NCBI RefSeq assembly: GCF_964059955.1
Contig: NZ_OZ060924.1
Coordinates: 248,001-312,000, forward strand
Length of the DNA stretch: 64,000 nt
DNA from: Sodalis-like secondary symbiont of Drepanosiphum platanoidis
GTDB taxonomy: Bacteria; Pseudomonadota; Gammaproteobacteria; Enterobacterales; Enterobacteriaceae
Reading direction: 5' to 3'
Shown here in pieces: positions 1 to 64,000 of the stretch. Numbering within the stretch: position 1 is the stretch's first letter; each line of letters opens with the position of its first letter. Under the pieces are notes generated by a model, which saw nothing but the letters and a program-made list of their open reading frames with translations, ran no database searches and was not told the DNA's origin. Made by a program: the position numbers and the translations under genes.

Positions 1-51
1 ACCAAAATGTACACCAGCTTTTAACATTGCACGCATAGAAATATCTTCCAT
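1..51 (-). CDS. rpsB: 30S ribosomal protein S2, N-terminal fragment (cut by window edge)
   Basis: Only the first 17 codons are inside the window. They read MEDISMRAMLKAGVHFG, which matches the start of bacterial ribosomal protein S2 (E. coli MATVSMRDMLKAGVHFG). The ATG is at 51-49 on the minus strand, with an AGG-type ribosome binding site just upstream. S2 is a late-assembling protein of the 30S subunit. The rest of the gene lies to the left of the window, so nothing can be said about its integrity. Confidence 0.88.
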   Translation of the reverse strand, partial: MEDISMRAMLKAGVHFG

Positions 52-622
52 ACAAAACCTCTATTATAAAATATTTGTTTTTTAAAAAGTTAAAATATAG
101 ATATATTTATGTTTTAATTTTTTAAAAAAGATAATTTTTAGTATAAAAATACTTTTATATTAAAAATATTTTATACTATAAAAAATTTTTTTCATATAGT
201 TAATAACTTATAAATTTAATTAAATTAATTAAAATTAATATTTTTAAAAAATTTATATTTATTAAATAATAATTTATTAATTTTAAATTAAAAATTTATA
301 TTTATATATGAACATATCATATTTATTTAATAAATAAATAATTTTTAAAAAATTTTTTAAAAAATTTTTAGTAATACTATTTTTAGTGTAAAATATATAT
401 TTTTAATAAAATTTTTTATTAAAAAATATATTATATAAATAATAAATATTAATAAAAAATTTATAAAAAAATTATTAAATTTTAAATTAATTTTTTATTT
501 TTAAAAAATACTTATTAAATAATTTTAATTTATATAAATTTTATATAAATTTGTATAAATAAAAAATATATTTATATTTTATATAAAAAATAATTTTTTT
601 TATAAGGAAAAAAAATAATTTT
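52..622. other. AT-rich spacer between divergent rpsB and dnaB
   Basis: This 571-bp spacer separates the divergent rpsB and dnaB genes and is almost pure A/T. I see no ORF with family resemblance, no tRNA-like segment and no clear terminator. Promoters for both genes must lie here, but TATAAT-like words are too frequent in this composition to choose one. Confidence 0.6.
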
Positions 623-2035
623 ATGATAAAAAATAATTTTATAAATAAAAGAAATTTTTTATTTAAATCAAGAACAAAAAATATTAAAATTCCTCCATAC
701 TCGTTAGAAGCAGAACAATCAATTTTAGGAGGATTAATGTTAGATAATAATAAATGGGATGAAGTAATTGAAAGAATTAAATCTAATGATTTTTTTAATC
801 GTCCTCATCAAATTATTTTTAATGAAATGAAAATATTACTTGAAATTAATCAACCTATAGATTTAATTACATTATCCGAATCTTTAGAACAAAAAGGAAT
901 ATTAAATCCAGTAGGAGGATTTGCATATTTAGCTGAACTTTCAAAAAATATTCCTAGTTCTGCTAATATTTCTGCTTATACTGAAATTGTTAGAGAAAGA
1001 GCAATTGTTAGAGAAATAATTACAGTTGCTAATGAAATTTCTTCTGCTGGATATAATCCTCAAGGAAGAAAAAGTGAAGATTTATTAGATTTTGCAGAAT
1101 CTAAAGTTTTTCAAATAGCTGAAACTCGTATGAAAAAAAATGATGGACCAAAAAATATTGATTTTTTTTTAGAAAAAACAGCAATTCAAATTGAAAAATT
1201 ATATAAAAAACCATACAACGGAGTAATTGGTCTTTCTAGTGGATATGAAGATTTAGATAAAAAAACTTCTGGATTACAAAAATCTGATCTTATTGTTATT
1301 GCTGCTCGTCCATCAATGGGAAAAACAACATTTGCTATGAATTTATGTGAAAATGTAGCTATAACAGAAAAAAAACCAGTTTTAATTTTTAGTTTAGAAA
1401 TGCCAGGAGAACAAATAATGATACGTATGTTGTCTTCTTTATCTAGAGTAGATCAAACTAAAATAAGAACAGGTCAATTAAGTGATGATGATTGGTCAAA
1501 AATTTCAAATACTATGGGTTTAATTCTAAAAAAAAGAAATGTATATATAGATGATTCTTCTAGTTTAACCCCTATGGAAATTAGAGCTAGATCTAGAAGA
1601 ATTTTCAAAGAAAACAATGGATTAAGTTTAATTATGGTTGATTATTTACAATTAATGAAAGTTCCTTCATTTTCTGAAAATAGAACATTAGAAATTGCAG
1701 AAATATCTCGTGCTCTTAAATCTCTTGCAAAAGAATTAAGTGTACCAGTTATAGCTTTATCTCAACTTAATAGAAGCTTAGAACAAAGATCTGATAAAAG
1801 ACCAATTAATTCAGATTTAAGAGAATCTGGATCTATTGAACAAGATGCTGATTTAATCATCTTTATATATAGAGATGAAGTATATCATACAAATAGTGAT
1901 CTTAAAGGTATTGCTGAAATTATTATCGGAAAACAAAGAAATGGACCAATAGGAAATATTAAATTAACATTTAATGGAAAATTTTCTAGATTTGATAATT
2001 TTTATGAAAATTATGAAAAAGATAATGTTATTTAA
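623..2035 (+). CDS. dnaB: Replicative DNA helicase DnaB
   Basis: This is the hexameric 5'-3' helicase that unwinds the replication fork and recruits primase. The protein has 470 aa against 471 in E. coli and aligns end to end. The N-terminal DnaB domain spans about residues 22-125, followed by a linker and a RecA-type motor. Walker A (ARPSMGKTT) is at about 228-236. The MVDYLQL block and the SLEQRSDKRP and GKQRNGP motifs are all present. Only the first 20 residues differ, being short and Lys/Asn-rich. An AAGGA sequence lies 13 nt before the ATG, which is long spacing. It is a single-gene unit convergent with secB, with only 26 bp between the two stop codons. Confidence 0.97.
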   Translation: MIKNNFINKRNFLFKSRTKNIKIPPYSLEAEQSILGGLMLDNNKWDEVIERIKSNDFFNRPHQIIFNEMKILLEINQPIDLITLSESLEQKGILNPVGGFAYLAELSKNIPSSANISAYTEIVRERAIVREIITVANEISSAGYNPQGRKSEDLLDFAESKVFQIAETRMKKNDGPKNIDFFLEKTAIQIEKLYKKPYNGVIGLSSGYEDLDKKTSGLQKSDLIVIAARPSMGKTTFAMNLCENVAITEKKPVLIFSLEMPGEQIMIRMLSSLSRVDQTKIRTGQLSDDDWSKISNTMGLILKKRNVYIDDSSSLTPMEIRARSRRIFKENNGLSLIMVDYLQLMKVPSFSENRTLEIAEISRALKSLAKELSVPVIALSQLNRSLEQRSDKRPINSDLRESGSIEQDADLIIFIYRDEVYHTNSDLKGIAEIIIGKQRNGPIGNIKLTFNGKFSRFDNFYENYEKDNVI

Positions 2036-2061
2036 CATATATTTTTAAATTAATTAAAAAT

Positions 2062-2502
2062 TTATTTATTATTTATTTTATTATGTTCAATAAATAAATG
2101 ATCGAAATTAATTGGATTTATATTTAATGGTGGAAAACTTCCATTTATTATTTGATTAGAAATAGATTCACGAATATAAGGAAAAATAATATTAGGACAA
2201 TAAGATCCTAAATAATAAGAAATTTGTTTTTTATCAATTCCTGAAATATTAAAAATACCTGCTTTTTGAATTTCACAAATAAATGCAATAATTTCTTCTG
2301 TTTTTGCTATTAACTTTATTTTTAATATAACTTCATAAAAATTTTCATATAATTTATATGAATTAGTATCTAAATCTATTTGTATTTTAGGATTCCATTT
2401 TTTTTTAAAAATTTTAGGAGAATTTGGAGACTCAAAAGAAACATCTTTAGTATATATTCTTTCAATTTTAAAAAAAAAATTTTTTTTATTTTTATTTAAC
2501 AT
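2062..2502 (-). CDS. secB: Protein-export chaperone SecB
   Basis: SecB holds outer-membrane and periplasmic precursors unfolded and passes them to SecA. The protein has 146 aa (E. coli 155). It keeps the family core RIYTKDVSFESPN near the N terminus, the GIFNISGI strand and the YCPNIIFPYIRE block, and it loses the acidic C-terminal tail that contacts SecA. Ten T in a row lie in frame near the start and encode F-F-F. Its presence fits the envelope genes elsewhere in the window, since a cell without an outer membrane would have little use for it. Confidence 0.95.
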   Translation of the reverse strand: MLNKNKKNFFFKIERIYTKDVSFESPNSPKIFKKKWNPKIQIDLDTNSYKLYENFYEVILKIKLIAKTEEIIAFICEIQKAGIFNISGIDKKQISYYLGSYCPNIIFPYIRESISNQIINGSFPPLNINPINFDHLFIEHNKINNK

Positions 2503-2723
2503 ATTTTTCCTACAAATAAATTTTTTTTTAAAAAAACTTTTTTAATTTATATTAAATATATTTATTTTTAATTAATTATTTATAAATTATTTAATATTAT
2601 TTATTATATATTATAAATTATATTTATAATTTATCAATAAATAATTTCAAAAAAATATTTTACATATTTATTTATTAAAAATAATAAATATTAACTTTTT
2701 TTTTAATATTTTTTAAAAATTTT

Positions 2724-3224
2724 TTATATATATTTAATATTAATTATTTTATATTTTACTTTTCCTCCTGGAGTATTTATATTTACAATATTTCCTATTT
2801 TTTTACCTATTAAACCTCTAGAAATTGGAGTATTAATAGAGATTAATTTTTTTTTTAAATCTGCTTCATCATTTCCAACAATTTTATAAGAATAAACTTT
2901 ATTATTAAAACAATTTTTAATACTTACAGTAGATCCAAATACAACTTTTCCATTTTTAATAATTTTATTTGTATCAATAATTAAAGCATTATTTAATTTA
3001 TTTTTAATTTCTTGAATTTTTCCTTCACAAAAACTCTGTTGTTCACGTGCTGAATGATATTCAGAATTTTCTTTTAAATCTCCATATTCTCGTGCTTTTG
3101 AAATATCCTTAATAATTTCTGATCTTCGTATATTTATTAAATAATCAAGTTCTTTTTGTAATTTATTAGCTCCATTTAATGTCATTGGTATTTTATTATT
3201 AATCTTATTTTTTAAATTAATCAT
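2724..3224 (-). CDS. greA: Transcript cleavage factor GreA
   Basis: GreA rescues backtracked RNA polymerase by stimulating cleavage of the 3' RNA end. The protein has 166 aa (E. coli 158). The N-terminal coiled coil includes the acidic tip region [13 protein letters not shown] at about residues 46-58. The C-terminal FKBP-like domain follows, with [12 protein letters not shown] and [10 protein letters not shown]. It begins about eight residues earlier than E. coli GreA. An AGGA motif supports this start, but an internal ATG at residue 14 is possible. The frequent A/T runs of this genome should make polymerase slippage and backtracking common, which may explain why the gene is kept. Confidence 0.95.
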
Positions 3225-3435
3225 AATTTTATAATCCTTTTTTTATAAACAAATTAAATTTATAAAAATAAATTATATTTATAATAAATATAATAATTTA
3301 TATTTTATAAATAAAATATTTATTAATTTTTATATATTTAATTTATTAATTTAATTTTTTAAAAAAATATTATTAATTATAATTATTTTTATAAATTTTA
3401 AACTTAAAATTTATAAAAATAATTTATATAAAATA

Positions 3436-3467
3436 TTTAAAAGGTCGTTACTTTACGACCTTTTAAA
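3436..3467. terminator. Hairpin terminator of the thrS-ihfA operon
   Basis: A perfect 13-bp inverted repeat with a 6-nt loop lies at 3436-3448 and 3455-3467. Its GC core is GGTCGT/ACGACC, which is striking in a spacer that is otherwise A/T. It begins 3 bp beyond the ihfA stop codon and is followed on the minus strand by an A/T-rich stretch. It fits an intrinsic terminator for the long minus-strand operon. Confidence 0.85.
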
Positions 3468-3469
3468 AT

Positions 3470-3766
3470 TTATTTTTTAATTAAATTATTTTCTACTCTA
3501 TTTTTTAATTTTTGACCAGGATGGAAGGTTACTACTCTTCTAGCAGAAATAGGTATATTTTTTCCAGTTTTAGGATTTCTACCAGGTCTTTCTTTTTTAT
3601 GTCTTAAATCAAAATTTCCAAATCCTGATAATTTAACTTGTTCTCCATTTTCTAAAGAACGACGTATTTCTTCAAAAAATGTTTCAACTATTCTTTTAGA
3701 ATTTTTTTTATTTAGTTTTATTTTTTTAAATAAATATTCTGAAATTTCAGATTTAGTAAGTGTCAT
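3470..3766 (-). CDS. ihfA: Integration host factor alpha subunit
   Basis: This is a small DNA-bending protein that normally pairs with IhfB. The protein has 98 aa (E. coli 99). It begins [13 protein letters not shown] and keeps the [23 protein letters not shown] arm, including the Pro that intercalates at DNA kinks. It is the last gene of the operon, 3 bp after pheT, exactly as in E. coli. The partner gene ihfB is not in this window. HU-like homodimer function is possible if ihfB has been lost. Confidence 0.95.
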
Positions 3767-3769
3767 ATT

Positions 3770-6160
3770 TTAATCTCTCAAAAATACTTGAAATTTTTTT
3801 TTCAATATAGATATATATTTATTAATAATTAAAGTGATTTCATTTTCTTTTAAAGTATGAGTATAACTTTGTAATATAAAGCTAATAGAAAAACTTTTAA
3901 ATCCATTTTTTATATTTTTTCCTCTATATATATCAAATAAATTTATATCAATTAATTTATTTTCATTTATTTTTTTACATTCATTAATTATTTCTGATGC
4001 AGAAATATTTTCTTTTAAAATAATAGAAATATCACGTCTATTATAAGGAAAACGAGATATATTACTTAATTTTGTTATTTGTTTTTTAAAGAATTTTTTC
4101 CATATAAATTCAAATACAAATATATTATTATTTAAATCAAATTTTTTTTCTAAAAATGGATGAATCATACCTATATATCCAATTAATTTATTTTTAAAAT
4201 AAATTTTTGCACTTTTCTTTGGATGTAAAAATGAATATGTTGTTTTTTTTAATTCTATATTTTCTAATATACCTATTAATTGAAAAATATCTTCTAAATC
4301 TCCTTTTATATCATAAAAATCTATAAAATTATTTGGTAAATCCCAATGTTCATTAAATCTTTCTCCAAAAATTATTCCAGATAACATTAAATCTTCTTGT
4401 ACTTTTAATTTTTTTTTTAAATTTGGTATAAATCTTAATCCACTTTCAAATAAACGTATATTTTTTTGTTGTCTTTTATAATTATATATTAAAGTATTAA
4501 TTAAACCAGTTAATAATGATACACGCATTACTGACATTTCTTTAGAAATTGGATTTAATATAGAACAAGATTTTATTTTTGGATGTAATAAATTTTGTAT
4601 CTTTGGATTTACAAAACTATATGTAATAATTTCTTGATATCCTCTATTTATAAGTAAATTTTTAACTTGTAAAAGAGAATTATTTTCTTTAGGAATATAA
4701 GAATAATTTAATAATTTTTTTATTTTAATTTTAGATATATTATCATATCCATATATTCTTGCAATATCTTCTATTAAATCTTCTTTTATTTTTATATCAA
4801 AACGCCATTTAGGAATTTTTACTTTCCATTCAGAATTTATTTTTTTTATTTTATATCCAAGATTATTTAATATTTCTTTTATTTTTTTATTAGGAATATA
4901 ATATCCTAAAACATTATATAAATTTTTTCTATTAAATTTTATAAAAAATTCTTTTTTAAAAAAAGATTTATTTTTAATATTAATAATAGGTCCTGGTTCT
5001 CCTCCACATATTTTAATAAATAAATCTGTAATATGTTCTATTGCATAAATTTGAATAGAAGGATCTATTCCTTTTATATATCTATCTAATGTAGGACTAT
5101 TTTTTAATTTATATTGATTGAAATTTTTTAAAATATATTTTGGATTAAAAAAAGCTGATGTTATTAATAAATCATATATTGAGCAATTTTTATTTAATTT
5201 TAAATTATTAGAAATACCTGCAATTGTTAGTATTTTTTTATTATCTGATATTACTAATGTATTTGAAGATTTAATAATTATTTTTTTTTTATTAAAAATA
5301 AATTTTTCATTTTTTTTTGCCATTCTAATAATTAATTTTTTATTAATAAAATTTTTAAAAAAAATTTGGATTGGTTGTCCTAATTCTAAAAGAACATAAT
5401 TAGTAATATTATTTATTAAATTATTAGAATATAAATCAGATCTTCTTAATTTTTCTTTCATCCATAATGGAGTATTAACTTTTAAATTAACATTATTAAT
5501 AATTCTCCCTGTATAATTAGGACAAGCTTCTAAAGCTTTTATTTTAATTTTTATTTTATCATTATTTTTTTTTAATATAATTTTTTTTTTATAATTAATA
5601 ATAGAACAATTATTAATTGCTGATAATTCTCTTGCTATTCCTAATAAACTTAAAGTATCACTACGATTATGAGGAGTATTAATTTTTAATATATAATCAT
5701 TAAGTTTAAAATACTTATAAAAATCATATCCAATAGGAGAATTATTTGGTAACTCTATTAAAATATTAGAATATTCATATATTCCAATATCAAAAAAAGA
5801 ACATAAAATTCCTTCTGATATATAATTTTTATTATAAAAAGTTTTTATAATTTTTCCAGATGGAAGAATTGCACCTGATTTCGCTACTACAACATAAGTA
5901 TTTTTTTTACAAAAAAAATTAGATATAATATTGATTATATTTTTAGATGCAATATCTATATTAATAATATATTTATTTTTAATATCTTTATTTTTAATAC
6001 AATTTATTACTTTACCAATAACAATTTTTTTAAAATTAATTGAAACTGGTTTAATACTTTCAACTTCTAATCCAGCATTTATTGTTAATTGATTAATTAA
6101 AGTTTTTCTATCTATTTTAATTTTTATAAATTCTCTTAACCAAAATTCACTAAATTTCAT
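3770..6160 (-). CDS. pheT: Phenylalanine-tRNA ligase beta subunit, editing site degenerate
   Basis: This is the beta chain of the (alpha-beta)2 PheRS. The protein has 796 aa (E. coli 795). It has an N-terminal tRNA-binding OB domain, the B3/B4 editing domain (about 210-400), B5, a catalytic-like core and a C-terminal anticodon-binding domain. The B3/B4 framework PLWMKEKLRRSD and LLELGQP is kept. The editing residues are not. E. coli His261 (GQPMHAF) corresponds to Gln265 here (GQPIQIF), the GGEHSG loop has become NNLKLN, and HTDASHRYERG has become KNSPTLDRYIKG. Hydrolysis of Tyr-tRNA(Phe) is therefore probably lost. pheS lies 14 bp upstream. Confidence 0.96.
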   Translation of the reverse strand: MKFSEFWLREFIKIKIDRKTLINQLTINAGLEVESIKPVSINFKKIVIGKVINCIKNKDIKNKYIINIDIASKNIINIISNFFCKKNTYVVVAKSGAILPSGKIIKTFYNKNYISEGILCSFFDIGIYEYSNILIELPNNSPIGYDFYKYFKLNDYILKINTPHNRSDTLSLLGIARELSAINNCSIINYKKKIILKKNNDKIKIKIKALEACPNYTGRIINNVNLKVNTPLWMKEKLRRSDLYSNNLINNITNYVLLELGQPIQIFFKNFINKKLIIRMAKKNEKFIFNKKKIIIKSSNTLVISDNKKILTIAGISNNLKLNKNCSIYDLLITSAFFNPKYILKNFNQYKLKNSPTLDRYIKGIDPSIQIYAIEHITDLFIKICGGEPGPIINIKNKSFFKKEFFIKFNRKNLYNVLGYYIPNKKIKEILNNLGYKIKKINSEWKVKIPKWRFDIKIKEDLIEDIARIYGYDNISKIKIKKLLNYSYIPKENNSLLQVKNLLINRGYQEIITYSFVNPKIQNLLHPKIKSCSILNPISKEMSVMRVSLLTGLINTLIYNYKRQQKNIRLFESGLRFIPNLKKKLKVQEDLMLSGIIFGERFNEHWDLPNNFIDFYDIKGDLEDIFQLIGILENIELKKTTYSFLHPKKSAKIYFKNKLIGYIGMIHPFLEKKFDLNNNIFVFEFIWKKFFKKQITKLSNISRFPYNRRDISIILKENISASEIINECKKINENKLIDINLFDIYRGKNIKNGFKSFSISFILQSYTHTLKENEITLIINKYISILKKKFQVFLRD

Positions 6161-6174
6161 TTAAAATATCATTT

Positions 6175-7155
6175 TTAAAATTGTTTTAAAAAACGCAAAT
6201 CATTTTCAAAAAATATTCTTAAGTCAGATATTCCATAACGTAACATAGTTAATCTTTCAATACCAATTCCAAAGGCAAATCCAGAATATTTATTTGTATT
6301 AATTTTTGCATTATATAATATATCAGGATGTACCATACCACATCCTAATATTTCTATCCATTTATTTTGTTTATTTAAAATATCTATTTCTAAAGATGGT
6401 TCTGTAAATGGAAAATAAGATGATCTAAAACGTAATTTTACTTTTTTTTCAAAAAAATAATCTAAAAAACTTTTTAAAATATTTTTTAAATCTATTATAT
6501 TTATATTTTTATCAACATTTAATCCTTCTATTTGATGAAACATAGGTGTATGATTTTTATCATAATCTTTACGATAAACCTTACCATAAGAAATAATACG
6601 AATTGGTATATTTTTATTTTTTAAAATATGAATCTGAATACTAGAAGTTTGTGTACGAAGTAATCTATTTTTATCAAACCAAAAAGTATCATTTATATTA
6701 CGTGCTGGATGATCAGATAATATATTTAAAGCATCAAAATTATGATAACTATCTTCTATTTCAGATCCATTTATACTAATAAAACCAAATTTATTAAAAA
6801 AATCCTCAATACAATTAATAGTTTGAGTTATAGGATGTAAATTTCCATGAAATAATTTACTACGACCAGGAAGAGATATATCTATTTTTTTATTAATTTC
6901 TAATTTTAATAATTTTTTTTCTAAAAAGTTTTGACGTTTTTTTAATTTTTTTTTAATTATTTTTATAGATTTATTAAATTTTTTTCCTAAAATTATTTTT
7001 TTTTCTTTAGAAAAATATTTAAAATTTTTCATATATTTATTTAATTCACTTTTTTTTCCAAAAAGTTTAATTTTTAAATTTTTTATTTGACTTATATCTT
7101 GACAATTTTTTATATTTTTTTTTGATTTAATAATAATCTTATCAAGATAAAGCAT
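6175..7155 (-). CDS. pheS: Phenylalanine-tRNA ligase alpha subunit
   Basis: This is the catalytic chain of PheRS, which joins Phe to tRNA(Phe). The protein has 326 aa (E. coli 327). A Lys-rich N-terminal coiled coil (about 1-100) binds tRNA. The class II core includes the motif 2 region FHQIEGLNVDKN and motif 3 GFAFGIGIERLTMLRYGI at about 290-310. The HPITQTINCIEDFF segment, which opens the core, is conserved. Synthetic residues look intact, unlike the editing site of its partner pheT. The short pheM leader ORF found upstream of pheS in E. coli was not recognised in the 93-bp gap to rplT. Confidence 0.96.
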   Translation of the reverse strand: MLYLDKIIIKSKKNIKNCQDISQIKNLKIKLFGKKSELNKYMKNFKYFSKEKKIILGKKFNKSIKIIKKKLKKRQNFLEKKLLKLEINKKIDISLPGRSKLFHGNLHPITQTINCIEDFFNKFGFISINGSEIEDSYHNFDALNILSDHPARNINDTFWFDKNRLLRTQTSSIQIHILKNKNIPIRIISYGKVYRKDYDKNHTPMFHQIEGLNVDKNINIIDLKNILKSFLDYFFEKKVKLRFRSSYFPFTEPSLEIDILNKQNKWIEILGCGMVHPDILYNAKINTNKYSGFAFGIGIERLTMLRYGISDLRIFFENDLRFLKQF

Positions 7156-7248
7156 TTTTTACCTCTTTTTTTTATTTTTAAAAAATTAAATATTTTTAAA
7201 AATTTTAATAAAATTATTTAATATTTTAAATTAAAATAAATATATATA

Positions 7249-7599
7249 TTATATAAATTTTATTTTATTTGATATTTTATTAAATGTATCTTTATCAAAA
7301 ATTGCAATATCAGATAAAATTTTTCTATTAATTAAAATAGAAGATTTTTTTAATCCATAAATCAATTTACTATAAGATAATCCATTTTGTCTAGCAGCTG
7401 CATTAATACGAGTAATCCATAATGAACGAAAATTTCTTTTTTTTTGTTTACGATCACGATAAGAATATTGCCCTGCCTTTATAACAGCTTGATAAGCTAT
7501 TTTATATGCACGAGAACGTGCACCATAATAACCCTTTGCTTTTTTTAAAATTTTTTTATGACGTGCATGAGCAATAACTCCACGTTTAACACGCGCCAT
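7249..7599 (-). CDS. rplT: 50S ribosomal protein L20
   Basis: L20 is an early 23S rRNA-binding assembly protein. In enteric bacteria it also represses translation of rpmI and rplT. The protein is 116 aa from the MARVKRG start (E. coli 118). I chose the ATG at 7599 because TAGGAGA lies at the right distance before it and all L20 proteins begin MARVKRG. A further in-frame ATG seven codons upstream (7620) is not supported. The [13 protein letters not shown] helix and [13 protein letters not shown] are conserved. Confidence 0.96.
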
Positions 7600-7645
7600 A
7601 TATTCTCCTAAATTTAACAATATTTAATTAATTATTTTATATACC

Positions 7646-7843
7646 TTACAAATAAGGTAAACAACGAAAAATTATTTTTTTATCTTTTTTTGAAACTAAA
7701 GATTTAGAACGAAGATGACGTTTACGTTTAGTAGATTTTTTAGTAAGAATATGACGCATATTAGAATTTTTTTTCTTTAAAAGACCAGAAGAAGTTTTTT
7801 TAAATCTTTTATTAGAACTTTTAATAGTTTTTATTTTTGGCAT
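7646..7843 (-). CDS. rpmI: 50S ribosomal protein L35
   Basis: L35 is a small, very basic protein of the large subunit. At 65 aa it has exactly the E. coli length. It begins [17 protein letters not shown] and ends CLPYL. The ribosome binding site is TAGGAA. It sits between infC and rplT as in E. coli. Confidence 0.95.
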
Positions 7844-7966
7844 AAATTAATTCCTAATATTTAAATAATGAATTTTATTTGTATAAAAATTAATATGTTT
7901 TATATTAATTATTTAATTAAGTTATTTTTTTAATTTTAAAATATTATTAATTAATTTATTTAATTT

Positions 7967-8509
7967 TTAATAATTTTTTTTTGGTGAAAGTATCATAGTA
8001 GCTTGACGTCCTTCAACTTTATTAGGAAAAAATTCTATTATTGATATTTTAATTAAATCTTCTTTAACACGATTTAATACTTGTATACCTAATTTTTGAT
8101 GAGCCATTTCTCTTCCTCTAAATCTAAGAGTAATTTTTACTTTATTACCATCTTTAAGAAATTTAATTAAACTTTTTAACTTAATATTATAATCATTTTT
8201 ATCTGTATTAGGTCTAAATTTTATTTCTTTAATTTGTATTTTTTTTTGTTTCTTTTTTTGATCTTTAGCAGCTTTTCTTTTTTTATATAAAAATTTTCCA
8301 TAATCCATTATCTTACATACTGGAGGTTCAGCATTTGGACTTATTTCTACTAAATCTGCTTCTAATTTTTCTGAAATTTTTAAAGCTTGAATTAAACTCA
8401 TAATTCCAAGCTGTTCATTTTTTATACCAGTTAATCGAATTTTTTTAGCTAAAATTTCTTTATTAATTCGATAAAAATTTATTATTTGATTTTTTTTTCC
8501 GACTTTAAT
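7967..8509 (-). CDS. infC: Translation initiation factor IF-3, AUU start codon
   Basis: IF-3 keeps ribosomal subunits apart and proofreads the start codon in the P site. An ATG-only reading starts at 8401 and loses the first 36 residues. In frame upstream, the sequence continues through [14 protein letters not shown] and FYRINKE to KVGKKNQ, where an ATT at 8509-8507 aligns with the AUU start of E. coli infC. From there the protein is exactly 180 aa, the E. coli length. The GGGGGA at the end of thrS acts as ribosome binding site, and the thrS stop is 3 bp upstream. The AUU start is known to let IF-3 repress its own translation, so that control is probably kept. Confidence 0.93.
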
Positions 8510-8512
8510 ATT

Positions 8513-10438
8513 TTATTCCCCCTTATTAAAAATATTTTTTTTTACAATATCTTTTTTAATATCTTTTATAGCTTGAATTAAACTTATATTATTTAAATTT
8601 TTTCCATATCTTGTTCTAAGAGATACTGTATTATTTTTTACTTCTTTATCTCCACAAATAATTATATATGGTATTTTAGATAAAATATGTTCACGAATTT
8701 TAAATCCTATTTTTTCATTTCTTAAATCTTTTTTAACTCGTATTCCTTCTAAAGATATTATTTTTTTTATTTTTTTAATATAACTTTCTTGATTATAAGT
8801 AATATTAATTAATATTACTTGTATTGGTGATAACCAAGTAGGATAATTTCCTATATATTCTTCTGTTATTATTCCTATAAATCTTTCAATAGATCCTAAA
8901 ATAGCTCTATGTATTATAATAGGAAATTTTTTTTCATTTTTTTCATTAATATATGTAGCATTTAATCTTATTGAAAGAAAAAAATCAAGTTGAATTGTAC
9001 CACATTGCCACAATCTATTTAAAGAATCTAATAAAGTAAATTCAATCTTAGGACCATAAAATGCACCATTACCATATTCATATGTAAATTTAATATTATT
9101 ATTTTTAAGAACATTTTCTAAATCTTTTTCTGCACTTTTCCAAATTTCATCACTTCCAATATATTTTTTTGGTTTAGTAGAAAATTTTACTAAAATTTTT
9201 TTAAAACCAAATATTTTATATATATCATATGTCATATTTATACACTTTTTTATTTCATTATATACTTGTTTTTTTGTACAAAAAATATGAGCATCATCTT
9301 GTGTAAATTCTTTTAATCTCATTAATCCATGTAAAGAACCTGATGGTTCTTTACGATGACATATACCAAATTCTGCTATACGAAAAGGAAGATTTTTATA
9401 AGATTTTATTCCTATTTTAAATATTTGAATATGTCCTGGACAATTCATTGGTTTAATACAATATTCAATATTTTCTGATGAAATAGAAAACATTTTATCA
9501 GAAAAATTTTTCCAATGCCCAGTTTTTTTCCATAAAGATTTATTCATCATAAATGGAGTTTTAACTTCTTTATAATTATATTTTTTTAATTTTTTTCTTA
9601 TAAATTTTTTTAATTCTTTAAAAATTATAAAACCATTTTTATTCCAAAAAACCATTCCAGGTAAATTTTCTTGGATATCATATAAATTAAGTTGTTTATT
9701 AATTTTTCTATGATCACGTTTTAATATTTCTTTAAAAGAATTTAAATAATTATCTAATTCTTTTTTATTTCTCCAAGAAGTTATATATATTCTTTGTAAT
9801 ATGCAATTATTATTAATATTTTTATCTAAAAAAGAAATTTTAATTAATTTAAAATATTTACAAAAATTTATATTTGATACATGAGGTATATTAGAAATAT
9901 TTAAATAATTTTTATAATAATAAATATTTAAAAATTTATTTTTATTTATTTTTTTATTTAAAAAATATTTTTTAAATTTTTCATCTTTTTTATTAAAAAT
10001 CTTAAATGCTTCTTTTATATTAATTTTTTTTTTTAAAATTTTATAATTTTTATAAATTAATTTATTTATAAAATTTTCTATTTTATTAAAATCATTTTTT
10101 TTTAAAAAAAAATTTAATTCTATGTCAAAATAAAAACCATAATCAATTATATTATTTGATATTATATTTATAGAAGGCCAAATTTTTTTTATTGCATATT
10201 CAAATAAATATATACAAGAATTTCGTATAATTTTTATACTTTCTGTATTTTTAATTGTAATAAATTCTATCTTTGAATCTTGATCAACTAAATCTATCAT
10301 ATCTACTAATTTACCATTAATATATCCTGCAATATATAATTGTTTTTTATTTGGATAAATTTTACTTGCTATATCATATAAAGATATAGAATTTTTAAAA
10401 AAATAATTTTTATTATTTTTTAAAGTAATTAATGGCAT
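8513..10438 (-). CDS. thrS: Threonine-tRNA ligase with degenerate editing domain
   Basis: This class II synthetase charges tRNA(Thr). The protein has 641 aa (E. coli 642). It has an N-terminal TGS domain (about 1-62), the N2 editing domain (about 63-225), the catalytic core and a C-terminal anticodon-binding domain. Zinc and active-site signatures are kept in the core: KPMNCPGH, EPSGSLHGLMR, FTQDDAHIFC and HRAILGSIERF. In the editing domain the E. coli residues His73, His77 and Cys182 are Asn73, Tyr77 and Ser182, and only His186 remains. Ser-tRNA(Thr) hydrolysis is probably lost. The editing domain is rich in Lys, Asn and Ile, as expected under weak selection. It is the first gene of the infC-ihfA operon. 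Confidence 0.96.
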   Translation of the reverse strand: MPLITLKNNKNYFFKNSISLYDIASKIYPNKKQLYIAGYINGKLVDMIDLVDQDSKIEFITIKNTESIKIIRNSCIYLFEYAIKKIWPSINIISNNIIDYGFYFDIELNFFLKKNDFNKIENFINKLIYKNYKILKKKINIKEAFKIFNKKDEKFKKYFLNKKINKNKFLNIYYYKNYLNISNIPHVSNINFCKYFKLIKISFLDKNINNNCILQRIYITSWRNKKELDNYLNSFKEILKRDHRKINKQLNLYDIQENLPGMVFWNKNGFIIFKELKKFIRKKLKKYNYKEVKTPFMMNKSLWKKTGHWKNFSDKMFSISSENIEYCIKPMNCPGHIQIFKIGIKSYKNLPFRIAEFGICHRKEPSGSLHGLMRLKEFTQDDAHIFCTKKQVYNEIKKCINMTYDIYKIFGFKKILVKFSTKPKKYIGSDEIWKSAEKDLENVLKNNNIKFTYEYGNGAFYGPKIEFTLLDSLNRLWQCGTIQLDFFLSIRLNATYINEKNEKKFPIIIHRAILGSIERFIGIITEEYIGNYPTWLSPIQVILINITYNQESYIKKIKKIISLEGIRVKKDLRNEKIGFKIREHILSKIPYIIICGDKEVKNNTVSLRTRYGKNLNNISLIQAIKDIKKDIVKKNIFNKGE

Positions 10439-10801
10439 AATATTTCTTTTTATAAAAAAATTTATTACATAATAAGTATTATATAATTATAATTAATATT
10501 ATTAATATGTTTATATATAAAAATATTTATTTAAATAAATTTTAATAAAATTAAAAATTAATTATTTTAAATAAATATAAAATTTATTTATAATAATGAA
10601 ATTATTTTATTTATTTTTATTAATTTTATTAAAATTTTTAATTAATTTATATAAATTATAAATAATATTTATTATTATATAAAATATTTTTTTTTGCAAT
10701 AAATTTATTAAATATAAATAAAATAAATTATATAAAATTTATTATTTTATTATTAATAATTTAAATATAAAATTTTTAAAATATTTAAAATAATTTTTTA
10801 A
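10439..10801. other. AT-rich spacer upstream of thrS and tRNA-Ser
   Basis: No gene is visible. The stretch should hold the thrS promoter (minus) and the tRNA-Ser promoter (plus). It contains an 18-bp inverted repeat (arms near 10538-10555 and 10619-10636) made only of A/T, which could arise by chance in this composition. I could not recognise a ThrRS operator resembling tRNA. Confidence 0.5.
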
Positions 10802-10891
10802 AGAGAAGTGCCGGAGAGGTTTAACGGAACGATTTCGAAAATCGTTAAGGAAATTATATTTTCTTCCAGGGTTCAAATCCCTGCTTCTCTG
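10802..10891 (+). tRNA. serU: tRNA-Ser (CGA anticodon)
   Basis: The gene folds as a class II tRNA. The acceptor is AGAGAAG/CTTCTCT. The anticodon stem ACGAT/ATCGT encloses TTCGAAA, giving anticodon CGA. A long variable arm (AAGGAAA/TTTTCTT) and the T loop GGTTCAAATCC follow. It resembles E. coli serU, including the GCCGGAG D-arm entry. It decodes UCG, a rare codon in an AT-rich genome. The CCA end is not encoded (G then TTA), so a CCA-adding enzyme is required. Confidence 0.95.
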
Positions 10892-11036
10892 TTATATAAT
10901 TTATTTTAAAATGTTATATAAATATATAAAAATTATTTTTTAAATAAATATATTTTATGTAAAATATATTTATTTAAAAAATTTTTATTTAATATTTATA
11001 TTGTATAAATATAATTTTTAAATTTTATTAAAATAT

Positions 11037-11077
11037 AAATATAACAATATTCTTATTATAATAATATTGTTATATTT
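11037..11077. terminator. Bidirectional hairpin between tRNA-Ser and rpoC
   Basis: The inverted repeat has 15-bp arms (11037-11051 and 11063-11077) and an 11-nt loop, with one G-C pair in the stem. On the plus strand it is followed by a run of T. It lies between the 3' ends of tRNA-Ser (+) and rpoC (-), where a terminator for both is expected. Confidence 0.6.
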
Positions 11078-11120
11078 TTTTATGTAAAATATTAAAATAA
11101 ATTATATATATTTTAAATAT

Positions 11121-14100
11121 TTATTTTTTATTAATATCTTTATAAAAATTTGAATTTAATAACTCAGATAAATTTGCTGAAGCTTCATCAACTGTAATAT
11201 TTGTATTTATTTTGTTTGGAATAATAGAAGATTTTATTTTTTTTCTTTTTTTTATTCTTGATTTATGATAAGAATAACCAGTTCCTGCAGGAATTAATCT
11301 TCCAATAATTACATTTTCTTTTAATCCTCTAAGCTTATCACGTTTACCAGCTACAGAAGATTCTGTTAATACTCTAGTTGTTTCTTGAAAAGATGCAGCA
11401 GATATAAATGATTCAGTGGCTAAAGAAGCCTTTGTAATTCCTAATAAATCACGATTATATATTATTTTATTTTTAGATTCTTTTATAAGAATTTTATTTA
11501 CTAATTTTATATTAGAGTATTCTACTTGTTCTCCTTTTAAAAATAAAGAATCACCTGGTTCTATAATAGTAGCTTTTCTTAACATTTGTCTTATTATAAC
11601 TTCAATATGTTTATCATTTATTTTAACTCCTTGTAATCTATAAACTTCTTGTACTTCATTAACAATATATTGAGTTACTGCATGTACTCCTCTTAATCTA
11701 AGTATATCATATGAAGATTCTGGACCATCAGAAATAATATCTCCTTTTTCTACTTTTTCTCCTTCAAAAACATTTAAATGTCTCCATTTAGGAACCATTT
11801 CTTCATGTGATTTATCAGAATTTAAAGATGAAATTATTAAACGTCTTTTACCTTTTGTTTCCTTTCCAAATGAAATTATTCCAGATATTTCAGATAAAAT
11901 AGCAGGTTCTTTGGGACGTCTAGCCTCAAAAAGATCTGCAACTCTAGGTAATCCACCAGTAATATCTTTAGTTCCACTTGTTTCTTGAGGTAATCTAGCT
12001 AATGTATCTCCTGTTGTTATTTGTGTTTTATTTTCTATATGAACAATTGCTCTACCAGGTAAAAAATATTGAGCTGGTATATCAGTTCCTGGAATTAAAA
12101 CTTCTTTATTATTTATATCAATAATTTTTAAAGCAGGTCTTAAATCTTTTCCAATTCCAGTACGTTCTGCTGTATCTAATATAACTATAGAAGATACTCC
12201 AGTTAATTCATCAGTTTGTCTAATAATAGTTTGTCCATCAATCATATCTATAAAGCTAACAAATCCATTAACTTCTGTAATAATAGGAACAGTATGAGGA
12301 TCCCAATTTGCAACAGTTTCTCCACTTATAACACTATCTTCATTTTTTTTATCCATTAAAGCACCATATGGTACTTTATAACTTTCTTTAATTCTTCCAA
12401 ATATATCTACAATTTGTAATTCAGTATTACGAGAAGTAATAACTATTTTTTTATTAAAATTTGTAACAAATTTAGAATTAATTAATCTAATTTTACCTGT
12501 ATTTTTTACTTGAATTCTTGATTCAGATGCTGATCTTGACGCAGCTCCTCCTATATGAAAAGTACGCATTGTAAGTTGTGTACCTGGTTCACCAATTGAT
12601 TGAGCAGCAATAACACCTATTGCTTCTCCTTTATTTATTATATGCCCTCTAGCTAAATCTCTACCATAACAATTAGCACATACTCCAAAATCTGAATCAC
12701 AAGTTACAACAGATCTAACTTTAATACAATCTATAGAATTTTTTTCTAAAATATTACAATATTTTTCATTTAAAAGAGTATTTCTTTTTAAAAGAAAATC
12801 AGAAGTTCCTGGTTTATAAATATCTTCTGCTAAAACTCTTCCAAGAACTCTATCACGTAGAGTATCTTTAACATCTTTTCCTTCAATAATAGGAGTCATT
12901 GTTATACCTAACAATGTTCCACAATCATTTTCTGTTACAACTAAATCTTGTGCTACATCAACTAATCTTCTTGTTAAATAACCTGAATTAGCAGTTTTTA
13001 ATGCTGTATCAGCTAGTCCTTTTCTTGCACCATGTGTTGAAATAAAATATTGTAATACATTTAAACCTTCACGAAAATTTGCAGTTATTGGAGTTTCAAT
13101 AATAGATCCATCTGGTTTTGCCATTAAACCTCTCATACCAGCTAATTGTCTTATTTGTGCTGCAGAACCTCTAGCACCTGAATCAGCCATCATAAATATA
13201 CTATTAAAAGATGTTTGAGATCTTTTTTTATTAAATCTATCTAAAACTTTTATTGTAGATAAATTATTCATCATAGCCCGTGCAATTTTTTCATTTGCTG
13301 AAGCCCATATATCTATAACTTTGTTATATCTTTCACCAGCAGTTACAAGACCAGATTGAAATTGTTTTTGAATTTCTGAAACTTCTTTTTCTGTTTTATT
13401 AATAATATCAAATTTTTCATCTGGTATTACCATATCATCTATACCAACAGAAGCTCCAGAACGAGCTGCATATGAAAATCCAGTATACATAATTTGATCA
13501 GCAAATAAAACTGTTGGTTGTAGTCCAAGAACTCTATAACATGTATTTATCATATGAGATATATCTTTTTTACCTAATGATTTATTTAAAATAGAAAAAG
13601 ATAAACCTTTAGGAACAATCATCCATAAAATAGATCTTCCAATTGTTGTATCTATTATATATTTTTTTTCTAAAAAATTTTTTTTATCTATTTTTTTATA
13701 TTCAATAATACGAACTTTAACACGAGCATGTAATTCAGCAATTCCAGAACGATATACTCTTTCTGCTTCTTTTGGTCCAGTTAAAATCATACCTTCACCA
13801 CGTGCATTTATTTTATCTCGTGTCATATAATAAATACCAAGAACAACATCTTGAGATGGAACAATAATAGGTTCTCCATTTGCAGGAGATAAAATATTAT
13901 TAGTAGACATCATTAAAGCTCTAGCTTCTAATTGAGCTTCAAGAGTTAATGGAATATGAACAGCCATTTGATCTCCATCAAAATCAGCATTATATGCAGC
14001 ACAAACTAAAGGATGTAATTGAATTGCTTTTCCTTCAATTAAAACAGGTTCAAAAGCTTGTATTCCTAATCTATGTAATGTAGGTGCTCTATTTAACATA

Positions 14101-15362
14101 ATAGGATGTTCATGAATTACTTCATCTAATATATCCCATACAACAGATTCTTCTCTTTCTACCATTTTTTTAGCTGCTTTTATTGTAGTAGCAAATTTTT
14201 TTTCTTCTAATTTTCCATAAATAAATGGTTTAAATAATTCAAGAGCCATTTGTTTTGGAAGTCCACATTGATGTAAGTGAAGATATGGTCCAACAGTAAT
14301 AACAGATCTTCCAGAATAATCTACACGTTTACCTAAAAGATTTTGACGAAAACGACCTTGTTTTCCTTTTATCATATCTGCTAATGATTTTAAAGGTCTT
14401 TTATTAGATCCTATTATTGCTCTTCCTCTTCTTCCATTATCTAATAATGCATCTACTGCTTCTTGTAACATTCTTTTTTCATTACGAATTATAATATCTG
14501 GAGCAGATAAATCTAATAAACGTTTTAATCTATTATTTCTATTAATAACTCTACGATATAAATCATTTAAATCTGAAGTTGCAAATCTTCCTCCATCTAA
14601 TGGAACTAATGGTCTAAGATCAGGTGGTAATACAGGTAATACTGTTAAAATCATCCATTCAGGTTTATTATTACTCTTAAGAAAAGATTCTAATAATTTA
14701 ATTCTTTTTGTAAATTTTTTTCTTTTAGTTTCAGAATTTATTTCTTTAAGTTCTTCACGTAATTGTTTACATTTTATTTTAATATTTATATTTTTTAATA
14801 AACTTTGAATTCCTTCAGCACCCATTTTTGCATTAAATTCATCTCCAAATTCTTCTAATGCATCTAAATATTGTTCTTCAGTTAAAATTTGACATTTTTC
14901 TAAATTAGTCATTCCAGCTTCAATAACTACATATGATTCAAAATATAAAACACGTTCTATATCTCTTAAAGGCATATCTAATAATAAACCTATTCGAGAT
15001 GGTAAGGATTTTAAAAACCAAATATGTGCAGTAGGAGAAGATAATTCAATATGTCCCATTCTTTCTCTTCTAACTTTAGTTTGAGTTACTTCTACACCAC
15101 ATTTTTCACAAACAACTCCTCTATGTTTAAGTCTTTTATATTTTCCACATAAACATTCATAATCTTTAATAGGTCCAAAAATACGTGCACAAAATAATCC
15201 ATCTCTTTCTGGTTTAAAAGTACGATAATTAATTGTTTCTGGTTTTTTAACTTCACCAAAAGACCAAGATCTGATCATATCTGGAGAAGCTAAAGATATC
15301 TTAATTGAATTAAATTCTTCAATTTTATTTTGAATTTTTAATAATTTAATTAAATCTTTCAC
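11121..15362 (-). CDS. rpoC: DNA-directed RNA polymerase beta' subunit
   Basis: This is the largest RNA polymerase subunit, with the catalytic Mg2+ site. The protein has 1413 aa (E. coli 1407) and is highly conserved. The N-terminal zinc ribbon is [18 protein letters not shown] (about 70-88). [12 protein letters not shown], carrying the three catalytic Asp residues, is near 458-470. The trigger-loop region ([17 protein letters not shown]) and the second zinc site ([19 protein letters not shown]) follow. The C terminus ends in a Lys/Asn-rich tail. It lies 75 bp downstream of rpoB as in the ancestral rplKAJL-rpoBC cluster. Confidence 0.98.
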
Positions 15363-15437
15363 TAAGGATCTCCTGTCGGAGTAAAACTAAAATAATTTTA
15401 AATTAATAAAAATACTTTATAAGTTTTTTTAAAAAAA

Positions 15438-18400
15438 TTAATTTTCTTCTAAATCTATATTAATTCCAAGAGATCTAATTTCTTTTAACAATACATTAAA
15501 AGATTCAGGTATACCAGGTTCCATAGTATGGTTACCATCTACAATATTTTTATACATTTTTGTACGACCATTAACATCATCTGATTTTACAGTTAACATT
15601 TCTTGTAAAGTATATGCTGCTCCATAAGCTTCTAAAGCCCAAACTTCCATTTCTCCAAAACGTTGTCCACCAAATTGTGCTTTTCCACCTAAGGGTTGTT
15701 GAGTGACTAAACTATAAGATCCAGTAGATCTTGCATGCATTTTATCATCAACAAGATGATTTAGTTTTAACATATACATATAACCTACAGTTACTTTTCT
15801 TTCAAATTTTTCTCCAGTTCTTCCATCAAATAAAGTTATTTGTCCAGAAGTAGGTAAATCAGCTAAATCTAACATTTTTTTTATTTCATCTTCTTTAGCT
15901 CCATCAAATACTGGAGTAGCCATAGGCATTCCATTTTTTAAATTTTTTGCTAAACATATTAAATCATGTTCAGAAAAATCTTTAAGATCAACTTTTTTTC
16001 TTATATTATTTCCTAGATTATAAGCATTTTGTATAAAATTTTTTATTTCTTTAATTGTTTCATTCTTTTTTATCATATTATTAATTTTATCGCCAATTCC
16101 TTTAGCAGCCATACCTAAATGAGTTTCTAAAATTTGACCTATATTCATCCTAGATGGAACACCTAATGGATTTAAAACCATGTCAACAGGATTACCATCT
16201 TTATCATATGGCATATCTTCAATAGGATTTATTTTAGATATAACTCCTTTGTTTCCATGTCTTCCAGCCATTTTATCTCCTGGTTGTATTTGTCTTTTTA
16301 CTGCTAAATAAACCTTAACTATTTTTAATACACCAGGGGCAAGATCATCTCCTTGTATAATTTTTTTACGTTTTTTTTCTAATTTTTTTTCAAAAAATTT
16401 TTTTAATTCATTATATTGAAAAACTAAAATTTTTAATTTATTTTTATTTAATTTAGTTTTTAAAGAAAATTCTAAAAATTCTTTACGAGTTAATTTATTA
16501 ATTAAACTATTTTCTATTCCATTAGATAATAAAATTTTATAAATTCTTTTAAATATACTTTCTTCTAATATTTTTAATTCTTCAGTAAAATCTTTTTTAA
16601 TTTGATTTAATTGTAATTCTTCAATTTCTAATGTTCTTTTATCTTTTTTTACTCCATCTCTAATAAAAATTTGAACATCTAATATTGTACCAGAAACTCC
16701 ATTTGGAACTCTAAGTGAAGAATCTTTTACATCAGAAGCTTTTTCTCCAAAAATAGCTCTAAGTAATTTTTCTTCTGGTGTTAATTGTGTTTCTCCTTTT
16801 GGTGTAGCTTTTCCTACTAATATATCTCCACCATTAACTTCTGCTCCAATATAAACAATACCAGATTCATCTAATTTAGAAAGAGCTGATTCTCCAACAT
16901 TTGGTATATCTGATGTAATTTCTTCTTGTCCAAGTTTTGTATCACGAGCGATACATGAAAGTTCTTGAATATGAATACTAGTAAAACGATCTTTATGAAT
17001 TACACGTTCAGAAACAAGCATAGAATCTTCAAAGTTATATCCATTCCATGGCATAAATGCAATACGCATATTTTGTCCAAGAGCTAATTCTCCTAAATCA
17101 GTAGATGGACCGTCAGCTAAAACATCTCCTTTTCTAATAAAATCTTTTATAGAAACACATGGTATTTGATTAATACATGTATTTTGATTAGATCTTGCAT
17201 ATTTTGTTAAATTATATATATCAATACTAGATTCTCCATAAAAAAATTCTTCTTGATTAACATCAATTACAATTCTAGATGAATCTACATATTGTACTTT
17301 TCCACCTCTTTTAGCAATAATAGTTACTCCAGAATCTATTGCAACAGATCTTTCCATTCCTGTACCAACAAGTGGTTTTTCAGATTTAAGTGTAGGAACT
17401 GCTTGACGTTGCATATTAGCTCCCATTAAAGCACGATTAGCATCATCATGTTCTAAAAATGGAATTAATGATGCACCAACAGAAACTATTTGTTGAGTAG
17501 AAACATCCATATAATTAACTTTTTCTTTACTAAAAAGACTTGATTCATCTTTATAACGACATGTAACAAAATTATCAACAAAATTACCTAATGCATCTAT
17601 TTTTGTATTTGCTTGAGCAATAATAAAATTTCCTTCTTCAATTGCTGATAAATAATGAATTTCATTTGTTACTTTTAAATCTTTAACACATCTATATGGT
17701 GTTTCTAAAAAACCATATTTATTAGTTTGAGCATATACTGATAATGAATTAATTAATCCAATATTTGGTCCTTCTGGTGTTTCTATAGGACAAACTCTTC
17801 CATAATGAGTAGGATGAACATCTCGTACTTCAAATCCTGCTCGTTCTCTTGTTAAACCACCAGGACCTAAAGCAGAAATTCTTCTTTTATGAGTAATTTC
17901 AGATAATGGATTATTTTGATCCATAAATTGTGATAATTGACTAGATCCAAAGAATTCTTTTATTATTGAAGAAATAGGTTTTGCATTAATAACATCTTGT
18001 GGCATAAAGTTATCTATATCACCTAAAGATAATCTTTCTCTTACTGATCTTTCTACTCTTATTAATCCAATTCTAAATTGGTTTTCTACCATTTCTCCAA
18101 CAGATTTTATTCTTCTGTTTCCAAGATGATCTATATCATCTATTTCTCCTTTTCCATTTCTAATATCAATTAATCTTTTCATTACATCAATAATATCTTT
18201 TTTATTTAAAATTCCAGATCCATCAATTTTTTTTCTTAAAAGAGCTCTATTAAATTTCATTCGACCTACTGGGGATAAATCATACCTATCTTCTGAAAAA
18301 AATAAATTTAAAAATAAATTTTCTGCTGCTTCTTTTGTTGGAGGTTCTCCAGGACGCATCATTCTATATATTTCTATTAATGCATCTGTTTTATTTTTTG

Positions 18401-19466
18401 TAGTATCAATTTTTAATGTATCTGATATATAAGATCCATTATCTAAATCATTTGTAAATATAGTTTCAATTGATTTATGTCCAGATGAAATTAATTTATC
18501 TATATATTCTAAATTTAATTTTGTATTTGAAAAAATAATAATCTCTCCAGTATTTGGATCAAAATAATCTTTTGATACTACTTTTCCAAAAATATATTCT
18601 AAAGGAACATTAATATTTTTTACAGAATTTTTTTTAATTAATTTAATATGACGAGCTGTTATTCTTCTTCCTTTTTCTACATACGTTATTCCATTAGATT
18701 TTATATCAAATAATGCTGTTTCACCTCTTAATCTTTCTGGTACTAATTCCATACATAATAATTTATTATTAATTTTATAAGTTACAATTTCAAAAAAAAT
18801 TTGTAAAATATTTGTTGTATCATAATTTAATGCACGTAATAAAATAGTTGCTGGTAATTTTCTTCTTCTATCTATTCTAACAAATAAATTATCTTTTGGA
18901 TCAAATTCAAAATCTATCCATGATCCTCTATATGGTATAATTCTAGCATTATATAAAATTTTACCTGAAGAATGAGTTTTACCTTTATCACTATCAAAAA
19001 ATACACCCGGACTTCTATGAAGTTGTGAAACTACTACTCTTTCAGTTCCATTAATAATAAAAGTTCCATTATTTGTCATTAATGGAATTTCTCCCATATA
19101 TACTTCTTGTTCTTTAATATCTTTAACTGTTCCTTCAGAAGATTCACGTTCATAAATTATTAAACGTAATTTAACACGTAAAGGAGATGAATATGTAGCA
19201 CCTCTAATTTGACATTCTTTAACATTAAATACAGATTCACTTAAATTATAATTAACATATTGTAATTCACAATTACCATTATAACTTAATATTGGAAATA
19301 CTGATCTAAAAGCAGATTCTAATCCATGATGTCCTTTTGAATCAGGTTTAATAAACTTTTGAAACGAATTTATTTGAATAGATAAAAGATATGGAATATC
19401 TAAAATTTGTGGTAATTTTCCAAAATCTTTACGAATACGTTTTTTTTCAGTATATGAATAAACCAT
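15438..19466 (-). CDS. rpoB: DNA-directed RNA polymerase beta subunit
   Basis: This is the second catalytic subunit of RNA polymerase. At 1342 aa it equals E. coli. The rifampicin-pocket segments [16 protein letters not shown] and [14 protein letters not shown] are intact, with the residues seen in sensitive enzymes. The flap and switch segments ([39 protein letters not shown]) and the C-terminal [25 protein letters not shown] clamp are conserved. The length fits a gamma- rather than a betaproteobacterial protein. A hairpin between rplL and rpoB probably tunes its transcription. Confidence 0.98.
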
Positions 19467-19664
19467 AAAATTCCTAAACTAATTTAAAAGTTGATATATT
19501 TTATTTTTTTTAAAAAATATATACAATATAATTTCCTTTATTTTAAAATAGTGAATAATATAATAAATATTTTTTTTAAATAAATAAAATATTTAAAATA
19601 TATAATTTTTAAAGTTTATTTATATTTTTAATATAAATAAACTTTATTTTATTATATATTATAT

Positions 19665-19695
19665 CAAAAAGGCCGATGATTATAAATCATCAGCC
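19665..19695 (-). terminator. rplL-rpoB intergenic attenuator or terminator hairpin
   Basis: On the minus strand GGCTGATGAT, a 5-nt loop and ATCATCGGCC form a 10-bp stem with one G-U pair. A TTTTTG tract follows directly. The hairpin begins 27 bp after the rplL stop and about 200 bp before rpoB, as the partial attenuator of the E. coli rplJL-rpoBC operon does. It would let ribosomal protein mRNA exceed RNA polymerase mRNA. Confidence 0.85.
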
Positions 19696-19721
19696 ATTAT
19701 TAAATAATAAATTCTTTAATT

Positions 19722-20090
19722 TTATTTAATTTCAACAGAAGCTCCTGCTTCTTCTAAAGATTTTTTTAAATTATTTGCATCTTCTTTATTTATTCCACTT
19801 TTTAATGATATAGGTGCTGATTCTACTAAATCTTTTGATTCTTTTAATCCTAAACCAAGACAACTTCGTACAGATTTAATAACTGATATTTTATTATTTC
19901 CAATATTAGTTAATAATACTTCAAATTCAGTTTTTTCTTCAATTTTTTTAGAAGATTCAGAATTTATTGTAGGTATAATATTTGAAGAAACTCCAAATTT
20001 TTTTTCTATCATAGAAACTAATTCAGATATGTCTGAAATAGACATTTTAGATATTGTATCAATAATCTGTTGTTTAGTAATAGATGTCAT
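19722..20090 (-). CDS. rplL: 50S ribosomal protein L7/L12
   Basis: This is the flexible stalk protein that recruits GTPase translation factors. The protein has 122 aa (E. coli 121). The N-terminal dimerisation domain (about 1-35) is followed by a hinge of Ser/Glu/Lys residues instead of the usual Ala-rich one. The C-terminal domain has [19 protein letters not shown] and [10 protein letters not shown]. It follows rplJ and precedes the attenuator. Confidence 0.95.
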
Positions 20091-20221
20091 AAAATATTCC
20101 TAAAATTCACATTTTAGATAAAATTTATATTTAAAATATATAAATAATTAATTATTAATTATAAAATATATATTATGAATATAAATTATTAGTCCATATG
20201 AATATAAAATAAAATTTTTTA

Positions 20222-20710
20222 TTAATTTATGTTTGTAATAGAAGAGAGTGATCGAATAAGTTTTCCAGTAGATGCATCTTTAATAGACCATATAAATTTT
20301 ATTAATGCTTCTTCTTGAGTAGGAAGATTTACTAAATAACTAATTTTAGATGAAGATATAAATTTGCCTTTAAATGATGCTCCTTTAATTTTAAATTTTT
20401 TGTTATTTTCTGAAAATTCTTTTAAAATTCTTGCTGCTGATCCTGGATGAATATTAGAAAATGCAATTATAGATTGTCCTTTACAAGATTTTTTTAAAGA
20501 TTTAAATTGAGTATTTTTAATAATTTTAATTATAAGAGTATTTTTTATTACATATAAATTAACATTATTTTTTCTAGCTTTTTTTCTTAAATTTGTCATT
20601 TCTATTGAAGAAATGCCACAAAAATTTGCAATAACAGCGGATAATGTGCTTTTGGCTGCTTGTTTTACTTCAGAAACAATATTTTTTTTGTCTTGAAGGC
20701 TTAATGCCAT
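20222..20710 (-). CDS. rplJ: 50S ribosomal protein L10
   Basis: L10 anchors L7/L12 dimers to the 50S subunit. In enteric bacteria it also represses its own operon by binding the mRNA leader. The protein has 162 aa (E. coli 165). It begins MALSLQDKKNIVSEVKQ and carries NLRKKARKNNVNLYVIKNTL in the rRNA-binding domain. The 174-bp leader upstream of the ATG should contain the L10 site, but it is too AT-rich to fold by eye. Confidence 0.95.
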   Translation of the reverse strand: MALSLQDKKNIVSEVKQAAKSTLSAVIANFCGISSIEMTNLRKKARKNNVNLYVIKNTLIIKIIKNTQFKSLKKSCKGQSIIAFSNIHPGSAARILKEFSENNKKFKIKGASFKGKFISSSKISYLVNLPTQEEALIKFIWSIKDASTGKLIRSLSSITNIN

Positions 20711-20884
20711 TAGCTTTTTCTCCTAAATAATTTTAGAATTAAAATTCTAAATTTTATTAAGTAACTTAATTATTTAATATAAATTTATATAAAAATAATC
20801 TTATTTTATAATAATTTTTTTATAATTATATATTATATTATAATATAAGTCAAATATATAATTATATTATATATATAATATAAT

Positions 20885-21580
20885 TTATATATTTAAACTA
20901 TTAATATTAATTTTAATACCAACTCCCATTGTTGTAGATATAGTAATTTTTTTTATATATAATCCTTTAATATTTGTTGGTTTATTTTTCTTTATTTCTA
21001 AAATTAAACATTCTAAATTTAATTTTAAATCATTATTTAAAAAATTAGATTTTCCAATTATTGTATGTATAATTCCATTTTTATCATTTTTATAATATAT
21101 TTGACCAGATTTAGCATTTTTTATTGCTTTTTGTATATTATCTGTAACAGTACCAAATTTAGGATTAGGCATTAATCCACGTGGACCTAAAATTTTTCCT
21201 AATTTACTAACTATATGCATAACATCAGGAGATGCAATAATTGAATTTACAATAATTTTATTATTTTTAATTTTTTCTGCTAAATCATTTGTTCCTATAA
21301 AATCAGCTCCAGCTTTTTTTGCTAATTCTATATTTAATCCTTGAGTAAAAACTGCAATTTTAATTATACGTCCAGTTCCTTTTGGAAGGATAATAGAACC
21401 TCTTACATTTTGATCTGATTTTTTTGTATTAATTCCTAAATTAATAGATACATCTATACTTTCAATAAATTTAGCTTTAGCAGTTTTTTTAATAAGAAAA
21501 ATAGCTTCATTAATATCATATTCTTTTTCAATATTTATTTTTTTTCTAATATTTTTTATTCTTTTATTAAATTTAATCAT
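20885..21580 (-). CDS. rplA: 50S ribosomal protein L1
   Basis: L1 forms the mobile stalk at the tRNA exit site and can repress rplKA translation. The protein has 231 aa (E. coli 234). The family signature [17 protein letters not shown] lies near residue 130, with [13 protein letters not shown] and [14 protein letters not shown]. It is separated from rplK by a single base, so the two are probably translationally coupled. Confidence 0.96.
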
Positions 21581-21581
21581 T

Positions 21582-22010
21582 TTACTTTCCCACTACAATA
21601 CCCATAGAATTAGCTGTTCCTATAATAGAATTAATCATTGAATCTATATTTGTACCTGTCATATCATTTTCTTTTAATTTTACAATTTTTTTTAAATCTT
21701 CATTATTTATTTTTCCAACTTTTTCTTTTTTAGAATTACTAGATCCTTTCTTTATTCCTGCTGCTTTTTTTAATAAAAAAGAAGCTGGAGGAGTTTTCAT
21801 AATAAAATCAAAAGATTTATCAGAATATATAGTAATAACTACTGGAATAGGTATACCTTTTTCAAAATCTTTTGTTTTTAAATTAAAAGATTTACAAAAT
21901 TCCATAATATTAATACCATGTTGTCCTAAAGCAGGACCAATTGGAGGACTAGGATTGGCTAATCCTGAAGAAACCTGAATTTTTACATAGGTTTTTATTT
22001 TTTTAGCCAT
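21582..22010 (-). CDS. rplK: 50S ribosomal protein L11
   Basis: L11 is part of the GTPase-associated centre and binds 23S rRNA. At 142 aa it equals E. coli. The N-terminal Pro-rich [25 protein letters not shown] segment and the C-terminal [29 protein letters not shown] segment are conserved. The usual upstream neighbours nusG and secE are not adjacent, so there is a synteny break here. Confidence 0.96.
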
Positions 22011-22546
22011 ATTATTTCCTTTATTTAAATAAAATATATTATTAATATAATAATATATTTATTATATAATTTAATTAAAAATTAATTAAAATTTTTAATT
22101 TTTATAAATTTTAATTGATTTTTTAAAATTTATAAATATTTTTATAAACTTTAATTTAAATTTAATTTTTAATCAAGAATTAAATTTTTAATAAAATTTT
22201 TAAAATTAATTAAATTAAAATTTTTTAATTATTATATATATTTTATTTAATTTAAATTAAATAAAATTATTTGTTAATAATATTTTATTATTAATTTTAT
22301 AATTAATTTATTTTAATTTTTTTTAAAAAATATAAAATTTAATAAAATATTCATATTTTATTAAATATTTAACAATATTAAAATTATTAAAATAATAAAA
22401 ATTTTTATAAATTAAATATATAAATTTTATTTTAAATATTATTAATTTTTTTTTAAAAATAGTTAAATATATATAATATTTATATAATTTTTTAAAAAAT
22501 ATATTTATAAATTTATAAAATTTTTCTTAAAAATTATTAATTATTT
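22011..22546. other. AT-rich spacer upstream of rplK
   Basis: This 536-bp stretch is almost entirely A/T. It lies where secE and nusG would stand in E. coli. I see no remnant of either, no tRNA and no clear hairpin. The promoter of the rplKA unit must be here. Confidence 0.55.
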
Positions 22547-22885
22547 TTAAGAAAATAATTTTTTCATTATACCTTTTGGTAAAATATTAATAATTAAATC
22601 ATTTTTTATAATTATTTTTGTAGAATCATTAAGTAATATAGCAATATATCCATCATTTCCAATAGATAAAATTTTTCCTACAAAACCTGTATTTATTAAT
22701 ACTTCATCTCCTATTTTTAAAGATTTTATTAATTTAATATGTATTTTATTTTTTTTTTGATGTGGAATAATACTAAAAATATAAAATAATATAATAAATA
22801 TTGAAAAAATAATTAATAAAAAATATGGATTATCTTGAGATAATGTATTATTTGAAGCCATAGCTTGAGAGAAAAAAAAATTCAT
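22547..22885 (-). CDS. yajC: Sec translocon accessory protein YajC
   Basis: YajC is a small inner-membrane partner of SecDF and the SecYEG translocon. The protein has 112 aa (E. coli 110). A single transmembrane helix (about 19-41) is followed by a soluble domain with KSLKIGDEVLINTGFVGKI and NGYIAILLNDSTKIIIK. It ends LPKGIMKKL, as in enteric bacteria. The usual neighbours tgt and secD are not adjacent. Confidence 0.93.
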   Translation of the reverse strand: MNFFFSQAMASNNTLSQDNPYFLLIIFSIFIILFYIFSIIPHQKKNKIHIKLIKSLKIGDEVLINTGFVGKILSIGNDGYIAILLNDSTKIIIKNDLIINILPKGIMKKLFS

Positions 22886-23312
22886 TGATAAAACCTATAT
22901 TTAATGTTTAATGTTATATTATTATTTTTAATAAAAATTTAATTTAAAAAATTTATTAAAATTTTAAAAATTTTTATATATTAATATAACATATAAATTT
23001 AATTAAATTAAAATTTAATTTTAAAATAAAAAAATTTTTATTTTAAAATTAAAATTTTAATAAAAATTATTATAAAATAAATATTTATTTATATTTATAA
23101 AAATTAATTAATTTGTTAAAATTTTATAAAAAATTTAAAATAAAATTATATTTTTATATATTTATATTTTTTGTATAATTTTTATATTAATAAAATAATA
23201 TTTTATATTTATAAAAATTATATAAATAATTTAAAAATATAAATTAATTAGTATAAATAAATATTTATTTTTTTAAAAATTTTTATTTAATTTAAAATAT
23301 AGAGTGAATAAT
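22886..23312. other. AT-rich spacer between divergent yajC and degQ
   Basis: No gene or structured RNA is visible. It should contain the divergent promoters of yajC and the degQ-like gene. I found no sigma-E-like or sigma-32-like element. Confidence 0.5.
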
Positions 23313-24674
23313 ATGATTAAAAAAATTTTAATATCTAAATTATTAATAATTTGTATGTTATTTAGTTTTTTTTCTTTTGGAAAAGAAATAGAACAATTTA
23401 ATAGTTCTTTTAAATATAAAAAAAGTTTAGCTCCAATGTTAAAAAAAGTTTTACCAACAGTTGTTAGTATTCATATAAAAGGAATGAAATCTATTACAAA
23501 TTCTTTTTTACCTAAAGAATTTAAATATTTTTTTGGATTAGATATTCCAGGAAATAATAAAGGATTTCATTCATTTCAAGGATTAGGATCTGGAGTTCTT
23601 ATTGATTCTAATAAAGGATATATTATTACAAATAATCATGTAATACATGATGCAAATAAAATTAAAATTAAATTAAATGATGGAAGAGAATTTAATGCTA
23701 AATTAATTGGATATGATAAAAAAATAGATATTGCATTACTTCAAATACCTTGTAATAAGGATTTGACTGAAATTAAATTTGCAGATTCTGATTTATTACA
23801 TGTAGGAGATTTTGCTGTTGCTGTTGGTAATCCTTTTGGATTAGGACAAACAGCAACAGCTGGAATTATTTCAGCTTTAGGAAGAAGTGGATTAAATATA
23901 GAAGGTTTAGAAAATTTTATTCAAACAGATGCTTCTATTAATAGAGGTAATTCAGGTGGAGCATTAGTTAATCTTAATGGTGAACTAATTGGTATTAATA
24001 CAGCAATTTTAACTCCAGGAGGAGGAAATATAGGAATTGGATTTGCTATTCCAAGTAATATAGTAAAAAATTTAATTCAACAACTTATTACTTTTGGAAA
24101 AGTAAAACATGGAAAATTAGGAATAAAAGGAATAGAAATAACTAATGATTTATCAAAAGCAATTGGATTAGAAAATCAAAAAGGTATTTTTGTAAGTGAA
24201 GTAATAATTGGTTCATCTGCTGAAAAATCAGGAATTAAATCAGGAGATATAATTTTTTCTTTTGAAGATAAACCTATAGAAAATTTTTCTGAATTACTTA
24301 TAAAAATTAGTACTACTATGCCTGGAAAATCTATTAAACTTGGGATTTTAAGAAAAGGATATAAAAAAAATATATTTGTAATTTTAAATAAAAATTCTTT
24401 TATTTCTCAAGAAATTTCAATTCCAAAATTAGAAGGAGCTAAATTAATTAATGGAAAATCAAATAAAGGAATAGATGGTGTTTTAGTTAAAAATTTAATT
24501 AAAAATTCACCAGCTTGGTTTTCAGGATTAAAAAAACATGATTTAATTATTGAATTAAATAATAAAAAAATTAAAAATATTGAAATGTTAAAAAATAATT
24601 GTAATAAAAAATTAAAAATAATGGTATTTAAAATTATTAGAAAAAAATCAAATATATTTTTATTTATATCTTAA
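23313..24674 (+). CDS. degQ: Periplasmic serine protease/chaperone, DegQ-like (HtrA family)
   Basis: It degrades or refolds damaged envelope proteins. The protein is 453 aa from the ATG at 23313. A GTG three codons upstream is also open, but AGAG suits the ATG. It has an N-terminal signal peptide (about 1-23), a trypsin-like domain with triad His (NNHVI, about 109), Asp (KIDIALLQ, about 139) and Ser (GNSGGAL, about 215), and two PDZ domains. I prefer DegQ to DegP because SLAPMLKKVLP and LNDGREFNAKLIG match DegQ and the LA loop before GLGSGV is short. It is the only envelope protease in the window. Confidence 0.92.
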   Translation: MIKKILISKLLIICMLFSFFSFGKEIEQFNSSFKYKKSLAPMLKKVLPTVVSIHIKGMKSITNSFLPKEFKYFFGLDIPGNNKGFHSFQGLGSGVLIDSNKGYIITNNHVIHDANKIKIKLNDGREFNAKLIGYDKKIDIALLQIPCNKDLTEIKFADSDLLHVGDFAVAVGNPFGLGQTATAGIISALGRSGLNIEGLENFIQTDASINRGNSGGALVNLNGELIGINTAILTPGGGNIGIGFAIPSNIVKNLIQQLITFGKVKHGKLGIKGIEITNDLSKAIGLENQKGIFVSEVIIGSSAEKSGIKSGDIIFSFEDKPIENFSELLIKISTTMPGKSIKLGILRKGYKKNIFVILNKNSFISQEISIPKLEGAKLINGKSNKGIDGVLVKNLIKNSPAWFSGLKKHDLIIELNNKKIKNIEMLKNNCNKKLKIMVFKIIRKKSNIFLFIS

Positions 24675-24989
24675 AAAATAAATAATATATTTTACATTTT
24701 TATATAAAAAATAATAAATTATTATATTTATATATAAATATTTATTTTTTATTAATTTTTTATTTTTTTTAAATTTTTATATAAATTTTAATATTTAAAT
24801 AATTTTTATAAATATGAAAATATTTTATGATATAATTTTTTATAAAATTTTAAATAAATTAATAATTATAATTTATTTTTAAATATAAAATATATTTTTA
24901 TATATTTACATAAATTAATAATATAATTTTATATAAAAATTTTATAAAATAAATTTTTTAAAAAATTTATATATTAGAAGAAATTTATT
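24675..24989. other. AT-rich spacer between degQ and gmk
   Basis: The 315 bp contain no recognisable gene. An imperfect A/T inverted repeat (11-bp arms near 24706 and 24745) follows degQ and could help end its transcript, but it is within chance expectation for this composition. Confidence 0.45.
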
Positions 24990-25613
24990 ATGAACTTAGG
25001 AACATTATATATTATATCTGCTCCTAGTGGAGCAGGAAAATCAACTCTTATAAAAAAATTTATTAAAATAAAATCATTATATAAATTTTATTTTTCAGTT
25101 TCATATACAACTCGTAATATACGTATAAATGAATTTAATAAAAAACATTATTATTTTATTACAAAAAAAAAATTTCATCAAATGAAATTAAAAAATTATT
25201 TTTTAGAATATGAAAAAATTTTTAACAATTATTATGGAACATCTAAAAAAAAAATTAAAAATATGTTAAAAAAAGGTATTGATGTTTTTCTTGATATTAA
25301 TTGGAAAGGAGCTCAAACTATTAGAAAAAAAATTTCAAATACAAAAAGTATTTTTATACTTCCTCCATCTAAAAATGAATTAGAAAAAAGACTTTATAAA
25401 AGAGGAAAAGATAGTAAAAATTCTATAATAGAAAGAATATATAATTCAAAAGAAGAAATAAAACATTATTATGAATATGATTATTTAATCATAAATAAAG
25501 ATATAAATATTGCTTTACAAGATTTAAAACATATTTATTTTTCTAATAAACTTGAACTAAATAAACAAAAAAAATATTATTCTTCTTTAATTAAAAAATT
25601 AATAACAGATTAA
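24990..25613 (+). CDS. gmk: Guanylate kinase
   Basis: It phosphorylates GMP to GDP, an essential step of purine nucleotide supply. At 207 aa it equals E. coli. The P-loop SAPSGAGKST lies at about 9-18. The GMP-binding region has SVSYTTRNIR and the conserved YGTSKK stretch. LDINWKGAQTIRKK and the LID-type RLYKRGKDS follow. A run of ten A (25163-25172) encodes lysines in frame and could cause slippage. It is followed by rpoZ as in E. coli. Confidence 0.96.
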   Translation: MNLGTLYIISAPSGAGKSTLIKKFIKIKSLYKFYFSVSYTTRNIRINEFNKKHYYFITKKKFHQMKLKNYFLEYEKIFNNYYGTSKKKIKNMLKKGIDVFLDINWKGAQTIRKKISNTKSIFILPPSKNELEKRLYKRGKDSKNSIIERIYNSKEEIKHYYEYDYLIINKDINIALQDLKHIYFSNKLELNKQKKYYSSLIKKLITD

Positions 25614-25664
25614 ATTACAATTTAATTTATTAAATTTATTTATAATTTTTATATGGGAAAATAT

Positions 25665-25850
25665 ATGGCTCGTGTTACAGTACAAAATGCTGTAGAAAAA
25701 ATTGGTAATAGATTTGATTTAGTTTTAGTTGCTGCAAAACGTGCTCGTCAACTTCAGGATAAAAAAAAAGATGCACTTATAGATAAAAAAAATGATAAAT
25801 ATACAATTATAGCATTAAAAGAAATAGAAAAAGGATTTATAAAAAAATAA
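25665..25850 (+). CDS. rpoZ: RNA polymerase omega subunit, shortened
   Basis: Omega helps fold and keep beta' in the polymerase. The start was set at the ATG at 25665, giving [21 protein letters not shown] as in E. coli. An in-frame ATG four codons upstream (25653) is less likely. Only 61 aa remain against 91 in E. coli. The conserved helices and [10 protein letters not shown] are present, while the variable C-terminal tail is gone. The spoT gene that follows it in E. coli is absent. Confidence 0.93.
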
Positions 25851-25993
25851 ATAATATTTATATTTTTTTATATAAAAAATCTATATATTATTTAAATTAT
25901 TTTAATATATAAAATATTAAATATTTTTCTTATATAAAAAATTTTAATTTAATAAAATTTTTTATCAATAAAATATAAATAATTTTTAATTAT

Positions 25994-27085
25994 ATGACTT
26001 ATAAAGTTCTTGCTTTAAAATGGCGTCCTAAAAATTTCAATGAAGTTGTTGGTCAAAAACATATAATAAAACTATTAATTAATAGTTTATTTTTAAATAA
26101 AATTCATCATTCATATTTATTTTCTGGTACAAGAGGGGTTGGTAAAACTACTCTAGCAAGATTATTAGCTAAAGGATTAAATTGTTATGTTAATAATATA
26201 GGAATTCCATGCAATAATTGTAATAATTGTAAAGAAATAGAAAAAGGATATTTTATTGACTTAATAGAAATAGATGCAGCTTCTAAAACAAGAGTAGAAG
26301 ATACTTTAGATTTATTAAGTGGAATAAAATATATGCCTGTTAAAGGAAAATATAAAATATATTTAATTGATGAAGTACATATGCTTTCTCGTCATAGCTT
26401 TAATGCTTTATTAAAAACTTTAGAAGAACCTCCTCAACATGTTAAATTTTTATTTGCTACTAGTGATATAAATAAATTACCATCAACAATTCTTTCTAGA
26501 TGTTTACAATTACATTTAAAATGTATAAATGTTAAAAATATTAGTGATCGTTTAAAATTTATTTTAAAATCAGAAAATATAAAAATAGATAATAAATCAT
26601 TAGATTTAATATCTCGTTCCGCAAATGGAAGTATGAGAGATGCTCTTAGTTTAACTGATCAAGCTATTGCATTAGGAAATAATAAAATTTCATTTAATTC
26701 TATATCAGAAATGATTGGAATAATCAATATTGAACAACCAATATTAATTATTGAATTTTTAATAAAAAAAGATATTATTAATTTAATGAAAGAAATTTCT
26801 AAATGTGCAATCTATGGTATAGATTGGGATTCTCTTTTAAAAGAAATTTTAAAAATTTTGCATTATATTGCAATGAAAAAAATTCTTAAAGATAATTTTA
26901 TACATAATTTAGAATTCAATAAAGATATAATTAATAGAATTATAAATATTTCAAAAAATTGTTCTGGAAAAAATATTCAAAATTATTATAAAATAATAAT
27001 AACTGGTAGAAAAAATCTTTTATATTATCCTGAACAAAGAATTGGAGTAGAAATAATATTATTACAAATTATTCAATTTAATTGA
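25994..27085 (+). CDS. dnaX: DNA polymerase III clamp-loader subunit, short gamma-like form
   Basis: This is the motor subunit of the loader that places the beta clamp on DNA. It is only 363 aa against 643 (tau) and 431 (gamma) in E. coli. Present are Walker A GTRGVGKT (45-52), zinc Cys64, Cys73, Cys76 and Cys79, the Walker B region DEVH (126-129) and the SRC arginine finger (168-170). It ends after the collar domain III at RIGVEIILLQII. Domains IV and V, which bind DnaB and the polymerase alpha subunit, are absent. The programmed frameshift site lies beyond this point in E. coli and is also absent. A 92-bp palindrome starts 13 bp after the stop. Confidence 0.94.
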   Translation: MTYKVLALKWRPKNFNEVVGQKHIIKLLINSLFLNKIHHSYLFSGTRGVGKTTLARLLAKGLNCYVNNIGIPCNNCNNCKEIEKGYFIDLIEIDAASKTRVEDTLDLLSGIKYMPVKGKYKIYLIDEVHMLSRHSFNALLKTLEEPPQHVKFLFATSDINKLPSTILSRCLQLHLKCINVKNISDRLKFILKSENIKIDNKSLDLISRSANGSMRDALSLTDQAIALGNNKISFNSISEMIGIINIEQPILIIEFLIKKDIINLMKEISKCAIYGIDWDSLLKEILKILHYIAMKKILKDNFIHNLEFNKDIINRIINISKNCSGKNIQNYYKIIITGRKNLLYYPEQRIGVEIILLQIIQFN

Positions 27086-27098
27086 AATATATGATTTA

Positions 27099-27190
27099 TA
27101 TAAGTTTTTTAAAAAAATATTCAATTAATATTAATTTAAAAAATATTTTTTAAATTAATATTAATTGAATATTTTTTTAAAAAACTTATA
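27099..27190. repeat. 92-bp perfect palindrome (46-bp arms, no loop)
   Basis: Every base from 27099 to 27144 pairs with its mirror base in 27145-27190. I checked each position by hand, and symmetry breaks at 27098/27191. The arms include one C-G pair each at 27122/27167 and 27104/27185. It lies between dnaX and ybaB and could form a cruciform in DNA or a long hairpin in RNA. It may act as a dnaX terminator, but its length far exceeds need. Confidence 0.97.
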
Positions 27191-27291
27191 ATTAAATTTT
27201 AAAATTTTTTTTAAAAATAAAATTTAAAAAATAATAATTAATAAATATATTTATTTTGATATTTTAAAATTTTTCTTTTAGAGAGAAAATT

Positions 27292-27621
27292 ATGTTTAAT
27301 AAAGAAGATATTAATAATTTTATAAAACAAACTAAAATTGCTCAAGAAAAAATCAATATAATACAAAAAGAAATAAATAAACTTAAAATAATAGGAGAAT
27401 CTGGTGCTGGATTGATAAAAGTTACTATAAATGGTTCATATAATTGTATAAAAGTTAATATTAATAAAAATGCATTATGTGATAATAAAAACATATTAGA
27501 AGATTTAATTGCTTCTGCATTTAATGATGCAATTAACAAAATGATAAAAATTAAAAAAAATAAAATATCTTTATTATCTGGTAATGAAGAGTTACTTGCT
27601 AATTTAAAATTACTTTTTTAA
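27292..27621 (+). CDS. ybaB: Nucleoid-associated protein YbaB/EbfC
   Basis: This is a small dimeric DNA-binding protein of the YbaB/EbfC family. At 109 aa it equals E. coli. It has the central GESGAGLIKVTINGSYNC strand region and the C-terminal helix with LIASAFNDAINK. It stands between dnaX and htpG as in E. coli, but recR, which normally follows it, has been lost. A GAGAG ribosome binding site precedes the ATG. Confidence 0.93.
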   Translation: MFNKEDINNFIKQTKIAQEKINIIQKEINKLKIIGESGAGLIKVTINGSYNCIKVNINKNALCDNKNILEDLIASAFNDAINKMIKIKKNKISLLSGNEELLANLKLLF

Positions 27622-27663
27622 AATATTTTTTAAATAAAAATTTAATAGATTGAGGAATCTATC

Positions 27664-29568
27664 ATGTCTATAAAAGAAACAAGAGTATTTGAATCTGAAG
27701 TAAAAGAACTTTTGCATTTAATGATTCATTCTCTTTATTCAAATAAAGAAATTTTTTTAAGAGAATTAATATCTAATGCATCAGATGCATCAGATAAATT
27801 AAGATTTAAAGCATTATCAAATCCTAAATTATATGAAGGAAATAGTAATTTATTTGTAAATATATCTTTTGATAAAAAAGATTCTTCAATTACTGTTGAA
27901 GATAATGGAATAGGAATGACTTATAAAGAAGTTATAAATAATTTAGGAACTATTGCAAAATCTGGTACTAAATCATTTTTAAAATCTATTAATAAAGATG
28001 TTAAAAAAGATCAATCATTAATTGGACAATTTGGTGTAGGATTTTATTCATCATTTATTATTTCTAAAAAAGTTGTTGTATATACTAGATATGCTGGATA
28101 TCCAATTAATAAAGGAGTTTTATGGGAATCTACTGGAGAAGGAAGTTATAATATTTCTTATATAGATAAAGATAAAAGAGGTACAAAAATTATTCTTTAT
28201 TTAAGAGATAATGAAAATGAATTTCTTGATGATTGGCGTTTAAAAAATATTATTAATAAATATTCTAACCATATTTCATTACCAGTAAGATTAAAAAAAT
28301 CTTTTGAAAAAAATAAAGAAAATAATAATTTAAAAAAAACTGATGAATGGGAAACAATTAATCAAGCAAAAGCTTTATGGATTCGTAATAAATCAGAAAT
28401 TAGTGAAATAGAATATCAAGAATTTTATAAATATTTATCTCAAGATGTTAATGATGCATTAATTTGGAGTCATAATAATGTTGAAGGTAGTCAAGAATAT
28501 ACTAGTTTATTATATATACCAAAAAAATCATCATGGAATGCTTGGGATAGAAATAATAAACATGGATTAAAATTATATGTTCAACGTGTATTTATAATGG
28601 ATAATGCTAAACAATTATTACCAAATTATTTGAGATTTGTAAAAGGATTAGTTGATTCAAAAGATCTTCCATTAAATATTTCTAGAGAAATATTACAAGA
28701 TAATACAATTATTAAAAAAATAAAATTATCATTAACAAATCGTATTTTATCAATGATAAATAATTTTTCAGAAAAAAATGAAAAAGAATATAATAATTTT
28801 TGGAATGAATTTGGTTTAATCTTAAAAGAAGGACCAGCAGAAGATTCAATTAATAATAAAAAAATTTTAGAATTATTACGTTTTTCTACTACATATAATA
28901 AAAAAGAAGAAGAAAAAATTTCATTAAAAACTTATACAAATAGAATGATAGAAAAACAAAAAAAAATATATTATATATCTTCTGATAGTTATTCTTCTGC
29001 TAAAAATAGTCCACATTTAGAATTATTAAAAAAAAATAATATAGAAGTTTTATTACTCTTTGATAGAGTTGATGAATGGATGATGAGTTATATTACAGAA
29101 TATAATAATATTCCATTTGCATCAATATCTAAAATAGATTCTTCATTAGAAGAATTATTAAATATAAAAAATATAGATAATAAAAAAGAAGATAATACAA
29201 AAAATACAGAACTTTTTGTAAAAAAAATAAAGAATTATTTAAATGATAGAATAAAAGAAGTTAAAATTAGTTATAGATTAGTTGAAACACCTGCAGTATT
29301 AACTACTGATTCTAATGATATGTCTACACAAATGGCTAAATTATTTGAAGTTTCTGGGCAAAAAGCTCCAGAAATAAAATATGTTTTTGAAATTAATATA
29401 AATCATAAATTAATAAAAAATTTATATAATATAAATAATGTAGATTTGTTTAATGAATGGGTAGAATTACTTTTTGAACAAGCTTTACTATCAGAAAAAG
29501 GTTCTTTAGAAGATCCTAATAAATTTATAAAAAGAATAAATAAATTAATTTTATTAAAAAATAATTAA
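27664..29568 (+). CDS. htpG: Hsp90-family chaperone HtpG
   Basis: HtpG is an ATP-dependent chaperone working late in folding with DnaK. The protein has 634 aa (E. coli 624). The GHKL ATPase domain has ELISNASDASDKLRF with the catalytic Glu, VEDNGIGM and GQFGVGFYS. The middle domain has the PLNISREILQ loop with the conserved Arg. The C-terminal dimerisation domain has diverged. A short Lys/Asn-rich insertion near residue 505 accounts for the extra length. It begins 42 bp after ybaB with AGGAA as ribosome binding site. No sigma-32 promoter is visible in the gap. Confidence 0.97.
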   Translation: MSIKETRVFESEVKELLHLMIHSLYSNKEIFLRELISNASDASDKLRFKALSNPKLYEGNSNLFVNISFDKKDSSITVEDNGIGMTYKEVINNLGTIAKSGTKSFLKSINKDVKKDQSLIGQFGVGFYSSFIISKKVVVYTRYAGYPINKGVLWESTGEGSYNISYIDKDKRGTKIILYLRDNENEFLDDWRLKNIINKYSNHISLPVRLKKSFEKNKENNNLKKTDEWETINQAKALWIRNKSEISEIEYQEFYKYLSQDVNDALIWSHNNVEGSQEYTSLLYIPKKSSWNAWDRNNKHGLKLYVQRVFIMDNAKQLLPNYLRFVKGLVDSKDLPLNISREILQDNTIIKKIKLSLTNRILSMINNFSEKNEKEYNNFWNEFGLILKEGPAEDSINNKKILELLRFSTTYNKKEEEKISLKTYTNRMIEKQKKIYYISSDSYSSAKNSPHLELLKKNNIEVLLLFDRVDEWMMSYITEYNNIPFASISKIDSSLEELLNIKNIDNKKEDNTKNTELFVKKIKNYLNDRIKEVKISYRLVETPAVLTTDSNDMSTQMAKLFEVSGQKAPEIKYVFEININHKLIKNLYNINNVDLFNEWVELLFEQALLSEKGSLEDPNKFIKRINKLILLKNN

Positions 29569-29621
29569 AATATATTTAAATATTTATATAAAAATTTTTA
29601 AATATAATTATTTTTATTTTA

Positions 29622-29695
29622 TGGCCCCTGCTGGACTTGAACCAGCGACCTAGCGATTATGAGTCGCGTGCTCTAACCAACTGAGCTAAGGGGCC
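29622..29695 (-). tRNA. ileX: tRNA-Ile2 (CAU anticodon, lysidine type)
   Basis: On the minus strand it reads GGCCCCTTAGCTCAGTTGG, then an anticodon stem GCGAC/ATCGC-type with loop CTCATAA, then TGGTTCAAGTCCAGCAGGGGCC. The anticodon is CAU. The acceptor stem and T arm match E. coli ileX nearly base for base and differ from elongator Met tRNA (GGCTACG acceptor). It should read AUA after TilS converts C34 to lysidine. The CCA end is not encoded. Confidence 0.93.
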
Positions 29696-30338
29696 TATAT
29701 ATATTTTATTTATTTAAATAAATATATAATTAAATATATATAATTTTTTTAAAATTTATAATTATATTATTTAAAATAATTTAAAATTTATTTAAAAAAT
29801 TAAATATAATTATTTATATAAATAATTATATAAATAAAATTATTTAATAATTTAAATATTTAAATTATTAAAATAATTAAATAAATTATATATAATTTAT
29901 TTTATATTACAAGTTTTTATTTTAAAAATATATAAATTTTTATAAAATATAAATAAAATTTTTTAAAAAAATTTTATTTATATTAATTTTTATTTTTGTA
30001 AATTTTTTAATTTTAAATTAAATATATTCTATTATTAATAATAGCATTGATATAGAATATATAGTATAATATTATTTAAATATAATTTAAAGTTTATATA
30101 AAAATATTTTTATTTCATATATAATTAATATTAATATAAATAAATATTTTAAAAAATAATTAATTAAATAACTTTTAATTATCTCTTTATTTAAAATAAA
30201 TAATTTAAAATAAAATAAATAATTATAATATTTTATATTTTTTTAAAATTTTATAAAATTAATATAAATTTTTATTAAAATAATTAAATATAAATAATAA
30301 TTAATTTTAAATATATTAAATAAAAAAGGAGTAATATT
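29696..30338. other. Long AT-rich spacer upstream of hslV
   Basis: The stretch has no gene. It contains a 10-bp perfect inverted repeat (30022-30031 and 30053-30062) around a 21-nt centre with several G/C bases, which stands out from the A/T background. No sigma-32 element (CTTGAA/CCCCAT) was found before hslV. Confidence 0.5.
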
Positions 30339-30866
30339 TTGACAACAATAGTAAGTATACGTCGTAAAAATCATGTTGTCATGGCAGGTGATGGCCAAGC
30401 TACTCTTGGTAATACAATAATGAAAGGAAATGTAAAAAAAGTTCGTCGTTTATATAAAGAAAAAATTATTGCAGGTTTTGCTGGAGGAACAGCTGATGCT
30501 TTTACTTTATTTGAACTTTTTGAAAAAAAATTAGAAATACATCATGGTCAACTTATTAAAGCTGCAGTAGAATTAGCAAAAGATTGGAGAACTAATCGTA
30601 TTTTAAGAAAATTAGAAGCTATTCTTGCAGTTGTTGATAAAAAAGCATCTTTAATTATTACTGGAAATGGAGATGTTATTCAACCAGAAAATGATATTAT
30701 TTCTATTGGATCAGGTGGTCCATATGCACAATCTGCTGCTCGTGCATTATTAGAAAATACCAAATTAAGTGCTAAAAAAATTGTTGAAAAATCTCTTAAA
30801 ATTGCAAGCGATCTTTGTATATATACTAATCATTTTTCATCTATTGAAGAATTAATATCTAAATAG
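30339..30866 (+). CDS. hslV: ATP-dependent protease proteolytic subunit HslV (TTG start)
   Basis: This is the proteasome-like peptidase ring of HslUV. The protein has 175 aa (E. coli 176). I place the start at TTG 30339 because AAAAGGAG lies 7 nt upstream and the product begins (M)TTIVSIRR. This puts the catalytic Thr directly after the removed initiator Met. [24 protein letters not shown] and [19 protein letters not shown] are conserved. It is 13 bp from hslU and probably co-translated. Confidence 0.97.
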
Positions 30867-30879
30867 TAAGGATTATAAA

Positions 30880-32211
30880 ATGTCTAAAATGATTCCTAAA
30901 GAAATTGTATCTGAACTAGATAGTCATATTATTGGACAAAATGATGCTAAACGAGCAGTAGCTATTGCATTAAGAAATCGTTGGAGACGTATGCAATTAA
31001 AAGAAGATTTAAGACATGAAGTAACACCTAAAAATATATTAATGATTGGTCCTACTGGTGTAGGAAAAACAGAAATTGCAAGACGTTTAGCAAAATTAGC
31101 TCATGCTCCTTTTATAAAAGTAGAAGCAACAAAATTTACAGAAGTAGGATATGTTGGAAAAGAAGTAGATTCTATTATAAGAGATTTAACTGATATTGCA
31201 GTAAAAATGATTCGTATAGATTCTATAAAAAAAAATCGTTTTAAAGCAGAAGAATTAGCAGAAGAACGTATTTTAGATATAATTTTACCTCCAGCTAAAA
31301 ATAGTTGGGGAGAATCAGAAGAAAATAAAGAATTTACAAATACTAGACAACATTTTAGAAAAAAATTAAGAGAAGGATCTTTAGATTCAAAAAAAATAGA
31401 TATTAATATTTCATCATCTCAAATGGGTGTAGAAATTATGGCACCTCCAGGAATGGAAGAATTAACTAATCAATTACAATCTATGTTTAAAAATTTATCT
31501 AATAACCAAAAAAAAAATCATAGAGTAAATATTAAGGAAGCTATGAAACTTTTAATAGAAGAAGAAGCTTCTAAATTAGTTAATCCAGAAGAATTAAAAA
31601 TTAAAGCCATTGAATCTGTAGAACAAAATGGAATTATTTTTATAGATGAAATAGATAAAATTTGTAAATATGGTGAAAATTCAGGTCCTGATGTATCAAG
31701 AGAAGGAGTTCAAAGAGATTTGTTACCATTAGTAGAAGGATGTACAGTTACTACAAAACATGGAATAGTAAAAACTGATTATATTTTATTTATAGCATCA
31801 GGATCTTTTCAAATATCTAGTCCATCAGATTTAATTCCAGAACTTCAAGGTAGATTACCAATTAGAGTAGAATTATCTGCATTAACTAGTAAGGATTTTG
31901 AAAGAATTCTAACAGAACCTAATGCTTCTTTAACAACTCAATATATTGCACTTATGGCTACTGAAGGAATAGAAATTGTTTTTACTAAAAATGGAATTAA
32001 AGGTATAGCTGAAACTGCATGGAAAATTAATGAAAGAACTGAAAACATTGGTGCTAGAAGATTACATACAGTTTTAGAAAGATTAATGGAAGATATATCT
32101 TATAATTCAGATAAATATAAAAATAAAAAAATATCTATTAATTCAAATTATGTAAAAAATAGTTTAGGAAAATTATCTTCAAATGAAGATTTAAGTAGAT
32201 TTATTTTATAA
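30880..32211 (+). CDS. hslU: ATP-dependent protease ATPase subunit HslU
   Basis: This AAA+ unfoldase feeds substrates to HslV. At 443 aa it equals E. coli. Walker [10 protein letters not shown] (about 57-65), the [11 protein letters not shown] pore region (about 88-98), an inserted I domain (about 110-240), Walker [11 protein letters not shown] and the sensor 2 region [15 protein letters not shown] are present. The C-terminal tail DLSRFIL, which docks on HslV, is intact. Ten A at 31508-31517 lie in frame. Confidence 0.98.
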
Positions 32212-32369
32212 AAAAATTAATTTTTTTTAAATAAATAAGTTATTAATATTTTATTTATATATAAATATAAAATTATTTATTTTTAAATAAAAAATTAAAT
32301 ATTTTTAATAAATAAAAAATATTTTATTTAAAATAAAATATTTAATAAATTTTATTTTAGGTATTTTAA

Positions 32370-32723
32370 ATGGAATGTTATAAAATTCGTAATATTAAAT
32401 TATGTCAAGAAATAAAAAAATCTATTTCTGTAATTTTACAAGAAAAAATATCTGATAATAGAATTAAATATATTTATGTTATTGAAGTAAAAATTTCTAG
32501 AGATTTATCTTATGCAAAAATTTTTATTAATAGTATTAAAAAAAAAAATATTAATGAAATGAAAAAAAAAATAAAAATTTTACAAAAAGCTTCTAAATTT
32601 ATAAGATTTTTTTTAAGTAAAAAAATTAATATTCGTATAACTCCTAAACTATATTTTATATATGATAATTCATTAGAAAAAAGTATAAAAATATATAGTT
32701 TATTAAAAAATATAAAAAAATAA
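32370..32723 (+). CDS. rbfA: Ribosome-binding factor A
   Basis: RbfA matures the 16S rRNA 5' end and aids cold adaptation. The protein has 117 aa (E. coli 133). The KH-like fold shows in SVILQEKI, VEIKISRDLSYAKIFI-like strands and FIYDNSLEKS. The disordered C-terminal tail is missing. infB and nusA, which precede it in E. coli, are not here, so the operon has been cut. Confidence 0.92.
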   Translation: MECYKIRNIKLCQEIKKSISVILQEKISDNRIKYIYVIEVKISRDLSYAKIFINSIKKKNINEMKKKIKILQKASKFIRFFLSKKINIRITPKLYFIYDNSLEKSIKIYSLLKNIKK

Positions 32724-32766
32724 ATTTAATATATTTAAACAAATTTTATATAAAATATAAAAATTT

Positions 32767-33714
32767 ATGAATTTTTTAATAAAAAGCAAAAAAAAAAATA
32801 TTAGAAAAATTAATGGAATATTATTAATAGATAAACCCTCTGGAATTTCTTCTAATGCAACATTACAAAAAATTAAAAAAATATTTCATGCAGAAAAAGC
32901 TGGACATGCTGGAACTTTAGATGTATTAGCTACTGGAATGTTACCTATTTTTTTTGGAAAATTTACTAAATTATCTCAATATGTATTAAATTCTGATAAA
33001 ACTTATAAAGTTGTTGCTAAATTAGGTAAAAGAACAAATACCATGGATTCAGAAGGAAAAATTATTAATATTCGTCCAGTAAAAATAAATTTTTTAATTT
33101 TAAAAGAAAAAATTAAATATTTTTATGGAAAAATATATCAAATACCACCTATGTTTTCTGCAATTAAATATAATGGTAAAGAATTATATAAATATGCAAG
33201 AAAAGGTATAATATTACCAAGAAAAAAACGTAAAATATATATATATGATATTAAAATATTATTTTGGAATAAAAAAATAATAGAATTATATATTCATTGT
33301 TCTAAAGGAACATATATAAGAACTATAATAGATGATCTTGGTGAACTTATTGGATGTGGTGCTCATGTAATAAAATTAAAAAGATTATCAGTTGGAAATT
33401 TTTTAAAAGAAAAAATGATATCTATAAAAAAATTAAAATTTATATATAAAAATAAAAAAAATTTACAAAATTTTTTTAAAAAAATTGATAAATTTTTATT
33501 GCCAATAAATAATAAATTATTGAATATAGATTCAATAAATATTTCTTATGAAGAATTTAAAAAAATATTTAATGGTAAAGAAATATATATTAAAAGTTTT
33601 ATTAAAAATACTTTTGTTTATATAACTCAAGGAAAAAAAAAAATATTTTTAGGAATTGGAAAAATAAAAAATAAAAAATTAAAATTATATTTTTTATATA
33701 AAAATTTTTTTTAA
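32767..33714 (+). CDS. truB: tRNA pseudouridine(55) synthase TruB
   Basis: TruB converts U55 of all tRNAs to pseudouridine. The protein has 315 aa (E. coli 314). The start region has NGILLIDKPSGISSN. The catalytic Asp is in GHAGTLDVLATGML (about 58-71). The Tyr-containing PPMFSAIKYNGKELYKYAR and the SKGTYIRTIIDDLGE segment are kept. The C-terminal PUA domain is Lys/Asn-rich. Two long A runs (32788-32797, ten; 33633-33643, eleven) are in frame. No clear ribosome binding site is visible. Confidence 0.95.
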   Translation: MNFLIKSKKKNIRKINGILLIDKPSGISSNATLQKIKKIFHAEKAGHAGTLDVLATGMLPIFFGKFTKLSQYVLNSDKTYKVVAKLGKRTNTMDSEGKIINIRPVKINFLILKEKIKYFYGKIYQIPPMFSAIKYNGKELYKYARKGIILPRKKRKIYIYDIKILFWNKKIIELYIHCSKGTYIRTIIDDLGELIGCGAHVIKLKRLSVGNFLKEKMISIKKLKFIYKNKKNLQNFFKKIDKFLLPINNKLLNIDSINISYEEFKKIFNGKEIYIKSFIKNTFVYITQGKKKIFLGIGKIKNKKLKLYFLYKNFF

Positions 33715-33789
33715 AAATAATTATTTTATTTATTTAAAATAAAATTATTTATATTAAAAATATTATTTAAAATATATATAAAATTAAAT

Positions 33790-34644
33790 TTATTTAAATT
33801 GATATGTAAGTTTATTTAAAATAGATGCTAAACATTTTCTCATATCATTTCTTTTAACAATCATATCAATAGCTCCTTTTTCTAATAAAAATTCACTTCT
33901 TTGAAATTTTTTAGGTAATTTTTCTCTTACAGTTTGTTCAATTACTCTTGGTCCAGCAAAACCAATTAATGCTTTTGGTTCTGCAATATTTATATCACCT
34001 AACATTCCTATACTAGCTGAAACTCCACCCATAGTAGGATCTGTTAATACTGAAATATATGGTATATTATTTTTTTTTAATTTAGATAATGCAGCACTAG
34101 TTTTTGCCATTTGCATTAAAGAAATAAGACCCTCTTGCATACGAGCGCCTCCACTTGCTGAAAAACATACTAATGGGCATTTATATTTTATTGATTTTTC
34201 TACAGCATAAACAAATTTTGTACCTACTACTGAAGATAATGAACCTCCTATAAAAGAAAATTCGAATGATGCTGATATTATTGGAATATTATATAATTTT
34301 CCTTTCATTACTATTAGTGCTTCTTTTTCTTGTGTTATTTTTTGAGCATAAATTATTCTATCTTTATATTTTTTTTTATCTTTAAATTTTAATATATCTT
34401 TTGGTTCTAATTTAGATAAAAGTTCATGTTCACTTCCTATATCTAAAAAACTTTTTAATCTTACACGTGCACGCATACGCATATGATAATCACATTTTGG
34501 ACATACTTCAAGATTTTTTTTTAATTCTTCTTTATATAAAATTTGACTACAGTTTTCACATTTTGTCCATATTCCTTCTGGAATATTAGATTTTTTTTTA
34601 GTATATTTTACACTTTTTTTAATAATTTTTTCAATCCAACTCAT
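33790..34644 (-). CDS. accD: Acetyl-CoA carboxylase carboxyltransferase beta subunit
   Basis: With AccA it transfers CO2 from biotin to acetyl-CoA, giving malonyl-CoA for fatty acid synthesis. The start was set at ATG 34644 (MSWIEKII, as in E. coli), giving 284 aa. An upstream in-frame ATG at 34698 lies inside the end of adk. The zinc ribbon C..C..(15-19)..C..C is seen in WTKCENCSQ and [11 protein letters not shown]. Catalytic-domain motifs [13 protein letters not shown] and [12 protein letters not shown] are present. Retention suggests the symbiont makes its own membrane lipids. Confidence 0.96.
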
Positions 34645-34669
34645 AAATAACCTTTTATATAAAAATATT

Positions 34670-35335
34670 TTAATATTTTTTAGGAAAATATTTATCAATA
34701 ATTTTAAAAATTTTTATACTAGTTTTTTGTATATTATTAAAATTATTTATTTTAAAAAATTTAATATTATTATTTAAAGATTCTTTATAAAAAAAATTTA
34801 TTAATGGATAAGTTTTTTTATAAAAATTAATTAAACGTTTTTTTATAATTTTTTTATTATCATCTAATCTAATATCAAGTAAATCTCCTGTAATATCGTC
34901 AATCATATGATTTTTAGGTGGATTATATTTTATATGATATATTCTTCCAGATTTTGTATGTATTCTTCTTCCTGATAATCTTTCAATTATTATTTTTTCT
35001 GGTGTAAATATTTCAAAAACTATATCTATAGTAATATTTTTTTTTTTTATTAAATTAGCTTGTTTAATTGTTCTAGGAAATCCATCCAACAAATATCCTA
35101 ATTTACAATCTTTTTTATTAATACGATTTTTAATTAATTTTATAATTATTTTATCATCAACTAATTTTCCTTTTTTAATAATATTAAATACTTTTTTTCC
35201 AATATATGATTTTTTTTTTATTTCATGTCTTAGAATATTTCCTGTAGAAATATGAGGTATTTTATATTTATTTATAATAAATTCTGCTTGTGTTCCTTTT
35301 CCTGATCCAGGACAACCAAATAAAATTATATTCAT
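34670..35335 (-). CDS. adk: Adenylate kinase
   Basis: It interconverts ATP + AMP and 2 ADP. The protein has 221 aa (E. coli 214). The P-loop [11 protein letters not shown] (about 5-15), AMP-site [13 protein letters not shown] (about 83-95) and LID segment [16 protein letters not shown] are intact. The Lys/Asn-rich C terminus is slightly longer. It stands next to accD instead of after htpG, where E. coli has it. Confidence 0.96.
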
Positions 35336-35524
35336 AATATTTATTGTATTTATAAGTTAATAATTATATTTATAAATTTATAAAAAAATTATAAAATATT
35401 TAATAATAAATAATGTATTAATTTAATTAAATATTTTATAACATTAAAAAAATAAAATTTATAATAAGTTTTATATTATTAAATATATAAAATTTTATAT
35501 AAATATTTTAAATTAAACTTAAAA

Positions 35525-36496
35525 TTATGAATTTTCTATAGAAAAAGATATTATATCTTTTATATTATTCATTTTTGTTAATATCATTAATAAACGATCT
35601 ATTCCTATAGATATTCCAGAACATGAAGGAAGTCCATATTTAAGTGCAGATATAAAATATTTATCAATTTTTTTTGTAGAAATATTTAATAATTTTCTTA
35701 TATTATTTTGATTATTAAATCTTTTATAATGTTCAGATAAATTAGTTAATTCTTGAAATCCATTAGCTATTTCGATTCCTTTGAAATAAATTTCAAATCT
35801 ATTAGAAACTTTTGAATTTTTTTTATTAATTTTAGAAAGTAAAGATTGTTCTATAGGAAAATGATAAACAACAACTGGTTGAAATTTACCAATATTAGGT
35901 TCTATAGCTATAGAAAAAATTAATTGTAATAATTCATTTTTATTTAAAGATAAAACAGTTTTTTTTTCTATATTTAATAATATAGATTTTTTTTGTAAAT
36001 TTTTAATTTTTTCTTTAAATGGATCTATTCCTAAATATTTTATATAAATATTTTTATAAGATATTTTTTTTATTTTTTTATATGAAAATATTTTTTTTAG
36101 AAGTTCATCAGATTCTTTTATTAATTCTTGCATACCAAATTTTGGATTATACCATTCTAACATAGTAAATTCAGGTTGATGTAATCTTCCGATTTCTCCA
36201 TTACGAAAACTATGACATATCTGAAAAATAGGACCACTATTAGCTGCAATTAATCTTTTCATATGATATTCTGGACTTGTAATAAGATATAATTTTTTTC
36301 TTATATTTAATTTTTTAAAAACAGTTTTAAATGATTTTATATGTGCATCAGTAACAGTAAATTTACTTAAAATAGGTGTATCTACCTCTAAATATTTTTT
36401 TTTATAAAAAAATTTTCTAATTTTTTTTATAAAAATTGCTCTATTAATTAAATTTTTAATAGATGATGTAGGTTTCCAAGAAGTATCAATAGACAT
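35525..36496 (-). CDS. epmA: EF-P-(R)-beta-lysine ligase EpmA
   Basis: EpmA is a truncated LysRS paralogue that attaches (R)-beta-lysine to the conserved Lys of EF-P. The protein has 323 aa (E. coli 325). It has the class II core without an anticodon-binding domain. LITSPEYHMKRLIAANSGPIF, CHSFRNGEIGRLHQPEFTMLEW and the motif 3 region SGISIGIDRLLMIL are conserved. Both other components of the pathway are in this window (epmB and efp), so the modification is likely active. Confidence 0.96.
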   Translation of the reverse strand: MSIDTSWKPTSSIKNLINRAIFIKKIRKFFYKKKYLEVDTPILSKFTVTDAHIKSFKTVFKKLNIRKKLYLITSPEYHMKRLIAANSGPIFQICHSFRNGEIGRLHQPEFTMLEWYNPKFGMQELIKESDELLKKIFSYKKIKKISYKNIYIKYLGIDPFKEKIKNLQKKSILLNIEKKTVLSLNKNELLQLIFSIAIEPNIGKFQPVVVYHFPIEQSLLSKINKKNSKVSNRFEIYFKGIEIANGFQELTNLSEHYKRFNNQNNIRKLLNISTKKIDKYFISALKYGLPSCSGISIGIDRLLMILTKMNNIKDIISFSIENS

Positions 36497-36606
36497 AATT
36501 TTATTAAAATTTATTTAAATTTTTAATTAATAATAATTTATAAATTTATTATAAAATATTTTATATAAAATAATTTTTAAAAAAAATTTTAAATTTATAT
36601 AAAAAC

Positions 36607-38334
36607 TTAATTTTTTATACATTTATTTAAAATAAAATCAATAATATAATTTATATTAATAATTTTTTTTGAAAAATTATTTCTATTTTTGTATTCAACT
36701 TTTTTATTTTTTAAAAAATTATTTCCAATAATTATTACATTAGGTATTCCAATTAAATCCATATCTTTTAACATAACTCCTAAAGTTTCTTTTCTATCAT
36801 CTAATAAAACATCAATTCCATTTTTAATTAATTCATAATATAATTTTTCAGAATATTTTTGAACTTTTTTATAAAAATACATACATATAGGAACTATTGA
36901 TACTTGAAAAGGAGATAAATTTCTAGGCCAAATAATTCCATTTTTATCATGATTTTGTTCTATAATAGCAGCTAAAATTCGTGAAATTCCTATTCCATAA
37001 CATCCCATTAATAATGGTTTTTTAAAATTATTTTTTAATTGTATTTTTGCATTAAATTTTTTAGAATATTTTTCTCCAACTTGAAATATATGACCAACTT
37101 CAATTCCTTTTATAATCTTTATATTATTTTTATCTTTTAAATAAATATTTTTTTTATTAGATTTGCATAAATCTACTATTTTAATTAAAGAACAATTTAC
37201 ATCTCTTTTCCAATTAATATTTAAAAAATATTTATTATTTATATTTGCACCTGATATAAAATAATTCATGATTGATATATTATAATCAATAAATATTGGA
37301 AATTTAAAATTTACTGGACCTATAAATATTTTTTTTATTCCAAATATTTTATATATTTTTTTATCTGTAATTATAGTTAAAGGAATTTTTATATTAGGTA
37401 ATTTTTTTACTTTATTTATATTTAATTCATAATCTGCTCTTATCATTAATACAATAAATTTATGACAATAATTTTTATTAGCTTTTATAACAATAGTTTT
37501 TACAAACTTATTAAGAGGTTTATTAATATTTTTTGATATTTCAAATAATGTATATTTATTATATATACTAATTGTAGATAATTTTTTTTTTGTATTTAAT
37601 ATTTTGACATTTGGAAATTTTTCTTTAAAAAAATTAAAATTTGTATAAGAATTTAATTTTTTTGAAAAAATAATTTTATCTTCTCCATTTTTATTTATAG
37701 AATGAAATTCATGAGATAAATTTCCTCCAATTTCTCCATTATTTGCTTTTATTATACATATTTTTAAATTTAATTTTTTAAATATATTATTATATGTTTT
37801 TTTTATAATTTCATATGTTTTATTTAAAGATTTTTGATTTTTATGAAAAGAATAAGCATCTTTCATTAAAAATTCTCTAGATCTTATTATTCCACAACGT
37901 GGTCTTATTTCATCTCTAAACTTTGTTTGTATTTGAAAAAAAGTTAATGGTAAATTTTTATGAGAAATTATTTCATTTTTAAAAATATTTGTAATAATTT
38001 CTTCATGAGTTGGACCTAAAATAAATTCTTTTTTACTACGATCTATAAATTTTATTAATTCTAAACCGTATTCTAAAATTCGTCCACTTTTTTTCCATAA
38101 ATTTATTGGTTGAGAAATTGGCATTAATATTTCTAATGCTCCAATATTATTCATTTCTTTTCTTATAAATTTTTTTAATTTATTTAATACACGAAATCCA
38201 GTAGGTAACCATGTATATATTCCAGATGAAATTTGTCGTATCATACCAGAACGAATCATAAGTTGATGACTTATAAGATTAATATCTTTTGGAATTTCTT
38301 TTAGTGTAGAAATAATATATTGACTTGTTCTCAT
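36607..38334 (-). CDS. proS: Proline-tRNA ligase
   Basis: It charges tRNA(Pro). The protein has 575 aa (E. coli 572) and is of the bacterial type with an INS editing insertion (about 225-390). The core motifs GPTHEEIITNIF, QIQTKFRDEIRPRCGIIRSREFLMKDAYSFH and MGCYGIGISRILAA are intact. In the INS domain the E. coli GANIDGKHYFG becomes GANINNKYFLN, so the conserved His369 is replaced, while the KT and GPVN landmarks are kept. Editing of Ala-tRNA(Pro) may be weakened. The C-terminal anticodon-binding domain has LLDDRKETLGVMLKD. Confidence 0.96.
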   Translation of the reverse strand: MRTSQYIISTLKEIPKDINLISHQLMIRSGMIRQISSGIYTWLPTGFRVLNKLKKFIRKEMNNIGALEILMPISQPINLWKKSGRILEYGLELIKFIDRSKKEFILGPTHEEIITNIFKNEIISHKNLPLTFFQIQTKFRDEIRPRCGIIRSREFLMKDAYSFHKNQKSLNKTYEIIKKTYNNIFKKLNLKICIIKANNGEIGGNLSHEFHSINKNGEDKIIFSKKLNSYTNFNFFKEKFPNVKILNTKKKLSTISIYNKYTLFEISKNINKPLNKFVKTIVIKANKNYCHKFIVLMIRADYELNINKVKKLPNIKIPLTIITDKKIYKIFGIKKIFIGPVNFKFPIFIDYNISIMNYFISGANINNKYFLNINWKRDVNCSLIKIVDLCKSNKKNIYLKDKNNIKIIKGIEVGHIFQVGEKYSKKFNAKIQLKNNFKKPLLMGCYGIGISRILAAIIEQNHDKNGIIWPRNLSPFQVSIVPICMYFYKKVQKYSEKLYYELIKNGIDVLLDDRKETLGVMLKDMDLIGIPNVIIIGNNFLKNKKVEYKNRNNFSKKIININYIIDFILNKCIKN

Positions 38335-38566
38335 CGAATCCTTTATAAAAAATATTATAATTTATAATAAATTATTTATTTTAAATATTTTATAAAATTT
38401 TTAAAATTAATTATTTTAATATAAATATTTATTTAAAATTTATATATATAAATATTTATTTAAAATTTTATTTATTTTTTTAAAAAAATATTTTATATAT
38501 AAACTATATTTTATTTACATAAAAAATAAATATTTATTTTAAAAAAAAATAACATATTAAATTATA

Positions 38567-39415
38567 TTAAACAATATAATTCTTATATAAAATATTTTTT
38601 TTTATTTTATATAAATTAGAAATTATTTTTATTGATTTTTTTATTGGTAAATAATTATGAAGAACTTTTAGAAATTTTAAAGCTTTTTTTAAAGAATCTA
38701 TATTATTTTTATTACAACCTTCTATAATTAATATTATTTCTCCTAAAATAAAATTTTTATTTTTTTGTAACCATATCAAAAGATTTTTTATATTTGTTCT
38801 TTTAATATATTCCCAAGTTTTTGTAAGTTCTTTTACTATAACTATAGATCTATTTTCACCTAAAATTTTTTTTATATCTATTAAAGTATTTATTAATCTA
38901 TATCTAGATTCATAAATTATGATAGTGCGATTTTCTTTTTTTAAAATTTTTAAATAATTTAATCTACTATTTTTTTTTTTAGGAAGAAATCCTTCATAAC
39001 AAAATTTATTAGTATATAAACCAGAAGCAGAAAGAGCTGTGATAGCAGCACAAGGACCTGGTAATGGTATAATAAGTATTTTTTCTTTTATACAACACTT
39101 TACTAAATAAGATCCAGGATCGTTAATTAATGGAGTACCTGCATCAGATACAATAGCAATATTTTTACCTTTTTTTAATTTTAAAATTAAATCATTTGTT
39201 TTATTTTTTTCATTATAACTATTTAAAGATATCATATTAGTATTAATAGAAAAATTTTTTAAAATAATACCAGTTTTTCTTTTATCTTCAGCAAGAATAA
39301 TATCTACATTTTTTAAAATGTAAACTGCTCTATATGTAATATCATATATATTGCCAATAGGAGTAGGAACAATATATAATATTGATTTTTTTTTATTAAT
39401 GTTAATATTATTCAT
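38567..39415 (-). CDS. rsmI: 16S rRNA (cytidine(1402)-2'-O)-methyltransferase
   Basis: RsmI methylates the ribose of C1402 in the 30S decoding site, using SAM. The protein has 282 aa (E. coli 286). The tetrapyrrole-methylase-like fold has YIVPTPIGNIYDIT, EDKRKTG, IVSDAGTPLINDPG and LPGPCAAITALSASGL, followed by CYEGFLPKK. It is a lone gene here, without the lpoA/yraN block that neighbours it in E. coli. Confidence 0.95.
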   Translation of the reverse strand: MNNININKKKSILYIVPTPIGNIYDITYRAVYILKNVDIILAEDKRKTGIILKNFSINTNMISLNSYNEKNKTNDLILKLKKGKNIAIVSDAGTPLINDPGSYLVKCCIKEKILIIPLPGPCAAITALSASGLYTNKFCYEGFLPKKKNSRLNYLKILKKENRTIIIYESRYRLINTLIDIKKILGENRSIVIVKELTKTWEYIKRTNIKNLLIWLQKNKNFILGEIILIIEGCNKNNIDSLKKALKFLKVLHNYLPIKKSIKIISNLYKIKKNILYKNYIV

Positions 39416-39569
39416 AATTTTTAAAAATATATTTATTTAAATTTTTAAAATTTAATAAACTTTAATTATAATTTTTAATTAATTAATATAATTAATTAAA
39501 ATAATTTTTTATTAATTTATTAAAGAATTTTATAAAATTTTATTTATAATAAATATTTTATAAAAAACT

Positions 39570-40295
39570 TTATAATTTAAATTTTTCTCCTAAATAAAAT
39601 TTTTTAACGTTTTTATTAGACATAATATCTATTGGAGTTCCTTCTGCAAGTAATTTACCTTTATTTACTATATAAGCTCTTTGACAAATATCAAGAGTTT
39701 CACGTACATTATGATCAGTAATTAAAATACCTATTCCATTTTTTTTTAATTTTTTAATAATATTTTTTATATCTATAATTGAAATAGGATCTATTCCAGC
39801 AAAAGGTTCATCTAAAAGAATAAATTTTGGATTAGTTGTTAAAGTTCTAGCAATTTCTACTCTTCTTCTTTCTCCTCCAGAAAGAGAATTTCCAATATTG
39901 TTTTTTAAATGACTAATATTAAATTCTTTCATTAATTTATTTATATAATCTATTTTTTTATTTTTTTTTATATCTTTTCTAATTTCCAATATTGACATTA
40001 AATTATCAAAAACATTTAATCCTCTAAAGATAGAAGATTCTTGAGGAAGATAATTTATTCCATATCTTGCTCTTATATGTAAAGGAAATAGACTAATATT
40101 TTTATTATCTATAAAAATAGATCCATAATTATGTTTAATTATTCCTAAAATAATATAAAAAGTTGTTGTTTTTCCAGCACCATTAGGACCTAAAAGTCCT
40201 ACTATTTCACTAGTATTAATTTTTAAACTAATATTTTTAATAATACATATTTTTTTATAAAATTTATATAAATTTTTTACAATTAATATTGACAT
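39570..40295 (-). CDS. lptB: LPS export ABC transporter ATPase LptB
   Basis: LptB powers LptFG extraction of lipopolysaccharide from the inner membrane. At 241 aa it equals E. coli. Walker [10 protein letters not shown] (about 36-44), Q-loop [11 protein letters not shown], signature [13 protein letters not shown] and Walker [14 protein letters not shown] are present. The lptA gene that stands directly upstream in E. coli is missing. LptF and LptG are not in the window. Confidence 0.97.
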
Positions 40296-40485
40296 AAATA
40301 CTTTATTTAATTTTTAAATTTATTTTTAATAAAATAATTAATATTAAAATTTATATATATAAAAATATATATTAAATTTTTTTTTAAAAATTATTATAAA
40401 GATTTTTTTATTAAAAATAATAATATATTATTTTTTTAATAAATTAAATTTATTTTTTTTAAAAAAATTAAATTATTAATTAATT
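40296..40485 (-). other. Spacer where lptA would stand
   Basis: In E. coli the order is kdsC-lptC-lptA-lptB. Here 190 bp of A/T-only sequence separate lptC from lptB. No frame gives LptA-like residues, so if this is a relic it is no longer recognisable. Confidence 0.55.
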
Positions 40486-40929
40486 TTATTTATTAAAATA
40501 AATATTTTTTTTATATAAATTTATTAATAAGTTTTGTGTTTTAATAATATTAATTTTTGATTTATTATTAAAATTTATTATTTTTACTTTTTTATATAAA
40601 TAAATATATTTATTTTTATTAATTTTTAATTTATTAGATGATATTTTCCAACAATATTTAATATTTTTATCAAAAATTGTAATTAATGGATTATATAATT
40701 TAATTTTATTAAATAATGGAAAATATTTTATTTTATTAGAAATTATTGTATAATTTAAAAAACCATTTTTATTATAATAAAATATTTTACTATTAAATAT
40801 TTGATATTTTGGATAAAAAAAATTTTTTTCTTTATATAAAAAAATATTATTATCTAATTTTTTTAAAAAAAATAAAATAAAAATTGTAATTAATAATAAA
40901 ATTATTACTAATAATTTTTTTTTATTCAT
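40486..40929 (-). CDS. lptC: LPS export protein LptC, C-terminally shortened
   Basis: LptC is the bitopic bridge protein that receives LPS from LptBFG and hands it to LptA. It is 147 aa against 191 in E. coli. One N-terminal transmembrane helix (about 5-23) is followed by part of the beta-jellyroll. Local matches include NPLITIFDKN, the Trp in CWKISSNK and KYIYLYKKVKI. About 40 C-terminal residues, the part that contacts LptA, are absent, and lptA itself is missing next door. Sequence conservation is low and the call leans on gene order. Confidence 0.82.
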   Translation of the reverse strand: MNKKKLLVIILLLITIFILFFLKKLDNNIFLYKEKNFFYPKYQIFNSKIFYYNKNGFLNYTIISNKIKYFPLFNKIKLYNPLITIFDKNIKYCWKISSNKLKINKNKYIYLYKKVKIINFNNKSKINIIKTQNLLINLYKKNIYFNK

Positions 40930-40954
40930 TTTATCACCTTATAAATTAATAATT

Positions 40955-41488
40955 TTAATTTTGTGATGATAAAATTAAATCACATATTTCTCTTACAGCT
41001 CCATATCCTCCAAGTTTTTTAGTTATATAATGTGCATATGGTTTTATTAATGGATGAGCATCTGATACTGCTATACTTAATCCTACAATATTCATTATTT
41101 TTTTATCAATTAAATCATCTCCTATATAAGCTACTTGTGTTAAATTCAAATTAATTTTTTTTAATAAAATGTTTAACGCATTAATTTTATTAGATTGATT
41201 TTGATAAATATGTTTAATACCTAAAAATTTACAACGTTTTTTTATAGAAATTGAAGAACCACCAGTAATAATTGCAACTTCAATATTTTTTTTTATTAAT
41301 TTTTTTATACCATAACCATCTTTAATATTAAAAGATTTAATTTCTTCTCCATTTTTTCCTAAAAAAATCATTCCATTAGATAATACTCCATCTACATCAC
41401 AAATCAATAACTTTATTAATTTAGCACTATTAAGTATGGTACGATTAATTGGATAATAAAATTTATTTAAATATTTTTTTTTATACAT
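40955..41488 (-). CDS. kdsC: 3-deoxy-D-manno-octulosonate 8-phosphate phosphatase KdsC
   Basis: KdsC releases phosphate from Kdo-8-phosphate in LPS core synthesis. The protein has 177 aa (E. coli 188). The HAD motif I CDVDGVLSNG (about 29-38), motif II ITGGSS, and motif III/IV AYIGDDLIDKKIM and VSDAHP are all visible. It lies one base downstream of kdsD and is probably coupled to it. Confidence 0.96.
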   Translation of the reverse strand: MYKKKYLNKFYYPINRTILNSAKLIKLLICDVDGVLSNGMIFLGKNGEEIKSFNIKDGYGIKKLIKKNIEVAIITGGSSISIKKRCKFLGIKHIYQNQSNKINALNILLKKINLNLTQVAYIGDDLIDKKIMNIVGLSIAVSDAHPLIKPYAHYITKKLGGYGAVREICDLILSSQN

Positions 41489-41489
41489 T

Positions 41490-42481
41490 TTAAAATTTTC
41501 CTTTATTTTTTTTATTAAAATTTATTATATTATTTAAATGTATAACTCCAATATATTTATTATTATGTTTAACTAAAAGTCCATTAGTTTTATATTTTTT
41601 CATTATACTTAAAGTTTTTGATATAGAAAATGAGGAATAAACATAAAAATTTTTTAATTTTAAAACATCAGATATAATTGAATTATTTAAATTTATATTT
41701 GTATTAATTACTTTAAATAATTCATTGTCCGTAAATATACCCTTTATTTTCATAGAATTATTATATATTACTGCTATACTAAATTTTTTATTAAATATTT
41801 TTATAAATACTTTACGTAATAAAGAATCTTTATAAAAAGATGGAATTTTATCAAATGTAAGCATAATATCTTTTATAGAAATAAATTTTTTTCCAATTTC
41901 TCCTCCAGGATGAAGTAAAGAAATTTTTTTTCTTGTAAATTTTTTTGATTCCAATAATGTAATAGCTAAAGCATCACCCATAACTAATAAAGAAGTAGTA
42001 CTACATGTAGGAGATATATTAAAAGGACAAGCTTCTTTTATAACATAAGAACATAAATTAATTTTAGATTTTAAACTAATAGAACTTTTTTTATTACTAG
42101 TAATAGAAATAATAGGAATTTTTAATATTTTTAATGCTTTAAACAAATTAATAATTTCTATAGATTCTCCAGAATTTGATATAGCAAGTATAATATCTGT
42201 ATTTTGTATTACACCTAAATCACCATGAATAGCTTCTACAGGATTTAAAAATAATGATGGTGTACCAGTACTAGATAAAGTTGAAGATATTTTTCTTCCA
42301 ATATATCCAGATTTTCCTATACCAGTAACAATAACTTTTCCAGTACATAATAATATTTCTTCAATAGCAAGTTTAAAATTATTATTAATATTTTTATATA
42401 AATATGATAAACTATTTTTTTCAATTTTAACTATTTTCCTTCCTATATCAATAAAATTAAAATTTATTTTTTTTTTAACAT
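41490..42481 (-). CDS. kdsD: D-arabinose 5-phosphate isomerase KdsD, frame broken at a 10-A run
   Basis: KdsD turns ribulose 5-phosphate into arabinose 5-phosphate for Kdo synthesis. The long reading frame stays open from 42560 to the stop and encodes the whole enzyme: FNFIDIGRKIVKIEK, the SIS motif GIGKSGYIGRKISS, HGDLGVI, SNSGES, CSTTSLLVMGDALA, LLHPGGEIGKK and two CBS repeats. It has no ATG. The only suitable start, ATG at 42481 with AGGA before it, is one frame off: ATG-TT-A10-TAA gives MLKKK then stop. One extra A in the run (42467-42476) gives MLKKKINFNF and 330 aa (E. coli 328). Rescue by transcript slippage is likely. A homopolymer sequencing error is the alternative. Confidence 0.9.
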
Positions 42482-43050
42482 AAAATATTCCTAGTTTATT
42501 ATTTAAATGTTTTAAAATAATATTATTGTTTAATAAATAAATAAAAAAATAATTATTTATTTATTAAATAAATTTTTTAATAAATATAAATATTATATAT
42601 TATATATTATATATTATATATTATATATTTTTATAAAAAATTATTTTTTTTTAAAAAAATTATATATAAATTAAAATAAATTTTTTATAAAAAATTATTT
42701 AAAAAATAAATATATAAAAATATTTATATATAAAGTTTTTAACTGTAAAATTAATATTAATTTTATAAATATTTTTTAAAAAATTTATTTAATATTATTT
42801 TATATATATTTTATTAACATTTTTATTAAAATATATTAATATATTTTAATTTCATATAAAAAATAAAATATAATGTATCTTTATTATAAATACAAATAAA
42901 ATTTTTAATTAAATAATTTAATAAAATTTATTATATTAAATTTTTAATTAAAAATTTTAAAAAATTAGTATAATAAAAATTTTAAATAAAATTTTTATTT
43001 AATTTTAATTAACTAAAATTAAATATTAATTATATTAAGGATTATATGAT
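42482..43050. other. Divergent spacer kdsD/mlaF with 7-mer tandem repeat
   Basis: This 569-bp spacer holds the promoters of two envelope operons. In E. coli yrbG stands here, but no remnant is seen. The main landmark is a tandem array of TATTATA at 42591-42629. AAGGA before mlaF is its ribosome binding site. Confidence 0.6.
42591..42629. repeat. Tandem repeat of TATTATA, about 5.6 copies
   Basis: Five exact copies of the heptamer TATTATA and a partial sixth lie head to tail in the kdsD-mlaF spacer. It is the clearest short tandem array in the window. Copy number may vary between cells or strains. Confidence 0.9.
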
Positions 43051-43860
43051 ATGAATATTTGTGATAGCCTTGTAAAAATTTTAAAATTAAGTTTTAATCA
43101 TGGCCATCGAATTATATTTAAAAATATTAATATGAATTTTATTAAAGGAAAAATTACTTCTATTATGGGACCTTCTGGAGTTGGAAAAACTACTTTACTT
43201 CATTTAATTACTGGACAATTAAAACCTAATTCAGGAGAAATTTGGATAAATAATAATAATATAACAAAGTTATCTCGTAATAATTTATATAAAATAAGAA
43301 AAAGTATGAGTATGTTATTTCAATCAGGAGCGTTATTTACTGATCTTACTGTATTTGAAAATGTAGCTTTTCCATTAAGAATGCATACTAAATTAACCGA
43401 ATCTGTTTTACGTAATATTGTATTTATGAAATTAGAAACAGTAGGTTTACGTAATGCAGCATCACTTATGCCATATGAATTGTCTGGAGGAATGTCTAGA
43501 AGAGTTGCATTAGCTCGTGCTATATCTTTAAATCCTAAATTAATTATTTTTGATGAACCATTTGTTGGTCAAGATCCTATATCTTTAAAAATATTAATTA
43601 CACTTATAAATAAATTAAATAAAAATTTGCATACTACTTGTATATTAGTATCTCATGATATACCAGAAGTATTAAGTATTTCTGATTATTCATATATTCT
43701 TGCAGATTCATGTATTGTAGCAGAAGGTTCTTCTAAAGATTTAGAATTAACACAAGATATACGCGCTAGACAATTTCTTGATGGAAAATTAGATGGGCCT
43801 ATTCCATTTAATTATATATCTAAAGATAATAAAAAAAAACTTTTAGATTCAAGGATATAA
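43051..43860 (+). CDS. mlaF: Phospholipid transport ABC ATPase MlaF
   Basis: MlaF is the ATPase of the MlaFEDB complex, which moves phospholipids between inner and outer membranes. At 269 aa it equals E. coli. Walker A GPSGVGKTT (about 36-44), Q-loop MSMLFQSGALFTDL, signature LSGGMSRRVALARA and Walker B LIIFDEPFVGQDP are intact, and the tail QFLDGKLDGPIPF matches the family. The downstream order mlaE-mlaD-mlaC is that of E. coli. Confidence 0.97.
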   Translation: MNICDSLVKILKLSFNHGHRIIFKNINMNFIKGKITSIMGPSGVGKTTLLHLITGQLKPNSGEIWINNNNITKLSRNNLYKIRKSMSMLFQSGALFTDLTVFENVAFPLRMHTKLTESVLRNIVFMKLETVGLRNAASLMPYELSGGMSRRVALARAISLNPKLIIFDEPFVGQDPISLKILITLINKLNKNLHTTCILVSHDIPEVLSISDYSYILADSCIVAEGSSKDLELTQDIRARQFLDGKLDGPIPFNYISKDNKKKLLDSRI

Positions 43861-43862
43861 AA

Positions 43863-44651
43863 ATGTTTTTAAAAACTTTCTTGTTTCTTAAAAAGAATAT
43901 TAATAATATTTTGCATATATTTTATAATATAGGAAATATATTATTTTATACTTTTATAAAAAAATCAGAATTTAATCAAAAATTATTATTATCAATAATA
44001 CAACAATTATATAATATTGGTATATTATCATTAATAATAACAATGATTTCTGGATTATTTATTGGTATGGTACTTAGTTTGCAAGGATATTTTATTTTAT
44101 TAAATTATGGATCTGTATCAAATTTAGGATTAACAGTAGCATTATCTTTATTTAGAGAATTTGGATCAGTAATAACTGCTCTTTTATTTATTGGAAGTGT
44201 TGGATCTTCATTTACAGCAGAAATTGCTTTTATGAAAATTACAGAACAACTTTCTAGTTTAGAAATTATGGCTGTTGATCCATTAAGAAAAATAATAGCT
44301 CCAAGATTTTGGGCTGGAGTAATTAGCATGCCTCTTTTAACAATTATTTTTATAACATTTGGTATTTTGGGTAGTTGGATTGTTGGGGTATATTTAAAAG
44401 ATATTGATAATGGTTTTTTTTGGGCATCAATGGATGGTAATTTACAATGGAATCAAGATAGTATTAATTGTTTAATTAAAAGTATTATATTTGCAATATT
44501 TATAACATCTATTTCATTGTTTAATGGATATAGATCTAAATCAACTTTTAAAAGTATTAGTATAGCTTCTACAAAAACAGTGATTTATTCATCATTAGTA
44601 ATATTAGGATTAGATTTATTTCTTACATTTTTTATGTGTGGAAACTTTTAA
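43863..44651 (+). CDS. mlaE: Phospholipid transport permease MlaE
   Basis: MlaE is the membrane-spanning partner of MlaF. The protein has 262 aa (E. coli 260), with an N-terminal interfacial helix and about five transmembrane helices. GLFIGMVLSLQGY, FREFGSVITALLFIGSVGSSFTAEI and the MAVDPLRKIIAPRFWAG loop that contacts the ATPase are conserved. It starts 2 bp after the mlaF stop, and its ribosome binding site lies inside mlaF. Confidence 0.96.
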   Translation: MFLKTFLFLKKNINNILHIFYNIGNILFYTFIKKSEFNQKLLLSIIQQLYNIGILSLIITMISGLFIGMVLSLQGYFILLNYGSVSNLGLTVALSLFREFGSVITALLFIGSVGSSFTAEIAFMKITEQLSSLEIMAVDPLRKIIAPRFWAGVISMPLLTIIFITFGILGSWIVGVYLKDIDNGFFWASMDGNLQWNQDSINCLIKSIIFAIFITSISLFNGYRSKSTFKSISIASTKTVIYSSLVILGLDLFLTFFMCGNF

Positions 44652-45128
44652 ATGAAAAAAAATAAAGAAGCATGGATTGGAACATTTATGATAATTATTT
44701 TATTTTTTTCTATTTTAATGTCTATGAAATTTATACATTTTAATAGATTTAATAAAAATAATTCGTATAGAATTAATGCAATATTTGATAATATAAATGG
44801 ATTAAAAGTATGTGCACCAGTAAAAATATCTGGTATAACTATAGGAAGAGTAGTAAAAATTCAATTAAATAAATTAAATTTTAAACCAAAAGTTTTTATT
44901 GATATAGAAAAAAAATATAATAATATACCAAACACAAGTACTTTAGAAGTTCATACTATAGGTTTTTTTGGAGAAAGTTATCTTTCATTTAATATTGGAT
45001 TTGAAGATAAAGAAATTGGATCTAAATCTCTAGAAGAAGGAGATAGTATTCAAGATACTAAATCATCTATTATATTAGAAGATTTAATAGGTAAATTATT
45101 TTATAAATATAATTTTTTATTTTCATAA
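44652..45128 (+). CDS. mlaD: MCE-domain lipid-binding protein MlaD
   Basis: MlaD forms the periplasmic hexameric ring of the Mla complex. The protein has 158 aa (E. coli 183). An N-terminal transmembrane helix (about 9-27) precedes the MCE domain, with NGLKVCAPVKISGITIGRV and GFFGESYLSFNIG. The C terminus stops after SIILEDLIGKLFY, and the variable tail is gone. It starts directly at the base after the mlaE stop. Confidence 0.95.
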   Translation: MKKNKEAWIGTFMIIILFFSILMSMKFIHFNRFNKNNSYRINAIFDNINGLKVCAPVKISGITIGRVVKIQLNKLNFKPKVFIDIEKKYNNIPNTSTLEVHTIGFFGESYLSFNIGFEDKEIGSKSLEEGDSIQDTKSSIILEDLIGKLFYKYNFLFS

Positions 45129-45138
45129 AATTAATATA

Positions 45139-45174
45139 ATAAAATATTTATTTTATTAAAAATAAATATTTTAT
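45139..45174 (+). terminator. A/T hairpin after mlaD
   Basis: A perfect 15-bp inverted repeat (45139-45153 and 45160-45174) with a 6-nt loop starts 11 bp after the mlaD stop. A T-rich stretch follows. It has no G or C, so it could be chance. If real, it would separate mlaFED from mlaC. Confidence 0.35.
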
Positions 45175-45370
45175 AAATAAAAATTTTTTATAATTTTTAA
45201 AAAATTAAAATATTTTTTTAAAAAAAATTAAAATGTTATATAATATAAAATTATTATTTATATTTTTATTATATTTTTAATAAAATTAATAAAATTTTAT
45301 TATAAAATAATAAAAATTATACTATAATTTTTAAAATAAAATTTTATTAACAAGTATTTAGGAAATATAT

Positions 45371-45994
45371 ATGTTTAAATATTTTTTAATTTTTACTATT
45401 TTTATGACTACTTACGTAGAAGCAATTGAGAATTCTAATCCATATAAATTAATGAAACATATAGTAGATAATACTTTTACAAGATTAGAAAAAGTACAAA
45501 AAAAAATACATAAAAATCCTAAAATATTAAAAAGTATTATTAAAGAAGAATTAATTCCTTTTGTTGATATAAAATATTCTGGGGCTTTAGTATTAGGAGA
45601 TATGTATAAAAATTATATTCCTTTACAAAGAGAAGATTATTTTAAAGTTTTTCAAGATTATTTAGAAAATATGTATGGAAAAATTTTATTACTTTATAAA
45701 CATCAATTCTATAGAATTTCTAGTTTAGAAAAACCATTAAATAATTCTGAAAAAGTTTCTATTTGTGTTTCTATTTTAAGAAAAGGAAAAATACCTTCAA
45801 TAAATTTAGATTTTCAATGGAAAAAAAATATAATATCTGGAGATTGGAAATTTTATGATATTATTATTGAAGGAATAAGTATAATAAATACTATTAAAAA
45901 TGAGTGGAAATATATTTTAAGACATAAAGGAATTGAAGATTTAATTTCTCATTTACAATCATCTTCTAAAAAACCTTTAAAATTTAGAAGATAA
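45371..45994 (+). CDS. mlaC: Periplasmic phospholipid shuttle protein MlaC
   Basis: MlaC carries phospholipid across the periplasm between MlaD and MlaA. The protein has 207 aa (E. coli 211). A signal peptide ends near residue 18 (VEA|IEN). The family blocks SNPYKLMKHIVDNTFTRL, PFVDIKYSGALVLGDMYK, LDFQWKKN and DWKFYDIIIEGISI are kept. A 242-bp gap separates it from mlaD, whereas the two are adjacent in E. coli. Confidence 0.95.
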   Translation: MFKYFLIFTIFMTTYVEAIENSNPYKLMKHIVDNTFTRLEKVQKKIHKNPKILKSIIKEELIPFVDIKYSGALVLGDMYKNYIPLQREDYFKVFQDYLENMYGKILLLYKHQFYRISSLEKPLNNSEKVSICVSILRKGKIPSINLDFQWKKNIISGDWKFYDIIIEGISIINTIKNEWKYILRHKGIEDLISHLQSSSKKPLKFRR

Positions 45995-46295
45995 TTTTTT
46001 AAAAATTAATAAAATATATTTTTATTAATTTTTATTTTTAAATAAATTATTTTTTAGTTAAAAAATAATTTTTAAAAAAATATATATTAAATATTTTTAT
46101 TAAAAAATTATTAAAAATAATTTATTTTTAAATTAAATTAATAATTTATTTTTTTATAAAATTTTTATTTTTAATATAAATAAATTTTTATTTAAAATAA
46201 TTAAATTATTTAATAAATTTTTTTTATAAAATTTATAATAAATTAACTTTTTAAATATTAATAATTTTTATATAAACCTATATATAGGATATTAT
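45995..46295. other. AT-rich spacer where mlaB would stand
   Basis: In E. coli the STAS protein gene mlaB sits between mlaC and ibaG. Here the 301 bp are A/T-rich and no STAS-like frame is seen. mlaB is absent from this locus. Confidence 0.55.
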
Positions 46296-46541
46296 ATGGA
46301 TACTAAAAAAATTAAAAATATTTTAATAAAACATTTATCTATAAAAAAAATTTATGTTAATAAAATTACAAATCATATTATTGTTACAGTTATTAGTCAA
46401 AAATTTGTTGGAATAAATTTAATTGAGAGACAAAAAATTATATATAATCCATTAATTAAATATATTTGTACAAATAAAATTCATTCGTTATCAATTAATG
46501 CATATTCATTAGATGAATGGAATGAAAAAAATAAAATTTAA
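46296..46541 (+). CDS. ibaG: BolA-family iron-sulfur regulator IbaG
   Basis: This is a small BolA-like protein that forms [2Fe-2S]-bridged complexes with monothiol glutaredoxin. The protein has 81 aa (E. coli IbaG 84-89). The signature IERQKIIYNPLIKYICTNKIHSLSINAYS holds the conserved His of the C-terminal helix-strand. Its place after the mla genes is ancestral, while murA, its usual follower, is gone. It could be named yrbA in older nomenclature. Confidence 0.92.
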   Translation: MDTKKIKNILIKHLSIKKIYVNKITNHIIVTVISQKFVGINLIERQKIIYNPLIKYICTNKIHSLSINAYSLDEWNEKNKI

Positions 46542-46743
46542 TTAAATTAAATTTTTTTAATTTAAAATTATATATTTAATATTTTAATAATTATTTTAAA
46601 TTTATTTTTTAATAAATTTTATAAATAATATTAAAATTTATTTTTTAATAAATATTTTTTTAAAAATAAAATTATTTTTTTTAATTAAATTAATTTTTAT
46701 AAAAAAATTAAATATTTTTTTAAAAAATAAACATTAAAAAAAA

Positions 46744-47706
46744 TTATATATTAAGAAGTTTTTTAATATTTTTAAATATATATTCAGGAAATAAACTTGA
46801 CATTTTTTTATCTTTAGATCTAAAAGATTTTTGAAGATATCCATATCTACCTACAAGATTAGGATCTGTTGGTCCATAAAGAGTAATATTAGGTACTGAA
46901 AGAATAGCAGATAAAGAACTTAATCCAGTATCTACTGATACTATAGCAGTTGCTCCTAATAATTGTTCAGAAATTTGTGTTAAATTCATATAAGGTAATA
47001 CTATTACTTTTTTAAAATTTTTAGCTAATCTTAAAGAACGTTTTTTTTCTAAATTTGTTCCCCAAGGTATTTTAATATAAAAACCTAAATTACAAATCAT
47101 TTTTATTAAAATACGCCAATATAATTCTGGCCATTCTTTATTAATATTTGTTGTTCCATGTATAAATATAAAATAATAATTTTTTGTATTTATTTTATTA
47201 AATTTATGTTTAATAATATATTGTTTTATTTTATTAGAAATAGTATATCCAATACTTAATGAAAAAAGTTTTCTAATTCTTGTAATAGCATGTTGTTTTT
47301 TATTAATATAATGTTTTTTATTATAAAAAAAACTAGCTATAGGTTCTTTTGCACTTTTATAATCTAATCCATGTTTAAATCCATATGCAATTCTAGTAAC
47401 CATATATGAACTTTTTATTAATCCTTGAGCATCTATGATAAGATCATATTTTTTTTTTCTTAATTTTTTTTTAAATTCATACCTTTCTTTTTTTATAGAT
47501 TTTTTAAACCAATTATATCTCCATCTACGTATAGCAATAGGAATTATTTTTTTTACTGATGTATGCCAACTAGGAATAATAGATAAATTTTCTTCTATTA
47601 CCCAATCAAATTTTATATTTGGAAAATAATATTGTGCATCTGTTAAAGCTGGTAAAGTATGTATAACATCTCCCATAGAAGATATTTTTACAATTAAAAT
47701 TTTCAT
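46744..47706 (-). CDS. waaC: LPS heptosyltransferase I
   Basis: WaaC adds the first heptose to Kdo2-lipid A. The protein has 320 aa (E. coli 319) and belongs to GT9. The N terminus MKILIVKISSMGDVIHTLPALTDAQ contains the catalytic Asp. VIEENLSIIPSWH and the donor-binding VSVDTGLSSLSAILSVPNITLYGPTDPNLVG follow. It lies 9 bp downstream of waaF. Confidence 0.96.
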   Translation of the reverse strand: MKILIVKISSMGDVIHTLPALTDAQYYFPNIKFDWVIEENLSIIPSWHTSVKKIIPIAIRRWRYNWFKKSIKKERYEFKKKLRKKKYDLIIDAQGLIKSSYMVTRIAYGFKHGLDYKSAKEPIASFFYNKKHYINKKQHAITRIRKLFSLSIGYTISNKIKQYIIKHKFNKINTKNYYFIFIHGTTNINKEWPELYWRILIKMICNLGFYIKIPWGTNLEKKRSLRLAKNFKKVIVLPYMNLTQISEQLLGATAIVSVDTGLSSLSAILSVPNITLYGPTDPNLVGRYGYLQKSFRSKDKKMSSLFPEYIFKNIKKLLNI

Positions 47707-47715
47707 AAAATTATA

Positions 47716-48756
47716 TTAGTTATCATTCATTAATATTTTAATTTTTTTAAAAACTTTTTTTGGTTTAATTTTAATAAGATTATTATTATAATAATTATTT
47801 AATTTTTTATCAAAATTTTTAAAATTTTTTATACAATGTAAAATTATAGATTTTTTAAATAAAGGTGGAGTAAATTTTGGATTACTAAAACCGTATAATG
47901 CTATTAATGGTTTATGTAAAGCACTAGCTATATGCATTAAACCAGAATCATTACTAACAATTCCATTACAACTATCTATAAGAATAATTGCTTCATTTAT
48001 TGAAGTCATTCCTGTAAGATCTGTACAATATTTTTTTTCTTTTATATTTAAAATATTTATGATAGATTCTCCAGTATCTTGATCATATTTAGATCCAAAA
48101 ATAATTATATTATATCCATCTTTTATTAATTTTTTTGCTAAAGATGCATAATGATAATATGGCCAACATTTTGCTAATTTAGATGCACTTCCTGGACATA
48201 AACCAAATAAAGGACGATAATTTTTATTTAAATAAAATTTTTTATATAAATAATGTTTTTCTTTTTTATTTACTTTTAAAATAGGGTATAAAAATGGTTT
48301 TGGAAAACTAAAAGAATTATTTATTTCTTTTTTAGAAAAAGCTAAAATTGAATATTTTTCTATCATAAGAGAAAATTTTAATGTATTATTTTTACGTAAA
48401 TCATTAATAATTCCATATCTTTTTTCTCCAATCCATCCAGTTCTTAAAGGTATTTTAGCAAAAAATGGTATTAAAGCAGATTTAAAAGAATTTGGTAATA
48501 TAATTGCTTGTTCATAATTTTTATTTCTTAATTTAATTCCTATATTATATCTTTTACATAAAGAAATTTCTCCATGAGAAAAAGGTAATATAATAGATTT
48601 ATTAATTTCTGGCATTCTTTTAAGTAAAGGATAACTCCATTTTGGAGCCATTACATCTATTTTAATTTTTGGATATTTTTTAATTAAAATTCTATATAAA
48701 CTATGAGACATAATCATATCACCAATCCAAGAAGGTCCTATAATTAAAATTTTCAT
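47716..48756 (-). CDS. waaF: LPS heptosyltransferase II
   Basis: WaaF adds the second heptose to the inner core. The protein has 346 aa (E. coli 348) and belongs to GT9. It starts MKILIIGPSWIGDMIMSHSLY, keeps PNSFKSALIPFFAKIPLRTGW and LCPGSASKLAKCWP, and has the donor site VSNDSGLMHIASALHKPLIALYG. With waaC and kdsCD it indicates that an LPS inner core is still made. The C-terminal 40 residues are Lys/Asn-rich. Confidence 0.96.
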   Translation of the reverse strand: MKILIIGPSWIGDMIMSHSLYRILIKKYPKIKIDVMAPKWSYPLLKRMPEINKSIILPFSHGEISLCKRYNIGIKLRNKNYEQAIILPNSFKSALIPFFAKIPLRTGWIGEKRYGIINDLRKNNTLKFSLMIEKYSILAFSKKEINNSFSFPKPFLYPILKVNKKEKHYLYKKFYLNKNYRPLFGLCPGSASKLAKCWPYYHYASLAKKLIKDGYNIIIFGSKYDQDTGESIINILNIKEKKYCTDLTGMTSINEAIILIDSCNGIVSNDSGLMHIASALHKPLIALYGFSNPKFTPPLFKKSIILHCIKNFKNFDKKLNNYYNNNLIKIKPKKVFKKIKILMNDN

Positions 48757-49339
48757 ATTTTTACCTTTTTTTTAAAAAAATTAATATTTTAAAATATTTA
48801 AAATTTTTTAATTTATTAAAAAATATTTTATTTTATGAATAATAAAATATTAAATTTTTATTTATAAAATATATATATAATTTTTTTATAAATTAATATA
48901 TATAATTTATAAAAAATTATTTAAATTTATTTTTAATATTATTAAATAATTTTTTAAAAAAAATTTATATATAAATTTTTTAAATTTAAAAATAAAATAT
49001 AATTTTTTATAAAAAATAAAATATTATAATATATAATATATTAATTTATTAAAAATAATTGAAGTTTTTATAAAATTTTATTAAAATAATTAATTATTTT
49101 AATAAAATTATTATTTATTATTTTTTTATTTTTTATAAAATATTTAATACAAAATCTATATATAATGTTATTATAAAATTTAATATTTATTAAAAATATT
49201 TTAAATAAAATATAAAATATTTTATGTATTATGTATATTTTAAATAAAAATTTTTAAAAAAATTTATAATAAATTTATTATTTAATTTTTATTTAAAAAT
49301 ATAAAAATTTAAAAAAAATATAATTTGAGTTATTAAAAA
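48757..49339. other. AT-rich divergent spacer waaF/clpP
   Basis: The 583 bp have no gene. tig, which stands before clpP in E. coli, is absent. A 14-bp A/T inverted repeat with a 7-nt loop near 48884-48918 is within chance expectation. No heat-shock promoter is visible ahead of clpP. Confidence 0.5.
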
Positions 49340-49924
49340 ATGAACTTTATACCAATGGTAATTGATAACAGTGAAAAAATAGAAAGATCATATGATATTT
49401 TTTCAAGATTATTAAAAGAAAGAATTATTTTTGTTACAGGTGAAATAGAAGATCATATGGCAAATATTATTATTGCTCAAATGATATTTTTAGAATCAGA
49501 AGATTCAAAAAAAGAAATATATCTATATATAAATTCTCCAGGAGGATTTATTACTTCTGGAATGTCAATATATGATACTATGCAATTTATTAAACCAGAT
49601 GTAAGTACTTTATGTATGGGACAAGCTTCTTCTATGAGTGCATTTTTATTAGCAGCAGGAACTAAAGGAAAAAGATTTTGTTTACCTAATTCAAGAATAA
49701 TGATACATCAACCTTTAGGTGGTTTTCAAGGTCAAGCAACAGATATAGCTATTCATACAAAAGAAATTTTAAAAATAAAAGATCGTATGAATTATTTAAT
49801 GTCTAAACATAGTGGAAAACCTATAGAAATTATAAAAAAAGATACTGAAAGAGATTATTTTCTTTCATCTAAAGAAGCTTTAGATTATGGATTAATAGAT
49901 TCTATTTTAGAAAAACGTTTTTAA
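49340..49924 (+). CDS. clpP: ATP-dependent Clp protease proteolytic subunit ClpP
   Basis: This is the serine peptidase ring of ClpXP. It has 194 aa against 207 in E. coli. The start [20 protein letters not shown] aligns with the mature E. coli end (ALVPMVIEQ), so the propeptide is absent. The catalytic triad is Ser98 (GQASSMSAF), His123 (MIHQPLGG) and Asp172 (TERDYF). The handle region [22 protein letters not shown] is intact. clpX and lon follow, as in E. coli. Confidence 0.98.
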
Positions 49925-50004
49925 AAAAAATTATCTTATAATAATAATATAATTTATTTTATATTAAAAATTATTTTATTTATATAAATTTTGAGGTGTT
50001 TTTA

Positions 50005-51273
50005 ATGACTGATCAGCGGAAAGACAATTTTAATTATTTACCATTTTGTTCTTTTTGCAATAAAAGTCAAAAAAATGTACATAAATTAATTGCTGGAAAA
50101 TCAGCATATATATGTGATATATGTATAAATTTATGTAATAATATTATTAATAAAAAATTTAATAAAAAAAAAGATATTTATAAATATAAAAAAGAAACAT
50201 TTAAATATACTCCAAAAGAAATATATGATTATTTAAATAAACATATAATAGGACAAAATGAAGCAAAAAAAATACTTTCTGTATCAATGTATAATCATTA
50301 TCAAAAAATAAAATATCAACAAAAAAAATCTAATATTGAATTAGAGAAAAGTAATATAATTTTAATTGGTCCAACAGGAAGTGGAAAAACTCTTTTAGCT
50401 AAAACATTATCAAAATTTTTACAAGTTCCATTTAGCATATCAGATGCTACTTCATTAACAGAAGCAGGATATGTAGGAGAAGATGTAGAAAATATTTTAC
50501 AACAATTATTACAAAAATGTAATTATGATGTTGATATTGCTCAAAAAGGTATTATTTTTATTGATGAAATTGATAAAATTGCTAAAAAATCTGAAAATAT
50601 TTCTATTACAAGAGATGTTTCAGGTGAAGGAGTACAACAATCTTTATTAAAAATAATAGAAGGTACCATTGCATATGTACCAATAAAATCTAAAAGAAAA
50701 CACCCTCATCAAGAATGTATAAAAATAGATACATCTAAAATACTTTTTATTTGTGGAGGTTCATTTTTAGGATTAGAAAAAATAATTCAAAAAAGAATTA
50801 ATAAAAATTTTAGTATTGGATTTTTATCTGAAATAAATAAAAATAAAAAAACATTTTCTAATAAAATTTTTAAATATGTTGAACCAGAAGATTTAATAAA
50901 ATTTGGAATAATTCCAGAATTTATAGGAAGATTTCCTATTATTACAACTCTTAAAAATTTAACTGAAAAATCATTAGTTAATATTTTATATAAACCAAAA
51001 AATGCTATTATTAATCAATTTAAAACATTATTTAATATGCAAGGAATTAAATTAAAATTTGAAAAAGATGCATTAATATCTATTGCAAAAAAAGCTATTA
51101 AACGTCAAACAGGTGCTAGAGCACTTCGTTCTATTATAGAAAAAATTTTATTAGATATAATGTATATTATACCTTCTCAAAATTCTATAAAAAAAATAAT
51201 TATTAATAAATCTTCTATTTTTGATAAAAAAGGTCCTATTATAATTTATAATGAAAATAATAAAAAAAATTAA
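50005..51273 (+). CDS. clpX: ATP-dependent Clp protease ATPase subunit ClpX
   Basis: ClpX is the AAA+ unfoldase partner of ClpP. The start is the ATG at 50005 (MTDQRKDN, as in E. coli MTDKRKDG), with GAGGTG as ribosome binding site. A GTG three codons upstream is also open. The protein has 422 aa (E. coli 424). The zinc-binding domain ([16 protein letters not shown], about 13-40), Walker [18 protein letters not shown] pore loop and ARALRSI sensor 2 are present. The IGF loop that docks into ClpP reads IGF (SIGFLSE). Confidence 0.97.
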
Positions 51274-51503
51274 TTTTTATTAAAAGTATTAAAAAATTAA
51301 AAAATTTAATATAAAGTATTATTATATTTTTTTATTATTTAAATAATTAATATTTTAAATATTTTTTATAAAAAATAAATTTTATATTTAAAAATATTAT
51401 TTTTAATATTTTAAGTATAAATTAATAATTTATAAAAATAATTTACTATTATTTTTTTTAAAAAAATATAACACTTATAAAAGTTCAATAAAGAGAAAAT
51501 TCT

Positions 51504-53828
51504 ATGAATGCTGAGTGTTCTGAACGCATAGAAATCCCTGTTTTACCCCTTCGTGATGTTGTAGTATATCCTCATATGGTAATACCATTATTTGTAGGAA
51601 GAGAAAAATCTATTAAATGTCTCGATGAAGCAATGAAAAAAGATAAAAAAATTATGTTAGTAACACAAAAAGAAGCATCAAAAGATATACCAGGTATTAA
51701 TGATCTTTTTTCTGTTGGAACAATATCATCTATATTACAAATACTTAAATTACCAGATGGTACTGTTAAAGTTTTAATGGAAGGTTTAAAAAGAGCAAAA
51801 ATTATTGAAGTTTTTGATAGTGGAGATTATTTTAATGCTGTAATAAATTATTATGAAATAATTAATATTAATAAAAAAGAATATGAAGCTCTTGTTAGAG
51901 CAGTAATAAATCAATTTGAAAAATATATTAAATTAAATAAAAAAATTCCTCCAGAAATAATTATTACTTTAAAAAGAATAAATAATCCAGAACAATTATC
52001 AGATACTATTGCTGCTCATATGCCATTAAAAATTAAAAATAAACAATCTATACTTGAAATGAATAAATTGTCTGAAAGATTAGAATATTTAATGATTATG
52101 ATGCAATCTGAAATTGAATTACTTTTAATGGAAAAAAAAATACATAATCGTGTAAAAAAACAAATGGAAAAAAGTCAACATGAATATTATTTAAATGAAC
52201 AAATGAAAGCAATTCAAAAAGAATTAAGTGATATGGATGAAGTTTCTGATGAAAATGAAATATTAAGAAAAAAAATTTTATCTTCAAGAATGCCTAAAGA
52301 AGCTAGAAAAAAAACTGAATCAGAATTACAAAAACTTAAAATGATGTCACCAATTTCTGCAGAAGCAACAGTTATTAGAAGTTATATTGATTGTATGATT
52401 TCAATACCATGGTATAAAAAAAGTAAAGTAAAAAAAAATATATTACAAGCTCAAAAAATACTTGATAAAGCTCATTATGGTTTAGAAAAAGTTAAAGAAA
52501 GAATTTTAGAATATCTTGCAGTTCAAACACGTATTAATAAAATTAAAGGACAAATTTTATGTCTTGTTGGTCCTCCAGGAGTTGGAAAAACTTCTTTAGG
52601 AAAATCTATAGCAAGTGCTACTGGAAGAAAATATATACGAATAGCATTAGGTGGTGTTAGAGATGAAGCAGAAATAAGGGGTCATAGAAAAACTTATATT
52701 GGATCTATGCCTGGAAAAATTATACAAAAAATATCTCAAATAGGAGTAAAAAATCCATTATTTTTATTAGATGAAATTGATAAAATATCATATGATATGC
52801 GTGGTGATCCTGCTTCTGCTCTTTTAGAGGTTCTTGATCCTGAACAAAATGTATCTTTTAATGATCATTATTTAGAAGTAGATTATGATCTTTCTGATGT
52901 TATGTTTATTGCAACTTCTAATACTATGAATATATCTGCTCCATTATTAGATAGAATGGAAGTTATAAGATTATCTGGTTATACTGAAGATGAAAAATTA
53001 AATATTGCTAAAAAATATTTATTTAATAAACAATTAAAACAAAATGCTTTAAAAAAAAATGAATTATCTATTAAAGATAATGCTTTTATTAAAATAATTC
53101 GTTATTATACAAGAGAAGCTGGTGTAAGAAATTTAGAAAGATCTATTGCAAAAATATGTCGAAAAACTGTAAAAATTATTTTAATGAATAATAATATTAA
53201 TAAAATTTTAGTTGATTCTAATAATATAAAAGATTTTCTTGGTATTAAAAAATTTGATTATGGAAAATCAGAATATAAAAATAAAGTTGGTCAAGTTATT
53301 GGACTTGCATGGACTGAAACTGGAGGAGATTTATTAACTATAGAAACTGCTTGTATGCCAGGAAAAGGAAAACTTACATATACTGGTTCTTTAGGAGAAG
53401 TTATGAAAGAATCTATTCAAGCAGCATTAACTGTTGTAAGATCTAGATCAAAAATATTAGGAATTAAAAGAAATTTTTATGAAAAATATGATATTCATGT
53501 ACATGTACCAGAAGGAGCAACTCCTAAAGATGGTCCAAGTGCTGGAATAGCTATGTGTACTGCTTTAGTATCTTGTTTAACTAATAATCCAGTTAAAGCA
53601 CATATTGCAATGACAGGAGAAATTACACTTAGAGGGAAAATTTTATCAATAGGAGGGTTAAAAGAAAAACTTTTAGCAGCTCATAGAGGTGGAATAAAAA
53701 CTGTTTTAATACCTTATGGAAATAAAAGAGATTTAGAAAATATGCCAAGTATAGTAAAAAATAAACTTAATATTTATCCTTTAAAAAAAATTGAAGAAGT
53801 ATTTAATCATTCTTTAATAAAAATTTAA
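51504..53828 (+). CDS. lon: ATP-dependent Lon protease
   Basis: Lon degrades misfolded and short-lived proteins in the cytoplasm. The protein has 774 aa (E. coli 784). The N-terminal substrate domain starts with RIEIPVLPLRDVVVYPHMVIPL. A coiled coil (QMEKSQHEYYLNEQMKAIQKEL) follows. The AAA+ module has Walker A GPPGVGKTS and LFLLDEIDKIS. The C-terminal protease has the catalytic Ser in KDGPSAGIAM and Lys in GLKEKLLAAHRGG. The variable last ten residues are lost. The ribosome binding site is AAAGAGA. Confidence 0.98.
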   Translation: MNAECSERIEIPVLPLRDVVVYPHMVIPLFVGREKSIKCLDEAMKKDKKIMLVTQKEASKDIPGINDLFSVGTISSILQILKLPDGTVKVLMEGLKRAKIIEVFDSGDYFNAVINYYEIININKKEYEALVRAVINQFEKYIKLNKKIPPEIIITLKRINNPEQLSDTIAAHMPLKIKNKQSILEMNKLSERLEYLMIMMQSEIELLLMEKKIHNRVKKQMEKSQHEYYLNEQMKAIQKELSDMDEVSDENEILRKKILSSRMPKEARKKTESELQKLKMMSPISAEATVIRSYIDCMISIPWYKKSKVKKNILQAQKILDKAHYGLEKVKERILEYLAVQTRINKIKGQILCLVGPPGVGKTSLGKSIASATGRKYIRIALGGVRDEAEIRGHRKTYIGSMPGKIIQKISQIGVKNPLFLLDEIDKISYDMRGDPASALLEVLDPEQNVSFNDHYLEVDYDLSDVMFIATSNTMNISAPLLDRMEVIRLSGYTEDEKLNIAKKYLFNKQLKQNALKKNELSIKDNAFIKIIRYYTREAGVRNLERSIAKICRKTVKIILMNNNINKILVDSNNIKDFLGIKKFDYGKSEYKNKVGQVIGLAWTETGGDLLTIETACMPGKGKLTYTGSLGEVMKESIQAALTVVRSRSKILGIKRNFYEKYDIHVHVPEGATPKDGPSAGIAMCTALVSCLTNNPVKAHIAMTGEITLRGKILSIGGLKEKLLAAHRGGIKTVLIPYGNKRDLENMPSIVKNKLNIYPLKKIEEVFNHSLIKI

Positions 53829-53853
53829 TTTTAATTTTTAATTATAATTTTTT

Positions 53854-53893
53854 AAATATTTAAAATAAAATTTTAATTTTATTTAAAATATTT
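53854..53893 (+). terminator. A/T hairpin after lon
   Basis: An imperfect inverted repeat of 19 bp with one mismatch and a 2-nt loop begins 25 bp after the lon stop. It consists only of A and T. It is at the place of a terminator but could be chance. Confidence 0.35.
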
Positions 53894-53953
53894 TATATTT
53901 ATTTAAATTAAATAATTTAAGTATTTAAACTTTAATAAAATTAACATAAAAAT

Positions 53954-54745
53954 ATGTATTCTTATATAAAAACACCTGAAGAAATAAATAAAATAAGAAT
54001 TGCAAGTAATCTTGCTTCTAATGTTTTAAAAATGATCAAACCATATATTAAATCTGGTATTAGTACAAATTTGATAGATAAAATATGTTATAAATATATA
54101 ACAATTTATCAAAAAGCTTATCCCGCATGTCTTGGTTATAATGGATATCCTAAATCAATATGTATTTCAGTAAATGAAGTAGTTTGTCATGGAATTCCTA
54201 ATAATGAAACAATTTTAAAAAATGGAGATATAGTAAATATAGATGTAACTGTTTTAAAAAACGGTTTTTATGGAGATACATCTAAAATGTTTTTTGTTGG
54301 AAATATAAGTACTATTGGAAAAAATCTTTGTTTAATTGCTCAAGAAAGTTTATATCTTGCAATTAAAATAATACGTCCGTTTTTAAAATTAAATTATATA
54401 GGAAAAATAATAGAAAATTTTGTTAATAAAAAAAATTTTTCTATTGTAAAAGAATATTGTGGTCATGGTATAGGTAAAAAATTTCATGAACCTCCTCAAG
54501 TATTACATTTTTATGATAAAAATAACAATATTATTTTATATCCAGGAATGATATTTACTATTGAACCAATGATTAATTCTGGAAAACGTAATGTTATAGT
54601 TATGAAAGATAAATGGACAGTAAAAACTAAAGATAATAGTTTATCTGCTCAATATGAGCATACTATTTTAGTAACAAAAAATGGATGTGAAATTTTAACA
54701 TTCAGAGAAAATGAAAATATTAATAAAATAATTAATCATAATTAA
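53954..54745 (+). CDS. map: Methionine aminopeptidase, type I
   Basis: It removes the initiator Met from nascent proteins. The protein has 263 aa (E. coli 264). Metal ligands are visible in order: Asp in NIDVTVLKNGFYGDTSKMF (two Asp), His in CGHGIGKKFHEPPQV, Glu in IEPMIN and Glu in YEHTILV. The substrate-site His is in VCHGIPNN. In E. coli it stands beside rpsB. In this window rpsB is about 54 kb away. Confidence 0.96.
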   Translation: MYSYIKTPEEINKIRIASNLASNVLKMIKPYIKSGISTNLIDKICYKYITIYQKAYPACLGYNGYPKSICISVNEVVCHGIPNNETILKNGDIVNIDVTVLKNGFYGDTSKMFFVGNISTIGKNLCLIAQESLYLAIKIIRPFLKLNYIGKIIENFVNKKNFSIVKEYCGHGIGKKFHEPPQVLHFYDKNNNIILYPGMIFTIEPMINSGKRNVIVMKDKWTVKTKDNSLSAQYEHTILVTKNGCEILTFRENENINKIINHN

Positions 54746-54786
54746 ATATTATTATTTTTTATTAAAAAAACTAAATTTTAATAAAT

Positions 54787-54836
54787 TAAAACATTTAATA
54801 TATTTATAAAAATTTATAAATATATTAAATGTTTTA
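54787..54836 (+). repeat. Near-perfect palindrome (24-bp arms, 2-nt loop) between map and tadA
   Basis: Arms 54787-54810 and 54813-54836 pair at every position, with one C-G pair and an AA loop. It begins 42 bp after map and ends 17 bp before the tadA ATG. It may end the map transcript or fold over the tadA ribosome binding region. Confidence 0.92.
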
Positions 54837-54853
54837 TATAAAGAAAATAAAAT

Positions 54854-55306
54854 ATGTTTAAAAAAGATAATTTATGGATGAAATATGCAATTAATTTATC
54901 TTTAAATGCAAAAAAAAATAATGAAGTTCCTGTTGGATCTATTATTGTTTTAAATAATAATATTATTGGAAAAGGATATAACAGTTCTATTAAAAATAAT
55001 GATCCAACAGCTCATGCAGAAATATTAGCTTTAAGACAAGCTGGAAAAAAAATAAAAAATTATAGATTAATTAATTCTGTAATTTATGTAACAATTGAAC
55101 CGTGTTTAATGTGTATAGGAGCTATTATAAATGCTAGAATTAAACGACTTGTATTTGGATCATTTAAAAATAAACAAGGAATGTGTGGATCATTTATATA
55201 TTTATTAAATAATAAAAAAATAATTAAAAATATTTCTATAACTTCAGGTGTTTTATTGGAAGAATGTTCTTTTAATATAAAAAAATTTTTTAAAAATAAA
55301 AGATAA
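54854..55306 (+). CDS. tadA: tRNA-specific adenosine deaminase TadA
   Basis: TadA converts A34 to inosine in tRNA-Arg(ACG), allowing it to read CGU, CGC and CGA. The protein has 150 aa (E. coli 167). The zinc deaminase motifs are DPTAHAEILALRQAG (catalytic Glu) and VTIEPCLMCIGAI. The C-terminal helix is Lys/Asn-rich. A weak AAAGAAAA leader precedes the ATG. It is convergent with dnaJ. Confidence 0.95.
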   Translation: MFKKDNLWMKYAINLSLNAKKNNEVPVGSIIVLNNNIIGKGYNSSIKNNDPTAHAEILALRQAGKKIKNYRLINSVIYVTIEPCLMCIGAIINARIKRLVFGSFKNKQGMCGSFIYLLNNKKIIKNISITSGVLLEECSFNIKKFFKNKR

Positions 55307-55338
55307 ATTTTTAAAAAAATTATTTTTTATTAAAACAG

Positions 55339-56457
55339 TTATTTTCTTAAATCATCAAAAAATTTTCTTACTATATCAAAAAAATTTTTTGATTTTGGAA
55401 TATTTTGAATACCATTTGGACCTTTAAAACTATCTGATAAATTTTTTAAAAGTTTTTTTTGATATTTATTTAATTTTACTGGAGTTTCTACTATGACTTT
55501 ACAAAATAAATCTCCTTTAAATCCATTTCTTACTGATTTAACTCCTCTATTATATATTCTAAAAAGCTTTCCTGTTTGAGTTTCTGATGGAATTTTTAAT
55601 TTTACACGACCATCTAATGTAGGAACTTCTATTTCTCCTCCAAGAGATGCAATAGAAAAATTAATAGGTACTTCACAATATAAATTATTTTCTTTTCTAT
55701 TAAATATATGATGTTTTTTTATTTTTATTTGAACATATAAATCTCCGAAAGGCATTCCTTGTTCCCCTGCCTCTCCTTTACCTGATAATCTTATTTTATC
55801 TCCTGTATCAATACCAGAAGGTATTTTTATAGAAATAAGTTTTAATTTTTCTATACGACGACGTCCATTACATATATTACAAGGATGTTTAATAATCTTT
55901 CCTTTTCCTCTACATGTTGGACATGTTTGTTGTACTGCAAAAAATCCTTGTCTCATTTGTATTTGTCCTTGTCCATGACAAGTAGAACAAGACACAGATG
56001 AAGTTCCAGGATGAGATCCACTACCATTACACATTTTACATATATCTAGAATTGGAATTCTAATTTCTTTAGTAATTCCTTTAACTACTTCTTCTAAAGT
56101 TAATTCTATATTATATTGTAAATCTCTTCCTCTATTAGAAGTTTTTTGTTTATTTCCAAAAATATCACCAAAAACATCTCCAAAAATATCATTAAAATCA
56201 GAAGTTTCTGATTCATTTCCCATACTATTTTGTTCAAAAGCAGAATGCCCATATTTATCATAAGCAGCTCTTTTTTCAGAATTATTTAATACTTCATAAG
56301 CTTCTTTAATTTCTTTAAATTTTTCTTCTGAAGAAGAATTACCTGGATTTCTATCTGGATGAAATTTTATAGCTAAACGCTTATAAGCTCTTTTAATTTC
56401 ACGTTCATTTGCATTTTTAGATATACCTAAAATTTGATAATAATCTGATTTTGACAT
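55339..56457 (-). CDS. dnaJ: Hsp40 co-chaperone DnaJ
   Basis: DnaJ delivers substrates to DnaK and stimulates its ATPase. The protein has 372 aa (E. coli 376). It has a J domain with HPD (KFHPDRNPG, about 32-40), a shortened Gly/Phe region with [12 protein letters not shown], and four CxxCxGxG-type zinc repeats ([32 protein letters not shown]). The last repeat has lost its Gly pair. It lies 102 bp downstream of dnaK. Confidence 0.97.
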
Positions 56458-56480
56458 TTTTTTTTCCTGCTTTTAACATT

Positions 56481-56512
56481 ACACGGACGCAAAAAAAAAT
56501 TTACACCCGTGT
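56481..56512 (-). other. GC-containing hairpin in the dnaK-dnaJ spacer
   Basis: ACACGG (56481-56486) and CCGTGT (56507-56512) can pair around a 20-nt loop that contains nine A in a row on the plus strand. It is one of few GC-containing spots between genes and lies about 25 nt before the dnaJ start on the transcript. It may modulate dnaJ expression. Confidence 0.45.
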
Positions 56513-56559
56513 TTATTGTTATAAGCGATAATAAAGTTTATTTTATTTTTTATAATAAA

Positions 56560-58464
56560 TTATTTTTTTTCTTTTATTTCTTCAAATTCAGCATCTACTA
56601 CATTTCCATCATTTTTTTTGTTTTCTTGAGATTTATCATTATTAAAATTTTTATTTGTACAAGAATTTAATAAATCTCCAGATATTTGTATTAATGATTT
56701 TATTTTAGATTCAATATTTAATTTATTATCATCTTTTATTGAAGATTCTAAATCTTTTATAGAATTTTGAATTTTAGATTTATTTTCATTTGAAATATTT
56801 TTTTCTACTTCTGATAATTTTTTACGAGTATTATGTATTAAATGATCTGCTTGATTTCTAATTTGTACTAATTCTTCAAATTGTTTATCAGATTCAGAAT
56901 TGATTTGTGCTTCATTAACCATTTTTTCTATTTCTTTTTCATTTAATCCAGAAGAAGCTTTAATTGTTATTTTTTGTTCACGTCCACTATTTTTATCTTT
57001 TGCAGAAACATGTAATATTCCATCTGCATCTATATCAAAAGTTACTTCAATTTGTGGAGTTCCTCTAGGAGCTGGAGATATACCATCAAGATTAAATTGA
57101 CCTAAAGATTTATTATCACTTGATCTTTTTCTTTCACCCTGTAATACATGAACAGTAACTGCAGATTGATTATCTTCAGCAGTAGAAAATACTTGACTAT
57201 GTTTAGTAGGTACAGTTGTATTTTTATTAATTAGAGTTGTCATAACTCCACCCATAGTTTCAATACCTAAAGATAAAGGAGTAACATCTAATAATAATAC
57301 ATCTTTAACATCACCAGAAAGTACCCCTCCTTGAACTGCAGCTCCAATAGCTACTGCTTCATCTGGATTAACATCTTTCCTTGGATCTTTTTTAAAAAAA
57401 TCAGAAACTTTTTTTTGTACAAGAGGCATTCTTGTTTGACCACCAACTAAGATAACATCTTTAATATCATTAATTGATAATTTTGCATCTTTTAAAGCAA
57501 CTTTTAATGGATTTATTGTACGACTAATAAGTTCTTCAACTAAAGATTCTAATTTTGCCCTTGTAACTTTTATATTCATATGTTTAGGACCAGTAGAATC
57601 TGCTGTTATATATGGAAGATTTACATCAGTTTGTTGAGAAGAAGATAATTCTATTTTAGATTTTTCAGCTGCTTCCTTTAATCGTTGCATTGCCAATGGA
57701 TCATTTCTTAAATCTATTCCTTGATCTTTTTTAAATTCATTTACTAAATGATTAATTAGTCTGCTATCAAAATCTTCTCCACCTAAATGTGTATCTCCAT
57801 TTGTTGAAAGAACTTCAAATGTTTTTTCTCCATCTACATCATCAATTTCTATTATAGAAATATCAAATGTACCACCTCCTAAATCATATACAGCAATTGT
57901 TCTATTACCAATTTCTTTATCTAATCCATAAGCTAATGCAGCAGCAGTAGGTTCATTAATAATTCTTTTTACTTCTAAACCAGCAATTTTTCCTGCATCT
58001 TTTGTTGCTTGTCTTTGAGTATCATTAAAATAGGCAGGTACTGTAATTACTGCTTCAGTAATTTTTTCTCCTAAATAATCTTCTGCAGTTTTTTTCATCT
58101 TTTTTAAGATTTCTGCTGATATTTGAGGAGGAGCCATTTTTTGTCCTTTTACATCTAACCAAGCATCACCATTTTCAGATGAAATAATTGAATATGGCAT
58201 AATATTTACATCACGTTGAACTTCTTCTTCATTATATCTTCTTCCAATTAATCTTTTAATTGCAAAAAGTGTATTTTTTGGATTTGTAATAGATTGACGT
58301 TTAGCTGGTTGTCCAACTAATATTTCTCCATCTTTAGTATATGCAATAATTGATGGAGTAGTTCTATCTCCTTCACTATTTTCTAAAACTTTAGGTTTTC
58401 TTCCTTCAATAATAGCAATACAAGAGTTTGTTGTACCCAAATCTATACCAATAATTTTTCCCAT
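56560..58464 (-). CDS. dnaK: Hsp70 chaperone DnaK
   Basis: DnaK is the central ATP-dependent chaperone of the cytoplasm. The protein has 634 aa (E. coli 638). The ATPase domain carries [27 protein letters not shown] and [12 protein letters not shown]. The linker has [19 protein letters not shown]. The substrate domain and a helical lid ending [13 protein letters not shown] follow. A sigma-32 promoter lies upstream. grpE is not in this window. Confidence 0.98.
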
Positions 58465-58582
58465 CTAAAATCTCCAATAAAAGTAAATTGTGTTTATTAA
58501 TTTTGTATAATATTAAAATAATTTTTTATAAAACTTTATCTCATTAATTTCTTTAGAAGATAATAGCAGGTTGTATCAATAT

Positions 58583-58614
58583 AAGATGGGGTCATAGCGT
58601 CACGCATCAAGGTC
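58583..58614 (-). promoter_or_regulatory. Sigma-32 heat-shock promoter of dnaK
   Basis: On the minus strand a -35 element CCTTGATG (CTTGATG at 58611-58605) and a -10 element CCCCATCTTA (CCCCAT at 58591-58586) are separated by 13 bp. E. coli dnaK P1 has CCTTGATG and CCCCATTTA. The block is clearly richer in G/C than its surroundings, and it leaves a leader of about 110 nt before dnaK. Confidence 0.92.
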
Positions 58615-58851
58615 TATAGTTAAATTTTATAAAAATAAAATATATAAATAAAATAAATTTTAAAATTATTTAATATAATATATATTATATATTAATTAAA
58701 TATTTAATTTTAAAAATTTTTTAAAATTATATAAATTATTTATTATTATTAATAAACAAAAATAAAATAAAAATATTTATAAAAATTATTTTTTTGTAAA
58801 ATTAATATATTAAGTATTATTTTTAATTATTTTTAAAAAATTAAATATTTT
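58615..58851. other. AT-rich spacer epmB-dnaK
   Basis: Between the 3' end of epmB and the dnaK promoter lie about 240 bp of A/T-rich sequence. No gene or distinct structure is seen. With the promoter and leader, the whole gene-free stretch is 58465-58851. Confidence 0.5.
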
Positions 58852-59874
58852 TTAAAAATAATTTAAATTAATTGGTATTTTACTTTTTTTACCTGAAATT
58901 TCATATACTATTTTTGGAACTAAATATCCAGAATTATTTTCAAGAAGTTTTTTAAAAATTTTATTAATATTATTAACGTTAACTTGAAAATGTGATGCTC
59001 CTTTTACAGGATCTAATATATGTAAATAATAAGGAATAACTCCAGAATAAAATAATTTCTTACTTAAAGATGAAAGAATTTTATAATTATCATTTATACC
59101 ATAAAGTAATACACTTTGATTTAAAATTGTAACGTTTATTTTTTTTAAATAAAACATTTTCTTTTTAAATTCATTTCCAATTTCTTGAAAATGATTAATA
59201 TGAGTTACTAAAACAATATTTAATCTAGACTTAAATAATATTTTACATAATGATGAATTTATTCTTGATGGAATTATTACTGGAAGTCTACTGTGTATTC
59301 TTAATATATTTATATGTTTTATTTTTTCAATTAAATTTATTAAATAATTTAATTCATAATCTTTAGCCATTAATGGATCACCACCAGATAATATCACTTC
59401 ATTTATTTCATTATGTTTAGATATATATTCTATTATTTTTTTTAAATTTTTTTTAAAATTTTTATGTTTAAAATATGGAAAATGACGTCTAAAACAATAT
59501 CTACAATTTATTGCACATCCATTTTTAACAATTAAAAGAACACGATTTTTATATTTATGTAATAAATTAGGTAGTATACTATCATGTTCTTTTAATGGAT
59601 CTTTTACAAAATTATTATATTTTTTAAATTCTTTTTTTAATGGAAGTATTTGTAATAAAATTGGATCATTTGGATTATTTTTTGAAATACGTTTTGCAAA
59701 AATTTTTGGTATTCTAAATGGAAATAATTTTTTAGCTAAGGTTCCATTACGTAAATAAATATTTTTATCAAGATTTAAATATTTTAAAAGATTTATTGGA
59801 TCTACAATAGAATTAGATAATTGTTCTAACCATAAATTTTTTTTAAAAACTTTATTTTTTATTATTTTATTCAT
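58852..59874 (-). CDS. epmB: EF-P lysine 2,3-aminomutase EpmB (radical SAM)
   Basis: EpmB converts L-alpha-lysine to (R)-beta-lysine for EF-P modification. The protein has 340 aa (E. coli 342). The radical SAM cluster motif is CAINCRYCFRRHFPY (C-x3-C-x2-C, near residue 120). GGDPLMAKDYEL, LRIHSRLPVIIPSRI and the PLP-site PYYLHILDPVKGASHF follow. It is divergent from efp with 26 bp between start codons, the same arrangement as in E. coli. Confidence 0.96.
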   Translation of the reverse strand: MNKIIKNKVFKKNLWLEQLSNSIVDPINLLKYLNLDKNIYLRNGTLAKKLFPFRIPKIFAKRISKNNPNDPILLQILPLKKEFKKYNNFVKDPLKEHDSILPNLLHKYKNRVLLIVKNGCAINCRYCFRRHFPYFKHKNFKKNLKKIIEYISKHNEINEVILSGGDPLMAKDYELNYLINLIEKIKHINILRIHSRLPVIIPSRINSSLCKILFKSRLNIVLVTHINHFQEIGNEFKKKMFYLKKINVTILNQSVLLYGINDNYKILSSLSKKLFYSGVIPYYLHILDPVKGASHFQVNVNNINKIFKKLLENNSGYLVPKIVYEISGKKSKIPINLNYF

Positions 59875-59900
59875 AAATAACTTATTAAAAGGATAATATT

Positions 59901-60464
59901 ATGAAATATCGTATTAATGAACTTAAATCTGGATTAAAAATTATTCAAGATAAAGAACCATCTATTATTATAGATATTGAATTTATTAAACCAGGAAAAG
60001 GTCAATCTTTTTGTCGTATAAAAATTAAAAAATTAATTTCTAATAAAATTATTGAAAAAATATTTAAATCTGGAGATTTAATAAAAAAAGCTGATATAGA
60101 AGAAATTTCTTGTATTTATTTATATAATGATAAAAAATTTGGATATTTTATGAATGAAAAAAATTATGAACAATATATAGTAAATAAATCAATTTTAAAA
60201 AAACATTATAAATGGTTAATAGAAGAATTAAAATGTATATTAACTTTTTGGAATAAAATACCAATTTTTATTGTTCTTCCTAATTTTGTAAAATTAATTG
60301 TTATAGATACTTCTTTAGAATCACAAAATAATTCTTCTAATAATACAAAATATGCAAAACTTATAACTGGTGCATTTATTAAAGTACCATTTTTTATTCA
60401 AATAAATGATCTAATTAAAATAGATACAAGATCTGGAGAATATATATGTAGAATAAAAAATTAA
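59901..60464 (+). CDS. efp: Translation elongation factor P
   Basis: EF-P relieves ribosome stalling at polyproline. The protein has 187 aa (E. coli 188). The tip loop IKPGKGQSF contains the Lys33 that EpmA would modify (E. coli Lys34). Three beta-barrel domains follow, and the C-terminal signature DTRSGEYICRI is intact. AAAAGGA is the ribosome binding site. With epmA and epmB in the same window, the full beta-lysylation route is encoded, but EpmC, the hydroxylase, is not seen. Confidence 0.97.
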   Translation: MKYRINELKSGLKIIQDKEPSIIIDIEFIKPGKGQSFCRIKIKKLISNKIIEKIFKSGDLIKKADIEEISCIYLYNDKKFGYFMNEKNYEQYIVNKSILKKHYKWLIEELKCILTFWNKIPIFIVLPNFVKLIVIDTSLESQNNSSNNTKYAKLITGAFIKVPFFIQINDLIKIDTRSGEYICRIKN

Positions 60465-60993
60465 ATTTATAATTTTTTAATATTTTAATATTATATATTT
60501 TTTTATTTTAATAAAAATTAATTATTAAATTAATAATTAATTATATCATATAATAAAAAATATTTTAATATAGAATTGTTTATTTATTAAAAAATTTTAA
60601 AAAATTAAATAATATAAATATATTTTTATTAAAGTATTTAATTTTTTAAATTTATTTTTTATTAACAAAATTTTTATAAGATATTTATATAAAATAATAC
60701 TAGTAAAATATTAATTTATATTATAATGTATTATTTTTAATTTTTATATAAATTTAAAATAATATTTATTTTTAATAAATATTTTTAAAATTATTTTTAT
60801 AATATATATAAATTTATAAAAAATATAAATTTTATTTATTATTTAATATTTTAAATTTTTATAAAAAATATTTATTTTTAATAAATTTTATATTATCTTA
60901 AAATTTAAGATATAATATTTTATTAAAAATATTATATAAATTTAATTTTTTACAAATAAAATTAAATAATTTTATTTAAAATAGAGATTATAT
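60465..60993. other. AT-rich spacer after efp
   Basis: This 529-bp spacer has no further gene. A 13-bp A/T inverted repeat with a 1-nt centre (60516-60542) lies 52 bp after efp and may end its transcript, though it is near chance level. The rest is A/T without visible structure. Confidence 0.5.
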
Positions 60994-61197
60994 ATGATTG
61001 ATACAATAGATGTTGCAAGTCAAAATGAAGAAGATTTTAGACAATATTTAATAAAAAATCATAGAGACAAACCATTACCTTTAATTGGAAGATGCTATAA
61101 TTGTGACGATCCTACTAAAGGAAATTTTTGTTGTATGGAATGTGGAGAAGATTGGGAAAAAAGAAAATATTTTAAAAGTCAAAAAATTAAAGAATAA
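60994..61197 (+). CDS. Small four-cysteine zinc-finger-like protein, unknown function
   Basis: I do not recognise a named gene. The 67-aa product begins MIDTIDVASQNEEDFRQYL, resembling the acidic N terminus of small phage-type TraR/DksA C4 proteins. It carries a Cys pair CYNCDD (near 39-42), then CCMECGEDWEKRK (near 51-63), giving enough cysteines for one zinc site. It has no signal peptide or membrane helix. It has its own ATG with AGAG upstream and stands alone between long spacers. A DksA/TraR-like role at RNA polymerase is possible but unproven. The protein lacks the long coiled coil of true DksA. Confidence 0.7.
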   Translation: MIDTIDVASQNEEDFRQYLIKNHRDKPLPLIGRCYNCDDPTKGNFCCMECGEDWEKRKYFKSQKIKE

Positions 61198-61275
61198 TAA
61201 TAAATTAAATTTTTATTTAAAAAAAATTTATTAGATTTTATATAAAATATAATTTATTTTTTTATTTTTATAAAA

Positions 61276-61417
61276 ATTTTTACACATTTTTATAAAAAAA
61301 TATATTATAATTTTTAAAAAAATATTTTTATTATAAAATATTTTTATTATAAATATATAATAATATTTTTTTAAAAAATAATTTTTTAATAAAAAATTTT
61401 AATAAATGTGTAAAAAT
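61276..61417. repeat. Inverted DnaA-box-like 14-mers around a 16-bp tandem repeat
   Basis: ATTTTTACACATTT (61276-61289) and its exact reverse complement (61404-61417) flank the spacer between the zinc-finger gene and deaD. Each contains TTTTACACA, which fits the relaxed DnaA box TTWTNCACA. Between them a 16-bp unit is repeated about 2.2 times (61319-61353). The arrangement could be a transcription end or an origin-like element. Confidence 0.6.
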
Positions 61418-61479
61418 AAAATTTTTATTTATATTTTTTATAAAAAATATTTATATTTTAATTTAAATATTAAAATTAA

Positions 61480-63183
61480 TTATTTTTTATAAAATTTTTT
61501 ATTTATTTTTTTTTTAAAATTTATTGAATATTTTTTTTTTCTTTTTAAAGAATTATTATTAATTAAACTAATATTAATTAATTTATTTAAAATTTTTATA
61601 TTAGATATTTTAATTAAAGTTTCTTTTGAAAGATTTTTAGGTAATTGAACAGTAGAATAAGATGGAAATATTTTTATATTTCCAATAAGTTTTCCATTTA
61701 TTTTTCCTTCATTAGCAATAGCTCCTACAATATGACGAGTTTCTATTTTATCATTAGAACCAAGATTTATACGATAAATATTTTTTTTATAAAAAGAATT
61801 AACAAAATTTGAAGATAATGTTTTATAATTAATATTATTTTTAGAAAAAAATTTAATTGGATTTTCTTTTGGAAGAATTAATGGTCTTTTATTTTGTAAA
61901 ATTTTTATTAAAGCATATGATAAAGTTTCGATATCTATTGAAAGATTAGAAATAATTTTTTTTATAAAAATTTTATATAAATCTATTTTATTATTTTTAA
62001 TTTCATAATTGATTTGATCAGAAATTTTTTCTAATCTACGAGTCATAATAATTTCATTGTTTGGTATATTAATTTCTAAAAAATTTAATTTCATTATTTT
62101 TTGAATACTTTGTAACATACGTTTTTCTCTATTTTCAACAAAAAGCAAAGCTTTTCCTGTTCTTCCAGCACGTCCAGTTCTACCAATTCTATGTATATAT
62201 GATTCTGAATCCATTGGAATATCATAATTAATTACTAAACTGATTCTATCAAGATCTAAACCTCTTGATGCTACATCTGTAGCAATAAGAATATTTAAAC
62301 TTCCATTTTTTAATCTTTCAATAGTTTTTTCTCTAATATTTTGATTCATATCTCCATTTAATGCTGCACAATTATAATTGTGATTTTTTAAAAATTCACA
62401 GACAGATAAAGTTAAATATTTTGTACGTACAAAAATTATTACAGCATCAAATTTTTCTATTTCTAAAAAACGTATTAATGTATCATTTTTTTTAAAATTA
62501 TTTACTAAACAATAATTTTGTTGAATATCAGGTTGTGTTTTTATATTAGAATGAATATATATTTCTTTAGGAGAACTCATAAATCTTTTTGTAATTTTTT
62601 TTATTTCATTTGGCATAGTAGCAGAGAAAAGTGCAGTTTGATGTTTTTTAGGAATTTTTGATAAAATATTTTCTACATCTTCAATAAAACCCATACGTAA
62701 CATTTCATCAGCTTCATCAATAACTAATCCAAATAAAGAAGAAAGATTTAAAGTTTTTCTTTTTAAATGATCTAATAATCTTCCAGGAGTTCCAACAACA
62801 ATTTGAGGTCCTTTTCGTAAAATATTAAATTGTATATTATATTGTTGACCTCCATATAATACTACTACTTTTATTTCTTTAATATTTTTTGAAAAATAAG
62901 TAAATGTTTCTCCAACTTGTACTGCTAATTCTCTTGTTGGAGCTAATACAAGTATTTGTGGAGAAAATAATTTAATATTTATTTTTTGTAAGAATGGAAG
63001 AACAAATGCTGCAGTTTTTCCACTTCCAGTTTGTGCTATTCCTAATACATCTTGTCCTTTTAATAATGCAGGAATACATGCAGATTGTATAGGAGAAGGT
63101 TCAACATATTTTAATTTAATTAAAGAATCCATTATAAATGGATTTAATTTAAAACTAGAAAAAGAAACTTTATTAATTAACAT
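61480..63183 (-). CDS. deaD: DEAD-box RNA helicase DeaD/CsdA
   Basis: DeaD unwinds RNA in large-subunit assembly and in mRNA decay with PNPase. The protein has 567 aa (E. coli 629). Helicase motifs in order are AQTGSGKTA (about 53-61), PTRELAVQ, TPGRLLDHL, DEADEML, FSATMP, IATDVASRGLD and HRIGRTGRAGR. The C-terminal RNA-binding domain is kept (HIVGAIANEGKING), while the basic tail is short. pnp lies upstream on the same strand, and nlpI, which separates them in E. coli, is gone. Confidence 0.96.
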   Translation of the reverse strand: MLINKVSFSSFKLNPFIMDSLIKLKYVEPSPIQSACIPALLKGQDVLGIAQTGSGKTAAFVLPFLQKINIKLFSPQILVLAPTRELAVQVGETFTYFSKNIKEIKVVVLYGGQQYNIQFNILRKGPQIVVGTPGRLLDHLKRKTLNLSSLFGLVIDEADEMLRMGFIEDVENILSKIPKKHQTALFSATMPNEIKKITKRFMSSPKEIYIHSNIKTQPDIQQNYCLVNNFKKNDTLIRFLEIEKFDAVIIFVRTKYLTLSVCEFLKNHNYNCAALNGDMNQNIREKTIERLKNGSLNILIATDVASRGLDLDRISLVINYDIPMDSESYIHRIGRTGRAGRTGKALLFVENREKRMLQSIQKIMKLNFLEINIPNNEIIMTRRLEKISDQINYEIKNNKIDLYKIFIKKIISNLSIDIETLSYALIKILQNKRPLILPKENPIKFFSKNNINYKTLSSNFVNSFYKKNIYRINLGSNDKIETRHIVGAIANEGKINGKLIGNIKIFPSYSTVQLPKNLSKETLIKISNIKILNKLINISLINNNSLKRKKKYSINFKKKINKKFYKK

Positions 63184-63648
63184 TTATATATACCTCATAG
63201 TAATATTTGTAATTTATAAATATATTTTATAAAAATTTTTAATTAAACATTAAATTAAATTTTTTTAAAAATTTAATTAAAAATATAAATATATATAATT
63301 AATTTATTATAAAAATATAAAATTAATTAAATTTTTAAAAAAAATTTTATAAAAATATATATTAAATAACAAATATTTTTTTTAAAAAATATTTTAAATA
63401 AAAATTTTATTAAAATTTATTAATATTTTATAAAATTTAATAATAATTTTTTAAAATATTAATTATATTATTTATAATAATAAAAAATTAATATTTATAT
63501 TAAAAATTAAAAATTAAAAATTAATTTTTTAATTAAAACATATTAATTTTAAATTTATTATTTATAAGGTATAAATTTTAATTTATATTTAAAAATATTT
63601 ATATTTAAAATTTTTTAAAATCTTATTAAATATTTTTTAAACATGTAT
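63184..63648. other. AT-rich spacer between pnp and deaD (nlpI lost)
   Basis: The 465 bp contain no gene. In E. coli the lipoprotein gene nlpI stands here. A short tandem TTAAAAA array (63500-63524, about 3.5 copies) is the only regular feature. The deaD promoter probably lies here unless deaD is read from pnp. Confidence 0.55.
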
Positions 63649-64000
63649 TTATATATTATTATTTTTTTTATATAAATTAATTATTTTCATACTTAATCTA
63701 ATTCTTCCATATTTATCTATTTCTAATACTTTTACTTTAACAGATTGTCCTAATGATAAATAATCTGAAACTTTTTCTATTCTATTATTTGAAATTTGTG
63801 AAATATGTACAAGACCTTCTTTGTTGCCATTTCCAATAGATACAAATGCTCCAAAATCTACTATTTTAGTAACTTTTCCAATATAAATACGATTTACTTC
63901 TATATCTGCAATAATATCTTGTATACGTTTTATTGCATATCTTGCTTGATCATTATTTATTGCTGCTATTTGTATAATTCCATTATCTTCTATTTCTATA
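63649..64000 (-). CDS. pnp: Polyribonucleotide nucleotidyltransferase (PNPase), C-terminal fragment
   Basis: The last 116 codons are inside the window and the rest is cut by the right edge. The frame reads [13 protein letters not shown] (end of the KH domain), [15 protein letters not shown], then the S1 RNA-binding domain [34 protein letters not shown] and [16 protein letters not shown]. The stop is TAA at 63651-63649. The acidic tail that binds RNase E in E. coli is absent, so the protein ends about 10 residues after S1. PNPase degrades RNA 3' to 5'. Confidence 0.93.

Follow-up and report, generated by a model that had tools for sequence, protein, structure and literature searches.

The window, a stretch of 64,000 nucleotides with a GC content of 18.9%, contains a perfect palindrome without a spacer in the interval between dnaX and ybaB. 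The features of this locus are as follows.

25994..27085, plus strand: dnaX, short form, 363 aa (NCBIfam TIGR02397, 410.9 bits; PRK14961, 363 positions)
27099..27190, no strand: perfect spacerless palindrome of 92 bp with arms 27099-27144 and 27145-27190, defined by exact reverse-complement identity
27131..27158, no strand: AT-only central part of the palindrome, about 28 bp, read from the sequence
27191..27226, plus strand: short AT inverted repeat downstream of the palindrome, including a T8 run; read from the sequence and forming a further small hairpin in the predicted RNA structure
27292..27621, plus strand: ybaB, encoding a nucleoid-associated protein (TIGR00103), the downstream neighbour in the same direction as dnaX

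An earlier note on this DNA had described a loopless palindrome of 92 bp lying 13 bp past the dnaX stop, with matched C/G positions in each arm. Reverse-complement identity and the dnaX open frame (25994-27085) confirmed this description. All 46 of 46 pairs match and the limits of the symmetry are exact, as the next three pairs outward are mismatched. Each arm holds two G/C positions (G 27104 and C 27122, mirrored in the other arm). Between the dnaX stop (27085) and the palindrome there are 13 bp, and between the palindrome and the ybaB start (27292) there are 101 bp. No other palindrome in the window comes close in length, the runner-up having arms of 24 bp. Folded alone as DNA, it was predicted to form a hairpin of 44 pairs with a 4-nt loop (-37.2 kcal/mol, z -14.9). 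The Rfam scan of the window returned only a tRNA, with no match at the palindrome.

The DnaX product of 363 aa shares 52% identity with residues 1-360 of E. coli DnaX and fits the N-terminal dnaX model along its whole length. NCBIfam has a dnaX family of 363 aa, and in reduced relatives most dnaX open frames have 362-391 aa. Judged from these matches and lengths, the short dnaX is the ordinary form in reduced symbionts, for which no palindrome event is needed. We therefore rejected the idea that the palindrome is the scar of a deletion of the dnaX 3' half, since other reduced genomes have their dnaX end at a similar place. The earlier note had combined this deletion with a fold-back event; the fold-back part gained support from a sister palindrome at rpiA and from a genome-wide excess of hairpins, both described below. 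Immediately downstream of ybaB (27622-27663), recR is missing and htpG follows directly, whereas in E. coli recR lies between ybaB and htpG.

Perfect hairpins across the genome

The genome comprises 472 kb in two contigs of 459,102 and 12,989 bp. Its small size and GC content, together with its relatives, suggest a symbiont lifestyle. We counted hairpins in stretches covering about 395 kb (84%) of it, taking as genes the open frames of at least 70 aa and the tRNAs, so that a few spacers may hide unrecognised small genes. The sampled intergenic DNA amounts to 72.7 kb with 6.6% GC, and Markov models of orders 2 and 4 served as the null. Perfect intergenic hairpins with a loop of 0-10 were far more frequent than in the simulations, both for arms of at least 18 (36 observed, 0.4-0.6 simulated) and for arms of at least 20 (19 observed, 0.0-0.1 simulated). 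In coding DNA the excess was mild, with 9 perfect hairpins of arm at least 14 compared with 2.7 in codon shuffles. One 34-bp perfect palindrome lies within the recB coding sequence (L122:15725-15758).

The dnaX palindrome, with its 46-bp arm, is the second longest member of this large class in the sampled genome. The two extreme cases are accompanied by a series of shorter perfect hairpins with arms of 18-30, many of them with spacers of 1-9. An order-4 Markov model trained on AT-rich sequence from the window was used to simulate 3 Mb, in which spacerless arms reached 20 at most. Since the simulations yield almost no arm of at least 20, an arm of 46 bp is not a product of chance. The simulations of window parts and of intergenic DNA thus bear out the earlier claim that a chance origin is essentially excluded. 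The extreme AT content of the spacers probably helps the hairpin excess, although it was insufficient to produce it in the null model.

Among inverted repeats near spacers that scored at least 20 (mismatch penalty 3), 22 of 22 were free of mismatches, and imperfect ones occurred only at lower scores. This suggested that the top 22 are either young or kept perfect. Were palindromes to erode by point mutation once made, imperfect versions ought to be abundant; their absence at high scores points to fast turnover or to re-perfecting of the arms by fold-back copying, as in quasipalindrome mutagenesis (PMC6357072).

The palindrome at rpiA-glyQ

The longest palindrome in the sampled genome lies between rpiA and glyQ.

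L146:7447-7550 (G000:C1:357447-357550): perfect spacerless palindrome of 104 bp, 52 of 52 pairs, between rpiA and glyQ
L146 7515-8180, minus strand: rpiA, with its 3' end inside the right arm of the palindrome

At 104 bp it exceeds the dnaX palindrome (92 bp), and the final 11 codons of rpiA, with the stop, lie in its right arm. In an alignment of RpiA from 24 relatives and E. coli, the stop falls at the usual position of the C-terminus. The C-terminus reads ...IGKNKSINTIKNIN in this genome, ...IGTPDGVKTIVK in E. coli and ...IGTKNGVKTIVKNN in another relative. The left arm, in the spacer, is the exact inverse of the coding arm. As the conserved C-terminus of RpiA is encoded in the right arm and the spacer holds the inverse of that arm, the coding arm is ancestral and the arm in the spacer is the copy. 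Similarity within the arm covers few residues, so the assignment relies as much on an alignment that runs to the stop without gaps as on identity. On this reading of the alignment, there is strong evidence that the rpiA palindrome arose by inverted duplication and that the polarity of the event can be read.

A comparable reading at dnaX was sought in relatives, as the earlier note had proposed. In the dnaX-ybaB spacers of four reduced relatives we found no conserved stem; the longest arms were 6-9 bp and the spacers are too diverged to align. Because these spacers cannot be aligned and the comparison covered a single genome of the genus, the origin of the dnaX palindrome is argued by analogy with its sister at rpiA.

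Terminator, artefact and repeat readings

We considered whether the dnaX palindrome is an intrinsic terminator or a stabiliser of the mRNA 3' end, made perfect by selection on RNA pairing. Its position 13 bp past a stop codon suits this role, as does the very stable hairpin predicted for the RNA of 27086-27230 (-47.4 kcal/mol, z -12.7), and both very long palindromes sit at gene 3' ends. Terminators are expected to avoid divergent spacers, to lie near the upstream stop and to be followed by a U-tract. However, a U-tract directly past the dnaX stem is missing: the bases after the stem are ATTAAATTTTAAAA, and the T8 run in 27191..27226 does not adjoin it. The terminator scan did not call the palindrome either, though its rule of 3 G-C pairs is unmeetable there. 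Buchnera Rho-independent terminators (PMC3091783) likewise place a hairpin soon after the stop codon; the symbiont hairpin differs from them in having no adjacent U-tract and a far longer arm and in belonging to a class without gene-end bias.

The placement of the class as a whole also argues against termination. The 97 intergenic hairpins with arms of at least 14 in 395 kb fell into co-directional, convergent and divergent spacers in numbers of 58, 6 and 33, against 54, 11 and 32 expected from spacer length. In co-directional spacers the mean relative position of the hairpins was 0.47, without bias to gene 3' ends, and the 8 bases past the stem held 3.40 T on the transcribed strand and 3.83 on the other. 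Since the hairpins are spread by spacer length, with no gene-end or U-tract bias, they are not terminators as a class, and we rejected a class-wide terminator role on placement. Conventional terminator-like hairpins, whose stems contain G+C and which have A/T tracts, still occur in the genome (for example L141:4567-4612 and L140:7994-8035), and Rho is retained, with 419 residues aligned to the E. coli protein at 94% identity. Together with the spacers of the four reduced relatives, which have no such stem, these results make the terminator or stabiliser reading unlikely for the dnaX palindrome. The suggestion of an oversized terminator in the earlier note found no support in the bases past the stem or in the strand, spacer-type and gene-end distribution of the class.

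Amplified DNA can yield fold-back chimeras, and the complete absence of a spacer in both extreme palindromes would suit an artefact, either an inverted chimera of whole-genome amplification or a long-read fold-back in the assembly. Yet a single short read spans 92 bp or 104 bp, and a consensus requires most molecules to carry the palindrome. Both extremes are moreover accompanied by the shorter perfect hairpins, many of which have spacers, and the excess is stronger in spacers, where real mutations are tolerated, than in coding DNA. We consider an amplification or assembly artefact quite unlikely. That the dnaX palindrome is a copy of a REP, BIME, MITE or other mobile or dispersed repeat is very improbable: AT palindromes are dispersed all over the genome, but the best other matches of the dnaX palindrome are AT-rich DNA of 66-86% identity and no second copy, no 20-mer of the dnaX or rpiA palindromes is shared with any third place in the sampled 395 kb, and no common core was visible among the hairpins compared.

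Proposed template switching and the repair genes

We propose that the dnaX palindrome is probably an inverted duplication produced by a template switch (fold-back) and tolerated in a genome poor in repair functions. An exact inverted copy adjoins its source at both loci (46/46 at dnaX, 52/52 at rpiA), and at rpiA the conserved coding C-terminus distinguishes the old arm from the new. At dnaX, the nascent 3' end would fold back on a small AT palindrome, or cross to the other strand at the fork, would copy about 46 just-made bases in inverted orientation, and would then go back to the original template. One of the two dnaX arms would accordingly be ancestral. The AT-only part at 27131..27158 may include the pre-existing small palindrome that primed the fold-back. 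The loop of the fold-back would fall within the symmetric centre, so no spacer would be visible.

Template switching is known to make perfect stems in a single event (PMC8794818). In E. coli it also perfects quasipalindromes, a process that RecBCD probably restrains (PMC6357072). The perfect hairpins described by Monttinen and Loytynoja (2022, PMC8794818) are like the present case in that one event places a perfect inverted copy beside its source, as with the coding source arm and the spacer copy at rpiA. They differ in that they concern microRNA and rRNA genes and were traced by ancestral reconstruction, whereas here spacerless arms of 46 and 52 bp are known from one genome of a bacterial symbiont. 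At the E. coli quasipalindrome hotspots (PMC6357072), inverted repeats are similarly perfected when a folded-back end primes synthesis at the fork, and exonucleases and RecBCD restrict this; those reporters, however, record corrections inside an 18-bp quasipalindrome, while here whole long arms and a genome-wide pattern are seen. Palindromes cleaved by SbcCD in E. coli (PMC6265447 and references therein) share the long perfect form and can likewise fold into a hairpin where the DNA is single-stranded at the fork; the symbiont differs in having neither SbcC nor SbcD, so that this control is absent. Our search of the literature on palindromes or terminators in endosymbionts found no direct precedent.

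SbcC, SbcD, RecJ, MutS and the large subunit of ExoVII (XseA) were not found in the whole genome, in searches that gave matches in most control genomes. The suggestion in the earlier note that SbcC and SbcD are absent thus held. A Metallophos match in a 243-aa open frame was rejected as SbcD because it did not match SbcD. In the 84% of the genome that was sampled, searches for RecR, RecO, RecF, RuvA, RuvB and MutL gave no match. RecA, RecB, RecC, RecD, SbcB (ExoI), RuvC and RNase III are present, in addition to Rho. Similarity to polA at L143:9795-10667 spans only residues 2-292 of the E. coli protein, the 5' nuclease part; no match to the polymerase part turned up in the 84% of the genome covered.

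We suggest that the palindrome persists because SbcCD, RecJ, ExoVII and MutS have been lost and drift acts strongly in lineages of this kind, so that repair loss may be a contributing cause. The earlier note had offered nuclease absence or selection on the element as explanations of persistence; the former agrees with the gene searches, and selection is not needed. The presence of RecBCD and ExoI counts against template switching, as both limit it in E. coli.

SbcD was absent in eight reduced relatives and present in one relative of free-living size. Hairpins were counted in 80 kb of each reduced relative that was sampled: with arms of at least 14, G006 had none in 80 kb although SbcD is absent there, G010 and G021 had few, and G018 showed a small excess. 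Since SbcD is also absent in relatives with few or no hairpins, the excess cannot be put down to its loss by itself. We therefore rejected SbcCD loss as the sole cause and regard it as permissive at best. In G007 (L160-L163), 10 perfect AT hairpins with arms of at least 14 were found in 8.3 kb of spacer, a clear excess over the 0.1-0.2 expected.

By itself the dnaX palindrome belongs to a known kind of mutation; of greater interest is the load of palindromes across the genome. We tentatively raise the possibility, which we hold less likely to be right than wrong, of a palindrome-mutator state: without several exonucleases, mismatch repair and SbcCD, and on spacers of about 7% GC, template switching would continually create and re-perfect inverted repeats, and fold-back duplication would be a main force shaping intergenic DNA. 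The genome offers a bacterial example of the fate of long palindromes without the usual palindrome controls, in which one case separates source from copy. In close strains of the symbiont, template-switch rates, the polarity of the arms and their decay would be directly measurable. The spacer hairpins of reduced genomes, easily taken for terminators, might partly be mutational debris, which such strains would test.

The second contig of 13 kb (L120:1-12989, G000:C2) carries thiC, thiE, thiF, thiG, thiH, thiD, panB, panC and a possible replication protein, named from reading the translations, and has partial DNA matches to plasmids of Candidatus Erwinia haradaeae. Its putative thiamine and pantothenate genes fit a nutritional insect symbiont.

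Follow-up and report, generated by a model that had tools for sequence, protein, structure and literature searches.

Frameshifts in poly(A) tracts of otherwise intact genes are known from insect endosymbionts, and eight such genes have been described in Blochmannia vafer (PMC3017870). The same paper states, with reference to Tamas 2008 and Wernegreen 2010, that frameshifts of this kind are corrected by transcriptional slippage in Buchnera and Blochmannia, and for insect endosymbionts PMC5009743 gives 12–50% corrected transcripts. Tracts of ten A are named as slippage sites in mur genes of Buchnera and in spa13 of Shigella in PMC6260861, and shorter A runs (up to 8) in reporters yielded almost no rescue by the E. 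coli polymerase (PMC6260861). Slippage at spa13 amounts to 55% (PMC4256274), and frameshifting in E. coli was 40% with a 9-A cassette and 63% with an 11-A cassette (PMC3711429). As the ten-A tracts of the Buchnera mur genes and of spa13 slip and the 9-A and 11-A cassettes shift, the ten-A tract described here is long enough for slippage.

This tract is located at the start of kdsD in a stretch of 64,000 nucleotides, the window, from the genome of a Sodalis-like secondary symbiont of Drepanosiphum platanoidis. A sequence-only reading of the window had proposed that kdsD is selected and rescued by slippage, and had called rescue of this type established in insect endosymbionts, which the Blochmannia vafer genes bear out. 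The locus shares with the Buchnera and Blochmannia cases an AT-rich endosymbiont genome, a long A tract altered by one indel, a gene which is otherwise intact, and the restoration of the frame by one slip. It differs from them in the gene and the genus, in being known from sequence alone, and in the position of the tract at codons 2–5, because of which no useful truncated KdsD is to be expected. A full-length protein which is made only after slippage on 10 to 11 A before an early stop is also found in tssM1 of Citrobacter rodentium (A11) and in spa13 (A10). Slippage at these two genes was measured in free-growing bacteria, with 20–25% for tssM1, whereas kdsD has been read from its DNA letters, and tssM1 needs both of its forms, whereas the short form of kdsD is a 5-mer. 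With −1 ribosomal frameshifting in E. coli dnaX and in IS elements, kdsD has in common an A-rich heptamer and a Shine-Dalgarno-like element 9–14 nt upstream; in contrast to these, its heptamer is A_AAA_AAA and not A_AAA_AAG, there is no stem-loop, and the Shine-Dalgarno element is that of initiation. A poly(A) frameshift in an otherwise intact gene is therefore nothing new in kind. Unusual in kdsD are the location of the tract at the very first codons and the fact that a sole enzyme depends on this tract. Among the ten best literature matches on frameshifts or pseudogenes of kdsD in endosymbionts there was no paper on this case.

The Start Region of kdsD

The features of the locus are collected in Table 1. 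On the minus strand the start region reads ...AAACTAGGAATATTTT ATG TTA AAA AAA AAA TAA ATTTTAATTTT..., and a check of the sequence gave exactly ten A in the run. The frame of the ATG encodes M L K K K and then meets a stop codon. The KdsD frame is open on this strand from 42560 to its TAA at 41490, which is 356 codons, and is without ATG, GTG, or TTG for 138 codons, the first canonical start being an internal TTG at codon 138. One additional A in the tract would yield a protein of 330 amino acids with the N-terminus MLKKKINFNF. These features, including the full KdsD frame with no ATG upstream and the start of kdsC one base downstream, had been recognized in the sequence-only reading; they were reproduced from the sequence with all coordinates, and the lack of start codons was found to include GTG and TTG. 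The frame is broken a single time, by a one-base offset within a long A tract (nine or more A, here ten), and the gene is otherwise intact in frame and in conserved positions. Automatic annotation would drop kdsD or label it a pseudogene.

Table 1: Features of the kdsD locus (positions in the window).
Feature	Position	Strand	Remarks
Shine-Dalgarno-like AGGA	42489..42492	-	7 nt before ATG 42481; 12 nt before first A_AAA_AAA heptamer; from sequence
ATG start codon, out of KdsD frame	42479..42481	-	From sequence; relatives L050 and L053 also ATG TTA AAA
Ten-A run, proposed slippage site	42467..42476	-	Third base of codon 2 through codon 5
TAA closing the ATG frame after MLKKK	42464..42466	-	
kdsD coding frame, ATA (I of INFNF) to TAA	41490..42467	-	Stop-free, whole KdsD, SIS and CBS
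kdsC	40955..41488	-	ATG one base past the kdsD stop
lptC	40486..40929	-	Next in conserved cluster; no lptA between lptC and lptB
lptB	39570..40295	-	

As 17 of the 188 sampled reading frames of at least 100 amino acids have a run of at least nine A no farther than 40 nt from their first start codon, the position of the kdsD run is ordinary for this genome; kdsD is the only sampled gene which is without a usable in-frame start owing to such a run. The anti-Shine-Dalgarno sequence CACCTCC of the 16S rRNA is intact. A separate observation is that lptA is missing from its usual place, which in E. coli is between lptC and lptB: only 190 bases (window 40296–40485) separate the two genes.

KdsD and Its Relatives

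The KdsD frame matched the Pfam SIS and CBS domains. Comparison with E. coli KdsD from the PDB (2xhz) gave 2e-52, and comparison with the PRK10892 model gave 3e-98, which is under the strict cut-off of that model. In tblastn searches the protein aligned unbroken to its relatives over nearly the full length, and the order kdsD-kdsC-lptC-lptB was kept in most of the relatives matched. In the alignment the catalytic positions 59, 111, 152, and 193 of the E. coli-like enzyme correspond to lysine 56, glutamate 108, glutamate 149, and histidine 190 of the protein (P0001). Position 59 of the 2xhz chain is an alanine, consistent with an engineered inactive mutant. The active-site part of the earlier claim that active-site and CBS motifs are intact was confirmed in this way. 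For the CBS part the picture is less simple, with Pfam reporting one stretch (276–321) and the tandem CBS region being seen in an alignment to the solved isomerase CBS chains 3fna and 3k2v over residues 177–319.

An in-frame start near the beginning of kdsD is present in all 38 distinct relatives and missing only here. In nearly all of them it stands directly before the motif FDFxxxGKxVLxIE. This motif reads FNFIDIGRKIVKIE in the symbiont and follows the A tract directly, with only the start being out of frame. As kdsD of the AT-rich relatives L050 and L053 begins with the same first three codons, the ATG at 42481 is supported as the ancestral start. With KdsD of other Enterobacterales the protein shares the SIS and CBS architecture, the kdsC/lpt gene order, and the active-site residues; it differs in lacking an in-frame start codon and in its identity of about 42% to free-living relatives. 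The corresponding identities to the free-living outgroups are 55% for KdsC and 62% for LptB of the same genome, and the ratio of KdsD to LptB is the lowest among ten AT-rich genomes compared, KdsD being more diverged relative to LptB than in the nine others. This high divergence could reflect relaxed selection. KdsD of the relative L047, where the gene is intact, is similarly diverged (40%), and a search of genome contigs for kdsD relatives close enough to show the age of the tract returned matches at 36–38% only.

Requirement for KdsD

The genome is AT-rich and shrunken, with 472,091 bases in two contigs. In a search of the whole genome KdsD was the sole match for an arabinose-5-phosphate isomerase and no second, GutQ-like one was found; KdsA, KdsB, WaaA, and LpxC were each present once and uninterrupted. 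Besides kdsC the window contains two heptosyltransferase-like genes, which were named by eye from the sequence. E. coli without both isomerases is nonviable unless a suppressor is present (PMC10448790, PMC4404585). As KdsD is the sole isomerase here and the double loss is not tolerated by E. coli without a suppressor, a functional Kdo pathway should need the product of kdsD.

The survival of a stop-free frame under AT-biased mutation was simulated for an unselected frame of kdsD composition. Such a frame was still stop-free in 48% of cases after 1% neutral substitution, in about 10% at 3%, and in 2–4% at 5%. Stops are gained so rapidly in this simulation that three readings are left for kdsD: a recent break, continued selection on the frame, or no real break at all.

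Adenine Runs in the Assembly

Homopolymers were surveyed in a sample consisting of the window, eight stretches of 20 kb, and 6 kb from the small contig, and by searches of the whole genome. The sample contained about 100 coding A or T runs of at least ten, with the gene broken only at the A10 of kdsD and the A14 of recA, though short C-terminal truncations would escape this survey. A pattern search of the whole genome found 13 distinct runs of at least 12 A; twelve are located in a frame which stays open across the run, and the exception is recA. As about 100 coding runs are in frame with the exception of two and so are 12 of the 13 longest runs, homopolymer calling is good overall. Poor homopolymer calling throughout the assembly was rejected as a general explanation, the sampled runs being mostly in frame; this rejection does not extend to the kdsD site.

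All 13 of the runs of at least 12 A have the A on the strand of the long open frame, and the sampled coding frames contain 322 runs of A8 on the sense strand versus 50 of T8. The recA gene (L040:10714–11735, minus strand; G000:C1 about 380714–381735) is split by its 14-A run, which is one A short. Both halves match RecA in the right order, and no other copy of recA was found.

Explanations for the Broken Frame

In the explanation favored here kdsD would have lost one A from its start-proximal poly(A) tract and would still be a working gene. RNA polymerase would slip on this tract, whose ten A are T on the template, yielding an mRNA pool of mixed length. Transcripts with one A more or two A less would have the ATG joined to the KdsD frame and would give an arabinose-5-phosphate isomerase of normal length, and the remaining transcripts would give MLKKK only. 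The gene may have been kept because Kdo synthesis lacks a second isomerase. That kdsD is under selection and is rescued at its poly(A) tract, as the sequence-only reading had proposed, is a plausible reading of the sequence and, given the open frame, the sole isomerase, and the kept pathway, the best supported one, with the reservation that polymerase slippage is not the sole route to the enzyme. The earlier statement that the enzyme would be made only from transcripts with an altered number of A does not hold, since a −1 slip of the ribosome on the unaltered ten A yields the same frame. The reality of the break, the slippage, and the production of enzyme are inferred; a functional kdsD with its tract corrected by RNA polymerase is a tentative proposal which we would put slightly short of evenly balanced.

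The genome may instead truly have eleven A, with kdsD being an ordinary gene and one A having been missed in sequencing or assembly. A single base suffices for this explanation, and kdsD and recA, the two broken genes, are both one A short, which is the direction of undercalling. With about 70 A10 runs in the sample, a single error would also be unsurprising, and how many spurious frameshift pseudogenes an assembly contains is known to depend on the sequencing platform (PMC11017572). The many sampled and longest runs which stay in frame argue against an undercall, which we regard as unlikely but to be taken seriously. The tract may also have contracted recently, fixed or segregating, in an event which has inactivated kdsD or will do so and which is too recent for decay. 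Indels in poly(A) are known to initiate gene loss in endosymbionts (PMC3017870), 27 of 149 genomes of the family gave no KdsD match, and the divergence of KdsD is on the high side; however, the remaining Kdo pathway is kept, and the nonviability of E. coli without any isomerase, unless suppressed, makes such an inactivation improbable.

Frameshifting by −1 on the ribosome as the main route would use the ordinary ten-A mRNA, with a start at ATG 42481 and tRNA-Lys slipping on A_AAA_AAA at the UAA, helped by the initiation Shine-Dalgarno element. The heptamer is in phase ahead of the UAA (TTA AAA AAA AAA TAA), and the AGGA is 12 nt before the first heptamer and 15 nt before the second, the stimulatory range being 9–14 nt (PMC5009743). 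A single Shine-Dalgarno element serves initiation and shifting in one IS element (PMC5009743), the anti-Shine-Dalgarno sequence is intact, and prfB of this genome keeps a Shine-Dalgarno-dependent +1 shift site. However, in E. coli the site A_AAA_AAA shifts far less strongly than A_AAA_AAG (PMC5009743), the Shine-Dalgarno element has four bases only, and no downstream structure beyond that of shuffled sequences was found (z 0.67), though some bacterial cases are also without one. We consider this main route rather improbable. That one short Shine-Dalgarno element does both, initiating at the ATG and driving a −1 shift 12 nt on, so that a sole and probably needed enzyme comes only from ribosomes which change frame by the fifth codon, perhaps alongside polymerase slippage, is quite improbable. 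Initiation at a non-AUG codon within the KdsD frame, such as AUA 42488 or AUU 42425, has a parallel in infC of the window, which evidently starts at AUU 8509 after AAGGGGGA, and AUU 42425 is located 12 nt past GGAAGG. As initiation at AUU is peculiar to infC, AUA 42488 directly adjoins the Shine-Dalgarno element, and a start at AUU 42425 would drop the conserved first segment found in relatives, such initiation is very improbable.

Should rescue by polymerase slippage be real, all of the sole, probably needed enzyme would come from slippage inside its first five codons, and kdsD would be a clean natural test of expression supplied by slippage, with the A14 of recA as a second one. Regulation of Kdo synthesis through the slippage rate is speculation which follows from logic only.

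Other Observations in the Genome

The +1 frameshift site of prfB (L040, minus strand, directly upstream of 18630) is kept as AGGAGG AAT TTT TAA C, with UAA replacing the usual UGA and UUU replacing CUU. As UAA is also read by RF1, autoregulation specific to RF2 would be weakened. The infC gene (window 7967–8509, minus strand) has no ATG, GTG, or TTG before codon 37 and appears to begin ATT AAA GTC GGA AAA, resembling the AUU start of infC in E. coli. The small contig (L042, G000:C2, 12,989 bases) carries thiC, thiE-like, and thiF-family genes as well as genes for a PLD-domain protein and a dimethylarginine dimethylaminohydrolase-like protein, and a coding-like tandem repeat occupies its first 300 bases.
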